In this document: positions 1 through 64,000 of the stretch, piece by piece | Layout: each line of letters begins with the position of its first letter | Position numbering within the stretch: the first letter of the stretch is position 1 | DNA from: Candidatus Manganitrophaceae bacterium | GTDB lineage: Bacteria; Nitrospirota; Nitrospiria; SBBL01; Manganitrophaceae | Direction: 5' to 3' | Assembly: GCA_016200325.1 (NCBI GenBank) | Contig: JACQEZ010000011.1 | Span: 372,001-436,000, forward strand | DNA length: 64,000 nt | The notes under the pieces: model-generated | The model's input: only the letters and a program-made list of their open reading frames with translations | Database searches by the model: none | What the model was told of the DNA's origin: nothing | Made by a program: the position numbers and the translations under genes

Positions 1-862
1 CCGGCGTGCAGATCGTTCCCTCCATCACGTTCCAGCCGTAATTCCCCCCCTTGTGGACAACATCGATCTCTTCTCGGTCGTCTTGACCGACATCACCGAC
101 ATAAAGCAGGCCGGTCGTCGGATCGAAAGAGAATCGCCATGGGTTTCGAAGCCCATAGGCCCAGACCTCCGGGGCGGCGCTCGATTGGCTGACGAAAGGA
201 TTGTCCGGGGGGATGCCGTACCCTTTTCCCACCGTTTGCGAATCGACATCGATTCGGAGCATCTTCCCAAGCAGGGCTCCGAGGTTCTGGCCGTTCCCCC
301 GCGGATCATTCGCCGCGCCGCCGTCTCCCATCCCAATGTAGAGTTTGCCGTCGGAGCCGAAGACGATATTCCCCCCATTGTGATTTGCAAACGGCTGCGG
401 GATCGTCAGAAGAATCCGCTCACGCTTCGGGTCGGCCTCCGTCAAAGGATCGCCGGCCTTGAACTCGGAGATCACGGTGTGAAGCCCCCCTTCGGGAGAG
501 GTGTAATTGACGAAGAGGCGCCGGTTCTCCGAAAACTTCGGATGAAACGCAAGCCCGAGCAGCCCCTTCTCCCCCCCGGCCGTCACACGGTCCCGGATGT
601 CGAGAAAAGGTCTCTCCAGAATCGCCCCCTTCTCCCATACCCGAATTGTCCCCCCCTGCTCGACAATGAAAAGCCGCCCGCTCCCGTCGACCGCCGGAAA
701 CAACCCAAGCGGCTGACTCAGCCCCTTCGCAATCGATTCTAACCGAACCGCGGGCGCGGCCGAACCCCCTTTGGGCGCCGAGGTCGCTTCATGGTCACAG
801 GAGAAGAGCAGGGCCGCGAGCAAGCATGATGTGGATAGCAGACGATGCAGACGATATCGCAT
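1..862 (-). CDS. PQQ-dependent aldose sugar dehydrogenase (YliI/Asd-like) lipoprotein, C-terminus cut off by window edge
   Basis: Translating the minus strand from the ATG at 862 gives an open frame of about 287 residues that leaves the window without a stop. The N-terminus has a lipoprotein signal ending LLFSC (Cys about residue 22), so it should be anchored on the periplasmic side. Beta-propeller motifs of the soluble glucose/sorbosone dehydrogenase family are clear: GEKGLLGLAFHPKF, the ANHNGGNIVFGSDGKLYIGMGDGG block, YGLRNPWRFSFD, and near the edge GGNYGWNVMEG. Family members oxidise aldoses with PQQ and pass electrons to the respiratory chain. A GGAGGG ribosome-binding site lies about 8 bases upstream of the ATG. 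It lies 117 bp downstream of the ACT-GlnE gene on the same strand. The family is well supported; the substrate is not known. Confidence 0.9.
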   Translation of the reverse strand, partial: MRYRLHRLLSTSCLLAALLFSCDHEATSAPKGGSAAPAVRLESIAKGLSQPLGLFPAVDGSGRLFIVEQGGTIRVWEKGAILERPFLDIRDRVTAGGEKGLLGLAFHPKFSENRRLFVNYTSPEGGLHTVISEFKAGDPLTEADPKRERILLTIPQPFANHNGGNIVFGSDGKLYIGMGDGGAANDPRGNGQNLGALLGKMLRIDVDSQTVGKGYGIPPDNPFVSQSSAAPEVWAYGLRNPWRFSFDPTTGLLYVGDVGQDDREEIDVVHKGGNYGWNVMEGTICTP

Positions 863-979
863 AAAGAAAACCCTCCGATCGATAAACCAAGCCTATGAAA
901 AGAGTGAGCGCCTAGGCAGCCTCTGTATGGGACCTGGTGATTTGATGTTACTCAAACTTTTTATCGGTCTCTCGGATCG

Positions 980-3181
980 CTACCGAAGGCCAGAAAAAAG
1001 CCGGACGAAGTCGGACTCCGTCCGGGACATCACCCGCTCAATTTCTTCCGCCAGCTCTTTCCTTCCCCGCTCCCAATCCCGCTCGCCATACCCCATCCGC
1101 CGCGCCAGAAAGGTAAATTCTTCCGAATCAAGATCGGGGAGCAGAAGGTCCTTCGCGTTCCCCCGAACCATCCGAAGGGCATCAATCAGCGCCCGAAGAA
1201 AGAGATAGGCCTCACGCAGATCGGTCCAGATCTCCTTTGATAAAATCCTCAATCGGTACAGTGCGTCGAGCGCCTCCGACGTCCGGGGGGTCCGAAGCGC
1301 CGGCTTCCGATCACCGTTCAGGATCTGCAGATACTGGACCGCATACTCAATATCCAGAAGCCCCCCCGCGCTGTATTTCACATTGACCCGTCCCGCCGGA
1401 ACCAGCTCGCGCCGCTGCCGCTCTCTCAACGCCAGCGCGCCCGCCAGATCCCACGGCGCGCCGCTGTAGACAAACCGGTCGCGATGGGCCTCCACCGCCC
1501 GCCCCAGCCGCTCCTCCCCCGCGATCCACCGGAGCTTAATCAGCGCCTGGCGCTCGAAAGGGGCCGCCTCGCCGCCGGCGGCATAATAGGCGGTCAGCTG
1601 CGCCAGCGGGTTGGCCAAGACCCCCGCCGTTCCATGCGGCCGCAGCCGGGTGTCGATGTGGAAGATCCCTTCCTCTTTCGCTTCGACGAAGTGGACGATC
1701 TCCTGTCCGAGTTTATCGAAGTAGCTCCGGTTTTCAATCGGCTCCGCTCCGTCGGTCTGACCCGGCCCGGCGTAGACGAAGAGGAGCTCGATGTCCGAGG
1801 CATACCCGAGCTCCGCCCCTCCCAATTTTCCGAGCCCGCAGATCGCGAAGGCGCAGCGCGATCGATCTTCCAGTCGCGGGACACCGAATGGTCGACCGAG
1901 ATGCGCCTGGCAGAGGCGGTAGGCCTCGTCAAGGATCATCTCGGCCAGGTCGGTCAGCGCCTGCGAGAAATCGGCCCGGCTTCGGGGGGGATCGAGCAGG
2001 TGCCGCATGTCGATTCGGAAGAGCTCTCGATCTTTGTAGGCATTCACCGCTTCCTTCTGTGCCTCCCAGGTCGTCGCCTTCCGAAGCGCCCGGCGAAGCT
2101 CACGGCGGATCGTCTCCTTTCCGATCTGAAGCGGCTTCTTTTTATAATTTTCAAGGAGCGGCAGAAGGTGCTCCAGTTGGATCCGGAGAAAATCGTCCCA
2201 GAGAAAGTCGGAGGTCCCGAAGAGCCGCGCCAAAAGATGGAGGGTCTCCCGCTTTTTTAAAAAAGCGACCAGCGAACGGGAGTGCCCCTTCTCCAAGATC
2301 TTATCGAGGAGCTGATCGAAGTGGGCCATCGCCTTCGCCGGATCGGGGGAGCGGACAAGAAAATAGGTAAATTGTTTGATCAATACGGCCGAGATCCGGA
2401 GCGCCTTCTTCTCCCGCGCATCGACCACCTTCTTTCCGCGGCGGTCGGAGATAAAGAGGCGGTCTTCCACCTCCGCGCCGGCGTTCTGGATTCGGACTTT
2501 ATGGATATAAATGCCGCGAAGCGAAAGGGCATTCGAAAAGGCGTAAAGAAAGCCGGGGGTGTCCTTGCCGTTGATGTCCAGAATCGTCCAGCGGGCGGAG
2601 CGTCGGTTGTCGAACCGGACGCGAAGCGGCTGCAGCAGCCCCCCGGGCGGCCGCATCGCCTGAGAGAGGGAGGCGACCAGGCGTTGGTTCACTTGGTCGC
2701 GCGCTTCGGTATCTTCCCCTTGGTCGAGCAACCGGAGAAGCGCGAGGAGGGTTTCGGAGAAGCGCTGCTGCGCCTCCGCGTCGAAGCGCGTTCCAGCCGT
2801 CAGCGAGACCTCAAAGACATCGACGATTTTCCGCCGGGCGTGCCGGCGCGCGCCGGCGCGTGATTCGTCTGAAAAAGTATGGACATTCCCCGCCTGGATA
2901 TTGAGGCCGAAGGAGGCGATCAGACCACAAAGGATCGAGAACTCCGAAAAGTAATCGAATGCGACGACGGTGAACTCGAACGTGTCGGTCTGCTTAGAGA
3001 TGATTTTAACAGCCCCCGGGACGGCGGGGGTGAGGCTGGCGGCCATCCGAATGTGGTCGGCAATTTCGGCAGGGGAATAGAGGGTAAAATAGTCTGGGTC
3101 CATCCGAGAGAGGAACGCCTGCAGTTCCTCCCCCTCCGGACAGAGGGACCTCAATGCCGCCTCGACCTCTTGCAAGCCCAC
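980..3181 (-). CDS. ACT-domain protein fused to a GlnE C-terminal-half-type (adenylyltransferase) nucleotidyltransferase
   Basis: 733 residues. Two ACT-like regions (about 68-125 and 198-250) precede a GlnE-type nucleotidyltransferase core (about 445-600) and a helical C-terminal domain. The core motif at 449-470, GLGKLGGAELGYASDIELLF, resembles the second (adenylylating) half of GlnE, and DTRLRPHG follows. In E. coli one GlnE of about 945 residues carries both the deadenylylating N-half and the adenylylating C-half for glutamine synthetase. Here the halves are separate genes facing away from each other (partner starts at 3337). ACT domains usually bind amino acids and are normal in GlnD, not in GlnE. 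My inference is that this protein adenylylates glutamine synthetase under direct amino-acid control. The start is GTG with a weak ribosome-binding site, so the first residues are uncertain. Confidence 0.85.
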   Translation of the reverse strand: MGLQEVEAALRSLCPEGEELQAFLSRMDPDYFTLYSPAEIADHIRMAASLTPAVPGAVKIISKQTDTFEFTVVAFDYFSEFSILCGLIASFGLNIQAGNVHTFSDESRAGARRHARRKIVDVFEVSLTAGTRFDAEAQQRFSETLLALLRLLDQGEDTEARDQVNQRLVASLSQAMRPPGGLLQPLRVRFDNRRSARWTILDINGKDTPGFLYAFSNALSLRGIYIHKVRIQNAGAEVEDRLFISDRRGKKVVDAREKKALRISAVLIKQFTYFLVRSPDPAKAMAHFDQLLDKILEKGHSRSLVAFLKKRETLHLLARLFGTSDFLWDDFLRIQLEHLLPLLENYKKKPLQIGKETIRRELRRALRKATTWEAQKEAVNAYKDRELFRIDMRHLLDPPRSRADFSQALTDLAEMILDEAYRLCQAHLGRPFGVPRLEDRSRCAFAICGLGKLGGAELGYASDIELLFVYAGPGQTDGAEPIENRSYFDKLGQEIVHFVEAKEEGIFHIDTRLRPHGTAGVLANPLAQLTAYYAAGGEAAPFERQALIKLRWIAGEERLGRAVEAHRDRFVYSGAPWDLAGALALRERQRRELVPAGRVNVKYSAGGLLDIEYAVQYLQILNGDRKPALRTPRTSEALDALYRLRILSKEIWTDLREAYLFLRALIDALRMVRGNAKDLLLPDLDSEEFTFLARRMGYGERDWERGRKELAEEIERVMSRTESDFVRLFSGLR

Positions 3182-3336
3182 TGCAGAACGCGCCTTTCAT
3201 CTATTCGTAATGAGTCCTGGGTGTCATTATACAGAATGAGCGCCCACTCCTCAAACGCAGTCTCGGAAAAGATTGCGGATCGGTCGAAGGGGAGGTATAA
3301 TTCCGGTCGATTAAGCCCCTTTTTCCGTGAGGAGCA

Positions 3337-4992
3337 GTGTCGACGAACAATCCAAAAGGAGCGCCGGCCGCACCGCTCAGCGGCAAATCCCTCCTGCTCG
3401 CCCCTCAGTTGAGTGTCGAGCAGGTCACCGCATTGCTGGCGCCGTATGGTTTCGAGGAGATCAAGAAGGCCGACATGAACCTTCAGCTCATCGCGGATGA
3501 GCCGCGGGCGCGCGCCCTTCTGGCCGATATCCTCGATGAACTGCTGCAAACCCTCGCGCAGACCCCCGAGCCGGACCGGGCGCTGAATGACCTCGAGCGA
3601 TTGATGCGGGCCGCCTTCAGCAAAACGCAGCTCCTCTCCTATTTTCGCGACGATCCGGCGACCCTCATCCGGACGGCGAAGGTGTTCGGGGCGAGCCCCT
3701 TTCTCTCCGACATCCTGATTCGTAATCCGGAATATCTCTACTGGGTTTTCGATCCGGCGATCCTTTGCAAAAAGCGGGACGCCGCACGGACGCGCGAGCT
3801 CTCCCAATCTTTAAAGGCGTTGAAGACGCAGCAGGCGCGGCTGGATCTCCTTCGGATCTTCAAGCGCAAGGAGATCCTCCGCATCGCCGTCCGCGACCTG
3901 CTGAAGGAGGCGTCGGTCGAGGAGACCTTGGAAGACCTCTCCCATCTGGCGACCCTCTTGATTCAAAACGCCTATGCCGTCTGCGATCGGGCGTTGCGCC
4001 AGCGATACGGTCCCCCCATTCGTCGAGAGCGCTCGGGGAAAGGCCGCCGGATCGGCTTTGTGGTGATCGGCATGGGGAAGCTCGGCGGCGGGGAGCTCAA
4101 CTTCAGCTCGGACGTCGACCTCCTCTATCTCTATGCGACCCGCGCCGGCAAAACGCGGGGAAGAGCGAAAGACCCGGCAAGCCGTATCTCGAATGCTGAT
4201 TACTTCAGGCGGCTTGCACAGGAGATCACCGCCGCCCTCAATACGGTGAGCGGGGAAGGCTCGGTCTACCGGGTCGATTTAAGGCTCCGCCCCGAAGGGG
4301 AGAAGGGACCGATCGCCCAATCGCTTCAAGGCTACCGCCGTTACTATGCCACCCGGGGGGAGACTTGGGAGCGGCTCTCGTTGGTGAAGGCCTGGCCGGC
4401 CGGAGGCGACCGGCGGCTGGGTCTACACTTTCTGAAAAGTACCTTTCCCTTTGTCTTCGGCCAGCCGTTCGGCTCCCGTGGATTCCGCGAAGTCTTGGCG
4501 CTCAAAGGCCGGATCGACGAGAAGATAGCGGCTGCGCAGGAGACGGAGCGTCATGTGAAGCTCGGAAAAGGAGGGATCCGGGAGATCGAATTTATTGTGC
4601 AATCGCTTCAGGTCGGCTTTGGAGCAAAACGGGTTGCGATCCGCGAGCGCAATACGATCAAAGCGCTTGGGAAACTCTATCGATCGAAACTGCTCACCGA
4701 AGCGGAATATACGACGCTGCGGGAGGCCTATCTCTTTTTAAGAGATCTGGAAAACAAGCTTCAGATGGTAAACGATGCCCAGACGCATCTGCTGCCGGCC
4801 GCCCCCAAGGAGCTCCGCGCCTGTGCCCTCCGGCTCGGCTATGCCGACGAACGGGATCAAACGGCGGCCGACCATCTTCTCGCCGATTATGCGCGCCATA
4901 CAAAACAGGTTCATCAGTTTTTTCTCCATCTTCTTCACTCCCCTCCAACCCCGATGGCGTCAAAGGGACGACGCGTAAAAGGGACGCGGTGA
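3337..4992 (+). CDS. GlnE N-terminal-half-type nucleotidyltransferase (putative glutamine synthetase deadenylylase)
   Basis: 551 residues. The GlnE nucleotidyltransferase motif at about 244-266 (GMGKLGGGELNFSSDVDLLY) matches the first, deadenylylating half of canonical GlnE. VDLRLRPEGEKGP follows, then KGGIREIEFIVQ and a helical domain ending about residue 535. The usual GlnE is almost twice this length; no second core is present here. The catalytic Ser-Asp-x-Asp is intact, so this is a separate enzyme and not a fragment. The start is GTG at 3337 with GAGGAG just upstream. It lies head to head with the ACT-containing C-half gene across 155 bp, so the two may share control. Deadenylylation is inferred from which half it resembles. 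Confidence 0.85.
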   Translation: MSTNNPKGAPAAPLSGKSLLLAPQLSVEQVTALLAPYGFEEIKKADMNLQLIADEPRARALLADILDELLQTLAQTPEPDRALNDLERLMRAAFSKTQLLSYFRDDPATLIRTAKVFGASPFLSDILIRNPEYLYWVFDPAILCKKRDAARTRELSQSLKALKTQQARLDLLRIFKRKEILRIAVRDLLKEASVEETLEDLSHLATLLIQNAYAVCDRALRQRYGPPIRRERSGKGRRIGFVVIGMGKLGGGELNFSSDVDLLYLYATRAGKTRGRAKDPASRISNADYFRRLAQEITAALNTVSGEGSVYRVDLRLRPEGEKGPIAQSLQGYRRYYATRGETWERLSLVKAWPAGGDRRLGLHFLKSTFPFVFGQPFGSRGFREVLALKGRIDEKIAAAQETERHVKLGKGGIREIEFIVQSLQVGFGAKRVAIRERNTIKALGKLYRSKLLTEAEYTTLREAYLFLRDLENKLQMVNDAQTHLLPAAPKELRACALRLGYADERDQTAADHLLADYARHTKQVHQFFLHLLHSPPTPMASKGRRVKGTR

Positions 4993-5102
4993 GCCGGATT
5001 GTCCCCGCCGCGCCGATCGGCGCGGCTCGGCCATCGTCAACATTCGATGATGTAAAGGTGATTAAAATGCGCTCGGCTCCAGATGAAAAGAGGGGTTCAA
5101 TC

Positions 5103-8100
5103 ATGAGAGAAGACGACGATCCGACGCGCGACCGGACCCTTCATTGGACACGGTCGGCGCTCGTCCTTTTAATCTTCCTCCTTTTCTTCTTCCCCTCCCG
5201 GTCTCACGCCGCCGGTAAATTCATCCCCTTCGAAAAAATCTACACGCGGGAAGAGGGAGAGCCGGCCTTTGTCGAGAACACCTTTTCCGTCAACGACCCG
5301 CGGGCGCCCTATACCCTCCAGATCTCCAACGAAGCGTCGGACCCACCGGCCGAGCGGGCCAGCGGATGGGAAATCCAAGTAAACGGCGTCTCCATTATGA
5401 AACCGACCCGGCTCGACCCCAAGGCCCCTTTTTTTGAGAAAGCGGTGACACTCCAGAGCAAGAACACCGTGAAGGTCAAATTAAAAGGGAAGCGCGGCGG
5501 GAAGCTGACGGTCCACATCGTCGGCGCCGATTCGGTCCCGCCCCAATTGTCGATCCTCTCTCCGGCCGACGGCCTCCTAACGCGGGAGACGAAACCTGCT
5601 ATTCGCATTCGGTATAGCGACGCGACGGCCGGCATCCGGCGAGAGAGCTTCCGGGCCCTTTTGAATGGTAAAGAGATCACATCGTCCTTCCGGGTCGGTG
5701 AAGAGGAGGCCACTTATCTTATCGATTCACCGGCCGACTCACGCGCCGATTCGCTCGCAGACGGCTCTTACACTCTATTGGTCTCCATCGCCGATGCGGC
5801 GGAAAACCGAGCCGAAGCGCGGGTTGCCTTCCAGGTCGACGCGACCCCGCCCGAAAGCCGCCTTGCGCCGACCACCCTGCCGAATGCGTCGGGATGGTCG
5901 CGGGAGACCCGTCTGGAGGTGACCGATCGGGCAGGCGGGTCCGGTGTCGCCGAGGTCCACTATCAGCTCGGAGAAGATCCGGAGGTTCTTCTCCGCCTTG
6001 ACGCGCATCCTTCGACATCCGAGCCGCGCTCGGTTCCCCTCCCTCTTTCCGGCGACGGAAAACGGACCCTCCGGTATTATGCCGTCGATCGCGCCGGAAA
6101 TCGGGAAGCGCAGCAACAACAGATTTTCCAAATCGACCATACCCCTCCGCGGATCAAGGCCATCGTCTCGCCCCCGCCGAACGAATTCGGATGGCATCGG
6201 ACCAACGTCACCGTCTCTTTCGAAGGGGCCGACGACCTCTCCGGGCTTGCCTCGGTCACCCCGCCGATCCTTCTCACCGGAGAAGGGGAAAACCAGCTCG
6301 CTCAGGGGATCGCCGTCGATCGGGCGGGAAACGAAGGCCGGGTTGCCGTCTCCGTCTGGATTGATAAGAGTCCGCCGAGCCTTTCTCTCGACTCGGTGCA
6401 TGAGGGGGCGGTCTTGTCGACCAAGGTTCTTCCCCTCTCCTTTCTATTTGCCGACACCCTCTCTCAGGTTCGGCCCGACCGGCTCAAAATCCTCCTGAAC
6501 CGGGTCGATCTCTCCCCGGTCTTCACCCTCGTCTCGGGACAGGCGACAAAGACCATTACCCTCGGCGACCGAAAATATACACTCACCGCCTCGATTGAAG
6601 ACCGCGCCGGAAACAAGACGGAGTTGACCCGTCACTTCACCATCGATACCACGCCGCCGGAGCTGACCCTCACCTCTCCCGGCGGCAGCCCGCTCGTCAA
6701 GGACCAAGCGGTCCGGCTGGCCGGGCGTGCAACCGACGCCACCACGTCGATCCGATCGATCCGGATTAACGGAATGGAGTTTCCCCATGCCAACGGCGAG
6801 TTCAGCGTCATCTTTCCACTCGCCAATGAAGGGTCGAACAAGATCAAAGTCGAGGCGATCGATGAGGCCGGAAATATCGCCTCAAAAGAGATCCTGGTGA
6901 CCCGCGCCACCCGCGGCCCTCAAATCAGCAACGTCACCCCGGCGCCGGGCGTCTTCACGAAAGCCTCCACCGTGACCGTCTCGGGGAAGGTGGAGCAGGT
7001 CGCCGCCGCCATCGCCGCCGTCACGCTCAACGGAAGTCCGGTCTCTCTCACCCCCGGTCCAAGCGGGGAGCGCTTCTCGGTCGAGGTGCCGCTGACGCGG
7101 GAGGGGAAAACACGGATCGAGATTGTCGCGACCGACACGGTCGGCCATCAGACCGCCTATCCTCCTTTCGACGTGGTGCGCGACACGGCCCCTCCGGCCA
7201 TCGAGATCCGTCAGCCCTCTCCCAACGCCAGCGTGGCAACCTCCCCGGTGACGGTCACCGGCCAGATTCAAGATGCGGCGCCGATCACCTCGCTCTTCAT
7301 TAACGGAAATCCGGTGGCGGTACAAGAGAATCATTTCTCAGCGGAGATTCCACTCGAGGTCGGGGAGAACACCTTGTCGCTCTCGGCCACCGATCCGGCC
7401 GGGAATAGCGCGACACTACAACGGCGCATCTTTCTCGACAATGCCCCGCCGCAGTTTGTCCTGACCTCGCCTGCCGACGACCGACCGGTTGGATCGGCTT
7501 TGATCCGTCTCGCCGGCCGCGTGGTCGATCCGATCTCCGGAACCGCGGCGGTGCGGATCAACGGAAAGCCGATTGCGTTGACGGCGGCCGGTGAATTCGC
7601 CGAGAGTTTTCCATTAACGGTGGAGGGGGAGAATCGATTCGAATTGGTGGCGGTCGATCCGGCGGGCAACACCGCTCGGATGAACCGGGTCGTCGTCCGC
7701 GACACCCGCCTCCCCGAGCTTCAGATCGTCCAACCGACAGCGGGAGCCTACACAAACGAGCCGACCCTCTCCGTGATGGGAACCGCCGCCGACCCGGGGG
7801 GGGCACTCGCCTCGGTTGCGATTAATGAAATCCCCGTTTCGCTGATCGATAAGGAGCGCACCGAGCGGTCTCAGTTTAAAACCGTCTTGATGTTGAACGA
7901 GGGGGAGAATTTTCTCCGATTCACCGCCACCGACACCGCCGGTAACAGCCGACTCTCGACGGTCCGCGTCGTTCTCGACACCCGTTCCCCGGTGATCACC
8001 ATCGAACGGCCTTTGAGCGGGAGCTTCTTGTCGGCTTCACCGATCATCCTTTCCGGAAGTGTGACCGATCGAAGTCCGATCGCCAGCTTTACCCTGAACG

Positions 8101-8801
8101 GCGCCGCTGTGCCGATCGAAAACGGGTCGTTCCGCTACCCGGTGGTCCTGGTCCCGGGGGCGAACCTGCTCACCCTCACCGCCACCGATGCGGCCGGCAA
8201 CACGGGGACCCTTCGTTGGCAGGCGCGGCTCGATGACCTTCCCCCGCAGATCGTCCTGACCACCCCGGCCGACCGGACCATCACCCGCGAACGAAAGATT
8301 CAAATCGCGGGGAAGATTACTGATGAGGGAACCCTCGCCGAGGCCGCGCTGAACGGCCGGCCCCTTTCTCTGAATGGAAGCGCCTTCGTGACCGACCTTC
8401 CGCTGGTTGAAGGGGAGAATCGGATCGTCCTCTCTGCAAAAGATCTCGCCGGAAACAGGGCCGAACAGGCGCTGACCGTCGTGCGCGATACGACCCCCCC
8501 GGAAATCACCGTCACCTTTCCGGCGGAGCAGGCGACCTTGCATCTCCACTCGATCACCGTGCGTGGAACGATCGACGATCCGACCGCAAAGGTGACGGTC
8601 AACGGAATTGCGGCCGAGGTGAGCGGCAATGCATTCATCGCGAACGAGATCCCGCTTCCGGCCCGACGCAACGAGATCATCGTCCTCGCCGTCGACGCCG
8701 CCGGGAATGAGCGCCGGATCAAGCGAACGGTCCTGATCGAAGAAGAGCGCACCCCCACCCGACCTTCGACGGTGCCGTCCGATCGCACGCCGCCGCCCTA
8801 A
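5103..8801 (+). CDS. Large exported protein made of tandem Ig-like (glucodextranase-B type) repeats
   Basis: The open frame runs back to 4365 but only because it lies over the GlnE-like gene; ATG 5103 has an AGGGG ribosome-binding site and is followed by a signal peptide (hydrophobic core LVLLIFLLFFFP, cleavage near SHAA). The mature protein of about 1200 residues is a string of roughly ten to twelve domains of 80-100 residues. Each has the pattern of a Pro-Pro strand start, an INGxPV turn, a GENxI/L strand and a final DxAGN motif. Domains of this kind act as spacers or sugar-binding modules in surface proteins. No catalytic domain or C-terminal anchor is visible; the tail is Pro/Thr-rich and ends PPP. 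An alternative start is ATG 5067. A bactofilin gene follows after 137 bp. Confidence 0.8.
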   Translation: MREDDDPTRDRTLHWTRSALVLLIFLLFFFPSRSHAAGKFIPFEKIYTREEGEPAFVENTFSVNDPRAPYTLQISNEASDPPAERASGWEIQVNGVSIMKPTRLDPKAPFFEKAVTLQSKNTVKVKLKGKRGGKLTVHIVGADSVPPQLSILSPADGLLTRETKPAIRIRYSDATAGIRRESFRALLNGKEITSSFRVGEEEATYLIDSPADSRADSLADGSYTLLVSIADAAENRAEARVAFQVDATPPESRLAPTTLPNASGWSRETRLEVTDRAGGSGVAEVHYQLGEDPEVLLRLDAHPSTSEPRSVPLPLSGDGKRTLRYYAVDRAGNREAQQQQIFQIDHTPPRIKAIVSPPPNEFGWHRTNVTVSFEGADDLSGLASVTPPILLTGEGENQLAQGIAVDRAGNEGRVAVSVWIDKSPPSLSLDSVHEGAVLSTKVLPLSFLFADTLSQVRPDRLKILLNRVDLSPVFTLVSGQATKTITLGDRKYTLTASIEDRAGNKTELTRHFTIDTTPPELTLTSPGGSPLVKDQAVRLAGRATDATTSIRSIRINGMEFPHANGEFSVIFPLANEGSNKIKVEAIDEAGNIASKEILVTRATRGPQISNVTPAPGVFTKASTVTVSGKVEQVAAAIAAVTLNGSPVSLTPGPSGERFSVEVPLTREGKTRIEIVATDTVGHQTAYPPFDVVRDTAPPAIEIRQPSPNASVATSPVTVTGQIQDAAPITSLFINGNPVAVQENHFSAEIPLEVGENTLSLSATDPAGNSATLQRRIFLDNAPPQFVLTSPADDRPVGSALIRLAGRVVDPISGTAAVRINGKPIALTAAGEFAESFPLTVEGENRFELVAVDPAGNTARMNRVVVRDTRLPELQIVQPTAGAYTNEPTLSVMGTAADPGGALASVAINEIPVSLIDKERTERSQFKTVLMLNEGENFLRFTATDTAGNSRLSTVRVVLDTRSPVITIERPLSGSFLSASPIILSGSVTDRSPIASFTLNGAAVPIENGSFRYPVVLVPGANLLTLTATDAAGNTGTLRWQARLDDLPPQIVLTTPADRTITRERKIQIAGKITDEGTLAEAALNGRPLSLNGSAFVTDLPLVEGENRIVLSAKDLAGNRAEQALTVVRDTTPPEITVTFPAEQATLHLHSITVRGTIDDPTAKVTVNGIAAEVSGNAFIANEIPLPARRNEIIVLAVDAAGNERRIKRTVLIEEERTPTRPSTVPSDRTPPP

Positions 8802-8863
8802 AGCAGCGAAACACCGCGCTGGAATGGCGCTGCGCTTTCGGGAAACAGTGATCCAGAAGACCC

Positions 8864-8891
8864 TAGACAAATTCAGATCATCAGCTATACT
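8864..8891 (+). promoter_or_regulatory. Candidate sigma70-type promoter for the bactofilin gene
   Basis: TAGACA at 8864-8869 and TATACT at 8886-8891 are separated by 16 bp in the short gap before the bactofilin ATG at 8939. Both hexamers are one or two bases from consensus. No transcription data are available. Confidence 0.4.
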
Positions 8892-8938
8892 TTCCGAGGT
8901 ACAGATCACAGATTATTCGTGTCGGAGGGGGAGGAGAT

Positions 8939-9373
8939 ATGGCGGTCTTCGGAAATGGGAAAGAAGAGAATGGCAAGCGGCCCAGTGACGACATCATCAT
9001 CTATATGGGAAAGAATGTCGAGATCAAGGGAAATGTCAGCTTCGAGGGATCGGGCCGAATCGATGGGAAAATCGATGGGAAAATTACGGTAAAAGGAAGC
9101 ATCATCTTAGGCGAGGGGGCGGTCATCACCTCCGAGGTGGAAGGAGATACCGTGGTGGTCGGCGGCAGGGTGACCGGAAAGATCACCGCACACCAGAAGA
9201 TTCAGCTTCTTCGTTCCTCGGTCTTTACGGGAGATCTCATCACCCCCTCTCTTCTGATCGAAGACGGGGCGCAATTTAACGGCAGCTGTCAAATGACCAG
9301 CGGCAGCACGATCCTCCGGGAAAAACAGGTGGAGGAAGAGTCCAAAAAACCGGCGATGATGGCGGTCAGATGA
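8939..9373 (+). CDS. Bactofilin (polymer-forming cytoskeletal protein)
   Basis: 144 residues, a usual bactofilin length. A short charged N-terminus is followed by a hydrophobic right-handed beta-helix core (about residues 20-120) built of regular GxI/V repeats: VEIKGNVSFEGSGRIDGK, then ITVKGSIILGEGAVI, then TVVVGGRVTGKI. The C-terminal tail is charged. Bactofilins polymerise without nucleotide and scaffold wall synthesis, polarity or segregation proteins. The gene stands alone, with a candidate promoter upstream and a strong terminator at 9389-9429. A second bactofilin lies at 10795-11214 beside parAB. Confidence 0.93.
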   Translation: MAVFGNGKEENGKRPSDDIIIYMGKNVEIKGNVSFEGSGRIDGKIDGKITVKGSIILGEGAVITSEVEGDTVVVGGRVTGKITAHQKIQLLRSSVFTGDLITPSLLIEDGAQFNGSCQMTSGSTILREKQVEEESKKPAMMAVR

Positions 9374-9388
9374 CGCCACGAGAAATTT

Positions 9389-9429
9389 AACGGCCCTGCG
9401 TGGTCATGACGCAGGGCCGTTGTTTTTTT
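9389..9429 (+). terminator. Rho-independent terminator after the bactofilin gene
   Basis: A near-perfect hairpin of about 13 bp (aacggccctgcgt pairing with acgcagggccgtt) is followed by seven T residues, 15 bases after the stop codon. Confidence 0.93.
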
Positions 9430-9482
9430 ATGGGGATGATTCTGAGGGTCGATATGGAAACCCCCTTGGAGAGAGGGAAAAG

Positions 9483-9641
9483 ATGAGAAAACCGCCGTCT
9501 GATATCGGGAGGCGGCGCAAGCGCTTGGAATCCCCGGTGCCGAGGGAGGAGTATAAGAAGGAGCTCCTGTTCGATGGCATTTCGTTTGATCCGGGCGATC
9601 CGGAAGGGTATATCCGTCCGTTTAAGATTCGGAGGATTTAG
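9483..9641 (+). CDS. Small hypothetical protein, 52 residues
   Basis: The reading frame opens inside the terminator at 9420, but ATG 9483 is the sensible start, with GAGAGAGGG about 6 bases upstream. The product is basic and hydrophilic in its first half (GRRRKRLESPVPREEYKKEL), then acidic and aromatic (DGISFDPGDPEGYIRPFKIR). There is no signal peptide or membrane segment. It sits alone between a terminator and the convergent mnmA. I do not recognise the family. Confidence 0.45.
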   Translation: MRKPPSDIGRRRKRLESPVPREEYKKELLFDGISFDPGDPEGYIRPFKIRRI

Positions 9642-9693
9642 AAGGTCTGAATAAACCGGTGAGACGGTGAGACGAGCGAAAGGGCCATTGTTT

Positions 9694-10791
9694 TTAAGGT
9701 GCCGCCTCGGTCGGCGCGATCAAGCCGCCGCCGATGACTTCGTCCCCGTGGTAAAAGACAATCGACTGTCCCGGCGTGACACCGCGTTGAGGAGCGTCGA
9801 AAGAGACCCGGACCCGCCCGCCGTCGAGCGGAAAAAGGATTCCCTCCCCTGCGGGGGAGCGATACCGGATCTTCGCCTCTACACGAATCGGTCCTTCGGG
9901 ACGGTCCATTCCCCCCCACACCAGACGATCGGCGAGGACCTCCCGTCGAAGGAGCGACTCCTCCGACCCGACGACTACCTCGCGGCGTTCTGGGTCGAGT
10001 CGGGTGACATAGATCCGCTCCCCCATGGCGACATTCAATCCTCGGCGCTGGCCGATCGTGTAAAAGGCGACCCCGGCATGTTCGCCGAGCACTTCTCCCG
10101 ATTCCGTGACGATCTTTCCGGGGGCCTTCGCCTCGGGCCGGTTCTCCGTGAGGAACACCCGGTAATCTTTCTGTGTGACGAAGCAGACCTCTTGACTCTC
10201 TAAGACCTCTTCATACGGGAGACCGAGGGCCGCCGCTTTCTGGTAGACCGCTTCCTTTCGCATTCCCCCGAGTGGAAAGAGGGTGGCCGCCAACTGCGTC
10301 TGGCTGAGCCGGTATAAAAAATAGCTCTGGTCTTTTTGAGAATCGCTCCCCTTGGAAAGGGTGTACCGGGCTTGCGCCGGCCGGTGGATGATCCGGGCGT
10401 AGTGGCCGGTGGCGAGGAGGTCGGCCCCCAGCTCCCGGGCGACATCGAGGAGGCGGCCGAATTTCATTCGCTCATTGCAGCGGACACAAGGATTCGGGGT
10501 CTGGCCGGTCAGATAGGCATCGCAGAAGTCGTCGATGATTTCGGCGCGGAATTCTTCCTGGAAGTCGATGACATGGTGCGGGATGGAGAGAAGCTTGGCA
10601 ACATGGCGCGCCAGTCCGACCTTGCAGCAGGAGCGATCCTGCCACCGCTTCTCCTCATCGCCTTCTTCTTTCCAGAGGGTGAGGGTGACGCCGATCACGT
10701 CATAGCCGGCCTCTTTTAACAGGGCGGCGGTGACGGCGGAGTCGATCCCTCCACTCATTCCAACGACGACCTTTTTTTGACTTCCGCTCAA
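9694..10791 (-). CDS. mnmA: tRNA-specific 2-thiouridylase MnmA
   Basis: 365 residues. The N-terminal PP-loop ATP-binding motif SGGIDSAV is at about 14-21. The two catalytic cysteines are Cys101 in the TPNPCVRCN motif and Cys205 in ESQEVCFV, with the SDSQKDQSYFL block between them. The C-terminal beta-barrel is complete. MnmA adenylates and thiolates U34 of Lys, Glu and Gln tRNAs, the partner modification to that made by MnmE-MnmG, whose genes lie a few kilobases away on the same strand. The start lies 3 bases after the stop of the bactofilin gene, so the two are probably co-transcribed. Confidence 0.96.
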   Translation of the reverse strand: MSGSQKKVVVGMSGGIDSAVTAALLKEAGYDVIGVTLTLWKEEGDEEKRWQDRSCCKVGLARHVAKLLSIPHHVIDFQEEFRAEIIDDFCDAYLTGQTPNPCVRCNERMKFGRLLDVARELGADLLATGHYARIIHRPAQARYTLSKGSDSQKDQSYFLYRLSQTQLAATLFPLGGMRKEAVYQKAAALGLPYEEVLESQEVCFVTQKDYRVFLTENRPEAKAPGKIVTESGEVLGEHAGVAFYTIGQRRGLNVAMGERIYVTRLDPERREVVVGSEESLLRREVLADRLVWGGMDRPEGPIRVEAKIRYRSPAGEGILFPLDGGRVRVSFDAPQRGVTPGQSIVFYHGDEVIGGGLIAPTEAAP

Positions 10792-10794
10792 CCC

Positions 10795-11214
10795 CTAGCC
10801 CCCATTTGACTCATGTCCCACGGCCTGTAGGGGTCGATTCTCCACCGTGCTGGCATCGTCCCGTAACATTTCGCATTTTCCGTTGAAGTGGACCCCCTCT
10901 TCAATGATCAGGTTCGGGGTCGTCACCGAGCCGTTAAGGGTCGCTTTGGCAAGAAGATGGACTCGCTGGGTGGCCCGGATATTCCCGGTGATTTTCCCGC
11001 CGCAGATCACCGTGCCGGCGGTAATCTCCGCTTGAAGCACCGCTGTCTCGCCGACCACCAGCTTTCCCTGGGTAATGATCTCGCCCTCAACTTGTCCATC
11101 GATCCGGACTGTGCCGTTGTAGGTGAGCATCCCCTTAAATTCGGTCCCTTTACCGAGGAATGCGATAATCTCATCACTCTGCGTGACCTTCTCCTTCTCG
11201 TCTCTTCTCAACAT
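10795..11214 (-). CDS. Bactofilin downstream of parB
   Basis: 139 residues with the bactofilin beta-helix core at about 17-115: FLGKGTEFKGMLTYNGTVRI, DGQVEGEIITQGKLVVGE, TVICGGKITGNIRA, then TPNLIIEEGVHFNGKCEM. The tails are short and polar. It begins 55 bp after the parB stop and ends 3 bp before mnmA, so the likely order of transcription is parA-parB-bactofilin-mnmA. In Myxococcus xanthus bactofilins scaffold ParABS near the poles; the position here suggests a similar role, which is inference. It is clearly diverged from the copy at 8939. Confidence 0.93.
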   Translation of the reverse strand: MLRRDEKEKVTQSDEIIAFLGKGTEFKGMLTYNGTVRIDGQVEGEIITQGKLVVGETAVLQAEITAGTVICGGKITGNIRATQRVHLLAKATLNGSVTTPNLIIEEGVHFNGKCEMLRDDASTVENRPLQAVGHESNGG

Positions 11215-11269
11215 AACTCCTCCTCTGCCTGGAGGAGATCTGTGTGAGATCTCCTCACGGTTTAGCGAT

Positions 11270-12142
11270 TTATTCCGTCCCCGTCAGCTTCTCGAGGAGC
11301 CGATCCAGGTCTTCCAGGGAATAATACTCGATCCGGATCTCTCCCTTTTTCCCATGATGCGCCAAGCGAACTTTCGTTCCGAGCGCCTGACGCAGCCGAC
11401 CCTCCAGCTCTGCAACCTCGGGGGAAGAGATCTCGCGCGCTTGGGTCCCTTCGGCCCGCTTCTCTCCCTTCAGTTTTTGAACGATCGCCTCGACCTGCCG
11501 GACTGACCAGCCCTTCGACTGAATCTCCTCGGCGAGGCGGAGTTGGTCCTCCTTCCGCTCCAAGGAAAGAAGGGCCTTGGCATGTCCCATGGTCACGGTG
11601 CCGTTTGCAATCGCTCCCCAGAGTTTTTCGGGAAGTTGCAGAAGGCGAAGAAAGTTCGCCACCGATGAGCGATCGATCCCCATCCGTCCGGCAATCGCTT
11701 CTTGTGTCAGAGAAAACTCGGAGGTCAGCCGGGCATAGGCTTGGGCTTTTTCAATCGGATTGAGATCTTCCCGCTGAACGTTCTCGAGGAGCGCCCACTC
11801 CATCAACTCCTGCTCCCGGACCGTCTTCACAAGGGCCGGAATGACGGAGAACCCGGCCAGCTGCGCCGCGCGCCAACGACGCTCGCCGGCGATCAACTCA
11901 AACTGTCCGTTCTCTTCCTTCCGGACGGTGATCGGCTGGATGAGCCCGTGGCTCTTCAGTGAGGCGGCCAGTTGGGCCAGCGCGTCGGGATCAAAATGCT
12001 GCCGGGGCTGATACCGATTCGGAATGATCTTTCCGATGGCGATCTCCCGAACCTCCCCTTTCGCCGGCTCGACTGGGGGTGCCGGCGGGACCAACGCTCC
12101 GAGTCCGAGCCCTTTGCCGAGCGCTTTACGCGGCTGCTGCAC
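11270..12142 (-). CDS. parB: Chromosome partitioning protein ParB
   Basis: 290 residues. The N-terminus [12 protein letters not shown] is typical of chromosomal ParB and contacts ParA. The CTP-binding domain contains YQPRQHFD and the [12 protein letters not shown] motif. The helix-turn-helix parS reader follows ([20 protein letters not shown]), and a C-terminal dimerisation domain ends the protein. The start is GTG at 12142, inside the last codons of parA (17-base overlap), with AAGGAGG placed correctly upstream. The cognate parS is at 15604-15619. ParB clamps onto DNA at parS, spreads, and is moved by ParA. Confidence 0.97.
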
Positions 12143-12896
12143 GTTCCATCACCTCCTTGGCGAGCGCGAGATAGGCTTGCGCTCCCTTTGAGACCGCATC
12201 GTAGAAGACCACCGGCTTGCCATGGCTCGGCGCCTCGGCAAGGGTAATGTTCCGAGGAATCGTGTTCTGGAAAACCTGATCGCCGAAATGCGATCGGATT
12301 TCTACTTGAACCTGATTGTTGAGATTGTTCCGACCGTCGAACATGGTCAATAAAATCCCTTCGATCTCGAGAGAGGGGTTGAGCGACTGTCGAACCAGCT
12401 GAAAGGTGTTCATCAAGTGGGCCAGCCCTTCCATCGCGTAATACTCGCACTGCATCGGGATGAGAAGAGAGTGGGCCGCCGTGAGGGCATTCAACGTCAG
12501 CAGGCCGAGCGACGGGGGACAGTCGATGATGATGAATTGGAAATTTTCTTCGGCTCCTTTCAGCCGTTCTTTTAGAATCTGTTCTCGGCCATCCATCCCG
12601 ACGAGCTCCACCTCGGCGCCGACGAGATCGATATCGGCCGGAGCGAGACTGAGCCAGGGAACTTCAAAGGAGACGATCAGGTCGGACAGCCCCTTGCGGC
12701 CGATGAGAAGATCATAAACGCTTCCGGAGAGACCTTGGCGCGAGACCCCCATCCCGCTGGTTGCGTTTCCTTGCGGGTCGAGATCGATCAACAGCACTTT
12801 CTTCTCGGCGACCGCCAAGGAAGCGGCCAGGTTGATGGCGGTGGTCGTCTTGCCGACCCCCCCTTTCTGATTCACAATTGCGATGATCTTTCCCAT
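12126..12896 (-). CDS. parA: Chromosome partitioning ATPase ParA (Soj)
   Basis: 256 residues. The deviant Walker A motif [13 protein letters not shown] is at about 11-23. Walker B ([14 protein letters not shown]) follows, then the [14 protein letters not shown] segment characteristic of chromosomal ParA/Soj. It binds DNA non-specifically as an ATP dimer and is released by ParB, which pulls origins apart. It overlaps parB by 17 bases and follows rsmG by 48 bp. Confidence 0.97.
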
Positions 12897-12944
12897 GACG
12901 GTCTTAATCTGTCACCCATACTGAACCGAAGAAAATGCGTTATC

Positions 12945-13628
12945 CTAACATATTCCATCCTGGAAGGGAAGCCGTCCGGTCGGGCAAAACCCTCCTTCCG
13001 CCACCGTCAGAAGAACCAACGATCGGGCTTCCTCGGCGAAGGGGAGGGTGATCGGAAAAACCGCTTTCAGCGTCAACCCCGGGTGGGGATGAAGGCGCGC
13101 TTCCCAGCTTGGGCGATCGGCAGCCCCTTGAAAAAGGAGGAGCGCTCCGCCCGCCCGAACCAATGCCGGACCCGCCGACAAAATCCCCTCAGCGGCGACG
13201 GCCCGGGTGAGGAGGAGATCGAACTGCTTCTCGTATTTCGGCCCGCGGAGATGTTCGAGGCGGTCCTGAATCACCGTCACCCCCGTCAGTCCCAAGAGTC
13301 CGACCAGGTGATGAAGAAAGGCCGCCTTCTTTCCCGTCGCCTCCACGAGCGTCATCTGAATGTGAGGAGAGGCAATCTTGAGAACCAGGCCGGGAAAACC
13401 GGCGCCGCTTCCGATATCGATCCAGCGTTCATTCGGGGAGGGGTGAAGAAAAGAGAGAGGCGTCAGGGAGTCGAGGAAGTGCTTAATCACAATGTCGCGA
13501 TCGCTGCGCAGCGCGGTCAGATTCACCCGCCGATTCCATCGGACGAGCTCATCGAGATAGACCGCCAGCTGGTCTACCGGCTTTTGGGAGAGTGCGATGC
13601 CGAGCCGTTCGGCCCCCCGGAGGAGCAC
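12945..13628 (-). CDS. rsmG: 16S rRNA (guanine-527-N7)-methyltransferase RsmG (GidB)
   Basis: 227 residues. The SAM-binding glycine motif IDIGSGAGFPGLVLKI is at about 71-86, preceded by the family motif NLTALRSDRDIVIKHFLDSL. The acidic and KKAAFL segments fit RsmG. It methylates G527 in the 530 loop of 16S rRNA. It sits in the classical mnmG-rsmG-parA-parB order, 47 bp after mnmG. Confidence 0.95.
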   Translation of the reverse strand: MLLRGAERLGIALSQKPVDQLAVYLDELVRWNRRVNLTALRSDRDIVIKHFLDSLTPLSFLHPSPNERWIDIGSGAGFPGLVLKIASPHIQMTLVEATGKKAAFLHHLVGLLGLTGVTVIQDRLEHLRGPKYEKQFDLLLTRAVAAEGILSAGPALVRAGGALLLFQGAADRPSWEARLHPHPGLTLKAVFPITLPFAEEARSLVLLTVAEGGFCPTGRLPFQDGIC

Positions 13629-13675
13629 GGTTTTCCCTTCTTCATTCAGGGGACGCTCTCCATCGTGAGTGGAAG

Positions 13676-15589
13676 TCAGCGGGCAATCGCCTCGCCCCCT
13701 TCCCGCAGATCGCGCGACGGCCCGCTCTCTTTTCGTCGGCGACGCTCCAGGGCCAGCATGAGAATGGAGATCGCTGCGGGGGTCACCCCTGAAATGCGCG
13801 ATGCTTGGCCGAGCGAGCGCGGTTGCACCTTTTTTAATTTTTCGAGGACCTCCCGCGAGAGACCGAGGACGGCGTCATAGTCAAACGTTTCAGGAATTCT
13901 TTTCCCCTCCATCTGCTTGAATCGAGCGACGTGGGCCAGCTCTCGTTGAATATAGCCGTCGTATTTGATCTGAATCTCAATCTCGTCGGCAATGCTGGGA
14001 TCGGTCTGCGCTTCCAGCTGAAACCAAGAGATAAGCTGGGCGTAGTCAACTTCCGGCCGCTTGAGAAATTGGGCAAGCGAGGTAGAGGGGAGAACCCGCT
14101 CTATTCCGGCCGACGATAAAATCGCCGCCGCGTCGGGTACCATCCTAAGCTGCGTCTCCTCCAGCCACTTTCGCTCTTGTAAAAGCCGCTCTTGTTTGGA
14201 AAGATATTTTTGGTATTGCGCTTCTCTTAATAACCCGACTCCGTAGCCTTTCTCCATTAATCGTAAGTCTGCATTATCGTGTCTCAAAAGAAGCCGATAC
14301 TCGGCGCGGGAGGTAAACATACGGTAGGGCTCCTCCGTTCCCATGGTCACCAAATCGTCAATTAATACGCCGATATAGGCGTCTGATCGATCCAGAATCA
14401 GTGGGGATAAATTTCGAAGCTTTAAGACAGCATTGATTCCAGCCATGATCCCTTGGGCCGCGGCCTCTTCATAGCCGGAAGTGCCGTTAATCTGGCCGGC
14501 ATGATAGAGCCCGGAGACCGGTTTGGTCTCAAGCGTTGGGTGAAGCTGGACCGGTGGGACATAATCATACTCGATGGCATAGCCGGCGCGTACCATCTTA
14601 ACCTTTTCCAGGCCTGGAATCGTTTGGATAAACTCGAGCTGTACTTCTTCAGGGAGGCTGGTCGAAATCCCATTGGGATAGACGACATTCGTCTCTCTTC
14701 CCTCCGGCTCTAAAAAGACCTGATGGCGCGGATGGTCTGAAAACTTAACGACTTTATCTTCGATGGAGGGACAGTAACGCGGGCCGACGCCGGTGATCAC
14801 CCCGGAATAAAGGGGGGACTCTCCCAGATGGGCCTTTATGATTTCATGTGTCTTTTCATTCGTATAGGTTAGGTGACAGGGAAGTTGGTCCACCTGGAGC
14901 CGCTCTGTTGAGTAAGAGAAAGGAAGAGGAGGCTCATCGCCATACTGAGGTTGCAGTTGGCTGTAATCTATCGTTTCTGCGTCTAATCTGGGGGGTGTGC
15001 CGGTCTTCAGACGTCCTAATGTAAAACCGAGCTTTAGGAGACTCTGTGATGCTTTCTCGGAGGGGGCCTCACCGATCCGCCCGGCAGCAAAACGACGCAT
15101 GCCGATGTGGATCAGTCCTCTTAGGAAGGTTCCTGTCGTCAATATGACCGCTGAAGAATAAAACCGGGTTCCATCTGAGACAATCACGCCGACCGCTCTG
15201 CCCTCTTTCACCACCAGTTCATCGACCATCCCTTCCAAAACGGTTAGATTCGGCTGGTTAAGGAGAACGTCTGTCATTACGGAATGATAAATCGAGCGAT
15301 CAGCCTGAGCGCGCAGCGCTCGGACCGCCGGTCCTTTTCGGGTGTTTAACATCCTGAATTGAATGCCGGCACGATCAATCGCTCGGGCCATTTCTCCCCC
15401 CAGCGCATCAATTTCACGAACTAAATGCCCCTTTGCGATTCCACCAATGGCGGGATTACACGACATCTGTCCGATATTATCCATTTTTAATGTAAAGAGG
15501 AGTGTTTGAGCCCCCATCCGAGCCGCCGCAAGCGCCGCCTCACACCCCGCGTGTCCTGCGCCGACAACGATAATATCCCATTTGTTCAT
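13676..15589 (-). CDS. mnmG: tRNA uridine-5-carboxymethylaminomethyl modification enzyme MnmG (GidA)
   Basis: 637 residues from the ATG at 15589 ([17 protein letters not shown]); a longer frame back to 15706 only reads antisense-frame sequence of the mnmE 3' end. The FAD-binding [15 protein letters not shown] motif is at about 10-24. MnmG signatures include [26 protein letters not shown]-type text ([15 protein letters not shown]) and the C-terminal [16 protein letters not shown]. It works with MnmE on U34 of several tRNAs. A parS site lies just upstream, between it and mnmE. Confidence 0.97.
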
Positions 15590-15603
15590 CTGTCTGCCCC
15601 TTA

Positions 15604-15619
15604 TGTTCCACGTGGAACA
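15604..15619. promoter_or_regulatory. parS centromere site (ParB binding)
   Basis: The 16-base perfect palindrome TGTTCCACGTGGAACA lies in the 34-bp gap between mnmE and mnmG, 4.1 kb from dnaA. It differs from the Bacillus subtilis consensus (TGTTTCACGTGAAACA) by one symmetric base pair. ParB, encoded 3.5 kb away, should load here. Confidence 0.93.
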
Positions 15620-15623
15620 TCCA

Positions 15624-17006
15624 TTATTTTCCAATACAGAACTGATTAAAAACTTGATCGAGAATTTCGTCTGTGGTGGTCTCACCGACAATTTCACCCA
15701 GTGCATCGAGGGCCTCTCGTAAATCGGCCGCTAAAAACTCCCACGAGGCTTTCTTTTCAGCGGTTTCCTCTGCCCGCTTTAACGCGCGTGCAGCCGACTC
15801 TAACGCATTTTTATGCCGAAGCAAGGCAACGATTGGACGCTCGTGCTCCGGTTGATGAGAAAGGAGATGTATGACCTCTTTCTTCAGCGTTTCAACGCCT
15901 GCTTTCGTAATGGTTGAAAGTGAAATTTGTGTTTCTGGATGATCCTTCTCAAATGCAGTGAAATCAAATCTTCGGACCAAGTCAACCTTGTTCAGAACGA
16001 TTAATTTCTGTACTCCTCTAAGACGACTCGATAAAAGGTCGTCCTCCGGGCGGCAGGGCTCGCTCGCATCAATGACCCACAGGACCAAATCGGCATTCTT
16101 AATCGCGTTGGCGCCGCGCCGAACCCCTTCCGCCTCAATCGGATCGTCGGTCTCTCGATAGCCGGCCGTATCGGTTAACTGAAGGACCAGTCCATCCAGC
16201 TGGAGCCTCTCCTGCAGCAGATCACGGGTGGTTCCCGGCACCGGGGTGACGATGGCCCGATCTTCTTGAAGCAGGAGGTTCATAAGGCTCGACTTGCCAA
16301 CATTGGGACGTCCGGCGATCACCAGGTTGAAACCATCCTGGATCTTTCTCCCCTCTGCATAACTCGAGAGGATTTTGTCTACCTCGCTTGAGACCTGCTG
16401 AATCTCTTTGAACATCTGCTCGGCGGAGGAGAAGGTAATCCCTTCTTCAGAGAAGTCGATCGATGCCTCAATCTGAGCAACGATCCCAAGTAAGCACTCA
16501 CGGAGCTGAATGATCTTTTTTGAAAGATCTCCCCTGAGTTGGTTGAGTGCCCACGCATGGTGGCCCCAGTTTTGAGAAGTAATGACTTCTATTACCGCTT
16601 CCGCTTGAGCCAGATCGAGCCTGCCAGCGAGAAATGCGCGCCGTGTAAACTCTCCCGGGGAAGCAAGTCGCGCACCCTGTGAAAGCAAAATAGACAAAAT
16701 TTTCTCTAAAATCAGTGGGTTACCGTGGGTCTGAATCTCAACGGTGTCTTCGGTGGTATACGTTCGCGGTCCGTGCATAACGAGAAAAAGGGCTTCATCG
16801 ATCAACGTCTGTGTGGCGGGATTGACTACATGACCGAAGTGGGCGGTATGACTGGTAAATTCGGAGAGAAGACCTTTTCCCCGGTAGAGGGGTTGAACAA
16901 CCTGAAAGGCTTTTTCGCCGCTGACGCGGACCACGCCGATCCCTGCGAGACCTACAGCAGTTGAGATGGCGCAGATGGTGTCATCTTCCCCTGCTCGCCT
17001 TCTCAT
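15624..17006 (-). CDS. mnmE: tRNA modification GTPase MnmE (TrmE)
   Basis: 460 residues. An N-terminal folate-binding domain includes the R-G-G-E-F-T-type segment [18 protein letters not shown]. The G domain has Walker [14 protein letters not shown]3 [10 protein letters not shown] and G4 NKVD. The C-terminus is FCIGK, the invariant end that supplies the catalytic cysteine. With MnmG it builds the 5-carboxymethylaminomethyl group on U34. It starts 8 bp after the yidC stop, so it lies in the yidC operon. Confidence 0.97.
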
Positions 17007-17014
17007 TTTTCCTC

Positions 17015-18637
17015 TTAGGTTGCTTCATTTCCCCCCCTCTGCAGCGTCAGCCCTTCCCGTTTCATTAAATATTGCTGGCCGATGCTCAGCAGATTATTAA
17101 CGAGCCAGTAAAGAACCAATCCGGAAGGGAAATTAAGAAAGAAAAAAGTGTAGATCACAGGAAGGAAGAGCATGACTTTTGCCTGCGTCGGATCCATCGT
17201 GGTCGGTTGGGTCAACTGTTGGAAGAACATGCTGACCCCCATAATAATAGGAAGTATATAGTAGGGGTCTTTATCTGAAAGGTCATGAATCCAGAGGATA
17301 AAAGGGGCCTGTCTTAAGTCGATCGTGTTATATAAAATATTAAATAGTGCAACAAATACAGGTATTTGAACAAGCATCGGGAGGCAGCCCCCGACGGGGT
17401 TGATCTTATGTTCCTTATAAAGGTTCATCAACTCCTGATTCATCCGAGTCCGGTCTGCCGCATGCTTTTTTCGAATGGCATTGATCTTTGGCTGGACGGC
17501 TGCCATCTCTTTCATGGACACAAGGCTCTTACGGGTGACCGGGAAAAAGAGAACCTTCACCAAAACGGTCACAAGGATAATTGCGACCCCATAATTATGG
17601 CTAAATTGATAGAAAAAGCGGATGATATAGAAGAGCGGTTTCGCAACCAGCCGAACGGGAAGCCAACTTCCGACGATGAACCAACCGAAATCGATTGACT
17701 CTTCAAGGTGGACACCAAGGCTGGCCAAGCGATCATACTCTTTCGGACCGGCATAAAGGGCCAGGTTTTTCTGGTCCGCTTGTGCCGATGGGAGCTTTAA
17801 ATCGACCCGAATCTGCTTCTCTCCCTCTTTCTTAACAATAGCGGTGCTCGGCTGATCCGGACCTCTGACAACCAAGGCGCTTAAAAAGTATTTGTCCTGC
17901 ATTCCCGTCCAGGCCAAAGCGCCTTCATGGGTCACCGAATCGGTAATCTTAGATTCTTTTTCCTTGAAGACCTCCCCATTCACTAAGCTGATCGAACCGA
18001 CGCTTCCTCCAATTTCCTGACCCCAATCTTCGATTCCGAAGTTGGTTCCAAGTGAGAGGTCGTAAGGCTGGGAATAGCCCTCACGCGTGACCTGGAGATC
18101 GACCAAGTAGCTATCATGGTGAAAGGTGAGGCTTTTCTGAATCTTGTGCCCGTCCGCTCCGACGAAGCTGAGGGTGACGACCTCTTGGGGTTTCTGCGGG
18201 TTTAACTCCGTCGGACGCTCGTCGAGCGTATAGATCTGCCGAGACCCGACCGGCTCCTCCGGGCTGATCAATGTCAATGGGAAGGTTTTTGCCTCTTTCG
18301 GTACAAGCTCGATCGGTGCCCGTTCCCCCGATGGATCTTTCTTTATATATTTTTTGAGTTGCCACTCCTTAATGACCCCTCCTACATTCGAGAGGACCAC
18401 CCGGTAGAGATCACTCTCAATAACCTTCTCCTTCGCCTTGACCTCGCTGACGGGGGGTGTCTCTGCTGAAGAGCGGGGCTGTGGGGAAGTCGGCTCTTCG
18501 ATCGGAGTCCGTGTCGGCACCTCTTTGAGCACCTCGGGGGCCGGTTTAGTAGGACCTCCCATCCGTTCGAGAAAATAAGGATAGGCAAAGATGATCCCTA
18601 ACGAAAGAATTAAAAACACGATAAGACGCTTTTCCAT
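17015..18637 (-). CDS. yidC: Membrane protein insertase YidC
   Basis: 540 residues with the Gram-negative layout: one N-terminal membrane segment (LIVFLILSLGIIFAYPYF), a large periplasmic beta-domain (about 60-320) and the conserved five-helix insertase core (about 335-520). Core landmarks are the basic loop with MKEMAAVQPKINAIRKK, NPVGGCLPMLVQIPVFVALF and the final GLVLYWLVNNLLSIGQQY. It inserts membrane proteins alone or with SecYEG. The order rpmH-rnpA-yidD-yidC-mnmE is the classical one. Confidence 0.97.
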   Translation of the reverse strand: MEKRLIVFLILSLGIIFAYPYFLERMGGPTKPAPEVLKEVPTRTPIEEPTSPQPRSSAETPPVSEVKAKEKVIESDLYRVVLSNVGGVIKEWQLKKYIKKDPSGERAPIELVPKEAKTFPLTLISPEEPVGSRQIYTLDERPTELNPQKPQEVVTLSFVGADGHKIQKSLTFHHDSYLVDLQVTREGYSQPYDLSLGTNFGIEDWGQEIGGSVGSISLVNGEVFKEKESKITDSVTHEGALAWTGMQDKYFLSALVVRGPDQPSTAIVKKEGEKQIRVDLKLPSAQADQKNLALYAGPKEYDRLASLGVHLEESIDFGWFIVGSWLPVRLVAKPLFYIIRFFYQFSHNYGVAIILVTVLVKVLFFPVTRKSLVSMKEMAAVQPKINAIRKKHAADRTRMNQELMNLYKEHKINPVGGCLPMLVQIPVFVALFNILYNTIDLRQAPFILWIHDLSDKDPYYILPIIMGVSMFFQQLTQPTTMDPTQAKVMLFLPVIYTFFFLNFPSGLVLYWLVNNLLSIGQQYLMKREGLTLQRGGNEAT

Positions 18638-18673
18638 AGATTGAATTCTGGCTTTCTAAATTTAATAAGCTAT

Positions 18674-18883
18674 TTACTTCACCGGGTCGTAGCCACCCGG
18701 ACAGAAGGGATGACAGCGAACGAGGCGCTTTAACGTCATCACAAGACCGATGAAAAAGCCATGACGTTCAACCGCCTCAAGAGAATAGGATGAACAGGTC
18801 GGGTAAAACCGACATACTGGTGGAAATATAGGCGAGATCCATTTCCGATAAAATCGGATGAGGAGAATATATGCAAAGGACAT
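18674..18883 (-). CDS. yidD: Membrane protein insertion efficiency factor YidD
   Basis: 69 residues with the whole family signature: [20 protein letters not shown], then [14 protein letters not shown], then [13 protein letters not shown]. The conserved cysteines are present. YidD is a small amphipathic inner-membrane-associated protein that helps YidC. Its ATG shares one base with the rnpA stop codon, so translation is probably coupled. Confidence 0.95.
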
Positions 18884-19275
18884 TATTTTTTTCTTTGCAT
18901 TCCTAAAAAAATTTTCATTACCTGATCAACCGCATCGTTGAGACCGATTCCTTTTGAGTCGGAGCGGGGAATCAGGATGAGCTGATACCCCTTTAAAAGA
19001 AGCTTGTGACGCTGGAGGGCCTCCCTAAAGATCCGCTTCGTCCGATTGCGCTCCGCCGCTGTTCCCAGCTTCTTTTTAACTTGGATCGAATAAGAAGGGG
19101 GTGTCGACGCGCGACTCTCAATGAAAAAAAGGACAAAAGCGGATGATAAAACTTTTCTTCCCTTCTCAAAGACGTTGCGGATTTCCGGTCGTGTCAGCCG
19201 TTTGAGCGTGACTTTAGGCGGTCGAAAGCCGCTTTCGCCCTTTGGCTCTTCTGTTTTTAATAACCCTTCTACCAT
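18883..19275 (-). CDS. rnpA: Ribonuclease P protein component RnpA, with N-terminal extension overlapping rpmH
   Basis: 130 residues. The core starts near residue 24 ([18 protein letters not shown]) and includes [20 protein letters not shown], the RNA-binding RNR-type motif. It is the protein subunit that helps RNase P RNA process tRNA precursors. The only plausible start codon is ATG 19275. That start gives an extra stretch of about 22 residues and a 62-base out-of-frame overlap with the rpmH gene. This resembles the Thermus arrangement, in which rpmH lies within a long rnpA. Confidence 0.93.
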
Positions 19276-19354
19276 TGGGAGTCGACATTCTTTTTAGAAA
19301 GCCATGTGTTCTGTTTCTTCTCAGTTTGCTTGGCTGGCGATATGTAATAGACAT
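19214..19354 (-). CDS. rpmH: Ribosomal protein L34 (46 residues), overlapping rnpA
   Basis: Reading the minus strand from ATG 19354 gives a 46-residue basic protein with the L34 signature: [19 protein letters not shown], then [20 protein letters not shown], ending TA. Apart from a slightly altered N-terminus (MSITYRQPS for the usual MKRTYQPS) this is a full-length L34. The stop codon TAA is at 19216-19214, 62 bases inside rnpA in another frame. The gene falls below common ORF length cut-offs and is easily missed. No strong ribosome-binding site is seen except GAGGAG about 5 bases upstream. Confidence 0.95.
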
Positions 19355-19640
19355 ACACGCTCCTCATCTTCAATAAGTAAACCCCAATATTCTTCGATTT
19401 CGACCAGCTTGTCAAGTCTAAACTGATTTGTGTTTTTTGAAACTAAAATATTTGTTAGGAGTAATAATAAGCGGGGCGAATTGCTTGATAAAGATCCGAA
19501 GTGCTTATTAACAGTTCGGTAATGGGGAGGATATCTATGTGGACGACGTTTGGGAACTGACAAATGGCTTGATTCATTTTGTCTAATTTGATATATTGGG
19601 ACAGCATTTTTTCCCGATTCAGTTCCTCTGCAGTGAGCAT
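19321..19640 (-). pseudogene. Possible frameshifted small gene remnant in the origin region
   Basis: A frame from ATG 19640 has AAGGTG upstream and protein-like text (MLTAEELNREKML, then FPNVVHIDILPITELL) but stops at 19455. Another frame then continues in protein-like style ([18 protein letters not shown]) to 19321, into rpmH. Together they look like one gene broken by a frameshift, or chance text in AT-rich DNA. No family is recognised. Confidence 0.25.
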
Positions 19641-19730
19641 CTTCGTCCATCACCTTAAGCTCCTGAAATTCTTTTGGAATTAGCAATTAACAATTGTTGA
19701 TAAAATGTGCGTAACTCCCGGTAATCTCTG
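19355..19730. other. Probable replication origin (oriC) region between rpmH and dnaA
   Basis: This 376-bp AT-rich stretch lies where gene direction flips: all genes from 9.7 to 19.35 kb are minus and those from 19.7 kb onward are mostly plus. Two near-consensus DnaA boxes (TTATNCACA with one mismatch) are visible: TTATTAACA at 19505-19513 and TGTTGATAA (reverse of TTATCAACA) at 19695-19703. I see no array of perfect boxes, so the exact origin, or a bipartite layout, is unproven. The segment also holds a degenerate minus-strand reading frame. Confidence 0.55.
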
Positions 19731-21044
19731 ATGCAGCTAGAACTCATCTGGAAGCAGCTCCTCTCGCAGGTAGAAGCTCATATCAATCGGCAGAGCTTTG
19801 AGACCTGGTTAAAGCCGACCTCCTTGATCTCTATTTCGGGAAAAGAGGTTCACGTCGCGGTCCCGAACCGGTTTTTTGGAGAATGGATCAAAGAGCATTA
19901 TCACGCCTTGATTCAAAGCACGCTTGAGAAAGAGCTGGGTGAGGAGGGACTTCGGATCACCTTCATTGTGGATGAAAAGACAGGAGAGGAGAATCCGGGA
20001 GCACCGGAGCGGGAGCGGCGTCGAGGAAGCCTCAACCCGAGGTATAATTTCGACTCCTTTGTGGTCGGATCGAGCAATCAGTTTGCGCATGCCGCCTCCC
20101 GGAAGGTCGCGGAGCGCCCCGGCACCTCTTATAATCCGCTCTTTCTCTACGGGGGTGTGGGGCTGGGAAAGACCCATCTGCTCAGCGCCATCGGCAACTT
20201 CATCTATGCGAGAGACCCTCAGCTTCGGATTGTCTATCTTTCCTCGGAGCAGTTCACAAACGATGTCATCAACTCGATCCGCTATGATAAGATGATTGAA
20301 TTTCGAAACAAATATCGGAACGTCGACGCCCTGCTGATCGATGACATTCAATTTATCTCCGGGAAAGAGAGGACGCAAGAGGAGTTCTTTCACACGTTCA
20401 ATACCCTGTACGAAGCGAACAAACAGGTGGTCATCTCCAGCGACCGCTCGGCAAAGGAGATGTCCGACATCGAAGAGCGCCTTCGCTCCCGCTTCGAGAT
20501 GGGGCTGATTGCCGACATTCAGCCGCCTGATTTGGAGACGAAGATCGTCATCCTCCGTCGCAAGGCGGAAACGGAGGGAATTCCGCTCCCAAATGACGTG
20601 GCGCTCCTCCTTGCGACCCACATCAAGACGAATATCCGGGAGTTGGAAGGAGCGCTGATCCGTCTCGGCGCCTTCAGTTCGCTGACCGGCCAGGAAATCA
20701 CCGTCGAGATGGCAAAGCGGGTCTTGCGCGACACCATCCAGGATAAGAAAAGGGTCGTCACCATCGAGGACATTCAGCGCGCCGTGGCGGAGCGTTTTCA
20801 GATGAAGCTCATTGAGCTGAAATCGAAGAAGCGAACCAAAAACCTCGTCGTTCCGCGTCAAATCTGCATGTATCTTTGCAGGGAGCTGACCAACCTCTCC
20901 TTCCCTGAGATTGGAAAGCACTTTGGCGGTAAAGATCACTCCACCGTGATCCACGCCTGCAAACAGGTCGAGAAGGGAATGGGAGAGGATTTTAACATTA
21001 AAACGACACTCGACAGTTTGATCCAAAATCTGAAGGAGGAGTGA
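19731..21044 (+). CDS. dnaA: Chromosomal replication initiator DnaA
   Basis: 437 residues. Domain I (about 1-80) has the RQSFETWLKPTSLISISG segment. The linker is short. Domain III is an AAA+ ATPase with Walker A YGGVGLGKTHLL at about 140-151 and Walker B LLIDDIQF. Domain IV carries the DNA-binding signature GGKDHSTVIHACKQVEK. It binds DnaA boxes and melts oriC. The ribosome-binding site is weak; the start fits the usual N-terminus. dnaN follows after one base. Confidence 0.98.
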   Translation: MQLELIWKQLLSQVEAHINRQSFETWLKPTSLISISGKEVHVAVPNRFFGEWIKEHYHALIQSTLEKELGEEGLRITFIVDEKTGEENPGAPERERRRGSLNPRYNFDSFVVGSSNQFAHAASRKVAERPGTSYNPLFLYGGVGLGKTHLLSAIGNFIYARDPQLRIVYLSSEQFTNDVINSIRYDKMIEFRNKYRNVDALLIDDIQFISGKERTQEEFFHTFNTLYEANKQVVISSDRSAKEMSDIEERLRSRFEMGLIADIQPPDLETKIVILRRKAETEGIPLPNDVALLLATHIKTNIRELEGALIRLGAFSSLTGQEITVEMAKRVLRDTIQDKKRVVTIEDIQRAVAERFQMKLIELKSKKRTKNLVVPRQICMYLCRELTNLSFPEIGKHFGGKDHSTVIHACKQVEKGMGEDFNIKTTLDSLIQNLKEE

Positions 21045-21045
21045 G

Positions 21046-22173
21046 ATGAAGATCAGAATCGAGCGAAGGGAGTTGCTCACCGGGATCCAACGCGTACAAG
21101 GGGTGGTCGAAAAGCGGAACACGATGCCGATCCTCTCTCACATCCTTATGGAGGCCCAGCGCGATAAAATCTCTCTTTTTGCAACCGATCTGGAGATTGG
21201 AATTCAGGGGGCTTACCCGGCGGAGATCGTCGAGCCGGGACGATTAACCTTCTCGGCGCGCAAACTCTATGAAATCGTCCGGGAGTTTCCGGAGGGAAAG
21301 GTGGAGATTGCCAGCGAGCCGAAGAATTGGGTCGCCATTCAGTCGGGCCGAAGCCACTTCCGAATTGTTGGCCTTCCTCCGGAAGAATTCCCCACCCCGC
21401 CGAACTCGGATGCGGAGACCAAGATCCCGCTCGATGCGGCGATCCTCTCGGATCTGATCCGACGGACCCTCTATGCGTCGGGGGAGAACGATGCCCGTTA
21501 TATCCTGAACGGGATTCTCGTTCAGGTTCAACTCGAAGAAGGCGGGGGAAAGAAGTGGATTATCCGTTTTGTTGCAACCGATGGACACCGGCTCTCTCTG
21601 GCCGAGGCGCCGATCTCGGTCGCCGGCGATTTTCCCGAGCAGAACATCATTATCCCGAAGAAGGCGATCCTGGAAATCAAACGGGCGCTCGACGAGGGGG
21701 GAGAGTCCGGGGCGCCGGAGTTGGCGATCGGCAAGAATCAACTCGTCTTCCGGCAGGGAACCTTTATCCTCACCTCTCGTTTGATGGAAGGGAACTACCC
21801 GAATTATCGGCAGGTCATCCCCGCCGGCAACGACAAGCGGGTCTCCGTCAATCGCGAAGCGCTGGAGGGAGGGCTGCGGCGCGTTTCGCTCCTCGCCCGG
21901 GAGAAGACCAATGCGGTGAAGTTCCAGCTCGAAAAAGGGAAGATTCAGCTCAGCTCCAATAACCCCGAGCTGGGAGAGGCCGATGAAGAGGTCACCGCCT
22001 CTTTTACCGGAGAGGGATTCAGCACCGGCTTTAACGCCCGCTACCTTCTCGATGCCCTCTCCGTGCTCGAAGGGGAAGAGGCGACGCTTGAGTTTAAAGA
22101 TGCCCTCTCTCCTTGCTTGATCAAGGAAGAGGGAAAAGGGTTTCTTGCGGTGGTCATGCCGATGCGGGTGTAA
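21046..22173 (+). CDS. dnaN: DNA polymerase III beta subunit (sliding clamp) DnaN
   Basis: 375 residues, the usual clamp length, with three repeated clamp domains. Conserved text includes NTMPILSHILMEA, DGHRLSLAEAPI, LMEGNYPNYRQVIP and the C-terminal FLAVVMPMRV. The clamp tethers DNA polymerase III. A good GGAGGAG site sits before the ATG, one base after the dnaA stop, so the two are co-transcribed. Confidence 0.98.
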   Translation: MKIRIERRELLTGIQRVQGVVEKRNTMPILSHILMEAQRDKISLFATDLEIGIQGAYPAEIVEPGRLTFSARKLYEIVREFPEGKVEIASEPKNWVAIQSGRSHFRIVGLPPEEFPTPPNSDAETKIPLDAAILSDLIRRTLYASGENDARYILNGILVQVQLEEGGGKKWIIRFVATDGHRLSLAEAPISVAGDFPEQNIIIPKKAILEIKRALDEGGESGAPELAIGKNQLVFRQGTFILTSRLMEGNYPNYRQVIPAGNDKRVSVNREALEGGLRRVSLLAREKTNAVKFQLEKGKIQLSSNNPELGEADEEVTASFTGEGFSTGFNARYLLDALSVLEGEEATLEFKDALSPCLIKEEGKGFLAVVMPMRV

Positions 22174-22212
22174 GCGACCGCCGTCAAAGAGAAACCGAGG
22201 TTGAGGTAATAG

Positions 22213-24636
<2,424 letters not shown>

Positions 24637-24752
24637 GAAGAGATCGGGCAGAACAAGCCGAGATCGGTTGGGACAGGCGGAGGAGCCTGCGGATGCCTCC
24701 ACCGGCCATTCCCGCCGGCGCTCTTGTCCCGCCCCTGTTTTAAGGAGTCACG

Positions 24753-27221
24753 ATGCCAGTAGACGAACAGAGAACCACCGTTAATCTTGAGACCGAGATG
24801 AAGTCGGCTTATATGGATTACGCGATGAGCGTCATCGTCGGCCGCGCTTTGCCCGATGTCCGGGACGGCCTCAAGCCGGTCCATCGGCGGATCCTCTACG
24901 CGATGTTCCGCGAAGGGCTTCTCTCCAACCGCCGTTATTCGAAGTCGGCCGGCGTCGTCGGCGAGGTGATCAAAAAATACCATCCGCACGGCGATGCGGC
25001 GGTCTACGACGCGATGGTCCGAATGGCGCAAGATTTCAACCTCCGCTACCTTTTGGTAGATGGTCAGGGAAACTTCGGATCGATCGACGGCGATCCGCCC
25101 GCGGCCTACCGCTACACCGAGGCGCGGCTTACCAAGCTCGCCGAGGAGATGCTGGCCGACATCGATATGGAGACGGTCGATTTCACCCCGAACTTCGATG
25201 AATCGGTGGTCGAGCCGACCGTTCTTCCGACACGCATTCCGCAGCTGCTGATGAACGGCTCTTCGGGCATCGCCGTCGGGATGGCGACGAATATTCCACC
25301 GCACAATCTCGGCGAGCTCATCGACGGCCTGGTCCAGCTCCTCAACGATCCCGCCCTGACGGTTGAACAGTTGATGCAGACGATCAAAGGACCCGACTTC
25401 CCGACGTCGGGGTTCATCTACGGCGGCAAAGGAATTCAGGATGCCTATCTGACCGGACGCGGCTCCCTTCAGCTGCGGGCCCGCGCCGTCATCGAGGTCA
25501 GCGAGAAGACCGAGAAGGAGACGATCGTCGTCACCGAGCTTCCCTACCAGGTCAACAAAGCGCGGTTGATCGAGAAGATCGCCGAGCTGGTCCGCGACCG
25601 GAAGCTCGAAGGGATCTCCGACTTGCGCGACGAGTCGGACCGCGACGGCATGCGGATTGTCATTGAGCTGAAGCGGGGTGAGATCGGCTCGATCGTCCTC
25701 AACCAGCTCTACAAGCACACGCAGATGCAATCGAGCTTCGGGGTGATCATGCTGTCGTTGGTGAACAACCAGCCGAAGGTCCTCAATCTCAAGCAGATGC
25801 TCCAGTACTTCCTCGATTTTCGGCGGGAGGTGATCATCCGCCGGACGCGGTTTGAGCTGCGCCAGGCGGAGGCGCGGGCGCACATTTTGGAAGGGCTCAA
25901 GATCGCGCTCGACCACCTGGACGAAGTGATCGCCCTGATCCGAAGCTCCCCTTCCCCGGAAGAGGCGAAGAGCGGTCTCATGCGGCAGTTCGGCCTCTCC
26001 GAAATCCAATCACAGGCGATCCTGGAAATGCGGCTGCAACGGCTTACCGGGCTGGAGCGGGAGAAGCTGATCACCGAGTACCGCGAGGTGTTGCAGAAGA
26101 TTGAGCAGCTCAAGGCGCTTTTGGCGAGCGACGCGCTCATCCGAAAAACGATTCAGGACGAATTAACCGAGATCCGAGAGAAGTATGCCGACGAACGGCG
26201 GACCGAGATTTTGCCGGAGACCGGCGAGATCCATATTGAAGATCTGATTGCGCCGGAAGAGATGGTCATCACCGTCTCGCACACCGGCTACATTAAACGG
26301 ACCCCCTCGTCCGTCTATCGAAGTCAGCGCCGCGGCGGGAAGGGAAAAATCGGCGCCGGATTGAAAGAGGAAGATTTCGTTGAACACCTCTTCGCCGCCT
26401 CGACGCACGACTCTCTTCTCTTCTTTACCGATGCCGGCCGGGTTTACTGGCTGAAGGTCCACCAGATTCCGGAGGCGGGCCGGGCGACGAAGGGAAAAGC
26501 GATCGTCAACCTACTACAAATCGCCCAGACCGAGAAAATCACCACGATCCTCTCTGTCTCCCAGTTCGAAGAAGGAAAGTTCGTGGTCATGGCGACGCGC
26601 AAGGGTCTCATCAAGAAGACCGCTCTCTCCGCCTACAGCAATCCACGCGCCGGGGGGATTCGTGCGATCAACTTGGAAGAAGGAGACCGCCTGATCGCCG
26701 CCCGGCTGACCGCCGGAGACCACGAGATTCTTCTGGGAACCAAGACCGGGCTCTCGATTCGGTTCCACGAGGAAGAAGCCCGCGCCGTCGGCCGGGTTGC
26801 GACCGGCGTCTGGGGAATTCGTCTTGAGTCCGGCGACGAGGTCATCAGCGCGGAGGTCCTCCCCCCGAATGCCCAGCCGACGATCTTGACGGTGACCGAA
26901 AAGGGCTATGGCAAGCGAACCGAACTCTCGGAGTACCGGCAGCAGGGACGCGGAGGACATGGGATCATCACGATTCAGACGAGCCCCCGCAACGGCTGCG
27001 TCATCGGCGCGCTGCAGGTCCGGGACGAAGACGAGGTCATCCTGATCACGACCATCGGAAAAATTCTCCGTTTCAGGGCCCAAGATATCCGCGTCATCGG
27101 ACGAAACACACAGGGGGTCCGCCTGATCGACCTCGAAGGAGAAGAGCGGGTCTGCGGCGTGGTCCGTCTGGCGGAGAAAACGGAGCGGGACGAATCGGCG
27201 GATGCCGAGGCGGAAGAGTGA
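24753..27221 (+). CDS. gyrA: DNA gyrase subunit A
   Basis: 822 residues. The breakage-reunion domain carries the quinolone-region sequence [19 protein letters not shown] and the catalytic tyrosine in [18 protein letters not shown]-like text ([16 protein letters not shown]). The C-terminal beta-pinwheel has the GyrA box QRRGGKG, which marks it as gyrase and not topoisomerase IV. Ser/Thr at the classical resistance site reads as GDAAVYD (Ala in place of Ser83). A GGAGT site precedes the ATG. Its stop overlaps the next gene by 4 bases. Confidence 0.97.
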
Positions 27222-28144
27222 CGGAGGGAGACCCCAAGGCGAAATTTTGGGGGACTTTAAAGTGGCGGCTGAAGGTTCTCGCCTGGGCGATCGCCGGAAT
27301 GGCGGCCCTCTCCGCCACGGTCTGGGCCGTCTGGTCGAATGCGGAGCGGGTCCCAAAGCGGTATCTGGAGTCGGCCGAGCAGAAATGGCGGGCCGATGAC
27401 TATCTCGGCGCCGTCCGGGAGTATGAGAAGATCACGGAGGAATTTCCTCGGAGCCGGTTGGTCCCCGAGGCGCTCTTCTGGAGCGGGGTGATCTACTATC
27501 TTTATTTGGACGATCCGTCGAAGTCGGTCGATTTTCTCCAGAAAACCATCCGCCTCACCGCTCCCACTCCCAACAACCCCCATGCCCTCTCGGCCCGTCG
27601 CTATCTCGCCGAGGTCTACGAAAAAAAATACAATAAATACCGCGAGGCGATCGCCGAATATGAAAAGATCATGGAGTTGAGCGGCGATCCCGATCAAGCC
27701 TTGGAGAGCCAATTTAAGATCGGCGAGCTCTATTCGGCGGTCGGCAATGTCGAGCAGGCGCGCACGGAGTGGGATCTTCTGATTAAGCGCGACCCGAAGA
27801 GCCGTTGGGCCCCGTCGGCCCTCTACCGCCAAGGGAGCAGCTACTTTATCGAAGGACGCTGTAAAGAAGCCCTCATCCATTACCGGCGTCTCGTGGCGGA
27901 GTATTCCGACAGCGACATGGTTCCCTTTGCACTGTTTCGGACGGCGAACTGTCTTGAAGAGGGAGGAGAGCGGGATGCGGCGTTGAAGCTCTACAGAGAG
28001 CTTCAGGGACGGTATCCGAACAAAGAGCTGGTCGAATTGAAGATCAAGCAGATTGAAAGAGGGGGGCCGAAGCAGGAAGAGCGGGTCGCACCGCCGGTCA
28101 GTGACCCGGCCGCTCCGTCAAAGCTCCCGGCGCCGGACCAGTAA
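27218..28144 (+). CDS. Membrane-anchored TPR protein (BamD/YbgF-like repeats)
   Basis: 308 residues. A short cytoplasmic N-terminus precedes one membrane segment ([19 protein letters not shown], about 19-37). At least five tetratricopeptide-type helix pairs follow, with text such as [20 protein letters not shown] and [20 protein letters not shown]; this is the style seen in BamD and YbgF/CpoB. The C-terminus is Pro-rich. The GTG start overlaps the gyrA stop by 4 bases, so it is probably translationally coupled. The exact role is unknown; an envelope scaffold is the reasonable guess. Confidence 0.75.
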
Positions 28145-28616
28145 CCGGACCCATTTCTTTGATGAGATGCCGTCGGAGCGCGCAGCGGACGCTCTCTTTC
28201 AAGGCAGGATCGGCAATCGCCTGGAGCTGCTCTTCGATCCAGGCCGCCTCCTCCGCGGTGCAGTCCCTCACCGGCGCCGCTCCGGCGGCGAGCGGTGTGA
28301 CCAGAGGGGAAGGAAGGGCCCCGACGCGAAGGTGGAGATCCCGGATTGATTGTTTTTCCAGAAGCCGGTTTGATTTCTCGATGATCTCCTTTTTCATAAA
28401 GGAGAGCTCTTGCATCCAGACGGCGCTGTCGACCAGCAGATGCAGGGTGGTGAAGCGGATCTCTGTCGGATAGGTGTGGGCGGCGATCTGGGGTCCGACA
28501 ACCTCTTTCCAGTTCACCTGCAGCAGCAGGGAAGCGATCCCCCTCTCCAACCCAAAGTTTTTTACAATCCCTTTCACGATCGGCGAAATCGCTGAAGGGA
28601 AGGGTCTCTTTGTCAT
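28098..28616 (-). CDS. DciA-family (DUF721) protein, putative helicase loader
   Basis: 172 residues from ATG 28616 (MTKRPFPSAISPIVKGIVKN). The DUF721 core is at about 10-95: a helix, then WKEVVGPQIAAHTYPTEIRF, LLVDSAVWMQELSFMKKEII and a final short strand. DciA replaces DnaC/DnaI as the replicative helicase operator in most bacteria and is commonly encoded near dnaA or gyrA, as here. The C-terminal part is family-specific and less conserved. It overlaps the end of the TPR gene by 47 bases tail to tail. Confidence 0.8.
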   Translation of the reverse strand: MTKRPFPSAISPIVKGIVKNFGLERGIASLLLQVNWKEVVGPQIAAHTYPTEIRFTTLHLLVDSAVWMQELSFMKKEIIEKSNRLLEKQSIRDLHLRVGALPSPLVTPLAAGAAPVRDCTAEEAAWIEEQLQAIADPALKESVRCALRRHLIKEMGPVTGPAPGALTERPGH

Positions 28617-28713
28617 GCGATCGATGGTATAATAGCGCCCAACCGAAGTCAACGCGAAAGAGGCCGATCGAGACGATTCACCAAGATGATTTGGGGATTG
28701 CGGCCGGGATGGA

Positions 28714-29190
28714 ATGATGTCCGACGAAAAGGGAAACGATTCGGTGGTGGTGAACAACCGAAAGGCGTTTCACGATTATTTTATCGAGGAGACGGTCGAG
28801 GCCGGCATTGCGTTATTCGGCACCGAAGTGAAATCGCTCCGCGACGGTCGGATCAATTTAAAAGACAGCTTCGCCCGGGTTGAAAATGGCGAGGTCTTCC
28901 TTTATAATTGTCACATCAGTCCTTACAGCCACGGCAATCTCTCTAACCACGATCCGACGCGGACACGAAAACTCCTCCTCCAGAGAAGAGAGATCGAACG
29001 GCTCCTGGGGAAGGCGCAGCAGAAGGGATACACGCTGGTCCCGCTGAAGATCTACTTCAAGCGGGGCTGGGCGAAAGTAGAAATTGGATTGGCCGTCGGA
29101 AAGAAGCTCTACGACAAGCGCGACACCGAGTCCAAAAAAACGGCCCAGCGCGAAATCGAAAAAGGAATGCGGGGCAAAGGACAACGGTAG
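28714..29190 (+). CDS. smpB: SsrA-binding protein SmpB
   Basis: 158 residues. All SmpB hallmarks are present: [50 protein letters not shown] and the basic C-terminal tail needed for decoding-site mimicry. SmpB brings alanyl-tmRNA to stalled ribosomes. The tmRNA gene itself starts 153 bp downstream. A second ATG follows the first, so the start is 28714 or 28717. Confidence 0.97.
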
Positions 29191-29343
29191 ACAAAAGATA
29201 AAAATTGAGCTGAGGCTTAAACGAAGCCGAGGACAGATAACAACAAAGGCGAGCAGCCGGCTTTGCCGGTGCGAGCCGCGGGGCGTGGGGGCAGTGGAGG
29301 ACCTTTCTCCTTCAGTTGCCGCACAGGCCCCCACATAAAAATA

Positions 29344-29690
29344 GGGGGCGATCGGATTCGACGGGGATAAAGAGGTTAAGGAACGCATGCCGAGGTCCCA
29401 TTGGGCTCGTTAAACAAATGGGAAAAACATAATTGCTAATGAACAATTAGCTCTCGCTGCCTAAACGCAGTGACATCGACTTTCCGTCGCCTGTGCGGGG
29501 GGAAGATGCCAGATAGCAGGCTGGCCTGATTCTTCGCCTTGGGGAATTGGGTGAGATCTTTTGAGGCTAGCGGAAGAGGGAGCCTGTCTCTGGGCGACCT
29601 TCAACGCGAATTCCAAATCAGAGACTAAGCATGTAGCGGTCTTTTTCTGAGTGTCTTCGGACGCGGGTTCAATTCCCGCCGCCTCCACCA
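29344..29690 (+). ncRNA. ssrA: Transfer-messenger RNA (tmRNA, SsrA)
   Basis: 347 nt. The 5' end (gggggcgatcggattcgacg) is the conserved tmRNA start, and the 3' end has a T-arm (gcgggttcaattcccgc) followed by cgcctcc and an encoded ACCA. The acceptor stem pairs over 7 bp with G3-U70, the alanyl-tRNA synthetase identity pair. The tag frame at 29420-29464 reads GKNIIANEQLALAA then TAA; the LALAA ending is the usual protease signal. The resume codon appears to be GGG (Gly). smpB lies just upstream and a terminator follows. Confidence 0.97.
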
Positions 29691-29695
29691 ATAAT

Positions 29696-29723
29696 AAAAA
29701 AGCCCGGTTGTCCGGGCTTTTTT
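29696..29723 (+). terminator. Rho-independent terminator of tmRNA
   Basis: The stem agcccgg/ccgggct with a short loop, flanked by A-run and T-run, starts a few bases after the CCA end of tmRNA. Confidence 0.93.
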
Positions 29724-29749
29724 ATTTCCGGTTGTGTACGCGCTCCCCC

Positions 29750-30091
29750 TCATTCCCCCGCCTCGATACAGGTGACCCCCTCCGGCCCGACGGTGGCTCC
29801 ATGACGAATGCCACGGGGGAGGCTCAAGCGGTCGCCGGGGCGGAGCTCAACGGTCCGGTCCAAATCGGGAAGAGAGAAGGTGATCCTTCCATTGACGCAA
29901 AAAAGGGTCTTCAAATATTCATGCACATGGACGGCGTAAACCGCACCTGGTCCGTTTGACCAACGGCTCGGTGAGAGGTCGCGGCTTTGAAAGAAGGCGA
30001 CCACCTCCGACTCCGGCAGCGGGTGCTTGTGCGGCCAGCGGAGGACTTCAACCCCTTGGGGAAGCGCTTCATGATAGGACGGATGGGACAT
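29750..30091 (-). CDS. Small cupin-domain protein
   Basis: 113 residues from ATG 30091 (an upstream in-frame GTG at 30103 would add four). A single cupin barrel is visible: VYAVHVHEYLKTLFCVNGRI, a histidine-containing first motif, and PGDRLSLPRGIRHGATVG, the second motif. His residues at both motifs suggest a metal site. The ligand is unknown. It stands alone, minus strand, between the tmRNA terminator and the ChaN operon. Confidence 0.75.
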   Translation of the reverse strand: MSHPSYHEALPQGVEVLRWPHKHPLPESEVVAFFQSRDLSPSRWSNGPGAVYAVHVHEYLKTLFCVNGRITFSLPDLDRTVELRPGDRLSLPRGIRHGATVGPEGVTCIEAGE

Positions 30092-30226
30092 AGGCGGTCT
30101 CACGGGGTTCGATAGATCACTATAGAAAATTTAACCGGCCGTGTCAAAGAGATCTTCCGAGATCTACATTCCAGGTCGTCTCCATTTGAGTTTGACTCTT
30201 CCCGCCTCTTGTCTGTAGAATGGGGG

Positions 30227-31591
30227 ATGCGACCTTCCCGCCGCCTTGTAGCACTTCTGGTGATGGCCCTCTCGATCTGGCCGGCTTTGCACGGCTGCGC
30301 GGGCGCCGGCCATCGCCATCCGACCGCGGCAGCGGCCGTTCCCCTCAACGATTCAGATCCAGCGCCGAGGGGTTCTTCCATGCCGACGGGGCCGACGAGC
30401 AAAACCGTTTCAACCCCTTCTTCCAAACCGGATTCGGCCAAACCGGACCTTGCCCCCGAATCTCCTTATATCAACATCGATCAGATTCCAGAGGGGAAGA
30501 TCGTTCACATCCCGACCGGCGTCGCCGTCTCGAAAGAGCAGCTGATCGATCTGATCGCCCCGGCCCGGGTGATCTATGTCGGCGAGGTCCATGACAACCT
30601 GGAAGACCATCGGGTGCAGCTGGAGATTCTCAAGGCGCTCTCCGAGCGGTTCCCCGGCAAGATCGCAGTCGGCATGGAAATGTTCCGACGGCCGGCGCAG
30701 CCGCAGCTCGATCTCTGGGTGGAGGGGAAACTCGGCGAAAAGGAATTTCGCAAACTGTGGATCGAGAACTGGGGGATCGAGCTCGGCTATTATCAGGCGC
30801 TCCTCGACTTTATCAAAGAAAAGAAGATTCCGCTGATCGCCTTGAATGCTTCGCAGGATATGGAGGTCAAGGTCAGCATGAAAGGGATCGATCACCTCTC
30901 GCCGGAAGATCAAAAAGCGATTCCTCAGATCGATCGAAACGACCCGTATCACCGCCAGGCGCTCGAGGCGATTTTCAAAGGCCACGGCACCGGACAGCAG
31001 CGCGGCGAGGGATTTCAGCCCTTCTACGACACGATGCTTCTCTGGGATGAGACGATGGCCGACAGCGTGGCCCGCACCCTCTCCTCTCCCGAGGGGGCCG
31101 ACAAGAAGATGGTTGTTTTTGCCGGCGGCTTTCATGTCGGATATGGTTTCGGCATCCCGCGCCGGGCCTTCCGGCGCCTGCCGGAGCCGTATCGGATCGT
31201 CATCCCGAACACCCAGGCGATTCCGCAAGAGAAGCGGTTTTTAACGGAGATCAAGCTTCCCGACCTCCCGCTCCACCTCGCTGATTTTGTCTGGGGGGTC
31301 GGCTATAAGGAGGTCGATACGCCGAAGAAGGTCCGGTTGGGGGTTCAGGTCGAGCCATTCCAGGCCGGGGTCCGGATTGTCGAAGTCACCCCCAACTCTC
31401 CCGCCGAGGCCGCGGGAATCCAAAACGGCGACATCGTGATTTCCTTCGACAACGAGGAGATGCAGGAGCCATTTGACCTCACCTATGCCGTCGGCCAGAA
31501 ATCACCGGGCGATCGGGTCAAGGTGAAGCTCCTCCGGGAAGGAAAGATCATCGAAACCGAAGCGATCATGAAACCATCCCGTCATCCCTAG
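30227..31591 (+). CDS. ChaN-family lipoprotein with C-terminal PDZ domain
   Basis: 454 residues from ATG 30227. A lipoprotein signal ends ALHGC (Cys at about 24), followed by a Pro/Ser/Thr linker to about residue 85. The ChaN domain follows: VIYVGEVHDNLEDHRVQLEI, AVGMEMFRRPAQPQLDLW and FAGGFHVGYGFGIPRR. ChaN proteins in Campylobacter bind haem and were proposed to act in iron uptake; others are undefined hydrolase-like folds. A PDZ domain (about 365-450) has the GLGVQ/AAGIQNGDIVISFD style (LGVQVEPFQ, AAGIQNGDIV). It begins a run of six same-direction genes leading into rtcB. Confidence 0.85.
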   Translation: MRPSRRLVALLVMALSIWPALHGCAGAGHRHPTAAAAVPLNDSDPAPRGSSMPTGPTSKTVSTPSSKPDSAKPDLAPESPYINIDQIPEGKIVHIPTGVAVSKEQLIDLIAPARVIYVGEVHDNLEDHRVQLEILKALSERFPGKIAVGMEMFRRPAQPQLDLWVEGKLGEKEFRKLWIENWGIELGYYQALLDFIKEKKIPLIALNASQDMEVKVSMKGIDHLSPEDQKAIPQIDRNDPYHRQALEAIFKGHGTGQQRGEGFQPFYDTMLLWDETMADSVARTLSSPEGADKKMVVFAGGFHVGYGFGIPRRAFRRLPEPYRIVIPNTQAIPQEKRFLTEIKLPDLPLHLADFVWGVGYKEVDTPKKVRLGVQVEPFQAGVRIVEVTPNSPAEAAGIQNGDIVISFDNEEMQEPFDLTYAVGQKSPGDRVKVKLLREGKIIETEAIMKPSRHP

Positions 31592-31635
31592 ATCGGTCTT
31601 GACTCCCCTCCTCCGAACACGATAACGTACCTCTC

Positions 31636-32187
31636 ATGGCCTCCTCTGATTCCTCCAAAGTCGACGAACCCCATCGCGCTCAGGCCCCCTCGGCGTTGCT
31701 GATCGACCCTCTCGCCCGTTTTCAGAAAGGGCCGGCGCTCGACGTCGCCTGCGGACGGGGTCGAAACGCGCTTTACCTGGCGTCGCAGGGGTTCGATGTG
31801 GTCGGCATCGATCGCGATCCGGAGGCGATCGCATTCTGCAAGGCCGAGGCGAGCCGGTTGGGGGTGGCGCTGACCCTCCAAGAAGTCGATCTCGAACAGC
31901 CACATCCCCTCCCCGACGGCCCCTATGCCCTGGTGACCTGCTTTTATTATCTCGACCGCACGCTCCTCCCCGATCTAAAGAAAGCTGTCCGCCCCGGAGG
32001 GCACCTCGTCTATGAAACCTTTTTAATCGATCAACACACGCAATTCGGCAAGCCGGGCCGACGGGAGTTCTGCTGGGAGCATAATGAGCTCCTCCGCCAT
32101 TTTCTCGATTTCCAGATCCTCTTCTACTTTGAGGGATTGAAAGAAGAGCGGTGGATCGTCCAGCTGGTTGCAGAAAGATCGAAATAA
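31636..32187 (+). CDS. Class I SAM-dependent methyltransferase (TehB-like)
   Basis: 183 residues. Motif I is ALDVACGRGRNALYLASQGF (about 35-54), followed by VVGIDRDPEAI (motif II) and TCFYYLDRTLLPDLKKAVRP, then GGHLVYETFL. The type is that of TehB/UbiE-like small-molecule methyltransferases. The substrate is unknown. It lies 44 bp after the ChaN gene and 25 bp before the degenerate archease, so it probably belongs to the same transcript as rtcB. Confidence 0.82.
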   Translation: MASSDSSKVDEPHRAQAPSALLIDPLARFQKGPALDVACGRGRNALYLASQGFDVVGIDRDPEAIAFCKAEASRLGVALTLQEVDLEQPHPLPDGPYALVTCFYYLDRTLLPDLKKAVRPGGHLVYETFLIDQHTQFGKPGRREFCWEHNELLRHFLDFQILFYFEGLKEERWIVQLVAERSK

Positions 32188-32212
32188 GCAGCACCAAACA
32201 GAAGGGAGCCCC

Positions 32213-32650
32213 TTGGAAGCGTTTCGAATTATGGAGGAGGAAGAAAGCGGCGGCCTGATGTTGATGGCGCGGGGCGATTCGCTCGAAGCGCTCTTCCGGG
32301 CGGCGGCGCGCGGACTTTTCGAAACAATGGTCGACACCGACGCTGTTCAGCCGCAGGTGGGGAAAGAGATCACCCTCTCGGCCGACAGCATCGACCAGCT
32401 TCTCGATCAATGGCTTCTGGAGCTGATCCGCCTGAAGGAGTTGGAGGGGCTGTTCTTCGGCGCGTTTGAAGTCAGCATTGAGCGGAGCCAGCGTCACAGA
32501 ATCCGAGGGGTCGCGATGGGAGAATTGATCGACCCGACCCGCCATCCGATCCGGGATCGAATCGGCGAGGCGCGGGCGATCCCGTTTCGAATTGCACGCA
32601 CGGGGGACGCTTGGGAAGTGGTGGTGACCTTTGTCCCCGAAGCAGGCTGA
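32213..32650 (+). CDS. Degenerate archease-like protein upstream of rtcB
   Basis: 145 residues from TTG 32213, chosen because GAAGGGAG lies 7 bases upstream; the frame opens earlier at 32168 inside the methyltransferase gene. Fold-level archease text is present: FRIMEEEESGG, RGDSLEALFRAAARGLFETM, then DQLLDQWLLELIRLKE and GELIDPTRHPIRDRIGEARA. Compared with canonical archease, the metal-binding Asp of the early T-A-D-I/L-G segment is replaced, the D-V-K-A-V-T-x-H segment reads RIGEARAIPF, and the terminal D-I is absent. Archease accelerates RtcB by helping guanylylation. This copy keeps the fold but probably not the metal site. Confidence 0.75.
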   Translation: MEAFRIMEEEESGGLMLMARGDSLEALFRAAARGLFETMVDTDAVQPQVGKEITLSADSIDQLLDQWLLELIRLKELEGLFFGAFEVSIERSQRHRIRGVAMGELIDPTRHPIRDRIGEARAIPFRIARTGDAWEVVVTFVPEAG

Positions 32651-32721
32651 TCCCGACCCCTTCAACGTTGCGGCGGTGCGCCGGCCCGCTGATCAGAAAA
32701 AGAGCCTTTTGACGGACGGTC

Positions 32722-34179
32722 ATGCTGCTGAGTGAAAAGATCAAACAGGTCGGTCCGACAGTTTGGGAGATCGACCGGTCGTATAAACCGGGGATGCAGG
32801 TTCCGGCGCGGATCTATGCGACCGGAAAGCTGATCCGCGAGATGGATGAGACGGTCATTGAGCAGCTGACGAACGTCGCCACCCTACCCGGTCTGCTCCG
32901 TTATGCCTACTGCATGCCCGACGGACATTCCGGCTACGGTTTTCCGATCGGCGGGGTGGCGGCGATGGATGCCGAAGAGGGGGTCATCAGCCCCGGCGGG
33001 ATCGGCTTCGACATCAACTGCGGGATGCGGCTGGTCCGGACCCGCCTCACCGAAGCGGAGGTGGCGCCGAAGATCAAAGCGCTGGTCGATCTTCTCTATG
33101 AACGGGTCCCGGCCGGGGTCGGAAGCAAAGGCTTCGTCAAGCTGACCCCCAAGGAATTCAAAGCGGTCATCGCCGGTGGCGCCCGCTGGTGTCTGGAGCA
33201 GGGGTACGCGTGGCCGGAAGACCTGGAGTTCACCGAAGAAGCGGGCTGCATCGCGGGGGCCGATCCGGAGAAGATCAGCAAAAAGGCGATCGAGCGGGGC
33301 TTGGGCCAGATCGGAACCCTTGGCTCCGGCAATCATTATCTCGAAATACAGGTGGTGCGAGAGGCGAATATTTTCGACCGGAAACTCGCCGAGGGGTTCG
33401 GTCTTTTCCCGGGCCAGGTGGTGGTGATGTTTCACTGCGGCTCGCGCGGTTTTGGCCATCAGGTGGCGACCGACTATCTTCAGCGCTTCCTCGATGTGAT
33501 GGAGCCGAAGTACGGAATCAAGGTGCTCGACCGCGAGCTCGCCTGCGCGCCGTTTCGTTCTCCCGAAGGGCGCGACTATTTCGCGGCGATGAAGTGCGGG
33601 CTCAACATGTCCTTCGCCAATCGGCAGACGATCCTTCATCGGATTCGAGAGTGCTTCGCGCAGGTCTTTGAAAAGAAGGCGGAGACGCTCGGTTTAGAAA
33701 TGATCTATGACGTGGCGCACAATACGGCGAAGTTGGAGCGCTATCAAATCAATGGAAAATGGCGGGAGGTCTTGGTCCACCGCAAGGGGGCGACGCGGGC
33801 TTTCGGGCCGGGAGAGCAAGCGCTCCCGCCGCAGTATCGCCCCTACGGCCAGCCGGTCATCATCGGGGGAAGCATGGAGACCGGGAGCTATCTTTTGGTC
33901 GGCACGCAGCGGGCGATGACCGAGACCTTCGGGAGCACGGCGCACGGCTCCGGCCGGACAATGAGCCGGACCCAAGCACGAAAGATGTTTCGCGGAGATC
34001 AGCTTCAGAAAGAGATGCTCGCCCGGGGAATCTATGTCCGGTCGGCCTCTTACGCCGGTCTCGCCGAGGAGGCGGGCTCCTCTTACAAAGAGATCGACGA
34101 GGTCATCGAGGCGTGCGCGCTTGCCGGGATCTCCAAGCCGGTCGTCAAGTTTGCCCCGATCGGAAACATCAAAGGATGA
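32722..34179 (+). CDS. rtcB: RNA-splicing ligase RtcB
   Basis: 485 residues, the usual length. The metal and catalytic motifs are all present: MPDGHSGYGFPIGGVAAMD, GGIGFDINCGMRLVRT (catalytic Cys), GTLGSGNHYLEIQ, MFHCGSRGFGHQV, DVAHNTAKLE, and AHGSGRTMSR containing the histidine that becomes GMP-linked. RtcB joins 2',3'-cyclic phosphate ends to 5'-OH ends using GTP and manganese. Bacterial copies act in RNA repair and are often induced by damage. It sits between two archease-type genes, an arrangement I have not seen described. Confidence 0.97.
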   Translation: MLLSEKIKQVGPTVWEIDRSYKPGMQVPARIYATGKLIREMDETVIEQLTNVATLPGLLRYAYCMPDGHSGYGFPIGGVAAMDAEEGVISPGGIGFDINCGMRLVRTRLTEAEVAPKIKALVDLLYERVPAGVGSKGFVKLTPKEFKAVIAGGARWCLEQGYAWPEDLEFTEEAGCIAGADPEKISKKAIERGLGQIGTLGSGNHYLEIQVVREANIFDRKLAEGFGLFPGQVVVMFHCGSRGFGHQVATDYLQRFLDVMEPKYGIKVLDRELACAPFRSPEGRDYFAAMKCGLNMSFANRQTILHRIRECFAQVFEKKAETLGLEMIYDVAHNTAKLERYQINGKWREVLVHRKGATRAFGPGEQALPPQYRPYGQPVIIGGSMETGSYLLVGTQRAMTETFGSTAHGSGRTMSRTQARKMFRGDQLQKEMLARGIYVRSASYAGLAEEAGSSYKEIDEVIEACALAGISKPVVKFAPIGNIKG

Positions 34180-34266
34180 TGAACGGCAGTTCAGATTGTG
34201 GAACAGACTGAAAGCGCGTAGAAGCGGTTGCATTTCAAAATCCGCAGTTCGCCCTATCGGAGGATC

Positions 34267-35184
34267 GTGACCCCCCAAACCCCGATTGTTATCCTCACCG
34301 GCTATCTTGGCAGTGGAAAGACGACGCTCCTCCGGAGAGTGGTCGATCTTGCCGACCGGCGGCTTGCAATTGTGATGAATGAATTCGGCGCGCTTGCGGT
34401 CGATTCCCAAGTCGTCGCCGGAGAGAAGATTCGGATTGCCGAGTTGGAGGGGGGCTGTGTCTGCTGCTCGCTGCTCGGCGATTTCGACGCAGCGGTAAAA
34501 GAGCTGATCGAGACCGTTCGGCCCGATGAGATTCTCCTCGAGACGACCGGCCTCGCCGAGCCCGATGGGCTGATCGCCGAGATCGAGGAGAACCTCCCCG
34601 CCTTGTCGCTCCATGCCGTCGTGGCGGTCGTCGATGCCGATGCCACCCTCCGCTTCCCCTCGATCGGCCAGACCGGCCGGATCCAGATTGAAGCGGCCGA
34701 TCTGATCCTCCTGAACAAGATCGATCTCATCGACGAGACGCAACATCGAGAGGTGCGCGAACGGGTGAGGGCGATCCAACCGGCCGCCCTTTTGTTGGAG
34801 ACGGTCCATTGCCAGGTCGACCCGGGACTGATCCTGGGAAGGCCGCTTCGAACCGGCTTTCAATGGGAGCGCCGGAAGCGACCGGAGGCGCATCGACCGC
34901 CGATGCAGTCGTTCGAGCTGCGGATGGATCGTCCGCTCGACCGGATTTGCTTCGAGGCGTTCGTCGTCCGACTTCCCGACACGGTTTACCGCGCGAAGGG
35001 ATTTATTCCTTTTGAAGAGGGGATCTTTTTATTCAATTTTGTCGCGGGCCGGTCGGAGCTGATCGCTTTTCCTAAGATATCGGGAGTCCTGGGTTTGGTC
35101 TTCATTGGAGAGAAGGTCCTTGATTTAGAGTCAATGATTACAACCGACCTCGCCGCCTGCGCGGCAGCGCCGGACCCTCACTAG
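34267..35184 (+). CDS. COG0523-family (CobW/G3E) GTPase, putative metallochaperone
   Basis: 305 residues from GTG 34267, chosen for GGAGG directly upstream. Walker A is GYLGSGKTTLLRR; the metal-binding CxCC motif is in EGGCVCCSLLG; LLETTGLAEPDG and LLNKIDLIDE complete the G domain. The C-terminal CobW_C-type domain is at about 215-300. These GTPases deliver or insert metals (zinc, cobalt, iron and, in some cases, unknown ions). The position between rtcB and archease suggests a link to the metal of RtcB, which is inference only. It lies 87 bp after rtcB and 11 bp before the next gene. Confidence 0.88.
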   Translation: MTPQTPIVILTGYLGSGKTTLLRRVVDLADRRLAIVMNEFGALAVDSQVVAGEKIRIAELEGGCVCCSLLGDFDAAVKELIETVRPDEILLETTGLAEPDGLIAEIEENLPALSLHAVVAVVDADATLRFPSIGQTGRIQIEAADLILLNKIDLIDETQHREVRERVRAIQPAALLLETVHCQVDPGLILGRPLRTGFQWERRKRPEAHRPPMQSFELRMDRPLDRICFEAFVVRLPDTVYRAKGFIPFEEGIFLFNFVAGRSELIAFPKISGVLGLVFIGEKVLDLESMITTDLAACAAAPDPH

Positions 35185-35195
35185 AGGCGTTGCCG

Positions 35196-35624
35196 ATGCC
35201 CTATCGTTTCATCGAAGGCCTGACCGTCGCCGATATCGCTTTTGAGGCCCGCGGCGGAACATTGGAAGAGCTCTTCTCTTCGGCCGGCCTGGCTGTGACA
35301 GCGACTCAAATCGAGGAGCTCAGCATACTTCAGCCGAAGGAATCCCGCCCGTTTCATCTCACCCATCGGGCCATCGATCGGCTCCTTTTCGACTTCCTTC
35401 AGGAGTTGGTCTACTGGAAGGATGTCGATCTACTCCTCTTCAATGCTTTTGATCTTTCGATTAAAGAGGAAGGAGGGTATCTTCTCACCGGGACCGGCTA
35501 TGGCGAGCCGATCGACCCGAAGCGGCATGCGCTGCTCATCGATGTGAAAGCGGTGACGATGCACAAATTCGAGGTCGCCTCCGATGCGGACGGCTGGAAG
35601 GCGACCGTGGTGCTCGACATTTAG
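35196..35624 (+). CDS. Archease (canonical), activator of RtcB
   Basis: 142 residues from ATG 35196. Canonical features: YRFIEGLTVADIAFEARGG with the conserved Asp, TLEELFSSAG, the RAIDRLLFDFLQELVYWKD helix, GEPIDPKRH, DVKAVTMHKFEV and the C-terminal VVLDI. Archease helps the RtcB guanylylation step and relaxes its nucleotide preference. It is 11 bp downstream of the GTPase gene, so it should be co-transcribed. The earlier archease-type gene at 32213 lacks the key acidic positions, so this one is probably the working cofactor. Confidence 0.88.
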   Translation: MPYRFIEGLTVADIAFEARGGTLEELFSSAGLAVTATQIEELSILQPKESRPFHLTHRAIDRLLFDFLQELVYWKDVDLLLFNAFDLSIKEEGGYLLTGTGYGEPIDPKRHALLIDVKAVTMHKFEVASDADGWKATVVLDI

Positions 35625-35648
35625 AGTAAAAGCGTGTGAGAGATTGAG

Positions 35649-36128
35649 TTAAGACTGACCGAGGAAGGCGCCGTAGGAGGGGAAGCGATCTTGATGAAGC
35701 TTGTCCCAAACATACGACTCCTCATAGGAAAAAAGCGGATAGTCAAAGCCGCGGACCTGACGCGTCCCGATAACCCGTCCGGCGATCGTCATCACCTTTC
35801 CTCTTTTGAGGAGGGTTTCATCGACACGGTCGGGAAAGACGACAAAGAAGTGCTCGCCCGGATCAAAACCGAGGGCGGGATGCCCCCCCCGATAAAGCGG
35901 GATTTCTGCAAACTCCACTTCGGTTTTTTGACCGACATACTGCAGATGGATGATCTCACCGCCGAGGATAAAGATTTTCCCTTTATGTTGGGTGGGATCT
36001 TCAAAGATTTCTTCAAAGAGAGTTTCTTCGTCGGCGGTCGAGCGGACCTGTTCGGAGAGGATGCCTGTGCAGGCCGGCATCGAAATCAAAAGGGCGAAAA
36101 TAAAGAGAGGCTGCCATATGCGCTTCAT
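35649..36128 (-). CDS. Slp-family outer-membrane lipoprotein
   Basis: 159 residues. A lipoprotein signal has LLISMPAC as its lipobox (Cys 20). The Slp fold follows: DPTQHKGKIFILGGEIIHLQ, EIPLYRGGHPALG and GKVMTIAGRVIGTRQV, with a final EESYVWD segment. Slp proteins are carbon-starvation or stress-induced outer-membrane lipoproteins; their function is poorly defined. It points towards the end of the archease gene, 24 bp away. Confidence 0.85.
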   Translation of the reverse strand: MKRIWQPLFIFALLISMPACTGILSEQVRSTADEETLFEEIFEDPTQHKGKIFILGGEIIHLQYVGQKTEVEFAEIPLYRGGHPALGFDPGEHFFVVFPDRVDETLLKRGKVMTIAGRVIGTRQVRGFDYPLFSYEESYVWDKLHQDRFPSYGAFLGQS

Positions 36129-36237
36129 GGATATATCCTTTATAGGTATTAAAAATTGTATCAGGAATAAATTAAAAGGTCAAGCTTTTTTCCGGTTTTC
36201 CCTGAGAAATCTGAGGTTTCTGCGGCCACCGTCTCAA

Positions 36238-38190
36238 TTACTCTTCTTCCTGGCGCAGCTTGGCGAGCACGGTGTAATCTTCCAGCGTGGTCGTATCGCC
36301 CACCGTCTCCCGCCTCGCCGCAATATCCCGAAGCAGTCGCCGCATGATCTTGCCGCTTCGTGTTTTAGGGAGGTTTTCAGTAAACCGGATCTCATCCGGC
36401 CGGGCGATGGCGCCGATTTCTTTCACCACATGGGCGCGCAACGCCTCTTTGAGCTTGTCGGTCGGCGCATTGCCGTTTTCGAGGGTGACGAAGGCGGCGA
36501 TCGCAGTGCCCTTTAAATCATCGGGCCGACCGACCACAGCCGCCTCGGCCACCGCGGTATGGGAGACGAGCGCTGATTCGATCTCCATCGTGCCGAGGCG
36601 ATGCCCGGCGACATTGATAACGTCATCGACCCGTCCCATCACCCAGAAATAGCCGTCTTTGTCCCGCCGGGCGCCGTCTCCGGTGAAGTAGACCCCCGGA
36701 ATGTCGGACCAGTATTGTTTTTTGTACCGCTCCGGATCTTTCCAGACGGTCCGAAGCATCGACGGCCAGGGACGTTTAATGACGAGATAGCCGCCGACAT
36801 TGGCTGGGACCGACTCCCCTTCACGGTTGACGACATCCACGGCAATTCCGGGGAACGGAAGGGTTGCGGAGCCGGGCTTGGTCGGAATGGCCCCCGGCAG
36901 CGGCGTAATCATGATGGCGCCGGTCTCCGTCTGCCACCAGGTGTCGACGATGGGGCAGCGTCCCTTGCCGATGACCTGGTGGTACCACATCCAGGCCTCC
37001 GGATTGATCGGCTCTCCGACAGTTCCGAGCAGTCGAAGGCTGCCGAGGTCATGGCGCTTCGGCCACGACTCCCCCATCTTGATCAGGGCACGGATCGCCG
37101 TCGGCGCGGTGTAGAGAATGTTCACCTTATATTTATCGATAATTTCCCAGAGCCGGTCGGGCTGCGGATAGGTCGGCGTCCCTTCGTACATCACCGTCGT
37201 AACGCCGTTCGAGAGGATGCCGTAAATGACATAGGAGTGGCCGGTGACCCAACCGATATCGGCGGTGCACCAGTAGGTGTCGGTCTCCTTGAGGTCGAAG
37301 ATCCAGCGCGCGGTGACGGTGGTCCCGAGAAGGTACCCGGCGGTCGTGTGGACCACCCCCTTCGGCTTACCGGTTGTTCCGCTGGTGTAGAGGATAAAAA
37401 GGGGGTGCTCCGAATCGAGCGCCTCGGCGGGGCACTGATCGGAGGCGCCCTTCATGAGGTCATGCCACCAGAAGTCGCGGTCGGCCTGCATCTGGACCGG
37501 GGTCTGGGTTCGCCGGACGACGATGGTTTTCTCGACGCCCGGGGTCTCCTTCAGCGCCTCATCGACCTTCTCTTTCAGCGTGACGACTTCCCCTTTTCGG
37601 TAGCCGCCGTCGGCAGTGACGACCCATTTTGCCTCGGCGTCATTGATCCGATCCCGCAGCGCCGTGGCCGAGAAGCCGCCGAAGATGATGGAGTGGGTGG
37701 CGCCGATCCGGGCGCAGGCGAGCATCGCAATCGCCAACTCCGGAATCATCGGCATGTAGATTGCCACCCGATCTCCCTTGACAACCCCTTGCCCCTTTAG
37801 AACATTGGCAAACCGGCAGACTTCCCGGTGGAGATCTTGGTAGGTTAAAACACGCGAATCGCCCGGCTCTCCCTCCCAGATAATCGCCGCTTTGTTCTTT
37901 CGCCACGTTTCCAGATGGCGGTCGAGGCAATTATAAGCGATGTTGATTTTTCCGCCGACGAACCATTTCGCGAAGGGGGGTTTCCATTCGAGGACTTTCT
38001 TCCACGGCTTAAACCAGGTGAGCTCCTTCGCCAGCCCGGCCCAAAAGGCTTCCGGATCTTTCTCCGCTTTTCGATAAAGACGTTTGTACGCCTCCAGGCT
38101 GGAGATCTGCGCCTGGGCGCTAAACTCCTTCTTCGGTTTAAAAAGGCGACGCTCGTTCAAAACAGAGGTAATTTCTTTCTCCGAGCCCAT
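36238..38190 (-). CDS. acsA: Acetyl-CoA synthetase (AMP-forming)
   Basis: 650 residues, the family's usual length. The P-loop-like motif is [19 protein letters not shown]; acetyl-CoA synthetase specific segments include [20 protein letters not shown] and [20 protein letters not shown]. The C-terminal lysine that is acetylated in this family is in [16 protein letters not shown]. It converts acetate, ATP and CoA to acetyl-CoA, AMP and pyrophosphate. It stands alone on the minus strand. Confidence 0.97.
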
Positions 38191-38323
38191 CCCCCCTCCT
38201 GCCTGATATTGAAATAAACCTTATTGATGATTGATGAAAAATCGGTCGGATACCGGATTGTAATAAAAGCAGAAAGAGAAAGTCAACGAGCAAAATCAGG
38301 GAGGAAAAGATTTCTCCGGGCCG

Positions 38324-38668
38324 TCAAGCCGCGCGGTCTTGCCCCGTCGACTCAATCGCAGCCTGTCTCCGCTCCATCGCTTCCAGCCGCTCCAGATACC
38401 CCCGGGTCAAATCATGGACCTCTGATTCGAGAAGCTCCAATCGGGAAAGCACCGCGTCGAGCCGGCTGAAACGGTCTTCCAAATGGCTCACGCGCTCGAT
38501 CGCTTCTTGAAATGCCTGTTTCGATTGCTCATAGGCCCGGTTCAATGTGGAAAGGTGATGATTGACCTCTTCTAAAAGGTGGATCAGCGCCCCGACCTCA
38601 TCCGGATCCTCTTTTCCAACCTGCCGCGCGGCCGTCGTCCTGTTCGTGGTTGATTTTTTAGGGTTCAT
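38324..38668 (-). CDS. Small coiled-coil protein of unknown function
   Basis: 114 residues. Basic N-terminus, then one long predicted coiled coil (about 25-105) with regular leucine/valine spacing in LIHLLEEVNHHLSTLNRAYE and VLSRLELLESEVHDLTRGYL. No signal peptide or membrane segment. No family is recognised. It is transcribed alone between acsA and the rhodanese gene. Confidence 0.6.
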   Translation of the reverse strand: MNPKKSTTNRTTAARQVGKEDPDEVGALIHLLEEVNHHLSTLNRAYEQSKQAFQEAIERVSHLEDRFSRLDAVLSRLELLESEVHDLTRGYLERLEAMERRQAAIESTGQDRAA

Positions 38669-38808
38669 GGCCTTACCTCCTTATGTCATCATCGAAAAAA
38701 GGCGGCCAGGCTGTCAAGCAGAAGATCAGCGGTATATGGGATACGCATGTGCCGGACCGTTTGGGCAGTACCGAATTAAAGGACTGAGGGAGGAAAGAGG
38801 GTGTTCAC

Positions 38809-39132
38809 TTACCGATATCTCGGAATCGTCGGATCGGCCATCCGAGAATAGGCGTCGATTCCGCCGGTGAGGTTTTTGACGTTGGCGAATCCGTTTTTAA
38901 TTAAAATGTTCAGCGCGGTTAAGCTTCGAACCCCGTGGTGACAGATGGTGATGATCTCCGCCTCGGGGTCGAGCTCTCCCAACCGGGAAGGGAGCTGCGC
39001 TAAGGGAATCAAGACCGAGTCCGGGATCCGTGCGAATTCAAATTCCATCGGCTCCCGAACATCGAGAAGCAATAAAGAATCCCCGGTTCCCTGTCGCTGT
39101 TTTAACTCTTCCGGAGAAATTTGGTAGCTCAT
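38809..39132 (-). CDS. Single-domain rhodanese (sulfurtransferase)
   Basis: 107 residues from ATG 39132, which has GGAAGAG just upstream; ATG 39144 is the alternative. The rhodanese fold shows LLLLDVREPMEFEFARIPDS and the active-site loop ICHHGVRSLTAL. The catalytic cysteine is therefore followed by His-His-Gly-Val-Arg, the GlpE/PspE-like short loop, suited to sulfane sulfur transfer. The acceptor is unknown. It is divergent from glpD. Confidence 0.87.
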   Translation of the reverse strand: MSYQISPEELKQRQGTGDSLLLLDVREPMEFEFARIPDSVLIPLAQLPSRLGELDPEAEIITICHHGVRSLTALNILIKNGFANVKNLTGGIDAYSRMADPTIPRYR

Positions 39133-39239
39133 TTTCTCTTCCATAAAGTAGAAATTATCTTTTCAGGACTCATCATAAACGGGTCACCCTTTCATCGTCA
39201 ACCCTCAATTTGACCTCTTTTAGAAAGTAGGATATAAAT

Positions 39240-40841
39240 ATGCGGATGGCATCCGGTCTCGACCGATTACAGACGGCTCCGGTCGATCTGGCGATTATCG
39301 GCGGCGGCATCCAAGGGGCGGGACTTGCTCGGGAAGCCGCCCTGCGGGGGCTGTCGGTCGCTCTTTTCGAAAAGGGAGATTTCGCAGGAGGAACCTCCAG
39401 CCGGACCTCCCACCTCATCCACGGCGGCATCCGATATCTTGAGCAAGGAGCGCTCAGCCTGGTTCGCGAAGCGGTGCAGGAGCGCCACACCCTCTCTCGA
39501 CTTGCGCCTCATCTCGTCCGACCCCTTCCGTTTCTTTTTCCAATCTATCGCGGGGGAGAGCGGGGACGGTGGAAAATCCGGGCCGGGATGATGCTCTACG
39601 ATTTTCTCGCCGGATCGAAAAGAATCGGCCCGCATCGAATGTTGAGCGCCGCCGAGACCCTTGCGGAGGAGCCTCAGCTCGGATCGGAGGGCTTGATCGG
39701 AGCCGCCCGTTTTTACGACTGCCGAATGAATGATGCGCGGCTCTGCCTCGCTGTTCTGCTCTCGGCGCAGGAGTGGGGGGCGTCGCTTTTTAATTATGTC
39801 TCTGTCGTCGGTCTGCTCCGCGATGGGGAGCGGGTGTCGGGAGTTCAGGTCCAAGAGGTTCTCACCGGGGCGCGATATGACATCTATGCACGCGTTGTGG
39901 TGAACGCCGCCGGGCCCTGGGTCGATCGGATCTGCCGGATGGAAGGAGACACGGCCCAACGGATTCGACCGACAAAGGGAATTCATCTGCTCTTTCCCAG
40001 GCTGACGAAGGCCCATGCGGTGGTGGTCTCCAGTGAGCAGAAGCGGCGCATTTTTTTCGTAATCCCATGGATGGGGAAGAGTCTCATCGGCACCACCGAC
40101 ACCGATTTCACCGGCGATCTGGACGATGTCCGGGCCGATGAAGAAGAGGTCGGCTGGCTCCTGCGCGAGACGGCCCGTCTCTTTCCGAAAGGCCGACTCA
40201 CGGCAGCGGCGATCATCGCTAAATATGCGGGGGTCCGGCCGTTGGTCTATGATCCGGCGGGGACCGCCTCCGATCTCTCCCGGGAAGGGCGGATGGAGTG
40301 GACCGCCGGCGGAATGTTGGTCCTTGTGGGCGGAAAGTACACCCTTTTTCGCGCGACGGCCCGGAAGGCGATGAATGCGATTATGACCCAAGTGCCGAGC
40401 CTGAAGGCACAGCCGCAGCCGCCCGGTGAGCCGTCGCTCCATGGGGGGGAGATGACGTCGCTGGTGGAATATATAAAGGAGCAACTCCCCGAAGCGCGGG
40501 ACCGTTACCGAATCAGCGAAGAGGGGCTTCGTTATTTAATCGGCGCCTATGGAACAAAATTCCATGCCGTCTTGGCCGTCGGACGCTCCGACAAAGGACT
40601 GCTCAAGCCGCTCACCCCATTGGGATATCCTTTTGCGGCAGAGGTTGTCTATGCCGTCCGGGTGGAAATGGCGAAGCGGCTCTCAGACTTCATGCGGCGC
40701 CGGACCCCCCTGGCGCTCGGCGCTTACAAGCGGGATGCGACGCTGATCAGGCAGGTTGCGGAACAAATGGGACAAGAGCTTCGTTGGAATCAGGACCGCG
40801 TTCAGAAAGAGATCGAAGACTATCAGGCGGAGGTGGAGTAG
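39240..40841 (+). CDS. glpD: FAD-dependent glycerol-3-phosphate dehydrogenase
   Basis: 533 residues. The FAD-binding motif is DLAIIGGGIQGAGLAREAAL, followed by GTSSRTSHLIHGGIRYLEQG. Core segments include PTKGIHLLFP, GTTDTDFTGDLDDV and GGKYTLFRATARKAMN; a C-terminal helical cap ends the protein. It oxidises glycerol-3-phosphate to dihydroxyacetone phosphate, giving electrons to quinone at the membrane. No glpF or glpK is next to it. The next gene starts at the very next base. Confidence 0.93.
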   Translation: MRMASGLDRLQTAPVDLAIIGGGIQGAGLAREAALRGLSVALFEKGDFAGGTSSRTSHLIHGGIRYLEQGALSLVREAVQERHTLSRLAPHLVRPLPFLFPIYRGGERGRWKIRAGMMLYDFLAGSKRIGPHRMLSAAETLAEEPQLGSEGLIGAARFYDCRMNDARLCLAVLLSAQEWGASLFNYVSVVGLLRDGERVSGVQVQEVLTGARYDIYARVVVNAAGPWVDRICRMEGDTAQRIRPTKGIHLLFPRLTKAHAVVVSSEQKRRIFFVIPWMGKSLIGTTDTDFTGDLDDVRADEEEVGWLLRETARLFPKGRLTAAAIIAKYAGVRPLVYDPAGTASDLSREGRMEWTAGGMLVLVGGKYTLFRATARKAMNAIMTQVPSLKAQPQPPGEPSLHGGEMTSLVEYIKEQLPEARDRYRISEEGLRYLIGAYGTKFHAVLAVGRSDKGLLKPLTPLGYPFAAEVVYAVRVEMAKRLSDFMRRRTPLALGAYKRDATLIRQVAEQMGQELRWNQDRVQKEIEDYQAEVE

Positions 40842-41330
40842 GTGGAAAGCGAGATCGAAGCGGTTCGAAGGGCGAACGAGACCTTCTATCAGGCATTCGA
40901 GAAATTGGACATTCAGGAGATGGATGCCCTCTGGATTAAAGAGGATTATATTAAATGCATTCATCCCGGCTGGGAGGTCCGCATCGGCTGGCAAGAAGTG
41001 CGTGACAGCTGGGTCCTGATTTTCAATCACACCTATGAGATTAAATTTTCAGTTAATCTGATCGACATTGTGATCCGGTCGGATTGGGCCTGGGTCGTCT
41101 GTCTCGAGCTCATCTCAACGCAGGACCAAGGAAGGTGGGTTGAAGGGCGGGTGCTCTCGACCAACATCTTCGAGAAGCGGGAGGGACGCTGGCTCCTGAT
41201 CCATCATCACGGCTCTCCCCTCTTGGCGGTCGAGGAGCGCGAAGAGGACGAGGATGAGGAGCAAGAGGAGAGTGAGAATCCGGGGCTGCCGATGATTGAT
41301 GAAGAGACCCCTCCGGAGGAGATGGGCTAG
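40842..41330 (+). CDS. NTF2-like (SnoaL-type) protein with acidic tail
   Basis: 162 residues, GTG start directly abutting the glpD stop. The NTF2/SnoaL fold is at about 1-125: EAVRRANETFYQAFEKLDIQ, then IHPGWEVRIGWQEVRDSW and EGRWLLIHHHGSPLL. The last 35 residues are a strongly acidic tail (EEREEDEDEEQEESEN). This family holds small enzymes and binding proteins. The direct coupling to glpD suggests co-expression; the role is unknown. Confidence 0.75.
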   Translation: MESEIEAVRRANETFYQAFEKLDIQEMDALWIKEDYIKCIHPGWEVRIGWQEVRDSWVLIFNHTYEIKFSVNLIDIVIRSDWAWVVCLELISTQDQGRWVEGRVLSTNIFEKREGRWLLIHHHGSPLLAVEEREEDEDEEQEESENPGLPMIDEETPPEEMG

Positions 41331-41428
41331 GCGCTTTTTAGAATGAGCTCAGCGGCAGCGCGCCGGACTTTTTCCGAACGCCTGCCTCTTTTATTTTGAC
41401 ATTATTAAAGTCACGCAAATAAAATCAA

Positions 41429-42235
41429 ATGGGACGCATTCAGGAAATTGCATTTTTGGTTTTCGGGCAGCTCGCCGTCGGCGGGGCGTTCCTCCTCTTG
41501 CTTCCCTCCTTGGAAACGGTCGGGCTCGGTTTCTTTCGGACCAATGGGATGGTCTTTCTCGTGATCGTCCTCCTCGGCCTTTTTCTCTTTCCAATTCCTT
41601 TTTCAGCCATGGGCTTTGGAGGAAGCAGCGTGGTTTACCTCTTCTTCTCCCTCTTTGCGTTGCTTCTCTTTATTTACAATCTTCGGCTCTGGTTTCGCCA
41701 TCCACACCATAGCCGGCCGCTTCTTTGGGCCGCGACCGGCGCCGGCGTCGCGGCCATCGTCACCAGCGTCGGCTACTACCTTCCCGCGGCGGGAGCGATA
41801 CGCGCCCTCTCCCTTCTCCTCTATTTTCTTGTCTCCAGCGTATTGTTGGGGGCGGGGGTTTTGGCCATGCTGTTGGGGCATGGTTATCTCACACGGCCGT
41901 CCCTCTCCATCGTTCCCCTCCGGCAGCTGGCACGGCTCTTTATGTGGCTTGTTTTCGTAGAAGGAGGGGTGGCGTTGCTGAGTCTTTTGGTGACCTCCGA
42001 GTCGGAACGGCTGCGCAACGCCCTTTTACTCAATACATTTGAAGGGCTCTATCTTTGGATTCGATTGCTGATCGGCATCGGCGGCCCGATGATTATCGCT
42101 CCGATGATTCTTCAAACGGTGAAGGAGCGGGCGACGATGTCGGCGACCGGCCTGCTCTATATCGCAATGATGATGGTGATCATCGGGGAGATCTTCTCCC
42201 GATTCTTTCTGCTGGTCAATGTGGCGTTTTTGTGA
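41429..42235 (+). CDS. Polytopic membrane protein, about eight transmembrane helices
   Basis: 268 residues, almost wholly hydrophobic, with about eight membrane segments starting FLVFGQLAVGGAFLLLLPS and ending LLYIAMMMVIIGEIFSRFFL. The last helix with GE and R, and the overall size, loosely recall DmsC/NrfD-type membrane anchors, but no partner subunit is adjacent and I do not claim that identity. It starts 98 bp after the NTF2-like gene. Confidence 0.65.
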   Translation: MGRIQEIAFLVFGQLAVGGAFLLLLPSLETVGLGFFRTNGMVFLVIVLLGLFLFPIPFSAMGFGGSSVVYLFFSLFALLLFIYNLRLWFRHPHHSRPLLWAATGAGVAAIVTSVGYYLPAAGAIRALSLLLYFLVSSVLLGAGVLAMLLGHGYLTRPSLSIVPLRQLARLFMWLVFVEGGVALLSLLVTSESERLRNALLLNTFEGLYLWIRLLIGIGGPMIIAPMILQTVKERATMSATGLLYIAMMMVIIGEIFSRFFLLVNVAFL

Positions 42236-42291
42236 GGGTCTGCGCGGTCTCCACTCCTCTGCCGGACCCCACCTTACAACGGAGGAAATGA

Positions 42292-42615
42292 ATGCAGGTG
42301 GTGAGTGTTGAAAAAATGAAGGCTTTCTCGCCGGAGAAGATGAAAAAAACCAACCTCTTTGATACGAAGAATCTCTTTTTCGATCTTTACTGTTTTGAGG
42401 CGGGACAGGCCCAGAAGCCGCATGCGCATGAGGGAGAGGACAAGGTCTACTTTGTGCTGGAGGGGGAAGGCGCTTTCCGTATCGGCACGGAGGAGCAGAC
42501 GGTGAAAGCCTACTCGGCGGTCTTGGCGCCGGCCGGCGTCGACCATGGGGTCACCAATCGCTCCTCCGAGCGGCTGGTCGTCCTGGTCTTCATGGCGCCG
42601 AAACCGCATCATTAA
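42292..42615 (+). CDS. Small cupin-domain protein
   Basis: 107 residues. Both cupin motifs are present: KPHAHEGEDKVYFVLEGEG (two His and a Glu of motif 1) and LAPAGVDHGVTNRSSERLVV (motif 2 His). A metal site is therefore likely. An ATG with GGAGGAAATGA upstream sets the start. Function unknown; it lies 86 bp before cbiC. Confidence 0.8.
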   Translation: MQVVSVEKMKAFSPEKMKKTNLFDTKNLFFDLYCFEAGQAQKPHAHEGEDKVYFVLEGEGAFRIGTEEQTVKAYSAVLAPAGVDHGVTNRSSERLVVLVFMAPKPHH

Positions 42616-42701
42616 ACAAAAGCGAAGGCCGGGAGAGGGTTGGGCAAGAACTGTTTTTCCGCCGGCCCGGTCGGTTCCCAACTTCAAACAAGGAGTTGTC
42701 G

Positions 42702-43322
42702 ATGCTGCAAAATTCTCAGGCGGTTGAAGAGGCGGGACTTACCTTTATTGATCAAAACGTTGGAGCGCACTCTTTTACTCCGGGGCAGTGGGCCGTCGTC
42801 CGGCAGGTCATCCACGCGACCGCCGATTTCGATTTTGCCCGGGAGATGGTCTTCCATCCCGCGGCGGTCGAAGCGGGATTGGCGGCGATCCGGTTCGGCG
42901 CCGACATTGTCGCCGATGCGCCGACGGTGGAGGTGGGGATCGTGAAAGACCGTCTGAGAAAATACGGCGGGACGGTCTGGTGTTTTATCACCGACGACGA
43001 TGTGGTTAAAAAAGCAAAAAGTGAAAGTCTCCCCCGCGCCGCTGTCTCCATGCAGAAGGCGGCGGAGACAAGCGACGGATCGATTTATGTGATCGGGAAT
43101 GCCCCGACCGCCCTTCTTGAACTGATTCGCCTCGTGAAAGAGGGAAAGGCGAAGCCGTCATTGATCATCGGCGTGCCGGTCGGATTTATCGATGCCGCCG
43201 ATTCAAAAGAGGCGCTGCTCGGACTCTCGACCCCTTTTATTGCGTGTCGCGGACCGAAGGGGGGGAGCCCCGTGGCGGCGGCGATCGTGAACGCCCTCAC
43301 CCTTCTGGCCGTTCAGTCCTAG
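42702..43322 (+). CDS. cbiC: Precorrin-8X / cobalt-precorrin-8 methylmutase CbiC/CobH
   Basis: 206 residues from ATG 42702, with AAGGAG upstream. The family signature is VRQVIHATADFDFAREMVFH, followed by AADIVADAPTVEVGI-like text (GADIVADAPTVEVGI) and VIGNAPTALLELIRLV and GVPVGFIDAADSKEALL. It moves a methyl group from C-11 to C-12 in corrin ring synthesis. No other cobalamin gene is near, so its pathway partners must lie elsewhere in the genome. Confidence 0.93.
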   Translation: MLQNSQAVEEAGLTFIDQNVGAHSFTPGQWAVVRQVIHATADFDFAREMVFHPAAVEAGLAAIRFGADIVADAPTVEVGIVKDRLRKYGGTVWCFITDDDVVKKAKSESLPRAAVSMQKAAETSDGSIYVIGNAPTALLELIRLVKEGKAKPSLIIGVPVGFIDAADSKEALLGLSTPFIACRGPKGGSPVAAAIVNALTLLAVQS

Positions 43323-43405
43323 AGCGCGCCCTCACTGATCGTTCTTCCCCGGGCGAGCGCTCGGCGCGGCCGGTCCGGACATAGAATCGCAACGCAAGCC
43401 TAAAC

Positions 43406-43448
43406 AAAAGAGCCTCCCCTTGATGGATCTCCAGCGGGAGGCTTTTTT
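43406..43448. terminator. Bidirectional terminator between cbiC and the carbonic anhydrase gene
   Basis: Stem gcctccc (43412-43418) pairs with gggaggc (43436-43442); an A-run precedes and a T-run follows, so it can serve both converging genes. Confidence 0.85.
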
Positions 43449-43471
43449 GTTTCTTAGGGTGTCGATTCTGA

Positions 43472-44239
43472 CTATTCGGCCGCTTTGACGGTCCGTTCAT
43501 GCAGCGGTTGAACCGGTCGGGCGGTCATCGGGAAGATCGAGGTAAACTTTTCCACCTGGGGCTTGGAGACCTCGATGGAGTCTTTCATGACCAGCCAGTT
43601 GACCCCTTCGGAGCAGGGAGGCGTCGTCAAGGAGCCGGGGTAGTTCGAATAGGTCCGCTTTGCAGGGAGGAAATCGGCCGGATTAATGTTCGCTTGGGCG
43701 AGCGGCTTTTCCTTGCCGACCTCCGCGGGGAGGTTCTCCCACAGGGTCTTCACCACCCCATTTTCTTTTCCGGAATTGATGAAGACGCCGACGACCGCCA
43801 GCTCTCCCTCCGCGCTCTTATGGACCAGATGGACTTCCATCTCACCTGATTTGCCGCTGATCTTGTGCTCGCTGGGGCTGTGGAAATGGAATTGAAGCAG
43901 CTCGTATTTCTTGCCGTTGACTGTGATCGTATTCCCTTTGGGAACATTCACCTGAATGGTATGGCCGTTGTTGATGAGGGCGACGGGAGCCGCTTTATAG
44001 TCGAACTGAATCGGGCTGAGCTTCTCCGGTTTGGCGGAGGTGATATCGATAGGGGATTGATTGTGTCCCGTTTTACACTTCTCAAACTGAGGATCGATCT
44101 CTCCCCAATGCTCCGGCCCCTCTTTTCCAATGTATTCCCAGTGAGGGGGATGGCTTCCTTCGGCCAGGACATGTGTGGCCGAACCCAAGAGCGAAAAAAC
44201 GAAAGTCGATGCAACGAATACCCGATTCCATCGGTTCAT
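43472..44239 (-). CDS. Periplasmic alpha-carbonic anhydrase
   Basis: 255 residues with a Sec signal peptide (cleavage after HVLA). The alpha-class active site is complete: the zinc histidines in LLQFHFHSPSEH and MEVHLVHKS, plus HNQSPIDI, YPGSLTTPPCSEGVNW with the final Pro-Pro-Cys loop. It interconverts CO2 and bicarbonate outside the cytoplasm. It faces cbiC over a shared terminator and diverges from the NuoF gene across 482 bp. Confidence 0.95.
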   Translation of the reverse strand: MNRWNRVFVASTFVFSLLGSATHVLAEGSHPPHWEYIGKEGPEHWGEIDPQFEKCKTGHNQSPIDITSAKPEKLSPIQFDYKAAPVALINNGHTIQVNVPKGNTITVNGKKYELLQFHFHSPSEHKISGKSGEMEVHLVHKSAEGELAVVGVFINSGKENGVVKTLWENLPAEVGKEKPLAQANINPADFLPAKRTYSNYPGSLTTPPCSEGVNWLVMKDSIEVSKPQVEKFTSIFPMTARPVQPLHERTVKAAE

Positions 44240-44721
44240 AACTAAACCTCCATGTTTGTAAAATGATTGCAGTTGGCCCAGCCGCTTTGGTGATTACATC
44301 AGGTCAAGGACAGATCTTCCTTGGCTGAAAGAGCGTGCGCCGCACGACGCCGGCAAGAAGTTCGCCTCACAGAGAGGGATGCTCCTCTGGGTGCAGTGCC
44401 GTCCTTAATGTATTGTGAGAAGATCGAGAATGCCTTTCCATCACCGAGCTTAAAGGGATCGCTCCCGCGCGCAGAGACGTATCGAGTTTGGTAACAGAAT
44501 CGCGGTCCTCCTGTCAAGAAAAATTCAATTCTGTCAAGAAAAATGTAGCCGCCTTCGTCGGCCGATCGTCCTGAGAAAAGAACAGGTCATTCATCCGTGT
44601 GTCGTGGTAAGGTCGGCCGAGCCTCATGGCGATCCGGTCTTGTTCGGCCGCCGACAAACCGGTTGCCTTTCTTCTTTCGTTTGGATATAATTCGGTGAAC
44701 TTTCTTTGGGGGAGTGGAACC
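44240..44721. other. 482-bp intergenic region between carbonic anhydrase and NuoF-like genes
   Basis: I see no convincing gene here. It contains a 14-base direct repeat, ctgtcaagaaaaat, at 44511-44524 and 44531-44544 (20 bp apart, about two helical turns), and a strong promoter at 44663-44691. The open frames through the region look like chance text. Confidence 0.5.
44663..44691 (+). promoter_or_regulatory. Strong sigma70-type promoter for the NuoF-like gene
   Basis: TTGCCT at 44663-44668 and a perfect TATAAT at 44686-44691 are 17 bp apart. Transcription would start near 44698, leaving a leader of about 25 bases that holds a GGGGGAG ribosome-binding site. Confidence 0.65.
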
Positions 44722-46131
44722 ATGTCGGCACAGAAAACGATAGAGCAGCAGCGGATCCTTCTGGCACACGACGAGCCGCTTAAAACGCTCGATGATTATC
44801 TCGCCCGGAGCGGGTTTCAGGCGCTCAAAAAGGCGCTCGGCATGACGCAGATGCAGGTGATCGACGAGATCAAACGGTCGAGCCTTCGGGGCCGCGGCGG
44901 CGCCGGGTTTCCAACCGGAATCAAGTGGGAAGGGGTCTACAAGAAACAGGCAGACATCCTCGGGATGGTTCCGACCAAATACCTCGTTTGCAACGGCTCC
45001 GAAGGGGAGCCGGGGACCTACAAAGACCGCTTCCTCATCCAGAAGAATCCTTATAGCCTGATCGAAGGGATGATGATCGCCTCGTATGCGATCGGCACTT
45101 ACAAGGCGATCATCTGTATTAAAGAGATTTTTACGAAAGAGATCGCCATCCTGCAGCGCGCGCTCAAAGAGTGCGCCGATGCCGGATATATCGGCGACAA
45201 TGTCATGGGAACGGGACGAAACCTTCCGCTCGAGCTCGGTTATGGACCCGATTCTTATCTTTTGGGAGAAGACCGGGCCCAATTAGAGGTCCTCGAAGGA
45301 AAACCGGCTTGGCCGCGCGCGAAGGGGATGATCCCGGTCGAATATGGGCTCTTCGGCCAGCCGACCGCCGTGAACAACGTCGAGACCCTTTCGACCGTTC
45401 CGCACATCCTCCTTCGAGGGGCCGACTGGTTCAAATCGATCGGGACGGCCGATACCGCCGGAACGATGATCTTTACGTTAACCGGGGATGTGAATCGACC
45501 CGGCCTCTATGAGCTGCCGATGGGGACCCCGCTTCGGACCCTGATTGAAGTCTACGGCGGTGGGGCTAAAATCGACCGCCACATCAAAGCGGTCTTCTCC
45601 GGCCCGACCAACGCCGTCATCCCGGCCGACAAGCTCGACACCCCGCTCGATTTCGGCTCAATGCGGAAGATCCCTTCCGGCATCGGCTCCGGCGGCTTCA
45701 TCGTCTACGACGATACCGCCTGTATCGTAAAAGCGGGGCTGAATTTCGCCCGCTTTCTGGCAATTGAATCGTGCGGGCAGTGTGCGTCGTGTAAAACCGG
45801 AACCGGTCGGATTGCCTATCGGCTGGGGTTGTTGGAGGAGGGAAAGGCGACGGAGGAGGATGTCTTCGCGATCCTCGAAGACTGTCTTCACACCAAAGGT
45901 TCCGGGCGATGTTACCTGGTGACTGAAACCGGAATCGACGTCAGCAGCATCTTTTATAACTTTCCGGACGATATCGTCGAGCATCTGGAGTACGGCTGTC
46001 TGAAAGACCGGCATCTGCCGTTGCCGAAGATCAAAGCGTACGACGAGGCGACCCACACCTTTACCTACGACGAGAAATATTACGAACGGAGCTTCGCCGA
46101 GGGGCGCTACATCAACAGTCCCGCGCTCTAA
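44722..46131 (+). CDS. NuoF-type NADH dehydrogenase subunit (51 kDa, FMN/Fe-S), encoded alone
   Basis: 469 residues from ATG 44722, which follows the promoter and GGGGGAG. FMN/NADH-binding segments are GRGGAGFPTGIKWEG and KYLVCNGSEGEPGTYKDR. The 4Fe-4S motif is ESCGQCASCKTGTGR, with the distal Cys in GRCYLV. The usual GEETAL segment here reads GEDRAQLEVLEG. NuoF and HoxF relatives take electrons from NAD(P)H via FMN to iron-sulfur clusters. No nuoE, nuoG or hydrogenase gene flanks it, so the partner is unknown. Confidence 0.88.
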   Translation: MSAQKTIEQQRILLAHDEPLKTLDDYLARSGFQALKKALGMTQMQVIDEIKRSSLRGRGGAGFPTGIKWEGVYKKQADILGMVPTKYLVCNGSEGEPGTYKDRFLIQKNPYSLIEGMMIASYAIGTYKAIICIKEIFTKEIAILQRALKECADAGYIGDNVMGTGRNLPLELGYGPDSYLLGEDRAQLEVLEGKPAWPRAKGMIPVEYGLFGQPTAVNNVETLSTVPHILLRGADWFKSIGTADTAGTMIFTLTGDVNRPGLYELPMGTPLRTLIEVYGGGAKIDRHIKAVFSGPTNAVIPADKLDTPLDFGSMRKIPSGIGSGGFIVYDDTACIVKAGLNFARFLAIESCGQCASCKTGTGRIAYRLGLLEEGKATEEDVFAILEDCLHTKGSGRCYLVTETGIDVSSIFYNFPDDIVEHLEYGCLKDRHLPLPKIKAYDEATHTFTYDEKYYERSFAEGRYINSPAL

Positions 46132-47045
46132 AGGAAGAGGGCCGTCACGCGGTTCGTCGGCGTTCGTCCGTCGGGGCCCCGCCCGCCGATCAGATAGATC
46201 TTCCCATCGAGGTAAACGGTTGCCATCGCCACCCGTGCATCGGGCATCGGCGGAAGCTCAACCCACCTGTTTGTTTTAACATCAAAAAAAGCGGCCCGAT
46301 CCTGAACCCGATCGCCGCTGTGCCCGCCGAAGAGATAGAGCTGTCCTTCCACGACCAGACTCCCCACCCCGGCTGCGCGCCAGGGCAAATGGAGTTTCGG
46401 ATCGACCGACCAGCGGTTTTTGATCGGATCATACCGCTCGACCAGATCGTAATTGTAGAAAGTTCCCGCTCGAAACCCGGCTCCCCCCATCGCAAGAATG
46501 GTCCCTTCAAACGGCGCCACTGCCAATGAGAACCGAGGGGTCGGCATCGGGGCGATCTCCCGCCACGGCCCGTCGCTGGAATCGAGCCGCTCCGAGAACG
46601 AAAAGGCCGGATCGGTCATCGGACCGCCGGTCGCCTCCGGATGATGTCCGCCGAAGAGATAAACCGTCTCGTCCAAAACGGTCGCGGCCGGCGCATCGTG
46701 CCGCTGCAGCAGGTCGGGCCCTTTCGTCCAACCGCGCGCCGGATCAAATAATTCGACCACGGTGAGAAAGTTGAATGTTCCATCCGGGCGCCGAAACCCT
46801 CCCCCCATCACATAAGCCCGATCCTTTACATTCACGGCGACCACGCCGGAGCGGAGCGTCGGCATCTCCGGACCGAACATCCATCGATCCTCTTTTGGAT
46901 CGTAGACCTCAACCGTCTGCAGGCTTTTAAATTCCGGTCCTCCCCCGCCGAAAATGTAAATCTTTCCGCCGATTGCGGCGGCGCCGCAATGAGAGCGGAC
47001 CGTCTGAAGCGGAGCGAGCGTCTGCCAAGCCGATTTTTCGGTCAT
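46128..47045 (-). CDS. Kelch-repeat beta-propeller protein
   Basis: 305 residues made of about six kelch repeats of about 50 residues, each with a GG doublet and a later Tyr and Trp: KIYIFGGGGPEFKSLQTVEV, VYLFGGHHPEA, QLYLFGGHSGD and KIYLIGGRGPDGRT. There is no signal peptide. Kelch propellers are protein or sugar binding scaffolds. Its end overlaps the end of the NuoF-like gene by 4 bases, tail to tail. Confidence 0.85.
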   Translation of the reverse strand: MTEKSAWQTLAPLQTVRSHCGAAAIGGKIYIFGGGGPEFKSLQTVEVYDPKEDRWMFGPEMPTLRSGVVAVNVKDRAYVMGGGFRRPDGTFNFLTVVELFDPARGWTKGPDLLQRHDAPAATVLDETVYLFGGHHPEATGGPMTDPAFSFSERLDSSDGPWREIAPMPTPRFSLAVAPFEGTILAMGGAGFRAGTFYNYDLVERYDPIKNRWSVDPKLHLPWRAAGVGSLVVEGQLYLFGGHSGDRVQDRAAFFDVKTNRWVELPPMPDARVAMATVYLDGKIYLIGGRGPDGRTPTNRVTALFL

Positions 47046-47070
47046 TCGATATATCCTGCAATCATCCTGC

Positions 47071-47691
47071 TCACTTCGTCACCAGCGGCTTAAGCAGTCG
47101 GAAGGTCTCTCCACCGGCTTGCGCCAGCTCGCCTTTCTCGAAGATCGGATCGTTCAAATCAACAAACCGCTGAATTTTAAGAAAGGGCCGGGTCGGCAGC
47201 GCCATTTCTACCTGACGGCGGGTATCCTTTCGAATTTCCAGAATCAACTCCGGCCGCTTCTCCCAGGCCCAGAGGGTGGGTGCCATCGAGAGAAAAAGGT
47301 TTCGATCGGAGAGGTGATCATAAGCGTACAGCAGGTTTTGTTTGTACCGATTAAGATGAAGCCCTTCCAGGATCCAGGCAAAGATAAAATGATGCCCCCA
47401 CCAAAAGAGGGAGCGGAAGGTAAATTTTTCGTCGTTGGTGAAATATTTTGGGAAATCGAGATATTGATAGGGAAAATCGTGGAGGTGTTCTCCCTTCACA
47501 AACTGGCCGACCGTCACATCGACCCCTTCCGGCGCCACGAAAGAGGTCCCGTCTATCTCTTCTTTGAGGGCTGCGTGGAGCTCTTCCAGCATCCTTTTCA
47601 CCTTGAGGGTGATGACCGCCTTGGCTGGATAGAAGTGGGTGTCTTGAATCAGGCGCTGCTCGTCCGGTGTCAGGGAAGGGGATTGATCCAT
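47071..47691 (-). CDS. Protein of unknown function, 206 residues
   Basis: A soluble protein rich in aromatic residues: FHYPAK-like start (DTHFYPAKAVITLKVKRML), then LHDFPYQYLDFPKYFTNDEK, FRSLFWWGHHFIFAWILEGL and PTLWAWEKRPELILEIRKDT. A single hydrophobic stretch (SLFWWGHHFIFAWI) is too polar for a clear membrane helix. No family is recognised. It lies 25 bp upstream of the kelch gene on the same strand, so co-expression is likely. Confidence 0.65.
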   Translation of the reverse strand: MDQSPSLTPDEQRLIQDTHFYPAKAVITLKVKRMLEELHAALKEEIDGTSFVAPEGVDVTVGQFVKGEHLHDFPYQYLDFPKYFTNDEKFTFRSLFWWGHHFIFAWILEGLHLNRYKQNLLYAYDHLSDRNLFLSMAPTLWAWEKRPELILEIRKDTRRQVEMALPTRPFLKIQRFVDLNDPIFEKGELAQAGGETFRLLKPLVTK

Positions 47692-47796
47692 CGGAGGGTC
47701 AATGGCTCCTTGATTCGAGAAGAATAAGAAGAATAAAAATAGAGAAGAAGGTCCTTCGGGTCAAATATCACCTTCCGAAGGTGGTGTCAAGAAATT

Positions 47797-47823
47797 AAAA
47801 AGGGGCGATGACCGCCCCTTTTC
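47797..47823. terminator. Terminator downstream of the SRPBCC gene
   Basis: aaaaggggcg and cgccccttttt-type arms form a stem around a 4-base loop, with T-runs on both strands. It ends the minus-strand SRPBCC gene that stops at 47849. Confidence 0.8.
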
Positions 47824-47848
47824 TTTGAATATGACTGAGAGGAGGGGC

Positions 47849-48346
47849 TTAAGCGACCCTCGGCTCCAAGATCTGCTGTTCGGCTGGGGGGGTCTCCGTC
47901 CCCTCCATAAAGGCTTTGAAGCGATTTAAATCGTCTTCGATCTGCTGCGAGGGCTCTTCTCCAAAGAGCTTTGCCACTGCTGCACCAATCTTGCCGCCGG
48001 GAGGATGGTATTGAACCATGACCCGAACCTGCGTTCCTTCGGGGACGGGATCAAAATGAACCGACCCGGTGTGGTCGACATCTCCCTCTACCGAACGCCA
48101 CGAAATCAACTCGTTGACCTTGTCTTTAATGATCTCCGCATCCCATTCGACGCTGGTTCCCGCCGGGGCCTTTGCAACCCAGCGCGACTTGCTTGCATTG
48201 AGCACAGTGACCGATTTGAGGTGATTCATAATTTGGGGCAAATTCTCGAAGTTCCTCCAGAAATGATACAGGACGGTTGGGGGCTTTCGAATGATAATAC
48301 TCTTTTCTACTTTAATTCCCTCAACCTTGTCTCGTTGTTTCTTCAT
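47849..48346 (-). CDS. SRPBCC / polyketide-cyclase-like protein
   Basis: 165 residues. The hydrophobic-cavity fold shows [76 protein letters not shown] and [12 protein letters not shown]. The text is close to the polyketide cyclase / YndB-type members. Ligand unknown. The tail is short and Pro/Gln rich. Confidence 0.8.
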
Positions 48347-48559
48347 GAATGCCTCCTATCTCTTGGATCTTCTCCATCGAGCGATGCCTTACCTATTCAA
48401 GATATCTTTTGGAAGGGCTGGCTGTCGATTCTCCGAAAGGACTAATCCCTTTGGAGTAAAGATTCTCGGAAGGTCCGTCGATTAACCTTGTAGAATAAAC
48501 GCTTGACACCTCCCCCTTGGATCGGTATGATCCCCTCATTCTCAAGGCAAAGGCAAGCC

Positions 48560-50449
48560 ATGAATGGGACCCGTTTTTTACAGACTTTTTTCCTCTTTTT
48601 CATCCTTCTGAACCTCTTCCACTTCAACACCCCACCGGCTTTCGCGATAGAGAGCGATTCCTCCTCAGCGGCCTCGCCGGAGGTTTCAAAAGATATTTAT
48701 TATCAAACCGATGGGCCGGTCTCCGGACCGCCGGCCCCCAAAATGTCCTATCCTGAAACCTACGGTCGGGAAGGGCTGATCGATAGCCGGTCGCTCCTCT
48801 GGATTTTCATCCAACAGCACTTCTTTCTCGGCAGCTTCATCCTCGGCGTTCCGATGATCGCCTGGATGATTGAGCTCTTCAGTCACCTGCGGCGACGGCG
48901 TTATCCGGAGCAATCGGAAAAACAAGATCGCTTGGCCCGGGACATTATGGAGATCGGGATGCCGTTTTATCCGATCTCGATCTTCTTCGGCGTCGCCCTT
49001 CTGGGCGCCTTTCTTTTTCTTTACAATCAATTTTTTAAATACATGGCGGGGCTCTTCCGGCCGGTCGTCTACCTTTATGCGATCTGCTTCGTCCTGGAGA
49101 GCCTGCTCCTTTATAGTTATACCCTGACCTGGGGCCGTTGGACGCGCGGGGACAAGAAATGGTTTCACCTCAGCCTCGGGGCGCTGACCTGCACCAACGG
49201 GGTGATCATCGTCTGTTTGGCCAACGCCTGGATGGCCTTTATGATGTCCCCGGCGGGGATTGATGCCGAGGGGCGCTACCTCGGCGATGTCTGGAAGATC
49301 ATTCACACCCCGCTCTGGAACCCGCTTAATGTCCATCGCATTTTGGCGAGCATCATGTTCAGCGGGGCGGTCATCGCCGCTTATGCCGCCTATCGAACAC
49401 TCACCACGCGTGATCCGGCCAAGCGGGCCCATTATGACTGGATGGGGCATGTGACGATGATGATTGCGATCGTCAACCTCTTCCTCCTCCCCTTCGCCGG
49501 CTACTGGTTTGCCAAGGTCATTTTTATCTTCCGTCAGCGGATGGGGGTGACTTTGATGGGGGGGCAGTTGAGCTGGCCGTTCGTGATCCAGGCGATGCTG
49601 ATCGGTCTGATTTTTATGACGGTTACCTTCTATCTCTGGAAGGGAACCGCCCGGATGAACGGCGCCGACCGGTATACCCCTTACGTCAAATATCTCCTGG
49701 TCATCCTGACGATCTCCTTCTTGATCTGGACGACCCCTCACACCCTTCCGGCCAGCCAGAGCGAATTTAAAGAGATGGGAGGGTCACAGCACCCGATCGT
49801 CGGCTATTATGGAACGATGGCGGCGAAGAATACCGCGATCAACACGATGATCTTAACCTTCGGCCTCTGTTTTATCCTCTTCCAACGCTGCAACAAACGG
49901 ATCACCGTCGCTTGGAGCCGCTGGGGGAATGCCGCGCTGATCGTCCTCTTCGGCGCGGCTGAGGTGATCGTTCTCTATCTTGGTATCTATGGCTTCTATG
50001 TTCCGGCGAGTGTTCGGGTCGGTCTCGCCTTTCCACAATTCATGGCGGCGATGACCGGATTGATCGGCGGGTATTTTCTCAACCTGGCGATGCTCCGGGG
50101 AGCCGAATCGCTCGGACCGATCCGGTGGGGCCGGCTTCCCCTGGGAGGCGCCTTGGCCCTCTTTTTCCTGGCCGTCTTCATCACCATGACGATGTCGTTG
50201 ATGGGGTATATCCGCTCTTCGGTCCGACTCAACTGGCACATCACCGAAGTGATGCAAGATGTCACCCCCTGGGCCCAGACCCCCAGCATTACCTACGCCG
50301 TCGGCATGGTGCTGCTGAATGTCGCCATCTTCTGGTTGCTGGCGGTGTTGATCTTCTGGGCCGGCAGCGGCCGTAAAGTCACTCTCTCCGCCCGAACGTC
50401 CGACGAGCCGGCCGAGCTCGCCAAAACCAACGAATCGCTCCCGCTATAA
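48560..50449 (+). CDS. Cytochrome bd-like oxidase subunit I homologue (membrane protein)
   Basis: 629 residues from ATG 48560, whose first 28 residues form a signal peptide-like segment ending PPAFA. A loop with conserved YGREGLIDSRSLLWIFIQQH precedes about fourteen membrane helices. Histidines occur in the first helix (QQHFFLGSFILGVP) and in NPLNVHRILASIMFSGAV, where CydA has haem ligands. The GRQPW quinol-loop motif of CydA is not seen. Nitrospirota are known to carry such bd-like proteins whose activity is undefined. No subunit II gene follows. Confidence 0.65.
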   Translation: MNGTRFLQTFFLFFILLNLFHFNTPPAFAIESDSSSAASPEVSKDIYYQTDGPVSGPPAPKMSYPETYGREGLIDSRSLLWIFIQQHFFLGSFILGVPMIAWMIELFSHLRRRRYPEQSEKQDRLARDIMEIGMPFYPISIFFGVALLGAFLFLYNQFFKYMAGLFRPVVYLYAICFVLESLLLYSYTLTWGRWTRGDKKWFHLSLGALTCTNGVIIVCLANAWMAFMMSPAGIDAEGRYLGDVWKIIHTPLWNPLNVHRILASIMFSGAVIAAYAAYRTLTTRDPAKRAHYDWMGHVTMMIAIVNLFLLPFAGYWFAKVIFIFRQRMGVTLMGGQLSWPFVIQAMLIGLIFMTVTFYLWKGTARMNGADRYTPYVKYLLVILTISFLIWTTPHTLPASQSEFKEMGGSQHPIVGYYGTMAAKNTAINTMILTFGLCFILFQRCNKRITVAWSRWGNAALIVLFGAAEVIVLYLGIYGFYVPASVRVGLAFPQFMAAMTGLIGGYFLNLAMLRGAESLGPIRWGRLPLGGALALFFLAVFITMTMSLMGYIRSSVRLNWHITEVMQDVTPWAQTPSITYAVGMVLLNVAIFWLLAVLIFWAGSGRKVTLSARTSDEPAELAKTNESLPL

Positions 50450-50598
50450 GATCGATCGCCCTTATTTCTTTCCCCACAGAAGATCTGATCCGATACGCTT
50501 TGCTCTCCTGAAAATTTCTTGACATCTACCGATCCGGTATGATACCGAATACCGATTCTGAATTCGGTGCGCCGATGCGAGCCAAAACAGGAGGGAAG

Positions 50599-51207
50599 AT
50601 GCGAAGACGACCGATCGTTGGAACGGTATGCGTCCTTTTAGTTATTGCGTTGCTCGCCGGGGTGAACCTGGCGGAGGCAAAAGAGGGATTTTATCTCGGC
50701 GGGGAGCTTCTCTACAACAGCATTGACGGGGACTTCGATGGAACGAAGGGACCGGACTCCGACAACGGCGGCGGAATCGGCCTCATCCTTGGCTATGGCT
50801 TGACCCCGGGATTCTCACTTGAAATTGATTGGAATGCGTCTGTCCATACCGCCGAGGTCGTCCGCGGGGCAACCCCTTCCGATGCGGGGCTGGGGGCGTT
50901 CATTCTCGCATTAAAATACAACTTTCTCTCTCACCAACCGCTTCAGCCGTTCCTGCGGGCCGGTATTGGAGGATATGCCTTCATCGTCAAAGATCCGCGG
51001 GGGGATTTAAAGCTGACCGGATCGGGGTTCGATCTCGGCGGAGGGGTCGATTATTATGTCGCTCCTCACTTCTCGATCGGCGCCGGCGTCAGCCGAAGGT
51101 TTATCGAATACAGAAAAATTGACTTCCTGGGAAGAAAGGCGAATCTCAGCCCGAAAATCTCGGGAGACACAACCTCACTTGAGGTCGATTTTATCTATCA
51201 CTTTTAA
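50599..51207 (+). CDS. Small outer-membrane beta-barrel protein (OmpA-like porin domain)
   Basis: 202 residues from ATG 50599, chosen for AGGAGGG upstream. The signal peptide ends NLAEA. The mature protein is about 180 residues of alternating strands: FYLGGELLYNSI, IGLILGYGLTPGFSLEIDWN, FLRAGIGGYAFIV and the aromatic C-terminus VDFIYHF typical of BAM substrates. It is an eight-stranded barrel by pattern. It ends 5 bp from the end of the DUF4105 gene on the other strand. Confidence 0.85.
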   Translation: MRRRPIVGTVCVLLVIALLAGVNLAEAKEGFYLGGELLYNSIDGDFDGTKGPDSDNGGGIGLILGYGLTPGFSLEIDWNASVHTAEVVRGATPSDAGLGAFILALKYNFLSHQPLQPFLRAGIGGYAFIVKDPRGDLKLTGSGFDLGGGVDYYVAPHFSIGAGVSRRFIEYRKIDFLGRKANLSPKISGDTTSLEVDFIYHF

Positions 51208-51212
51208 TCATT

Positions 51213-53135
51213 TTAAAAATAAACCTGGAGGGTGACCAACCCCTCGTTTTGAAAATCCCGTCGGTTGAGCTCCTGCCGCCGGTTTAATTCCAGCCGCAAC
51301 GACAGATCTTGCAGCAGCGTTACCCGCTGCTGCAGCGACATCTTTAAATCGTGAGAATGTTCTCCCAGCGGATAGGTCAGATAAGTTGAAAAAAGGTGGA
51401 GCTTCCACCGCGCCGCGAGGTCGGCCAGCAGCCCGACGGTTCCGCCGACGCCGGCCCGGTAGTCGGGATCGAAAAATCCGCCGTAGTTCCCGTCGAGCTC
51501 AATTAAAAAATAGATCAGCTCCCGCCGAAGCAGATGCCCCTCGAGCGCACTTCCCGTCCCCATATTGAGATCGAAATAGCGGCAGTCGTGGCAGCGGTTA
51601 CTTGGAAGTGTCTCCAGACTCGCGCTGATCTTCCAAGAGGGTTTTTTAAAGAGCGGATCGAGCGGAACGAGCGAAATGATATCGGCGAATGCGAGGGAGT
51701 GGAGGGTGACCCGCTCCTGCTGGTTGTAATATCGAATCCGGGCATTCATCAGCTCGATCTGCGCGCCGGAGGTATATCCGATGTCGTCATCAAGCAGGTC
51801 CTGGTAGGCGGGACGGATCGCAAGTTCTTCAAACGGATCTCCCTCCCGCCAGCCGAGCCCGAGGCCGACGCGCGCCGTGTCGTGTCCCGTTTCTGGAGGG
51901 GCCGTCACCGGCGTAAATGTGACCGGAGGGCTCTGCACCCGCAGCGCGCTTCGCTGCTGAAGGAGCAGCCGCTGCTTTCTTTTAATCTCATCCAAATCGA
52001 CCTCTTCCTTGGCCGTTCGATAGCGGGTGTAATCGTAAGCAATGTCGAGAAGCAGCGCCTGGCGATCGACCGGAAGGCCGTCGAAGAGCTCCGGGGTCAT
52101 CGTTGTCCCCCGGTCGATCTCCGAGAGAACCCGCCGCTCCTCGGGTGAGAGGAGGGCCCGTTTTTGACGAATTTGAGTCCCGCGGGAGGGGCGATAGGTC
52201 ATCTCTTCCACCAACCCCGAAACCGACGCGATGCTGCGGACCGTGTCGGCGGGGATCGTCCAATATCGAAAAGCGTCGGCGAGGTGGAGCGTCGGCCGGG
52301 CCACCTCCAGCAGCGGCAGAAGCTGATACGAGCAGTTTTGGGTAAAGAAATAGTAGGTGAAGGTGGTGTTCCCTAGCTCCCAGGCATGCATCAACATCCG
52401 GGTGATCTCCTCCTCGGAGAGGTTCAACCGGTATTCCCAGATATCGCGACTCTCCATGTCGCTGTACCTTCGCACCTGAAGATAATAAGGGACGGTGGAG
52501 AAGTTTCCCTTAAAGCCACCGGTAATCCCCCAAACCGCAAAGAGAACGCCATTGTCGGTCGTGACGGTGGCCGCATAGTTAATTGTATAATCAAGAATTT
52601 CAGTTTGTTCGGTCTGGTCTTTCTGATTGATTCGAAAAAGGGTATGGCCAAACATCGATGAAGGATTATTCATGTAAGCTGATGGAAAGATCAAACTAAT
52701 CGATTTTGCATTTAGCGCGGCATACCAGGCCTTAAAGCGCTCGCATGTTTGTTCAGGAAGACGCTTCGGGTCAAAGCCGAGGGCCTCCTTCAGCCAATGA
52801 TAGCGCGCGATAAAAGCGCATTGAGCCGGCTGCTTTGACGTGCCGACGAGTTCATCGGAAAAGAACTTTGCCAATGTCGTTTCTAATTCCGATTCAGGGT
52901 TTGTCTTCCCATCGGGCGCTAAAAAGAAGCTGTTGTCACTTGCATCACTGGTAAAGCCGCCGAAAAAGGTGGTGTGATAGTGGATCAATAAAAGCCAGTA
53001 GCGATTCTGGGAGAGTCCTTTTTGGCGGGCGACGTTAATCAATTCCTGGAGATAATCAGGGTTTTCCGCTGCGAGAAGTGGTGTTGCACCGAGAAGAAGC
53101 CATAGAAGGAGAAAGATCGTACTCCATCTCAGCAT
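51213..53135 (-). CDS. DUF4105-type exported protein A (periplasmic hydrolase-like domain plus outer-membrane barrel)
   Basis: 640 residues; signal peptide to about residue 22 (LLLGATPLLA). The conserved domain (about 25-300) carries YMNNPSSMFGHTLFRI with His164 and TQNCSYQLLPLLEV with Cys268. His first and an Asn-Cys motif 104 residues later is the order in circularly permuted papain-like (LRAT/NlpC-P60) enzymes; that activity is inference. The remaining half alternates polar and hydrophobic residues and ends LVTLQVYF, with terminal Phe as in outer-membrane barrels. Its paralog is at 55465, and a DUF3015-type gene lies 118 bp upstream. Confidence 0.82.
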   Translation of the reverse strand: MLRWSTIFLLLWLLLGATPLLAAENPDYLQELINVARQKGLSQNRYWLLLIHYHTTFFGGFTSDASDNSFFLAPDGKTNPESELETTLAKFFSDELVGTSKQPAQCAFIARYHWLKEALGFDPKRLPEQTCERFKAWYAALNAKSISLIFPSAYMNNPSSMFGHTLFRINQKDQTEQTEILDYTINYAATVTTDNGVLFAVWGITGGFKGNFSTVPYYLQVRRYSDMESRDIWEYRLNLSEEEITRMLMHAWELGNTTFTYYFFTQNCSYQLLPLLEVARPTLHLADAFRYWTIPADTVRSIASVSGLVEEMTYRPSRGTQIRQKRALLSPEERRVLSEIDRGTTMTPELFDGLPVDRQALLLDIAYDYTRYRTAKEEVDLDEIKRKQRLLLQQRSALRVQSPPVTFTPVTAPPETGHDTARVGLGLGWREGDPFEELAIRPAYQDLLDDDIGYTSGAQIELMNARIRYYNQQERVTLHSLAFADIISLVPLDPLFKKPSWKISASLETLPSNRCHDCRYFDLNMGTGSALEGHLLRRELIYFLIELDGNYGGFFDPDYRAGVGGTVGLLADLAARWKLHLFSTYLTYPLGEHSHDLKMSLQQRVTLLQDLSLRLELNRRQELNRRDFQNEGLVTLQVYF

Positions 53136-53210
53136 ATAATGAAAACCATTAGTTCTAAAATGGTGTTTTCCGCAGTCAAAAAAGAGAATTGAAAAAAGAC
53201 CGACATAGGC

Positions 53211-53243
53211 AAAAAGACCCCCGGCCGCGGCGGCCCGGGGGGG
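53211..53243 (-). terminator. Rho-independent terminator after the minus-strand DUF3015-type gene
   Basis: On the minus strand a very GC-rich stem (ccccgggccg pairing with cggccgggg) is followed by TCTTTTTG. It separates the DUF3015-type gene from the DUF4105 gene downstream, so the latter may need its own promoter or read-through. Confidence 0.8.
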
Positions 53244-53253
53244 CAGGAACAGA

Positions 53254-53745
53254 TTAGTGGCTGGAAACGAAGTCAGAGAGTGCCGGGTGTGCCGACATTT
53301 CCTGATTAAGCGCGACCAGCATCTCCCCAGAGGTGGTCTGTGCGGTGGGGAAGATTGCCGTATATTTCTCTTGGGTCAGCGTGTAAAATTCACTCCGGTG
53401 TTCTGCCGGAACGCCGAGCAAGGAGGCCAGCGAGGTAAGATGCTCTCCCCGACCCTGCGCCATTTCTTGTGAAAGGTTCTCCATATTGGCGCTGGCGAAA
53501 GCATCTAATTTCTGATCATTTTTTACAACACCATCTTGCATACAGCCCAAGGTTCCAGTTGAAATCCCAAACGTTTGGCTCCCGAATGACGCATTTGTGG
53601 TTGAAGCCAACACTTGCGGAACAATACCTTTCTGCCCCTTGAAGATCATGGTCCCAAAGCCGCAGCCAGGCCCCGTATCCGAAGCGAAGCTGTGAGAAAC
53701 AGGAATCAAAGCGAACACAACTGCCGCATAGATCAATTTCTTCAT
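53254..53745 (-). CDS. DUF3015-type small exported protein 1
   Basis: 163 residues; signal peptide to SHSFA. Family text: GPGCGFGTMIFKGQKGIVPQ, LASTTNASFGSQTFGISTGT, LGCMQDG, and NLSQEMAQGRGEHLTSLASL. Two cysteines in the mature part could form a disulfide. DUF3015 proteins are periplasmic and of unknown function. It diverges from two more copies on the plus strand at 54254 and 54841. Its last residues are SSH, like the third copy's. Confidence 0.85.
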   Translation of the reverse strand: MKKLIYAAVVFALIPVSHSFASDTGPGCGFGTMIFKGQKGIVPQVLASTTNASFGSQTFGISTGTLGCMQDGVVKNDQKLDAFASANMENLSQEMAQGRGEHLTSLASLLGVPAEHRSEFYTLTQEKYTAIFPTAQTTSGEMLVALNQEMSAHPALSDFVSSH

Positions 53746-53846
53746 TATCGATTCTCCTTATTAAGTTTGGTGAATGTTACGATTTGGTATTGGTCAGATC
53801 TGGATCGGGAACAAACGATCCGTGCTCGCAATAGGTTCACTTAAAA

Positions 53847-53876
53847 AGGCTAGCATTTGCTTATTGGCAGTGTCAA
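53847..53876 (-). promoter_or_regulatory. Candidate promoter for the minus-strand DUF3015-type gene
   Basis: On the minus strand TTGACA (53876-53871) and TAGCCT (53852-53847) are 18 bp apart, with a TG one base before the second hexamer (extended -10). The -10 is poor. Confidence 0.35.
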
Positions 53877-54135
53877 GATAGCCAGCAAAACTGCCATAGC
53901 TAAACGATTAAAGGGATATCTTCTTTTAGAATTTACCGTCTAATGCCGTATTGCAATGCGTTCGGCGAGATTAGTGTTTGGTCATCTTCTCCAAAAACAG
54001 ATTTTTAGTCCAAGCCGCGTTTATTTCTACTGAGCTACTTCTAGATGAATGATATTTCGATTTCGCGCACGGCGTATAGAACTACGTTTCCGATGCAGTA
54101 ACGTTGCTGAATGCATTGATAATGATGGATTTATA

Positions 54136-54164
54136 TTGACAACTATTGACACCTACTGTATATA
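54136..54164 (+). promoter_or_regulatory. Consensus sigma70-type promoter for the plus-strand DUF3015 / DUF4105 genes
   Basis: TTGACA at 54136-54141 and TATATA at 54159-54164 are exactly 17 bp apart. A second TTGACA at 54146 overlaps the spacer. Transcription should start near 54171, giving a leader of about 80 bases before ATG 54254. Confidence 0.7.
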
Positions 54165-54253
54165 CCGGTGGAACCACCTTTCCTACAGAATACAGAGACC
54201 AAGATCGAAAAATCTGGCGACACAAAGATGAATAATAATCGAGGAGGTTACTG

Positions 54254-54751
54254 ATGAGAAAGCTTCCCGTAATAGCGGTTGCAATGGTCCTTGCGTTGAC
54301 AGTTGTTTCCTCTGCCCTTGCTGCTGGCTATGGAGCGGCAGGGTGCGGATGGGGTGGAAAAGTAATTAAGCAGAATGATCAGTTGTCTCAGCTCGGTGCC
54401 TGGCTTCTTAATGGCGTCTCTTCGAATCAAACCTTCGCAATGACCTCGGGCACTTCCGGATGTTCGAAACTTGGGATCGTGATGGCTGAAGCGGAACAGA
54501 CCCAGTTCGTAGAAAGCAATTATCAGGGTCTCGCAAAAGAAATGGCGTCCGGCGAGGGAGAAAATATCTATACACTGGCAGGATTGTTGGGTTGCTCGGC
54601 AGAGCAGACAAAAAACTTTGCCTCTTTTACCAAGCAGAATTACGACTCTATTTTTAAGAGTGAACAAAATACCCCTTCCGAAATGTTGGCCTCCTTAAAA
54701 GAAGGTTTGTCCAACGATCCGGTACTTGCCACATCTTGTCAAAAAATTTGA
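54254..54751 (+). CDS. DUF3015-type small exported protein 2
   Basis: 165 residues; GAGGAGG lies before the ATG. Signal peptide to about residue 23 (SALA). The mature text AAGCGWGGKVIKQNDQLSQL, QTFAMTSGTSGCSKLG and LAKEMASGEGENIYTLAGLL matches the family. Cysteines occur in GCGWG, SGC, LLGC and the end (ATSCQKI), two more than copy 1. Next gene is 89 bp downstream and closely related, so this is a tandem duplication. Confidence 0.85.
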   Translation: MRKLPVIAVAMVLALTVVSSALAAGYGAAGCGWGGKVIKQNDQLSQLGAWLLNGVSSNQTFAMTSGTSGCSKLGIVMAEAEQTQFVESNYQGLAKEMASGEGENIYTLAGLLGCSAEQTKNFASFTKQNYDSIFKSEQNTPSEMLASLKEGLSNDPVLATSCQKI

Positions 54752-54840
54752 AATATATGAGGGGGAATATCCTAGGAAAGCCTCTTCAGCATCCTGGATT
54801 TCATAATTGGTCTGACAACCGAATCGTATAGGAGTGTCAA

Positions 54841-55329
54841 ATGAAAAAGTTGATGTTGGCTATTGTTGGTATTTTAATGTTTTCTCCGACTGTGTTTGCC
54901 GCTGGATATGGTGAGGCCGGTTGTGGGCTTGGCTCGTTAATTTTCGGGAGCACACCTGGTTTTGTTCAGATTTTTGCCGCCACGACAAATGCCTCTACTT
55001 ATTCGCAAGGGTTCGGAATTACATCAGGTACTTCGAACTGTGACGCAAAGGGGTTTGACGTATCACAGGTAGAGCAGGAGAAGTTTGTGGCGCACAATTT
55101 CTCTGGTCTGGCCAAAGAAATGGCGACGGGAGAGGGAGAACAACTCGCTACCCTTGCGGGAATGCTCGGTTGTCCTTCCGTCAAGCAGACTCAATTTAAC
55201 GCCACTGCACAACGAAATTATGGGGCAATTTACGCCAGCGACACGACCAGCCCGACTGAAATGTTAACGGCTGTAAAAGCGGTGGTCGCACGGGATCAGG
55301 AACTGTCCACTGCATGTAGCAGCCACTAA
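54841..55329 (+). CDS. DUF3015-type small exported protein 3
   Basis: 162 residues; signal peptide to FAAGYG. Mature text AGCGLGSLIFGSTPGFVQIF, ATTNASTYSQGFGITSGTSN and LAKEMATGEGEQLATLAGML. Its Cys pattern (GCGLG, SNC, MLGC, TACSSH) is like copy 2, while its TTNAS segment and SSH end are like copy 1. A strong terminator follows at 55348, so the DUF4105 B gene downstream is partly insulated. Confidence 0.85.
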   Translation: MKKLMLAIVGILMFSPTVFAAGYGEAGCGLGSLIFGSTPGFVQIFAATTNASTYSQGFGITSGTSNCDAKGFDVSQVEQEKFVAHNFSGLAKEMATGEGEQLATLAGMLGCPSVKQTQFNATAQRNYGAIYASDTTSPTEMLTAVKAVVARDQELSTACSSH

Positions 55330-55347
55330 GCCGCTATTATCTTCAAA

Positions 55348-55402
55348 GGGGGATACGATCGCTTTGTTTGGTATGTCCAAGAGAGATCGTATCCCTTTTT
55401 TT
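55348..55402 (+). terminator. Rho-independent terminator after the DUF3015-type tandem pair
   Basis: An 11-bp perfect stem (gggatacgatc pairing with gatcgtatccc) closes a loop of about 24 bases and is followed by seven T residues. Confidence 0.88.
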
Positions 55403-55464
55403 GTCCATTTCCGATCAGAAGATATCCCTTTACACGTTGCATGATTCGGAGATAGCGCAAGCGC

Positions 55465-57387
55465 ATGTCAAAACAGATAATCGTGATTCAGCTGATGATT
55501 CTCGTCTGGCTCTTCGCCTCCAATATCTTCGGCGCGAGTCCTGATCAAAATGCGTATCTCAATACTCTGATTAAAGAAGCCCTCCAAAAAAATCTCCCTC
55601 AAGACCGATACTGGCATCTTTTACTCCACTATAAAAAGACCACTTTCGGAAAGATTGAAAGTCAAGAAGATGCTCCGGCCTTTTTCAATTCGCCGTACGG
55701 CAAATCCGATCCCCAGGCGGAGCTTATTGCGACTTTGGAATCGTTCTTTAAAACGTCGGAAACAATCGGGTCAAATCAGTCACACCCTCAGTGTGATTTC
55801 GCCGCCCGTTACAAATGGCTGAAGTCCCAACTCTCATTTGATCCCGCGAAACTTCCGGAACAGCGATGCGAACAATTGGAGACGTGGCTCAAAGACCTCA
55901 ATCCGGAAAGAATCACCCTGGTCTTCTCCACCTATTTTATGAACAACCCGGCATCCATGTTTGGCCATACGCTCCTCCGAATCGATCGGAAACGGATCGG
56001 TGCGGACCAGAAACTCCTCAATTACGGCGTGAATTATGCCGCAAACGCAGACACGACGAACGCTTTAATGTATATGCTGAAAGGGGTCTTCGGCGGATTC
56101 AAGGGGACCTTCTCCGTCTTTCCCTACTACTACAAGGTTCAGCAGTACAGCAATTTGGAGAGTCGAGACCTCTGGGAATATGAATTGAATTTCACGGAAG
56201 ATCAGATAAACTCACTTTTGCTCCATCTCTGGGAGTTGGGCGGGAATTATTTCAATTATTATTATTTTCAAGAGAACTGCTCCTATCACCTTCTTTCATT
56301 ATTAGAGGTAGCAAACCCCGATCTTCATTTAACGGATCAGTTCCTTTTCCAGGTCATTCCAGGAGATACGGTCAAGGCATTGATCCCCTACGATACATTG
56401 ATTGCAAAGAGGGTATACCGGCCTTCTCTCTTGAGTCAAATGAATAACAAGCGTCTCCAAATGACCGAACAAGAGAAAGAGGTGTTTTATCGACTGGCGA
56501 AAGATCCGTCTCAGATTGATAAGGAAGACTACCGGAATCTCAGCGTGTCATCGAAGGCCTTGGTCTTGGACGCCTATTTAGATTATGCACAATACCAGAA
56601 TATGAAAAAGACAAGGACGGCTGAATCGATCGACAAAGAGACAAGAAAGATCTTATTGGAACGAAGTAAACTGGATTATCGCCGGACCGATCCCCCCGAG
56701 CTCGTTCCGTTTTCTACTCCGCCCGAGCTCGGACATGGAAGCGCTCAGGTTCGATTTGGAGAGGGTGCGAATAAAAAAGAGACGTTCGAGGAGATCTCAA
56801 TCAGACCCGCTTATCATGACCTTCTGGCCAAAGATGTCGGTTTTGGTAAAGATTCTCAAATCTTGTTCTTGGAGACAACGGTTCGATATTACAATGAATC
56901 AGACAAAACCAAGCTCGAGCGCTTTAAGCTGCTGGATATTGTTTCATTAACCCCTTATGATCCATTGTTCAAAAAGATCTCATGGCGACTGAGTCTCGGA
57001 GTGGATACCCCCAAAGACCTTCATTGCGGTTACTGTAATACATACGAAGGGAAGTATGGGCTCGGAATCACTTATCGTCCCAATCCTTTCTCGTCGATTC
57101 TTCTCTATTCATTCATTGATGTCGAATTGGAACTATCGAGACATCTCGATCAAGATTACCGGTTTGGTGGTGGTCCGACGGTCGGGACATTAATTGACAT
57201 CACCGAAGCTTGGAGGGCTCAGATCAGCGGAAGCTATCTAAATTTCCCGCTGGGAGACCGATCGGATTATTATGCTGTTTCGGTCAACCAAAGATATGCG
57301 CTGAACCAGAATTTAGAGCTCAGGGCTGAATTCAATCTGACAAGCGGCTGGAGGGAGGGGGTGGTGATGGTGAGTTATTATTTCTAG
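55465..57387 (+). CDS. DUF4105-type exported protein B, paralog of the gene at 51213
   Basis: 640 residues, the same length as copy A. Signal peptide to about residue 24 (SNIFGAS). His168 lies in NNPASMFGHTLLRI and Cys272 in QENCSYHLLSLLEVANP, again 104 residues apart. The ESRDLWEYELNF and YGVNYAANA segments match copy A. The C-terminal half is strand-rich and ends VVMVSYYF, the outer-membrane barrel signature. A CGYC motif near residue 519 aligns with CHDC in copy A. The gene is less GC-rich than the core genes. The HExxH gene follows after 47 bp. Confidence 0.82.
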   Translation: MSKQIIVIQLMILVWLFASNIFGASPDQNAYLNTLIKEALQKNLPQDRYWHLLLHYKKTTFGKIESQEDAPAFFNSPYGKSDPQAELIATLESFFKTSETIGSNQSHPQCDFAARYKWLKSQLSFDPAKLPEQRCEQLETWLKDLNPERITLVFSTYFMNNPASMFGHTLLRIDRKRIGADQKLLNYGVNYAANADTTNALMYMLKGVFGGFKGTFSVFPYYYKVQQYSNLESRDLWEYELNFTEDQINSLLLHLWELGGNYFNYYYFQENCSYHLLSLLEVANPDLHLTDQFLFQVIPGDTVKALIPYDTLIAKRVYRPSLLSQMNNKRLQMTEQEKEVFYRLAKDPSQIDKEDYRNLSVSSKALVLDAYLDYAQYQNMKKTRTAESIDKETRKILLERSKLDYRRTDPPELVPFSTPPELGHGSAQVRFGEGANKKETFEEISIRPAYHDLLAKDVGFGKDSQILFLETTVRYYNESDKTKLERFKLLDIVSLTPYDPLFKKISWRLSLGVDTPKDLHCGYCNTYEGKYGLGITYRPNPFSSILLYSFIDVELELSRHLDQDYRFGGGPTVGTLIDITEAWRAQISGSYLNFPLGDRSDYYAVSVNQRYALNQNLELRAEFNLTSGWREGVVMVSYYF

Positions 57388-57434
57388 TTCATGATATTTG
57401 CAACGAGAAGTTCTCTTCATTTAGTGAGAGCCAA

Positions 57435-58079
57435 ATGTTAAGCCGGTCCCTTTTGTTACTGATCGTATTCTTCTGTCTCAATTCAAATTCTATCGATGCG
57501 AAAGAGTCGTATTGGGAGGAGCATCATATCACATTATCGGACCTCACGGAGGAGCAACAGCAGACGCTGGAGTTAACTATTAATCAATTAAAAACATTAG
57601 AGTCGTCCGAGTTGAAGATTGATAAAAAGGTCTATCGGCGGCTGAGTCGTTTCAAGGAATTATTTGGGATCTCCTTTCACGGCAGAGAAATCGCAGAGTG
57701 GTTATTGACCCGAATGCGAAAAGTTTCGTATGGCAATAGCTGGACCGTCGCCGTGAACCAGAGAGGGGGAGATTTCATGGTTGGTGATATCTTCTTTACG
57801 AAGCTCGGCACATTGGAGCGGCTCTATCTTCTAATCCATGAGGCGCGGCATTCCGATGGAAAGGGATATCCGCATGTCAAATGTCCGAAGGGGTTTAGGA
57901 CGATTTCAGCGACGCAGCCGGATCTCGATTTGGAAGAAGAGCCTGCCTGCGACGACGGTCCGGAGGGGGCCTATAGTTTCCAAGCGGCATTTTTATTCGA
58001 ACTTTTTGCCTATGGAATTTTTGACCAGAAGGAAGTAGGACTTCTCTATAACAGCTCTATTTCAAGAGTTCTCCGATAA
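57435..58079 (+). CDS. Exported HExxH (zincin-like) protein of the DUF4105/DUF3015 locus
   Basis: 214 residues; signal peptide to about residue 22 (NSNSIDA). The key motif is RLYLLIHEARHSDGKGYPHV, a complete HExxH (residues 135-139) preceded by hydrophobic residues, as in zinc metallopeptidases. A following acidic region with Cys150 and Cys172 (HVKCPKG, EEPACDDGPEGAYSFQAAFL) may give the third ligand. No family is recognised. It starts 47 bp after DUF4105 B and is the last gene of the run. Confidence 0.75.
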   Translation: MLSRSLLLLIVFFCLNSNSIDAKESYWEEHHITLSDLTEEQQQTLELTINQLKTLESSELKIDKKVYRRLSRFKELFGISFHGREIAEWLLTRMRKVSYGNSWTVAVNQRGGDFMVGDIFFTKLGTLERLYLLIHEARHSDGKGYPHVKCPKGFRTISATQPDLDLEEEPACDDGPEGAYSFQAAFLFELFAYGIFDQKEVGLLYNSSISRVLR

Positions 58080-58094
58080 GTAATCTCTCCTCAG

Positions 58095-58796
58095 CTATCC
58101 TCTTTTCAGCACCGAATAAGCCGGTGGGTGGACGCCGTTTCCGTTTACATTCCCATTGCCGTTTCCGTTTCCGTTGACGCTCTTCCGGTTGGTGCACTGA
58201 ACCACCTTCCAGTAGTTCAGCGGTTTGACACTTCTTTTTTTGTCCACTGCCAGAGGCTTCCCATTCAACAGGGTGGTGAGGTCCAGATCGGCCTGAAAAC
58301 CGAGTTTTTTCGTCAGGGGGGAAATCACCTTTTCGCAGGTGGAGATGAACGGATTTCCGTTCTTAAAGTGGTTGAGGAGAACGATCTTTCCGCCCGCTTT
58401 GCAGACGCGGATCATCTCGGAGATGACCTGGTGCGGATCGGGGACCGCCGTGATTACATAGGCGGCGAAGACGGCGTCGAACGAATTGTCCGGAAAGGAC
58501 ATCTTCATCGCGTCCATTTTCAGCAGTTGAATGTGGTTCAGCTGGTATTGGCGCACGCGCTGGCGCCCTTTCTCCAGCATCGGCTCGCAGAAGTCGATCC
58601 CGGTGACCCTGCAGTTCCTCGGATAAAAAGGAAGGGAGAGTCCGGTCCCGACGCCGACTTCCAGAATGGCATCGCTTCCCCGGATATTTAAAAGCTGAAT
58701 GGCGTCCGCACGCGATTGGTGAAACCATTTTCCAAAGACAAGATCATAGAAGCCGGAAAAGACAGTATAAGCCCGCTCGATACTTTTCGCATCCAT
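58095..58796 (-). CDS. Class I SAM-dependent methyltransferase (PmtA/UbiE-like) with Asn-Gly repeat tail
   Basis: 233 residues. Motif I is DAILEVGVGTGLSLPFYPRN, followed by VTGIDFCEPMLEKG and the FDAVFAAYVITAVPDPHQVI block. AYTVFSGFYDLVFGKWFHQS at the N-terminus matches phosphatidylethanolamine N-methyltransferase PmtA-like enzymes. The C-terminus is an unusual Asn-Gly tail (NGNGNGNGNVNGNG) before HPPAYSVLKRG. The lipid role is inference. Confidence 0.82.
   Translation of the reverse strand: MDAKSIERAYTVFSGFYDLVFGKWFHQSRADAIQLLNIRGSDAILEVGVGTGLSLPFYPRNCRVTGIDFCEPMLEKGRQRVRQYQLNHIQLLKMDAMKMSFPDNSFDAVFAAYVITAVPDPHQVISEMIRVCKAGGKIVLLNHFKNGNPFISTCEKVISPLTKKLGFQADLDLTTLLNGKPLAVDKKRSVKPLNYWKVVQCTNRKSVNGNGNGNGNVNGNGVHPPAYSVLKRG
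58135..58178. repeat. Hexanucleotide microsatellite inside the methyltransferase gene
   Basis: About seven imperfect copies of a 6-base unit (ccgttt on the plus strand) encode the Asn-Gly run. The unit is a multiple of three, so length changes would keep frame. Confidence 0.85.
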
Positions 58797-59008
58797 TTGA
58801 GAATTCTCCTAAGTGACATGTGGCACGACGAGTGATACCAGGATGGAGATTCGGGACGTCGGATGGATTCTAAGAAAAAAGTTCATAATAATCAAGCTAA
58901 TTGTAACTGATTCATTCCCCTGAAAGAAAGACGGTTGCGATGGGGTCTGATCCCGACGCTTGAACAACCCGGTAGAACTCCCCATATTTTCATTTCGAAT
59001 CATCCGTC

Positions 59009-59848
59009 TTAAGAGAAGAACGGGTTGTGCTGCCGCTCCTCTTCCACCGTGGTCGCCGGTCCATGGCCGGGAAAGAGGCGGGTCTCCTTCGGGAGCGAGA
59101 GAATCGCCTTCTGAACCGATTGAAGCAAGAGTGGATAGGTTCGGGGAGATTCTGCGCGGCCGAGCGATCCGGCAAAGAGGGCGTCGCCGACAAACGCAAT
59201 CGGTCCGTTTAGTCCTTCCCCCCCTTCGATGAAAAAGGTGGTTCCTCCCGGGGTATGCCCCGGGCTGCTTCGATGGCCGATCTGGAATCGGCCGACCGGG
59301 ATCTCCCTCTTCTCCTCCAGAAAGAGAACGCCTTTCGGCGGGCGTTTCCCCGCAGGAAATTCATCCGGATGAAGATAGATCGGCGCCCCCGTCGCTTCGT
59401 GGATGACATCGGCGCCGCCGATATGGTCGGCATGGGTATGCGTAATACAGAGGGCGACCAGGCGCACCCCTTCCCGCTCCAAAAGGGCAAGGAGCTGATC
59501 CGGGCTGTAGCCGGTGTCGAAAAGAGCGGCCTCACGCCGGACCGGATCGACAAAAAGATAACCGTTTACAGGATAATTACCGATCCGTCCGTCGATCCAT
59601 CGGATCATCGGGATCGGCGGCTGCGGCTGCGGCTCCCACTCGGACCGGGCGAGGACGCCGAGCTTTCGGGAATCGAGCGACAACGCGGAAGAGAGCTGCG
59701 CGACCTCCTCTTCCGTCGGCGAAGCCCCTCCTTCCAACGCAGTCAAGCGCTCCTCGGAAAGTGCCGCTTGCCGGGCCACGACTGCAAGAGACCTCTCCTT
59801 CCCAAAACGGGCTTTGCCGATAATGTCGGCGAAGGTATCTTCCAGCAT
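59009..59848 (-). CDS. Metallo-beta-lactamase-fold hydrolase with N-terminal XRE-like helix-turn-helix
   Basis: 279 residues from ATG 59848, which has GAGGAG upstream; the frame runs further back without support. Residues about 1-65 look like a Cro/C1-type helix-turn-helix (LAVVARQAALSEERLTALEG, then SPTEEEVAQLSSALSLDSRK). The MBL domain (about 80-279) has the zinc motif THTHADHIGG, then HRSSPGHTPGGTTFF, FVGDALFAGS and FPGHGPATTV. This is the glyoxalase II-like group. Fusion of a DNA-binding-type domain to it is unusual. Confidence 0.85.
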   Translation of the reverse strand: MLEDTFADIIGKARFGKERSLAVVARQAALSEERLTALEGGASPTEEEVAQLSSALSLDSRKLGVLARSEWEPQPQPPIPMIRWIDGRIGNYPVNGYLFVDPVRREAALFDTGYSPDQLLALLEREGVRLVALCITHTHADHIGGADVIHEATGAPIYLHPDEFPAGKRPPKGVLFLEEKREIPVGRFQIGHRSSPGHTPGGTTFFIEGGEGLNGPIAFVGDALFAGSLGRAESPRTYPLLLQSVQKAILSLPKETRLFPGHGPATTVEEERQHNPFFS

Positions 59849-60004
59849 CACTTCTCCTCGCCTTGAACATACAGGAGGTGGTCCGGTGGTGTCAATGATC
59901 CAAGCGAGCGGCGGTGAATTTCTTTTTCCGATTGAAATTTTCATTCATTTCGCATAGACTCTGGCGGTAACCCCTACTTCTCCTCAAACGCAGATTGAGG
60001 CGCC

Positions 60005-61231
60005 ATGCAGATTGTCAACAAGACATTGTCGATCGTCCTGGCCGGCGGGGTTGGCTCGCGTCTTCACCCACTTACCGCCGACCGGGCAAAACCGGCGGTT
60101 CCGTTCGGCGGAATCTACCGGATTATCGATTTTACCCTCTCAAATTGTCTTCACGCCGGCCTGCGCCGGATCTTGATCCTCACCCAGTACAAATCGCACT
60201 CGCTCCATAAGCATCTGCGGGACGGCTGGTCGATCTTTATTCCGGAGATCGGCGAGTTCATCACCGCCGTCCCGGCTCAGATGCGGATGGGAGAGGGATG
60301 GTATGCCGGAACGGCCGACGCGATCAATCAAAATCGCTTTTTATTGGAGCGAAGCGGCGCCGAATATGTCCTAGTACTCGCCGGCGATCATATTTATCGA
60401 ATGGATTACGCCTGGATGCTCGAAGAGCATGTGCGCCGTAAATTAGATGTGACCGTCGCCTGCATGCCGGTGCCGATCTCCGAAGCGCACGCGTTCGGAG
60501 TGATGGAGGTCGATGACGACCTGCGCATCCGGCATTTTGTCGAAAAATCGGCGGCCCCCCCCACCATGCCGGGCGATTCCCAGCGGGCGCTCGCTTCCAT
60601 GGGCGTTTACGTTTTTAGTCTCCCCGTTCTTCTCAAGGTCTTGGCCCAAGATAACGGAGATGTCTCCTCGGGCCATGACTTCGGAAAAAACATCCTGCCG
60701 CGGATCATCAATACGCTCACCGTCGGCGCCTACGGCTTCGGTGGCAAGGAGGGGCGGGTGACCCGCGACGGCTACTGGCGCGATGTCGGAACGCTCGATG
60801 CCTACTACCAGGCCAACATGGATCTGCTCGATCCGGTCCCCCCGATCGACCTTTATCAGCAAGACTGGGGGATTCGAACCTATCATGGTCAGTACCCCGC
60901 CGCCCGGATGGCCCCCGGTTCGTCCGGGGAGGTCGGCTCGGTTGTCAACACCATGCTCGGCGGCGGGGATGTCATCATCGGCGCCAAGGTGATCCACTCC
61001 ATCCTCTCGCCGAACGTCTGGGTGGAATCACGGACGATCATTGAGGATGCAATCCTCTTTGAAGGGGTCCATGTCGGAGAAGGGGCGCGGCTGAGGCGCT
61101 GTATCATCGACAAAGGGGTCCGGATTCCATCGGGAGAAACGATCGGCTGCGACCAGGATCGTGACCGCAGCCGAGGCTTCACCCTCTCGGAAGGGGGGAT
61201 CGTCGTGGTTCCAAAGGAATATCAATTCTAG
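60005..61231 (+). CDS. glgC: Glucose-1-phosphate adenylyltransferase (ADP-glucose pyrophosphorylase)
   Basis: 408 residues. The N-terminal motif is VLAGGVGSRLHPLTADRAKP, then the catalytic YAGTADAINQNRFLL and LAGDHIYRMDYAWML. The left-handed beta-helix C-terminal domain is complete. The FVEKSAAPP segment and RDVGTLDAYYQANMDL are also typical. It makes ADP-glucose for glycogen synthesis and is the allosteric control point. No other glycogen gene is next to it. Confidence 0.96.
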   Translation: MQIVNKTLSIVLAGGVGSRLHPLTADRAKPAVPFGGIYRIIDFTLSNCLHAGLRRILILTQYKSHSLHKHLRDGWSIFIPEIGEFITAVPAQMRMGEGWYAGTADAINQNRFLLERSGAEYVLVLAGDHIYRMDYAWMLEEHVRRKLDVTVACMPVPISEAHAFGVMEVDDDLRIRHFVEKSAAPPTMPGDSQRALASMGVYVFSLPVLLKVLAQDNGDVSSGHDFGKNILPRIINTLTVGAYGFGGKEGRVTRDGYWRDVGTLDAYYQANMDLLDPVPPIDLYQQDWGIRTYHGQYPAARMAPGSSGEVGSVVNTMLGGGDVIIGAKVIHSILSPNVWVESRTIIEDAILFEGVHVGEGARLRRCIIDKGVRIPSGETIGCDQDRDRSRGFTLSEGGIVVVPKEYQF

Positions 61232-61249
61232 AACGGTGAAAAAGAGGGA

Positions 61250-61290
61250 GCCGGGGAGAAATCACAGGTTCGATCCCGTGCCTCCCCGGC
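61250..61290. other. tRNA-like minihelix hairpin between glgC and the cyclophilin gene
   Basis: A 9-bp perfect stem (gccggggag with ctccccggc) closes on an inner CAC/GTG and GG/CC helix with a bulged A and a loop of TTCGATC, the tRNA T-loop sequence. So it mimics a tRNA acceptor plus T-arm, without D- or anticodon arms. It may be a relic of a tRNA gene, an attachment-site scar, or just a terminator for the converging genes; no T-run follows. Confidence 0.5.
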
Positions 61291-61298
61291 CGCTTTCA

Positions 61299-61901
61299 TT
61301 ATTTCGATCGGACGATCTGAATTTTCTTGATGACGACGTCGGTTTTGGGGCGGTCCCGCTCATCGCGCGCGGTGTTGGCGATCTTCTTGACCACATCCTG
61401 CCCTTCAATCACTTGGCCGAAGATCGTATGGCGGTTGTTGAGCCAATCGGTTGTCCCATCGGTAATGAAGAACTGACTTCCGTTGGTGCTCGGTCCGGAA
61501 TTCGCCATCGCCAGCCGGCCCGGCTGATCGAATTTTAAATTCGGCGAGAATTCGTCCTCAAATTTATAGCCGGGGCCGCCTGTTCCATTCCCCAGCGGAT
61601 CGCCTCCCTGGATCATGAAGCCGGGAATCACCCGATGGAAAACAAGGCCGTCATAGAGCGGCCGTTTGACCTTTTGCTTCGTCTTCGGATCGGTCCACTC
61701 TTTCGTCCCCTCGGCCAGCCCGACGAAATTGGCGACCGTCTTCGGCGCCTCCTTCTCGAAGAGCTGTATCGTCATCGTTCCTTGCGATGTCTCCACCACG
61801 GCATAAACGCCAGCAGGGAGCTTCTTCTCCTCGGCGGAAGCGGAGGGAATCAGGGAAAGACCGATAATGACAAAACCAAATGTCCAGAGAAGCAGCTGCA
61901 T
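61299..61901 (-). CDS. Secreted cyclophilin-type peptidyl-prolyl cis-trans isomerase
   Basis: 200 residues with a signal peptide ending PSASA. Cyclophilin motifs are [40 protein letters not shown] and the active-site Trp region [20 protein letters not shown]. It should fold periplasmic proteins. It converges on glgC across the hairpin at 61250. Confidence 0.93.
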
Positions 61902-62357
61902 TCAAACCTCCTTGTGTCAGCGTGAATAATCGGGTGATCTTAATATAACTCGGCGTCGTTGGCAAGCCGAGGGGAGTCAAGGGCAAGCCGAGAGAAATCA
62001 AGTCCGGCCCTGATGCCGAGCGCTCGATGTAGAGAGGGGCCCCTCGCCGCGGGCATTGCGTGTTCAATGAAGAACCCTAGGGAGAGGGCTGCTGCAAGAG
62101 ATCCAATGGGGCCGAGACTGGAAGATATAAGATGGCGACCGAAACGCGCAGATCTCGGTTTAGTTAAAGCCCAAAAAGATGAAAAAACATTGTAAAGATC
62201 AAATATACAGAAATGAGGCGGCGGGGGGCTACTCCGACTCAACGAATTTGACCGAGGGGCTAGTATTTTATGTGTGATATCAAGTAGAATAAAAAACACA
62301 TCAACGGATCTGTCGCGTATGAAACGATTATTGACGTTCACCTTGAAAGGAAGAAAA
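61902..62357. other. 456-bp region without a supported gene
   Basis: Several open frames cross it, but none has a good start and family motifs. A short direct repeat, ggcaagccgag, occurs twice (about 61962 and 61982). The last third is AT-rich and probably carries the promoter of the next gene. Confidence 0.4.
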
Positions 62358-62885
62358 ATGGAGAAAAAGGGGGCTGCTCCAAGCGATGTGAAGGTGGAAT
62401 TCCCTCTCAGCGCCGTCATTGATATGTATTCATTTTTTGAAGAGATCAAGGAAAAATGGGCCGGCGATCCGGAGCTTCACGAATCGATCAATAATTTCGA
62501 GTTGGAAATCAAAAAAGACGATTTTCATTATCGGATGGGACAGATTTCGATGAAAGATCTGCTCAGAGATTACAAAATGGATGATCTCTACCATCAGGCG
62601 AAAGCAGAGCTCTCGCTGAATGACGCATTCCGCCTCTTTACCTCTTTTCTCGAACTAGAGCAGCGGCTTCCTGCGAAGGTGACGAAAGACATCGACTATC
62701 AAAATAAGCGTGCCTGCTTTATGATGGCTCTGGAAGAGAACAAGCTGAGGGCGCGTGAGTGGAAAGAGATGCGCCCCTTTCCGCTGGTCCGGCTCAGCTT
62801 CGACATCGAGGGCGATACCCAGGCCGACGTCATCCCGATCCGCCCGCCGAACCAGAACCATAATACCAAAACGAAACGAAAATAA
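62358..62885 (+). CDS. Protein of unknown function, 175 residues
   Basis: The frame opens at 62274, but ATG 62358 has AAAGGAAG at the right distance and is preferred. The product is soluble, helical and charged: FPLSAVIDMYSFFEEIKEKW, FELEIKKDDFHYRMGQISMK, DLLRDYKMDDLYHQAKAEL and NDAFRLFTSFLELEQRLP. A small hydrophilic tail (IRPPNQNHNTKTKRK) ends it. No family recognised. Confidence 0.65.
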   Translation: MEKKGAAPSDVKVEFPLSAVIDMYSFFEEIKEKWAGDPELHESINNFELEIKKDDFHYRMGQISMKDLLRDYKMDDLYHQAKAELSLNDAFRLFTSFLELEQRLPAKVTKDIDYQNKRACFMMALEENKLRAREWKEMRPFPLVRLSFDIEGDTQADVIPIRPPNQNHNTKTKRK

Positions 62886-62924
62886 GCCCGCCGTACGGCT
62901 GTGTATTAAGAAAACCAGTGGCCA

Positions 62925-63617
62925 CTACTCCTGGCAGAACTTTTCGAGCTCCTTCGGCTCAATCTCTGTAAGGCTCATTACAATCCGATCCGCTTTTCCC
63001 TCCAGCTTCTCCCGGGAATAAGAGTTGGTGACCGCAAGGCATCGCATCCCGGCCAAGCGGGCCGCCGCCACCCCATGTAAGGAATCTTCGATCACCACAC
63101 ACTCGCTCGGTGCGATCGGCGGATTCGGCACCGGCGGCCGCTCATTCAGTTTTGCCAGGGCGGTGAGGAAGGCCTCCGGATGCGGCTTGCCGTTTTTGAC
63201 ATCCTGGGCGCTCACAATAACCGGAAAAGCCGACCGCATTCCGCCTTTATCAAGCGCAAATTTGATCTCGCCGCGAAACGCCCCGGAGGCGATCGCCAGC
63301 CGATAGGCCCCCTCCGCCTTCCTCACAAACTCCACCACCCCCGGATAGAGATAGAGCGCCTGCTGCGAGAGGGTCCGGTAGAGGGCCATCTTTCGGATGA
63401 TTAAACCTTTGAGGATTTTGTTGTCGATCGGACGTTGGTGCGCGGAGAAGGCGGTCTCAAAGCAGCCTTTGTCATCCATCGCGAGGTATTTTGAATAATA
63501 CTCTTCCTGGGAAAGGGAGATCCCCTCTTCCTGCAGGATCTGCTGGAGCGCTCTCATATGGTGCGGCTCGCTGTCGACGATCACCCCGTCGCAGTCAAAA
63601 ATAATCGCTTTCAACAT
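62925..63617 (-). CDS. HAD-superfamily phosphatase (beta-phosphoglucomutase-like)
   Basis: 230 residues. Motif I is FDCDGVIVDSEP; cap-domain text is HHMRALQQILQEEGISLSQE; motif III/IV read NGKPHPEAFLTALAKL and CVVIEDSLHGVAAARLAGMR. It belongs to the subfamily IA with a small helical cap: phosphoglycolate phosphatase / beta-phosphoglucomutase group. Substrate unknown. Confidence 0.9.
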   Translation of the reverse strand: MLKAIIFDCDGVIVDSEPHHMRALQQILQEEGISLSQEEYYSKYLAMDDKGCFETAFSAHQRPIDNKILKGLIIRKMALYRTLSQQALYLYPGVVEFVRKAEGAYRLAIASGAFRGEIKFALDKGGMRSAFPVIVSAQDVKNGKPHPEAFLTALAKLNERPPVPNPPIAPSECVVIEDSLHGVAAARLAGMRCLAVTNSYSREKLEGKADRIVMSLTEIEPKELEKFCQE

Positions 63618-63735
63618 AAGACTCCTTTAAAAAAGCCTAAGGATAAAGAAAGCGGCGGAGGAGATCAAGCTTTTTTAGGCGATTCCGATCCGTAGAGGAG
63701 AAGGGGTGCGAAGGGGATTGTTGCATTCGATCTTG

Positions 63736-64000
63736 CTAGGTCTCGGCGCGTCGGGTGAGCCTCTCCGCGGCCGGGGACGTCGTCGCCTGCCGGATCGCCT
63801 TGATCCGATCGAGAATGGGCGGGTGAGAGTCGTTGAGGATCACATGGAGCGGATGGGGGGTCAGGTTGGAGAGGTGATTGACCGCAAGCTTCTTTAACGC
63901 GCTGACCATCGCCTCCGGCTGCTCAAAGGTCTCGGCGGCAAACCGGTCGGCCTCATACTCATTTTTCCGGGAGAACGCCTGGACGAAGACCGAGAGGATC
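63736..64000 (-). CDS. M48-family peptidase, C-terminal fragment cut by window edge
   Basis: The minus strand from the right edge to TAG at 63738-63736 reads as 88 codons with FSRKNEYEADRFAAETFEQP, then ALKKLAVNHLSNLTPHPLHV and NDSHPPILDRIKAIRQ. The NEYEADRFA block holds the third zinc ligand (Glu) of Ste24/HtpX-type peptidases, and the HP and SHPP segments fit CAAX protease 1-like members. The HExxH is outside the window. Confidence 0.8.
   Translation of the reverse strand, partial: ILSVFVQAFSRKNEYEADRFAAETFEQPEAMVSALKKLAVNHLSNLTPHPLHVILNDSHPPILDRIKAIRQATTSPAAERLTRRAET

What the first reader, a model, noticed from the sequence alone, without database searches (positions are those of the whole stretch)
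51213..58079. Exported DUF4105 / DUF3015 / HExxH locus with duplicated parts
Two 640-residue DUF4105-type proteins, three DUF3015-type small exported proteins and one exported HExxH protein lie together around a divergent AT-rich control region. All six have signal peptides. Two look like a hydrolase joined to an outer-membrane barrel and one looks like a zinc metalloprotein. The composition suggests an envelope-acting system (processing, toxin or defence). Any function is inference.
Basis: partly seen in the sequence, partly recalled or inferred. Interest (0 to 1): 0.8.

Follow-up and report, generated by a model that had tools for sequence, protein, structure and literature searches.

The report
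Outer-membrane acyltransferase-like operon, two copies
Two old, related operons sit back to back here, each coding for a papain-like (probably lipid-acyl-handling) enzyme built onto an outer-membrane barrel together with small secreted DUF3015 proteins; the pairing is conserved across several bacterial phyla and its job is still unknown.

Summary
The window holds two head-to-head operons: A (DUF3015a–LnbA, minus strand) and B (DUF3015b–DUF3015c–LnbB–HExxH, plus strand). DUF4105 is now Pfam Lnb_N, named after the Bacteroides lipoprotein N-acyltransferase, but both proteins fail the NCBI Lnb model and the genome has a normal Lnt. LnbB is modelled with high confidence as a catalytic domain (invariant His168/Cys272) on a 12-strand barrel.

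The grouping is not accidental. In 296 Nitrospirota genomes, 106 of 111 full-length Lnb genes have DUF3015 directly upstream on the same strand. All 12 close HExxH relatives, from three phyla, lie beside an Lnb gene. A covarying hairpin separates DUF3015 from Lnb in most loci, and an alpha/beta hydrolase usually lies downstream.

A and B are old, separate lineages, not a recent duplication. Sister genomes keep A or B at the same site; only this genome keeps both.

Most likely this is an outer-membrane lipid- or lipoprotein-acyl module: an acyltransferase or phospholipase with DUF3015 partners made in excess. Toxin and defence readings have no support. Substrate and partner contacts are untested. 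It is a new variant of a known kind.

The parts
51213..53135 (-). LnbA: Lnb_N (DUF4105) catalytic domain + DUF7842/7843 + DUF7840 barrel, 640 aa
   Evidence: 198 bits Lnb_N, 195 bits DUF7840; Nitrospira-type clade; 75% identical to the gene at the same site in four same-genus genomes
53218..53241 (-). GC-rich hairpin followed by TCTTTTT between DUF3015a and LnbA (terminator-like)
   Evidence: -22 kcal/mol for the stretch, but z only -0.8 in this very GC-rich copy; the position is conserved in relatives
53254..53745 (-). DUF3015a, 163-aa exported protein, one Cys pair
   Evidence: 168 bits
53746..54253 (.). divergent AT-rich region between operons A and B (40% GC)
54254..54751 (+). DUF3015b, 165-aa exported protein, four Cys
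   Evidence: 146 bits; the b-then-c order recurs in B-type loci
54841..55329 (+). DUF3015c, 162-aa exported protein, four Cys
   Evidence: 152 bits
55345..55400 (+). long hairpin plus T-run between DUF3015c and LnbB (intrinsic-terminator-like; LnbB would need read-through)
   Evidence: -28.5 kcal/mol, z -5.4
55465..57387 (+). LnbB: papain-like Lnb_N domain + 12-strand outer-membrane barrel, 640 aa
   Evidence: AlphaFold2 model pLDDT 90.4; barrel matches Tsx, EstA, NanC, OMPLA
55966..55968 (+). catalytic-type His168 codon of LnbB (GH motif)
   Evidence: invariant in 38 of 38 homologues
56278..56280 (+). catalytic-type Cys272 codon of LnbB (NC motif)
   Evidence: invariant in 38 of 38 homologues
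57435..58079 (+). HExxH (HEARHSD) exported protein, 214 aa, putative metallopeptidase of no named family
   Evidence: no family; all close relatives sit beside Lnb

Best explanation
Each operon makes a Sec-exported enzyme that inserts in the outer membrane through a C-terminal 12-strand barrel and holds a circularly permuted NlpC/P60 (papain-like) His/Cys domain at the periplasmic face. From its superfamily the enzyme most likely takes an acyl chain from an outer-membrane phospholipid as a Cys-thioester and either transfers it to a lipoprotein or lipid acceptor or releases it (acyltransferase or phospholipase). DUF3015 is a small, disulfide-bearing periplasmic partner, made in excess because a hairpin at the end of its gene ends or processes most transcripts before Lnb. 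An alpha/beta hydrolase (often a lipoprotein) and, in the B lineage, an exported HExxH protein (a lipoprotein in several relatives) act in the same pathway. Shown by computation: domains, barrel model, conserved dyad, gene linkage, conserved hairpin, age of the two lineages. Inferred: acyl chemistry, periplasmic orientation, DUF3015 excess and partner role, HExxH being a peptidase.
For: Domains and non-Lnb status; invariant His168/Cys272 in 38 of 38; 12-strand barrel model, pLDDT 90.4, with matches to outer-membrane barrels including OMPLA and LpxR; 50 of 51 full-length homologues end in Phe, the other in Trp. Published: Bacteroides DUF4105 is the lipoprotein N-acyltransferase Lnb, its sister Tox-Act1 is a phospholipase, and the permuted NlpC/P60 group targets lipids (PMC12994826); LnsA, a lipoprotein N-acylation enzyme, is an NlpC/P60 enzyme with the invariant His/Cys dyad (PMC7387801). 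Linkage: 106 of 111; HExxH 6 of 6 in Nitrospirota and 12 of 12 close relatives in three phyla. Same-family alpha/beta hydrolase within about 3 kb downstream in 18 of 20 Nitrospira-type loci and adjacent in Nitrospinota and Spirochaetota loci. Hairpin: 49 of 60 DUF3015-Lnb junctions have z at or below -2, against 26 of 166 other co-directional junctions, with compensatory changes at 12 of 13 pairs.
Against: No biochemical data were found for any barrel-bearing member. The Lnb equivalog model is far from met (24 and 18 bits against 550). Foldseek and VIA matches cover the barrel only, so the catalytic fold rests on Pfam and published superfamily assignment. The relatives sampled are not independent, so hairpin and linkage p-values are overstated. 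The window's own A hairpin is not better than its shuffles (z -0.8). No hydrolase gene of the linked family was found in the window; its nearest homologue in this genome is on another contig.
Confidence: 0.5

Rival explanations
1. Peptidoglycan or peptide hydrolase: the papain-like domain acts as a cell-wall endopeptidase held at the outer membrane, with the HExxH protein and DUF3015 as helpers in envelope maintenance.
For: Canonical NlpC/P60 enzymes cut peptidoglycan (PMC7387801); the HExxH signature suggests proteolysis nearby.
Against: Lnb_N belongs to the permuted, lipid-targeting branch (PMC12994826); no wall-binding domain in Pfam; same-family alpha/beta hydrolase nearby in relatives.
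Confidence: 0.15
2. Backup lipoprotein N-acyltransferase: these are true Lnb enzymes that add the third acyl chain, redundant with Lnt.
For: Lnb_N domain with conserved His/Cys; Bacteroides Lnb function known (PMC12994826).
Against: Lnt is present here (351 bits) and in 110 of 113 Lnb_N-positive Nitrospirota genomes; equivalog cut-off not met; the barrel places it in the outer membrane rather than where N-acylation normally occurs.
Confidence: 0.2
3. Toxin, immunity or defence cassette acting on the envelope.
For: Sister-clade effector Tox-Act1 (PMC12994826); operon B has lower GC (46% against 56%) and is variably present in the genus.
Against: No PADLOC hit; Sec signal and outer-membrane barrel are not effector-like; the DUF3015-Lnb pair is present in most Nitrospira-type genomes, usually with one Lnb copy.
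Confidence: 0.05

Closest known systems
Lnb, lipoprotein N-acyltransferase of Bacteroides (NF051878)
   Same: Lnb_N (DUF4105) domain with conserved His/Cys
   Different: Equivalog score 18-24 bits against cut-off 550; here fused to a 12-strand outer-membrane barrel, paired with DUF3015, and coexisting with Lnt
Tox-Act1 / TseH (permuted NlpC/P60 T6SS effectors)
   Same: Related permuted papain-like branch; phospholipase activity shown for Tox-Act1 (PMC12994826)
   Different: No secretion-system context seen here; Sec-exported, barrel-anchored, chromosomal housekeeping-like distribution
LnsA (with LnsB) of Staphylococcus
   Same: Permuted NlpC/P60 enzyme doing lipoprotein N-acylation with a partner protein (PMC7387801)
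   Different: The partner is a CPBP membrane protein in a monoderm; no barrel, no DUF3015
OMPLA (PldA) and LpxR
   Same: 12-strand outer-membrane barrels that act on lipids; barrel superposes (Z about 10-11)
   Different: Their active sites are in the barrel (established knowledge); here a separate domain carries the His/Cys dyad

Membership tests
Lnb_N / DUF4105 (PF13387) | score above gathering cut-off over the whole domain | tested here: met
   198 and 196 bits against 22.2, positions 2-174 of 175
Lnb_N / DUF4105 (PF13387) | conserved His then Cys of permuted NlpC/P60 enzymes | tested here: met
   H168 and C272 invariant in 38 of 38
Lnb equivalog (NF051878) | score above curated cut-off 550 | tested here: not met
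   23.6 and 17.8 bits
Lnb equivalog (NF051878) | replaces Lnt as the genome's lipoprotein N-acyltransferase | tested here: not met
   Lnt at 351 bits in this genome; Lnt in 110 of 113 Lnb_N-positive genomes
Lnb equivalog (NF051878) | N-acylates diacyl lipoproteins | not testable with these tools
   needs biochemistry
Outer-membrane beta-barrel proteins | barrel with C-terminal aromatic residue and signal peptide | tested here: met
   12 strands 428-639 in a pLDDT 90.4 model, matches to outer-membrane barrels; 50 of 51 end in Phe; hydrophobic N-terminus
DUF3015 (PF11220) | score above gathering cut-off over full length | tested here: met
   146-168 bits against 25
HExxH zinc metallopeptidases | match to a known metallopeptidase family | tested here: not met
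   no Pfam or NCBIfam match for the window protein; one distant relative shows a sub-threshold match to DUF6782 putative metallopeptidase, 20 bits against 27
HExxH zinc metallopeptidases | HExxH plus a third conserved ligand | tested here: inconclusive
   HEARHSD plus H147, C150, C172 conserved, but HEARHSD invariance is partly due to the search pattern, and the structure model failed (pLDDT 38)
Anti-phage defence systems | match to a PADLOC model | tested here: not met
   none for six proteins

The most novel reading that the evidence does not exclude
An undescribed outer-membrane acyl-transfer pathway, spread over Nitrospirota, Nitrospinota, Spirochaetota and Gammaproteobacteria: a barrel-anchored permuted NlpC/P60 enzyme moves acyl chains at the inner face of the outer membrane with excess DUF3015 protein as carrier, acceptor or activator, and with an alpha/beta hydrolase or HExxH protein as the next step.
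Probability: 0.3. Interest if true: 0.75.

Novelty: new variant of a known kind. Interest (0 to 1): 0.5.

Why it matters
Two widespread unknown families (DUF3015, DUF7840), an unnamed HEARHSD family and an Lnb-type enzyme are tied into one testable unit. No paper in the library searched links DUF3015 to DUF4105. If the acyl reading is right, it would be an acyl-transfer activity located in the outer membrane itself, in organisms that already have Lnt. The conserved hairpin gives a simple prediction, that DUF3015 is made in excess, which RNA-seq can check at once.

Tried and rejected
Structure of the HExxH protein from 6 sequences: pLDDT 38.5, unusable, not searched. No viral contigs encode the HExxH protein or DUF3015a. 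No PDB sequence relatives for LnbB or DUF3015b alone or for the Lnb and HExxH profiles; only chance-level hits. Rfam: no credible hit for the hairpins. Promoter scan: at chance level. Recent tandem duplication: rejected (40% identity and separate starred clades). DUF4105 as an Lnt substitute: rejected. A phylum-wide test in Proteobacteria could not be run, because the tool needs a genome handle as centre; only individual gammaproteobacterial records were read. Catalytic-domain fold matches were not obtained, because the barrel fills the hit lists, so absence there means nothing.

Full report
OBSERVATION. Pfam gives Lnb_N (the former DUF4105), DUF7843 and DUF7840 for both 640-residue proteins, DUF3015 for the three small proteins, and nothing for the HExxH protein. 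NCBIfam recognises the two large proteins only at 24 and 18 bits as Lnb, cut-off 550. All six have an exported-type N-terminus by hydropathy. The divergent region 53746-54253 is 40% GC.

IS THE GROUPING REAL? In 296 Nitrospirota genomes DUF3015 occurs in 116 and Lnb_N in 113; 109 have both, 7 only DUF3015, 4 only Lnb_N and 176 neither (the cross-tabulation was read off the two genome lists). By position, 106 of 111 full-length Lnb_N hits have DUF3015 immediately upstream on the same strand. Some of the five exceptions lie at or near contig ends. Annotated gammaproteobacterial records show the same pair, DUF3015 then DUF4105.

THE HExxH PROTEIN. As a single-sequence query it is found in 6 of 296 genomes, in each case just downstream of Lnb. 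A scan of 84,980 species genomes with the 6-sequence alignment gave 28 loci. The 12 closest (34-68% identity; Nitrospirota, Nitrospinota, Spirochaetota) all have an Lnb gene within about 2 kb; 9 also show DUF3015, and in the other three the Lnb gene lies at a contig end. Of 16 distant relatives (mostly Bdellovibrionota) only one has Lnb nearby. Several of the 12 are the same genomes as. Conserved positions beyond HExxH are H147, C150, C172 and a GAY motif; the invariance of HEARHSD itself is partly built in by the search pattern. Several relatives have lipobox-like signal peptides; the window copy does not. My structure model of it failed (pLDDT 38.5).

THE ENZYME. With 38 homologues, AlphaFold2 gives LnbB mean pLDDT 90.4 and pTM 0.87, with 12 strands in residues 428-639. 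The barrel matches Tsx, EstA, NanC, NalP, LpxR and OMPLA (Foldseek and VIA-align). Of 51 full-length homologues 50 end in Phe and one in Trp, the usual outer-membrane insertion signature. His168 (in MFGHT) and Cys272 (in ENC) are invariant in all 38, in the His-before-Cys order of permuted NlpC/P60 enzymes. Published work places DUF4105 in that lipid-targeting branch, as sister of the T6SS phospholipase Tox-Act1, and reports that Bacteroides DUF4105 is the lipoprotein N-acyltransferase Lnb (PMC12994826). LnsA of Staphylococcus is another NlpC/P60 lipoprotein acylation enzyme (PMC7387801). The DUF4105 paper does not mention a barrel, DUF3015 or Nitrospira in its main text.

NOT A STAND-IN FOR Lnt. 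This genome has Lnt at 351 bits. In the 296 genomes, Lnt is found in 281, and in 110 of the 113 that carry Lnb_N. So the barrel-bearing proteins add to Lnt and do not replace it.

A FURTHER PARTNER. Downstream of Lnb in Nitrospinota, Spirochaetota, Bdellovibrionota and some Nitrospirota loci lies an alpha/beta hydrolase of one coherent family, often with a lipobox-like signal, GxSxG present. In Nitrospira-type loci a member of that family lies within about 3 kb downstream in 18 of 20. In the window it is absent, and the nearest homologue in this genome is on another contig; there the HExxH gene holds the slot.

A CONSERVED HAIRPIN. The 60 bases after DUF3015, before Lnb, fold better than dinucleotide shuffles in 49 of 60 distinct loci (z at or below -2; median -3.7), against 26 of 166 for other co-directional gene junctions in the same loci (Fisher p about 4e-20, overstated because loci are related). 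In 24 A-type sequences 12 of 13 stem pairs show changes on both sides, 92% of cells pair, and no shuffle matches the covariation score. Copies in Nitrospinota, Spirochaetota and Gammaproteobacteria often end in a T-run, i.e. look like intrinsic terminators. In the window the B copy is strong (55345-55400, -28.5 kcal/mol, z -5.4) and the A copy is a GC-rich stem with a T-run but not better than its shuffles. The simplest reading is partial termination or 3'-end protection that keeps DUF3015 mRNA above Lnb mRNA; this is inference.

TWO OLD LINEAGES, ONE SITE. LnbA groups with the Nitrospira-type clade (18 rows, 98/98), LnbB with relatives from its order and with Nitrospinota and Spirochaetota (13 rows, 98/90), the clade that carries the HExxH gene. 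Among five same-genus genomes, four have only operon A and one has only operon B, at the same place next to the OMP gene and the cytochrome gene, with the methyltransferase gene on the far side where the contig reaches it. In an A-only genome the alignment jumps from window 53774 to 58101 with 187 bp between, so about 4.3 kb (operon B) is absent there. LnbA (75%) and LnbB (75%) diverge about as much as the flanking genes (66-86%), so both were probably present in the genus ancestor, with loss of one or the other later; each of the six genomes keeps at least one. Operon B has lower GC (46%, and 52% in the sister, against 56%), which suggests it entered the lineage from outside. The B-only sister is a fragmented assembly whose contig ends inside LnbB, and HExxH was not found in it.

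MECHANISM. Shown by computation: domains, barrel, dyad, linkage, hairpin, lineage. Inferred: the catalytic domain faces the periplasm, uses Cys272 to form an acyl-thioester from outer-membrane phospholipid, and transfers or releases it; DUF3015 in excess is acceptor, carrier or activator; the hydrolase or HExxH protein acts next. I put 0.5 on the lipid-acyl reading as stated, 0.2 on a redundant true Lnb, 0.15 on peptidoglycan or peptide hydrolysis, 0.05 on toxin or defence.

NOVELTY. The enzyme domain is of a known kind; its fusion to a barrel, the DUF3015 partnership, the covarying hairpin and the HEARHSD partner were not found described in the library searched. I rate it a new variant of a known kind. 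The organism is Nitrospirota; same-order matches are titled Nitrospirota and Ca. Manganitrophaceae, so a Manganitrophus-like host is likely, but this is inference.

Noticed in passing
window 53903-53924 and 55417-55438: A 22-nt inverted pair (91% complementary, AGAAGATATCCCTTTA core) lies once in the divergent region and once just upstream of LnbB; a possible shared regulator site.
   Followed up: no
window 50539-51207: The outer-membrane beta-barrel gene convergent with LnbA is only 32-71% identical to its counterparts in same-genus genomes while flanking genes are 66-86%; some sisters carry two copies.
   Followed up: partly
L064, L065, L067, L077, L136: Lipoprotein-like genes (a PEGA domain in the one tested, L065) sit next to tandem DUF3015 genes without Lnb, or directly upstream of divergent Lnb genes.
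   Followed up: no
L094-L109: A wider HEARHSD...HxxCP...ACD...GAY protein family, unnamed in Pfam and NCBIfam, occurs mostly in Bdellovibrionota away from Lnb.
   Followed up: partly
G163:C17, G251:C1, G189:C4, G289:C2, G199:C1; also G139:C71, G159:C59, G253:C42: Shorter Lnb_N proteins (frames of about 360 and about 420 aa) occur as separate paralogues not linked to DUF3015.
   Followed up: no
L111 (plasmid pJ9-3, Acinetobacter baumannii): A barrel-type DUF4105 gene lies with an ADC beta-lactamase gene between ISAba1 copies, without its DUF3015 partner; on another Acinetobacter contig (L113) the order DUF3015-DUF4105-ampC is kept.
   Followed up: no
L062 2574-4301, L070 7995-9728: A 575-577-aa exported-type protein follows the B-type operon in two related genomes; the L062 copy has a weak ceramidase match; if real, another lipid enzyme.
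   Followed up: no
window 29344-29690: tmRNA gene with tag ANEQLALAA.
   Followed up: no
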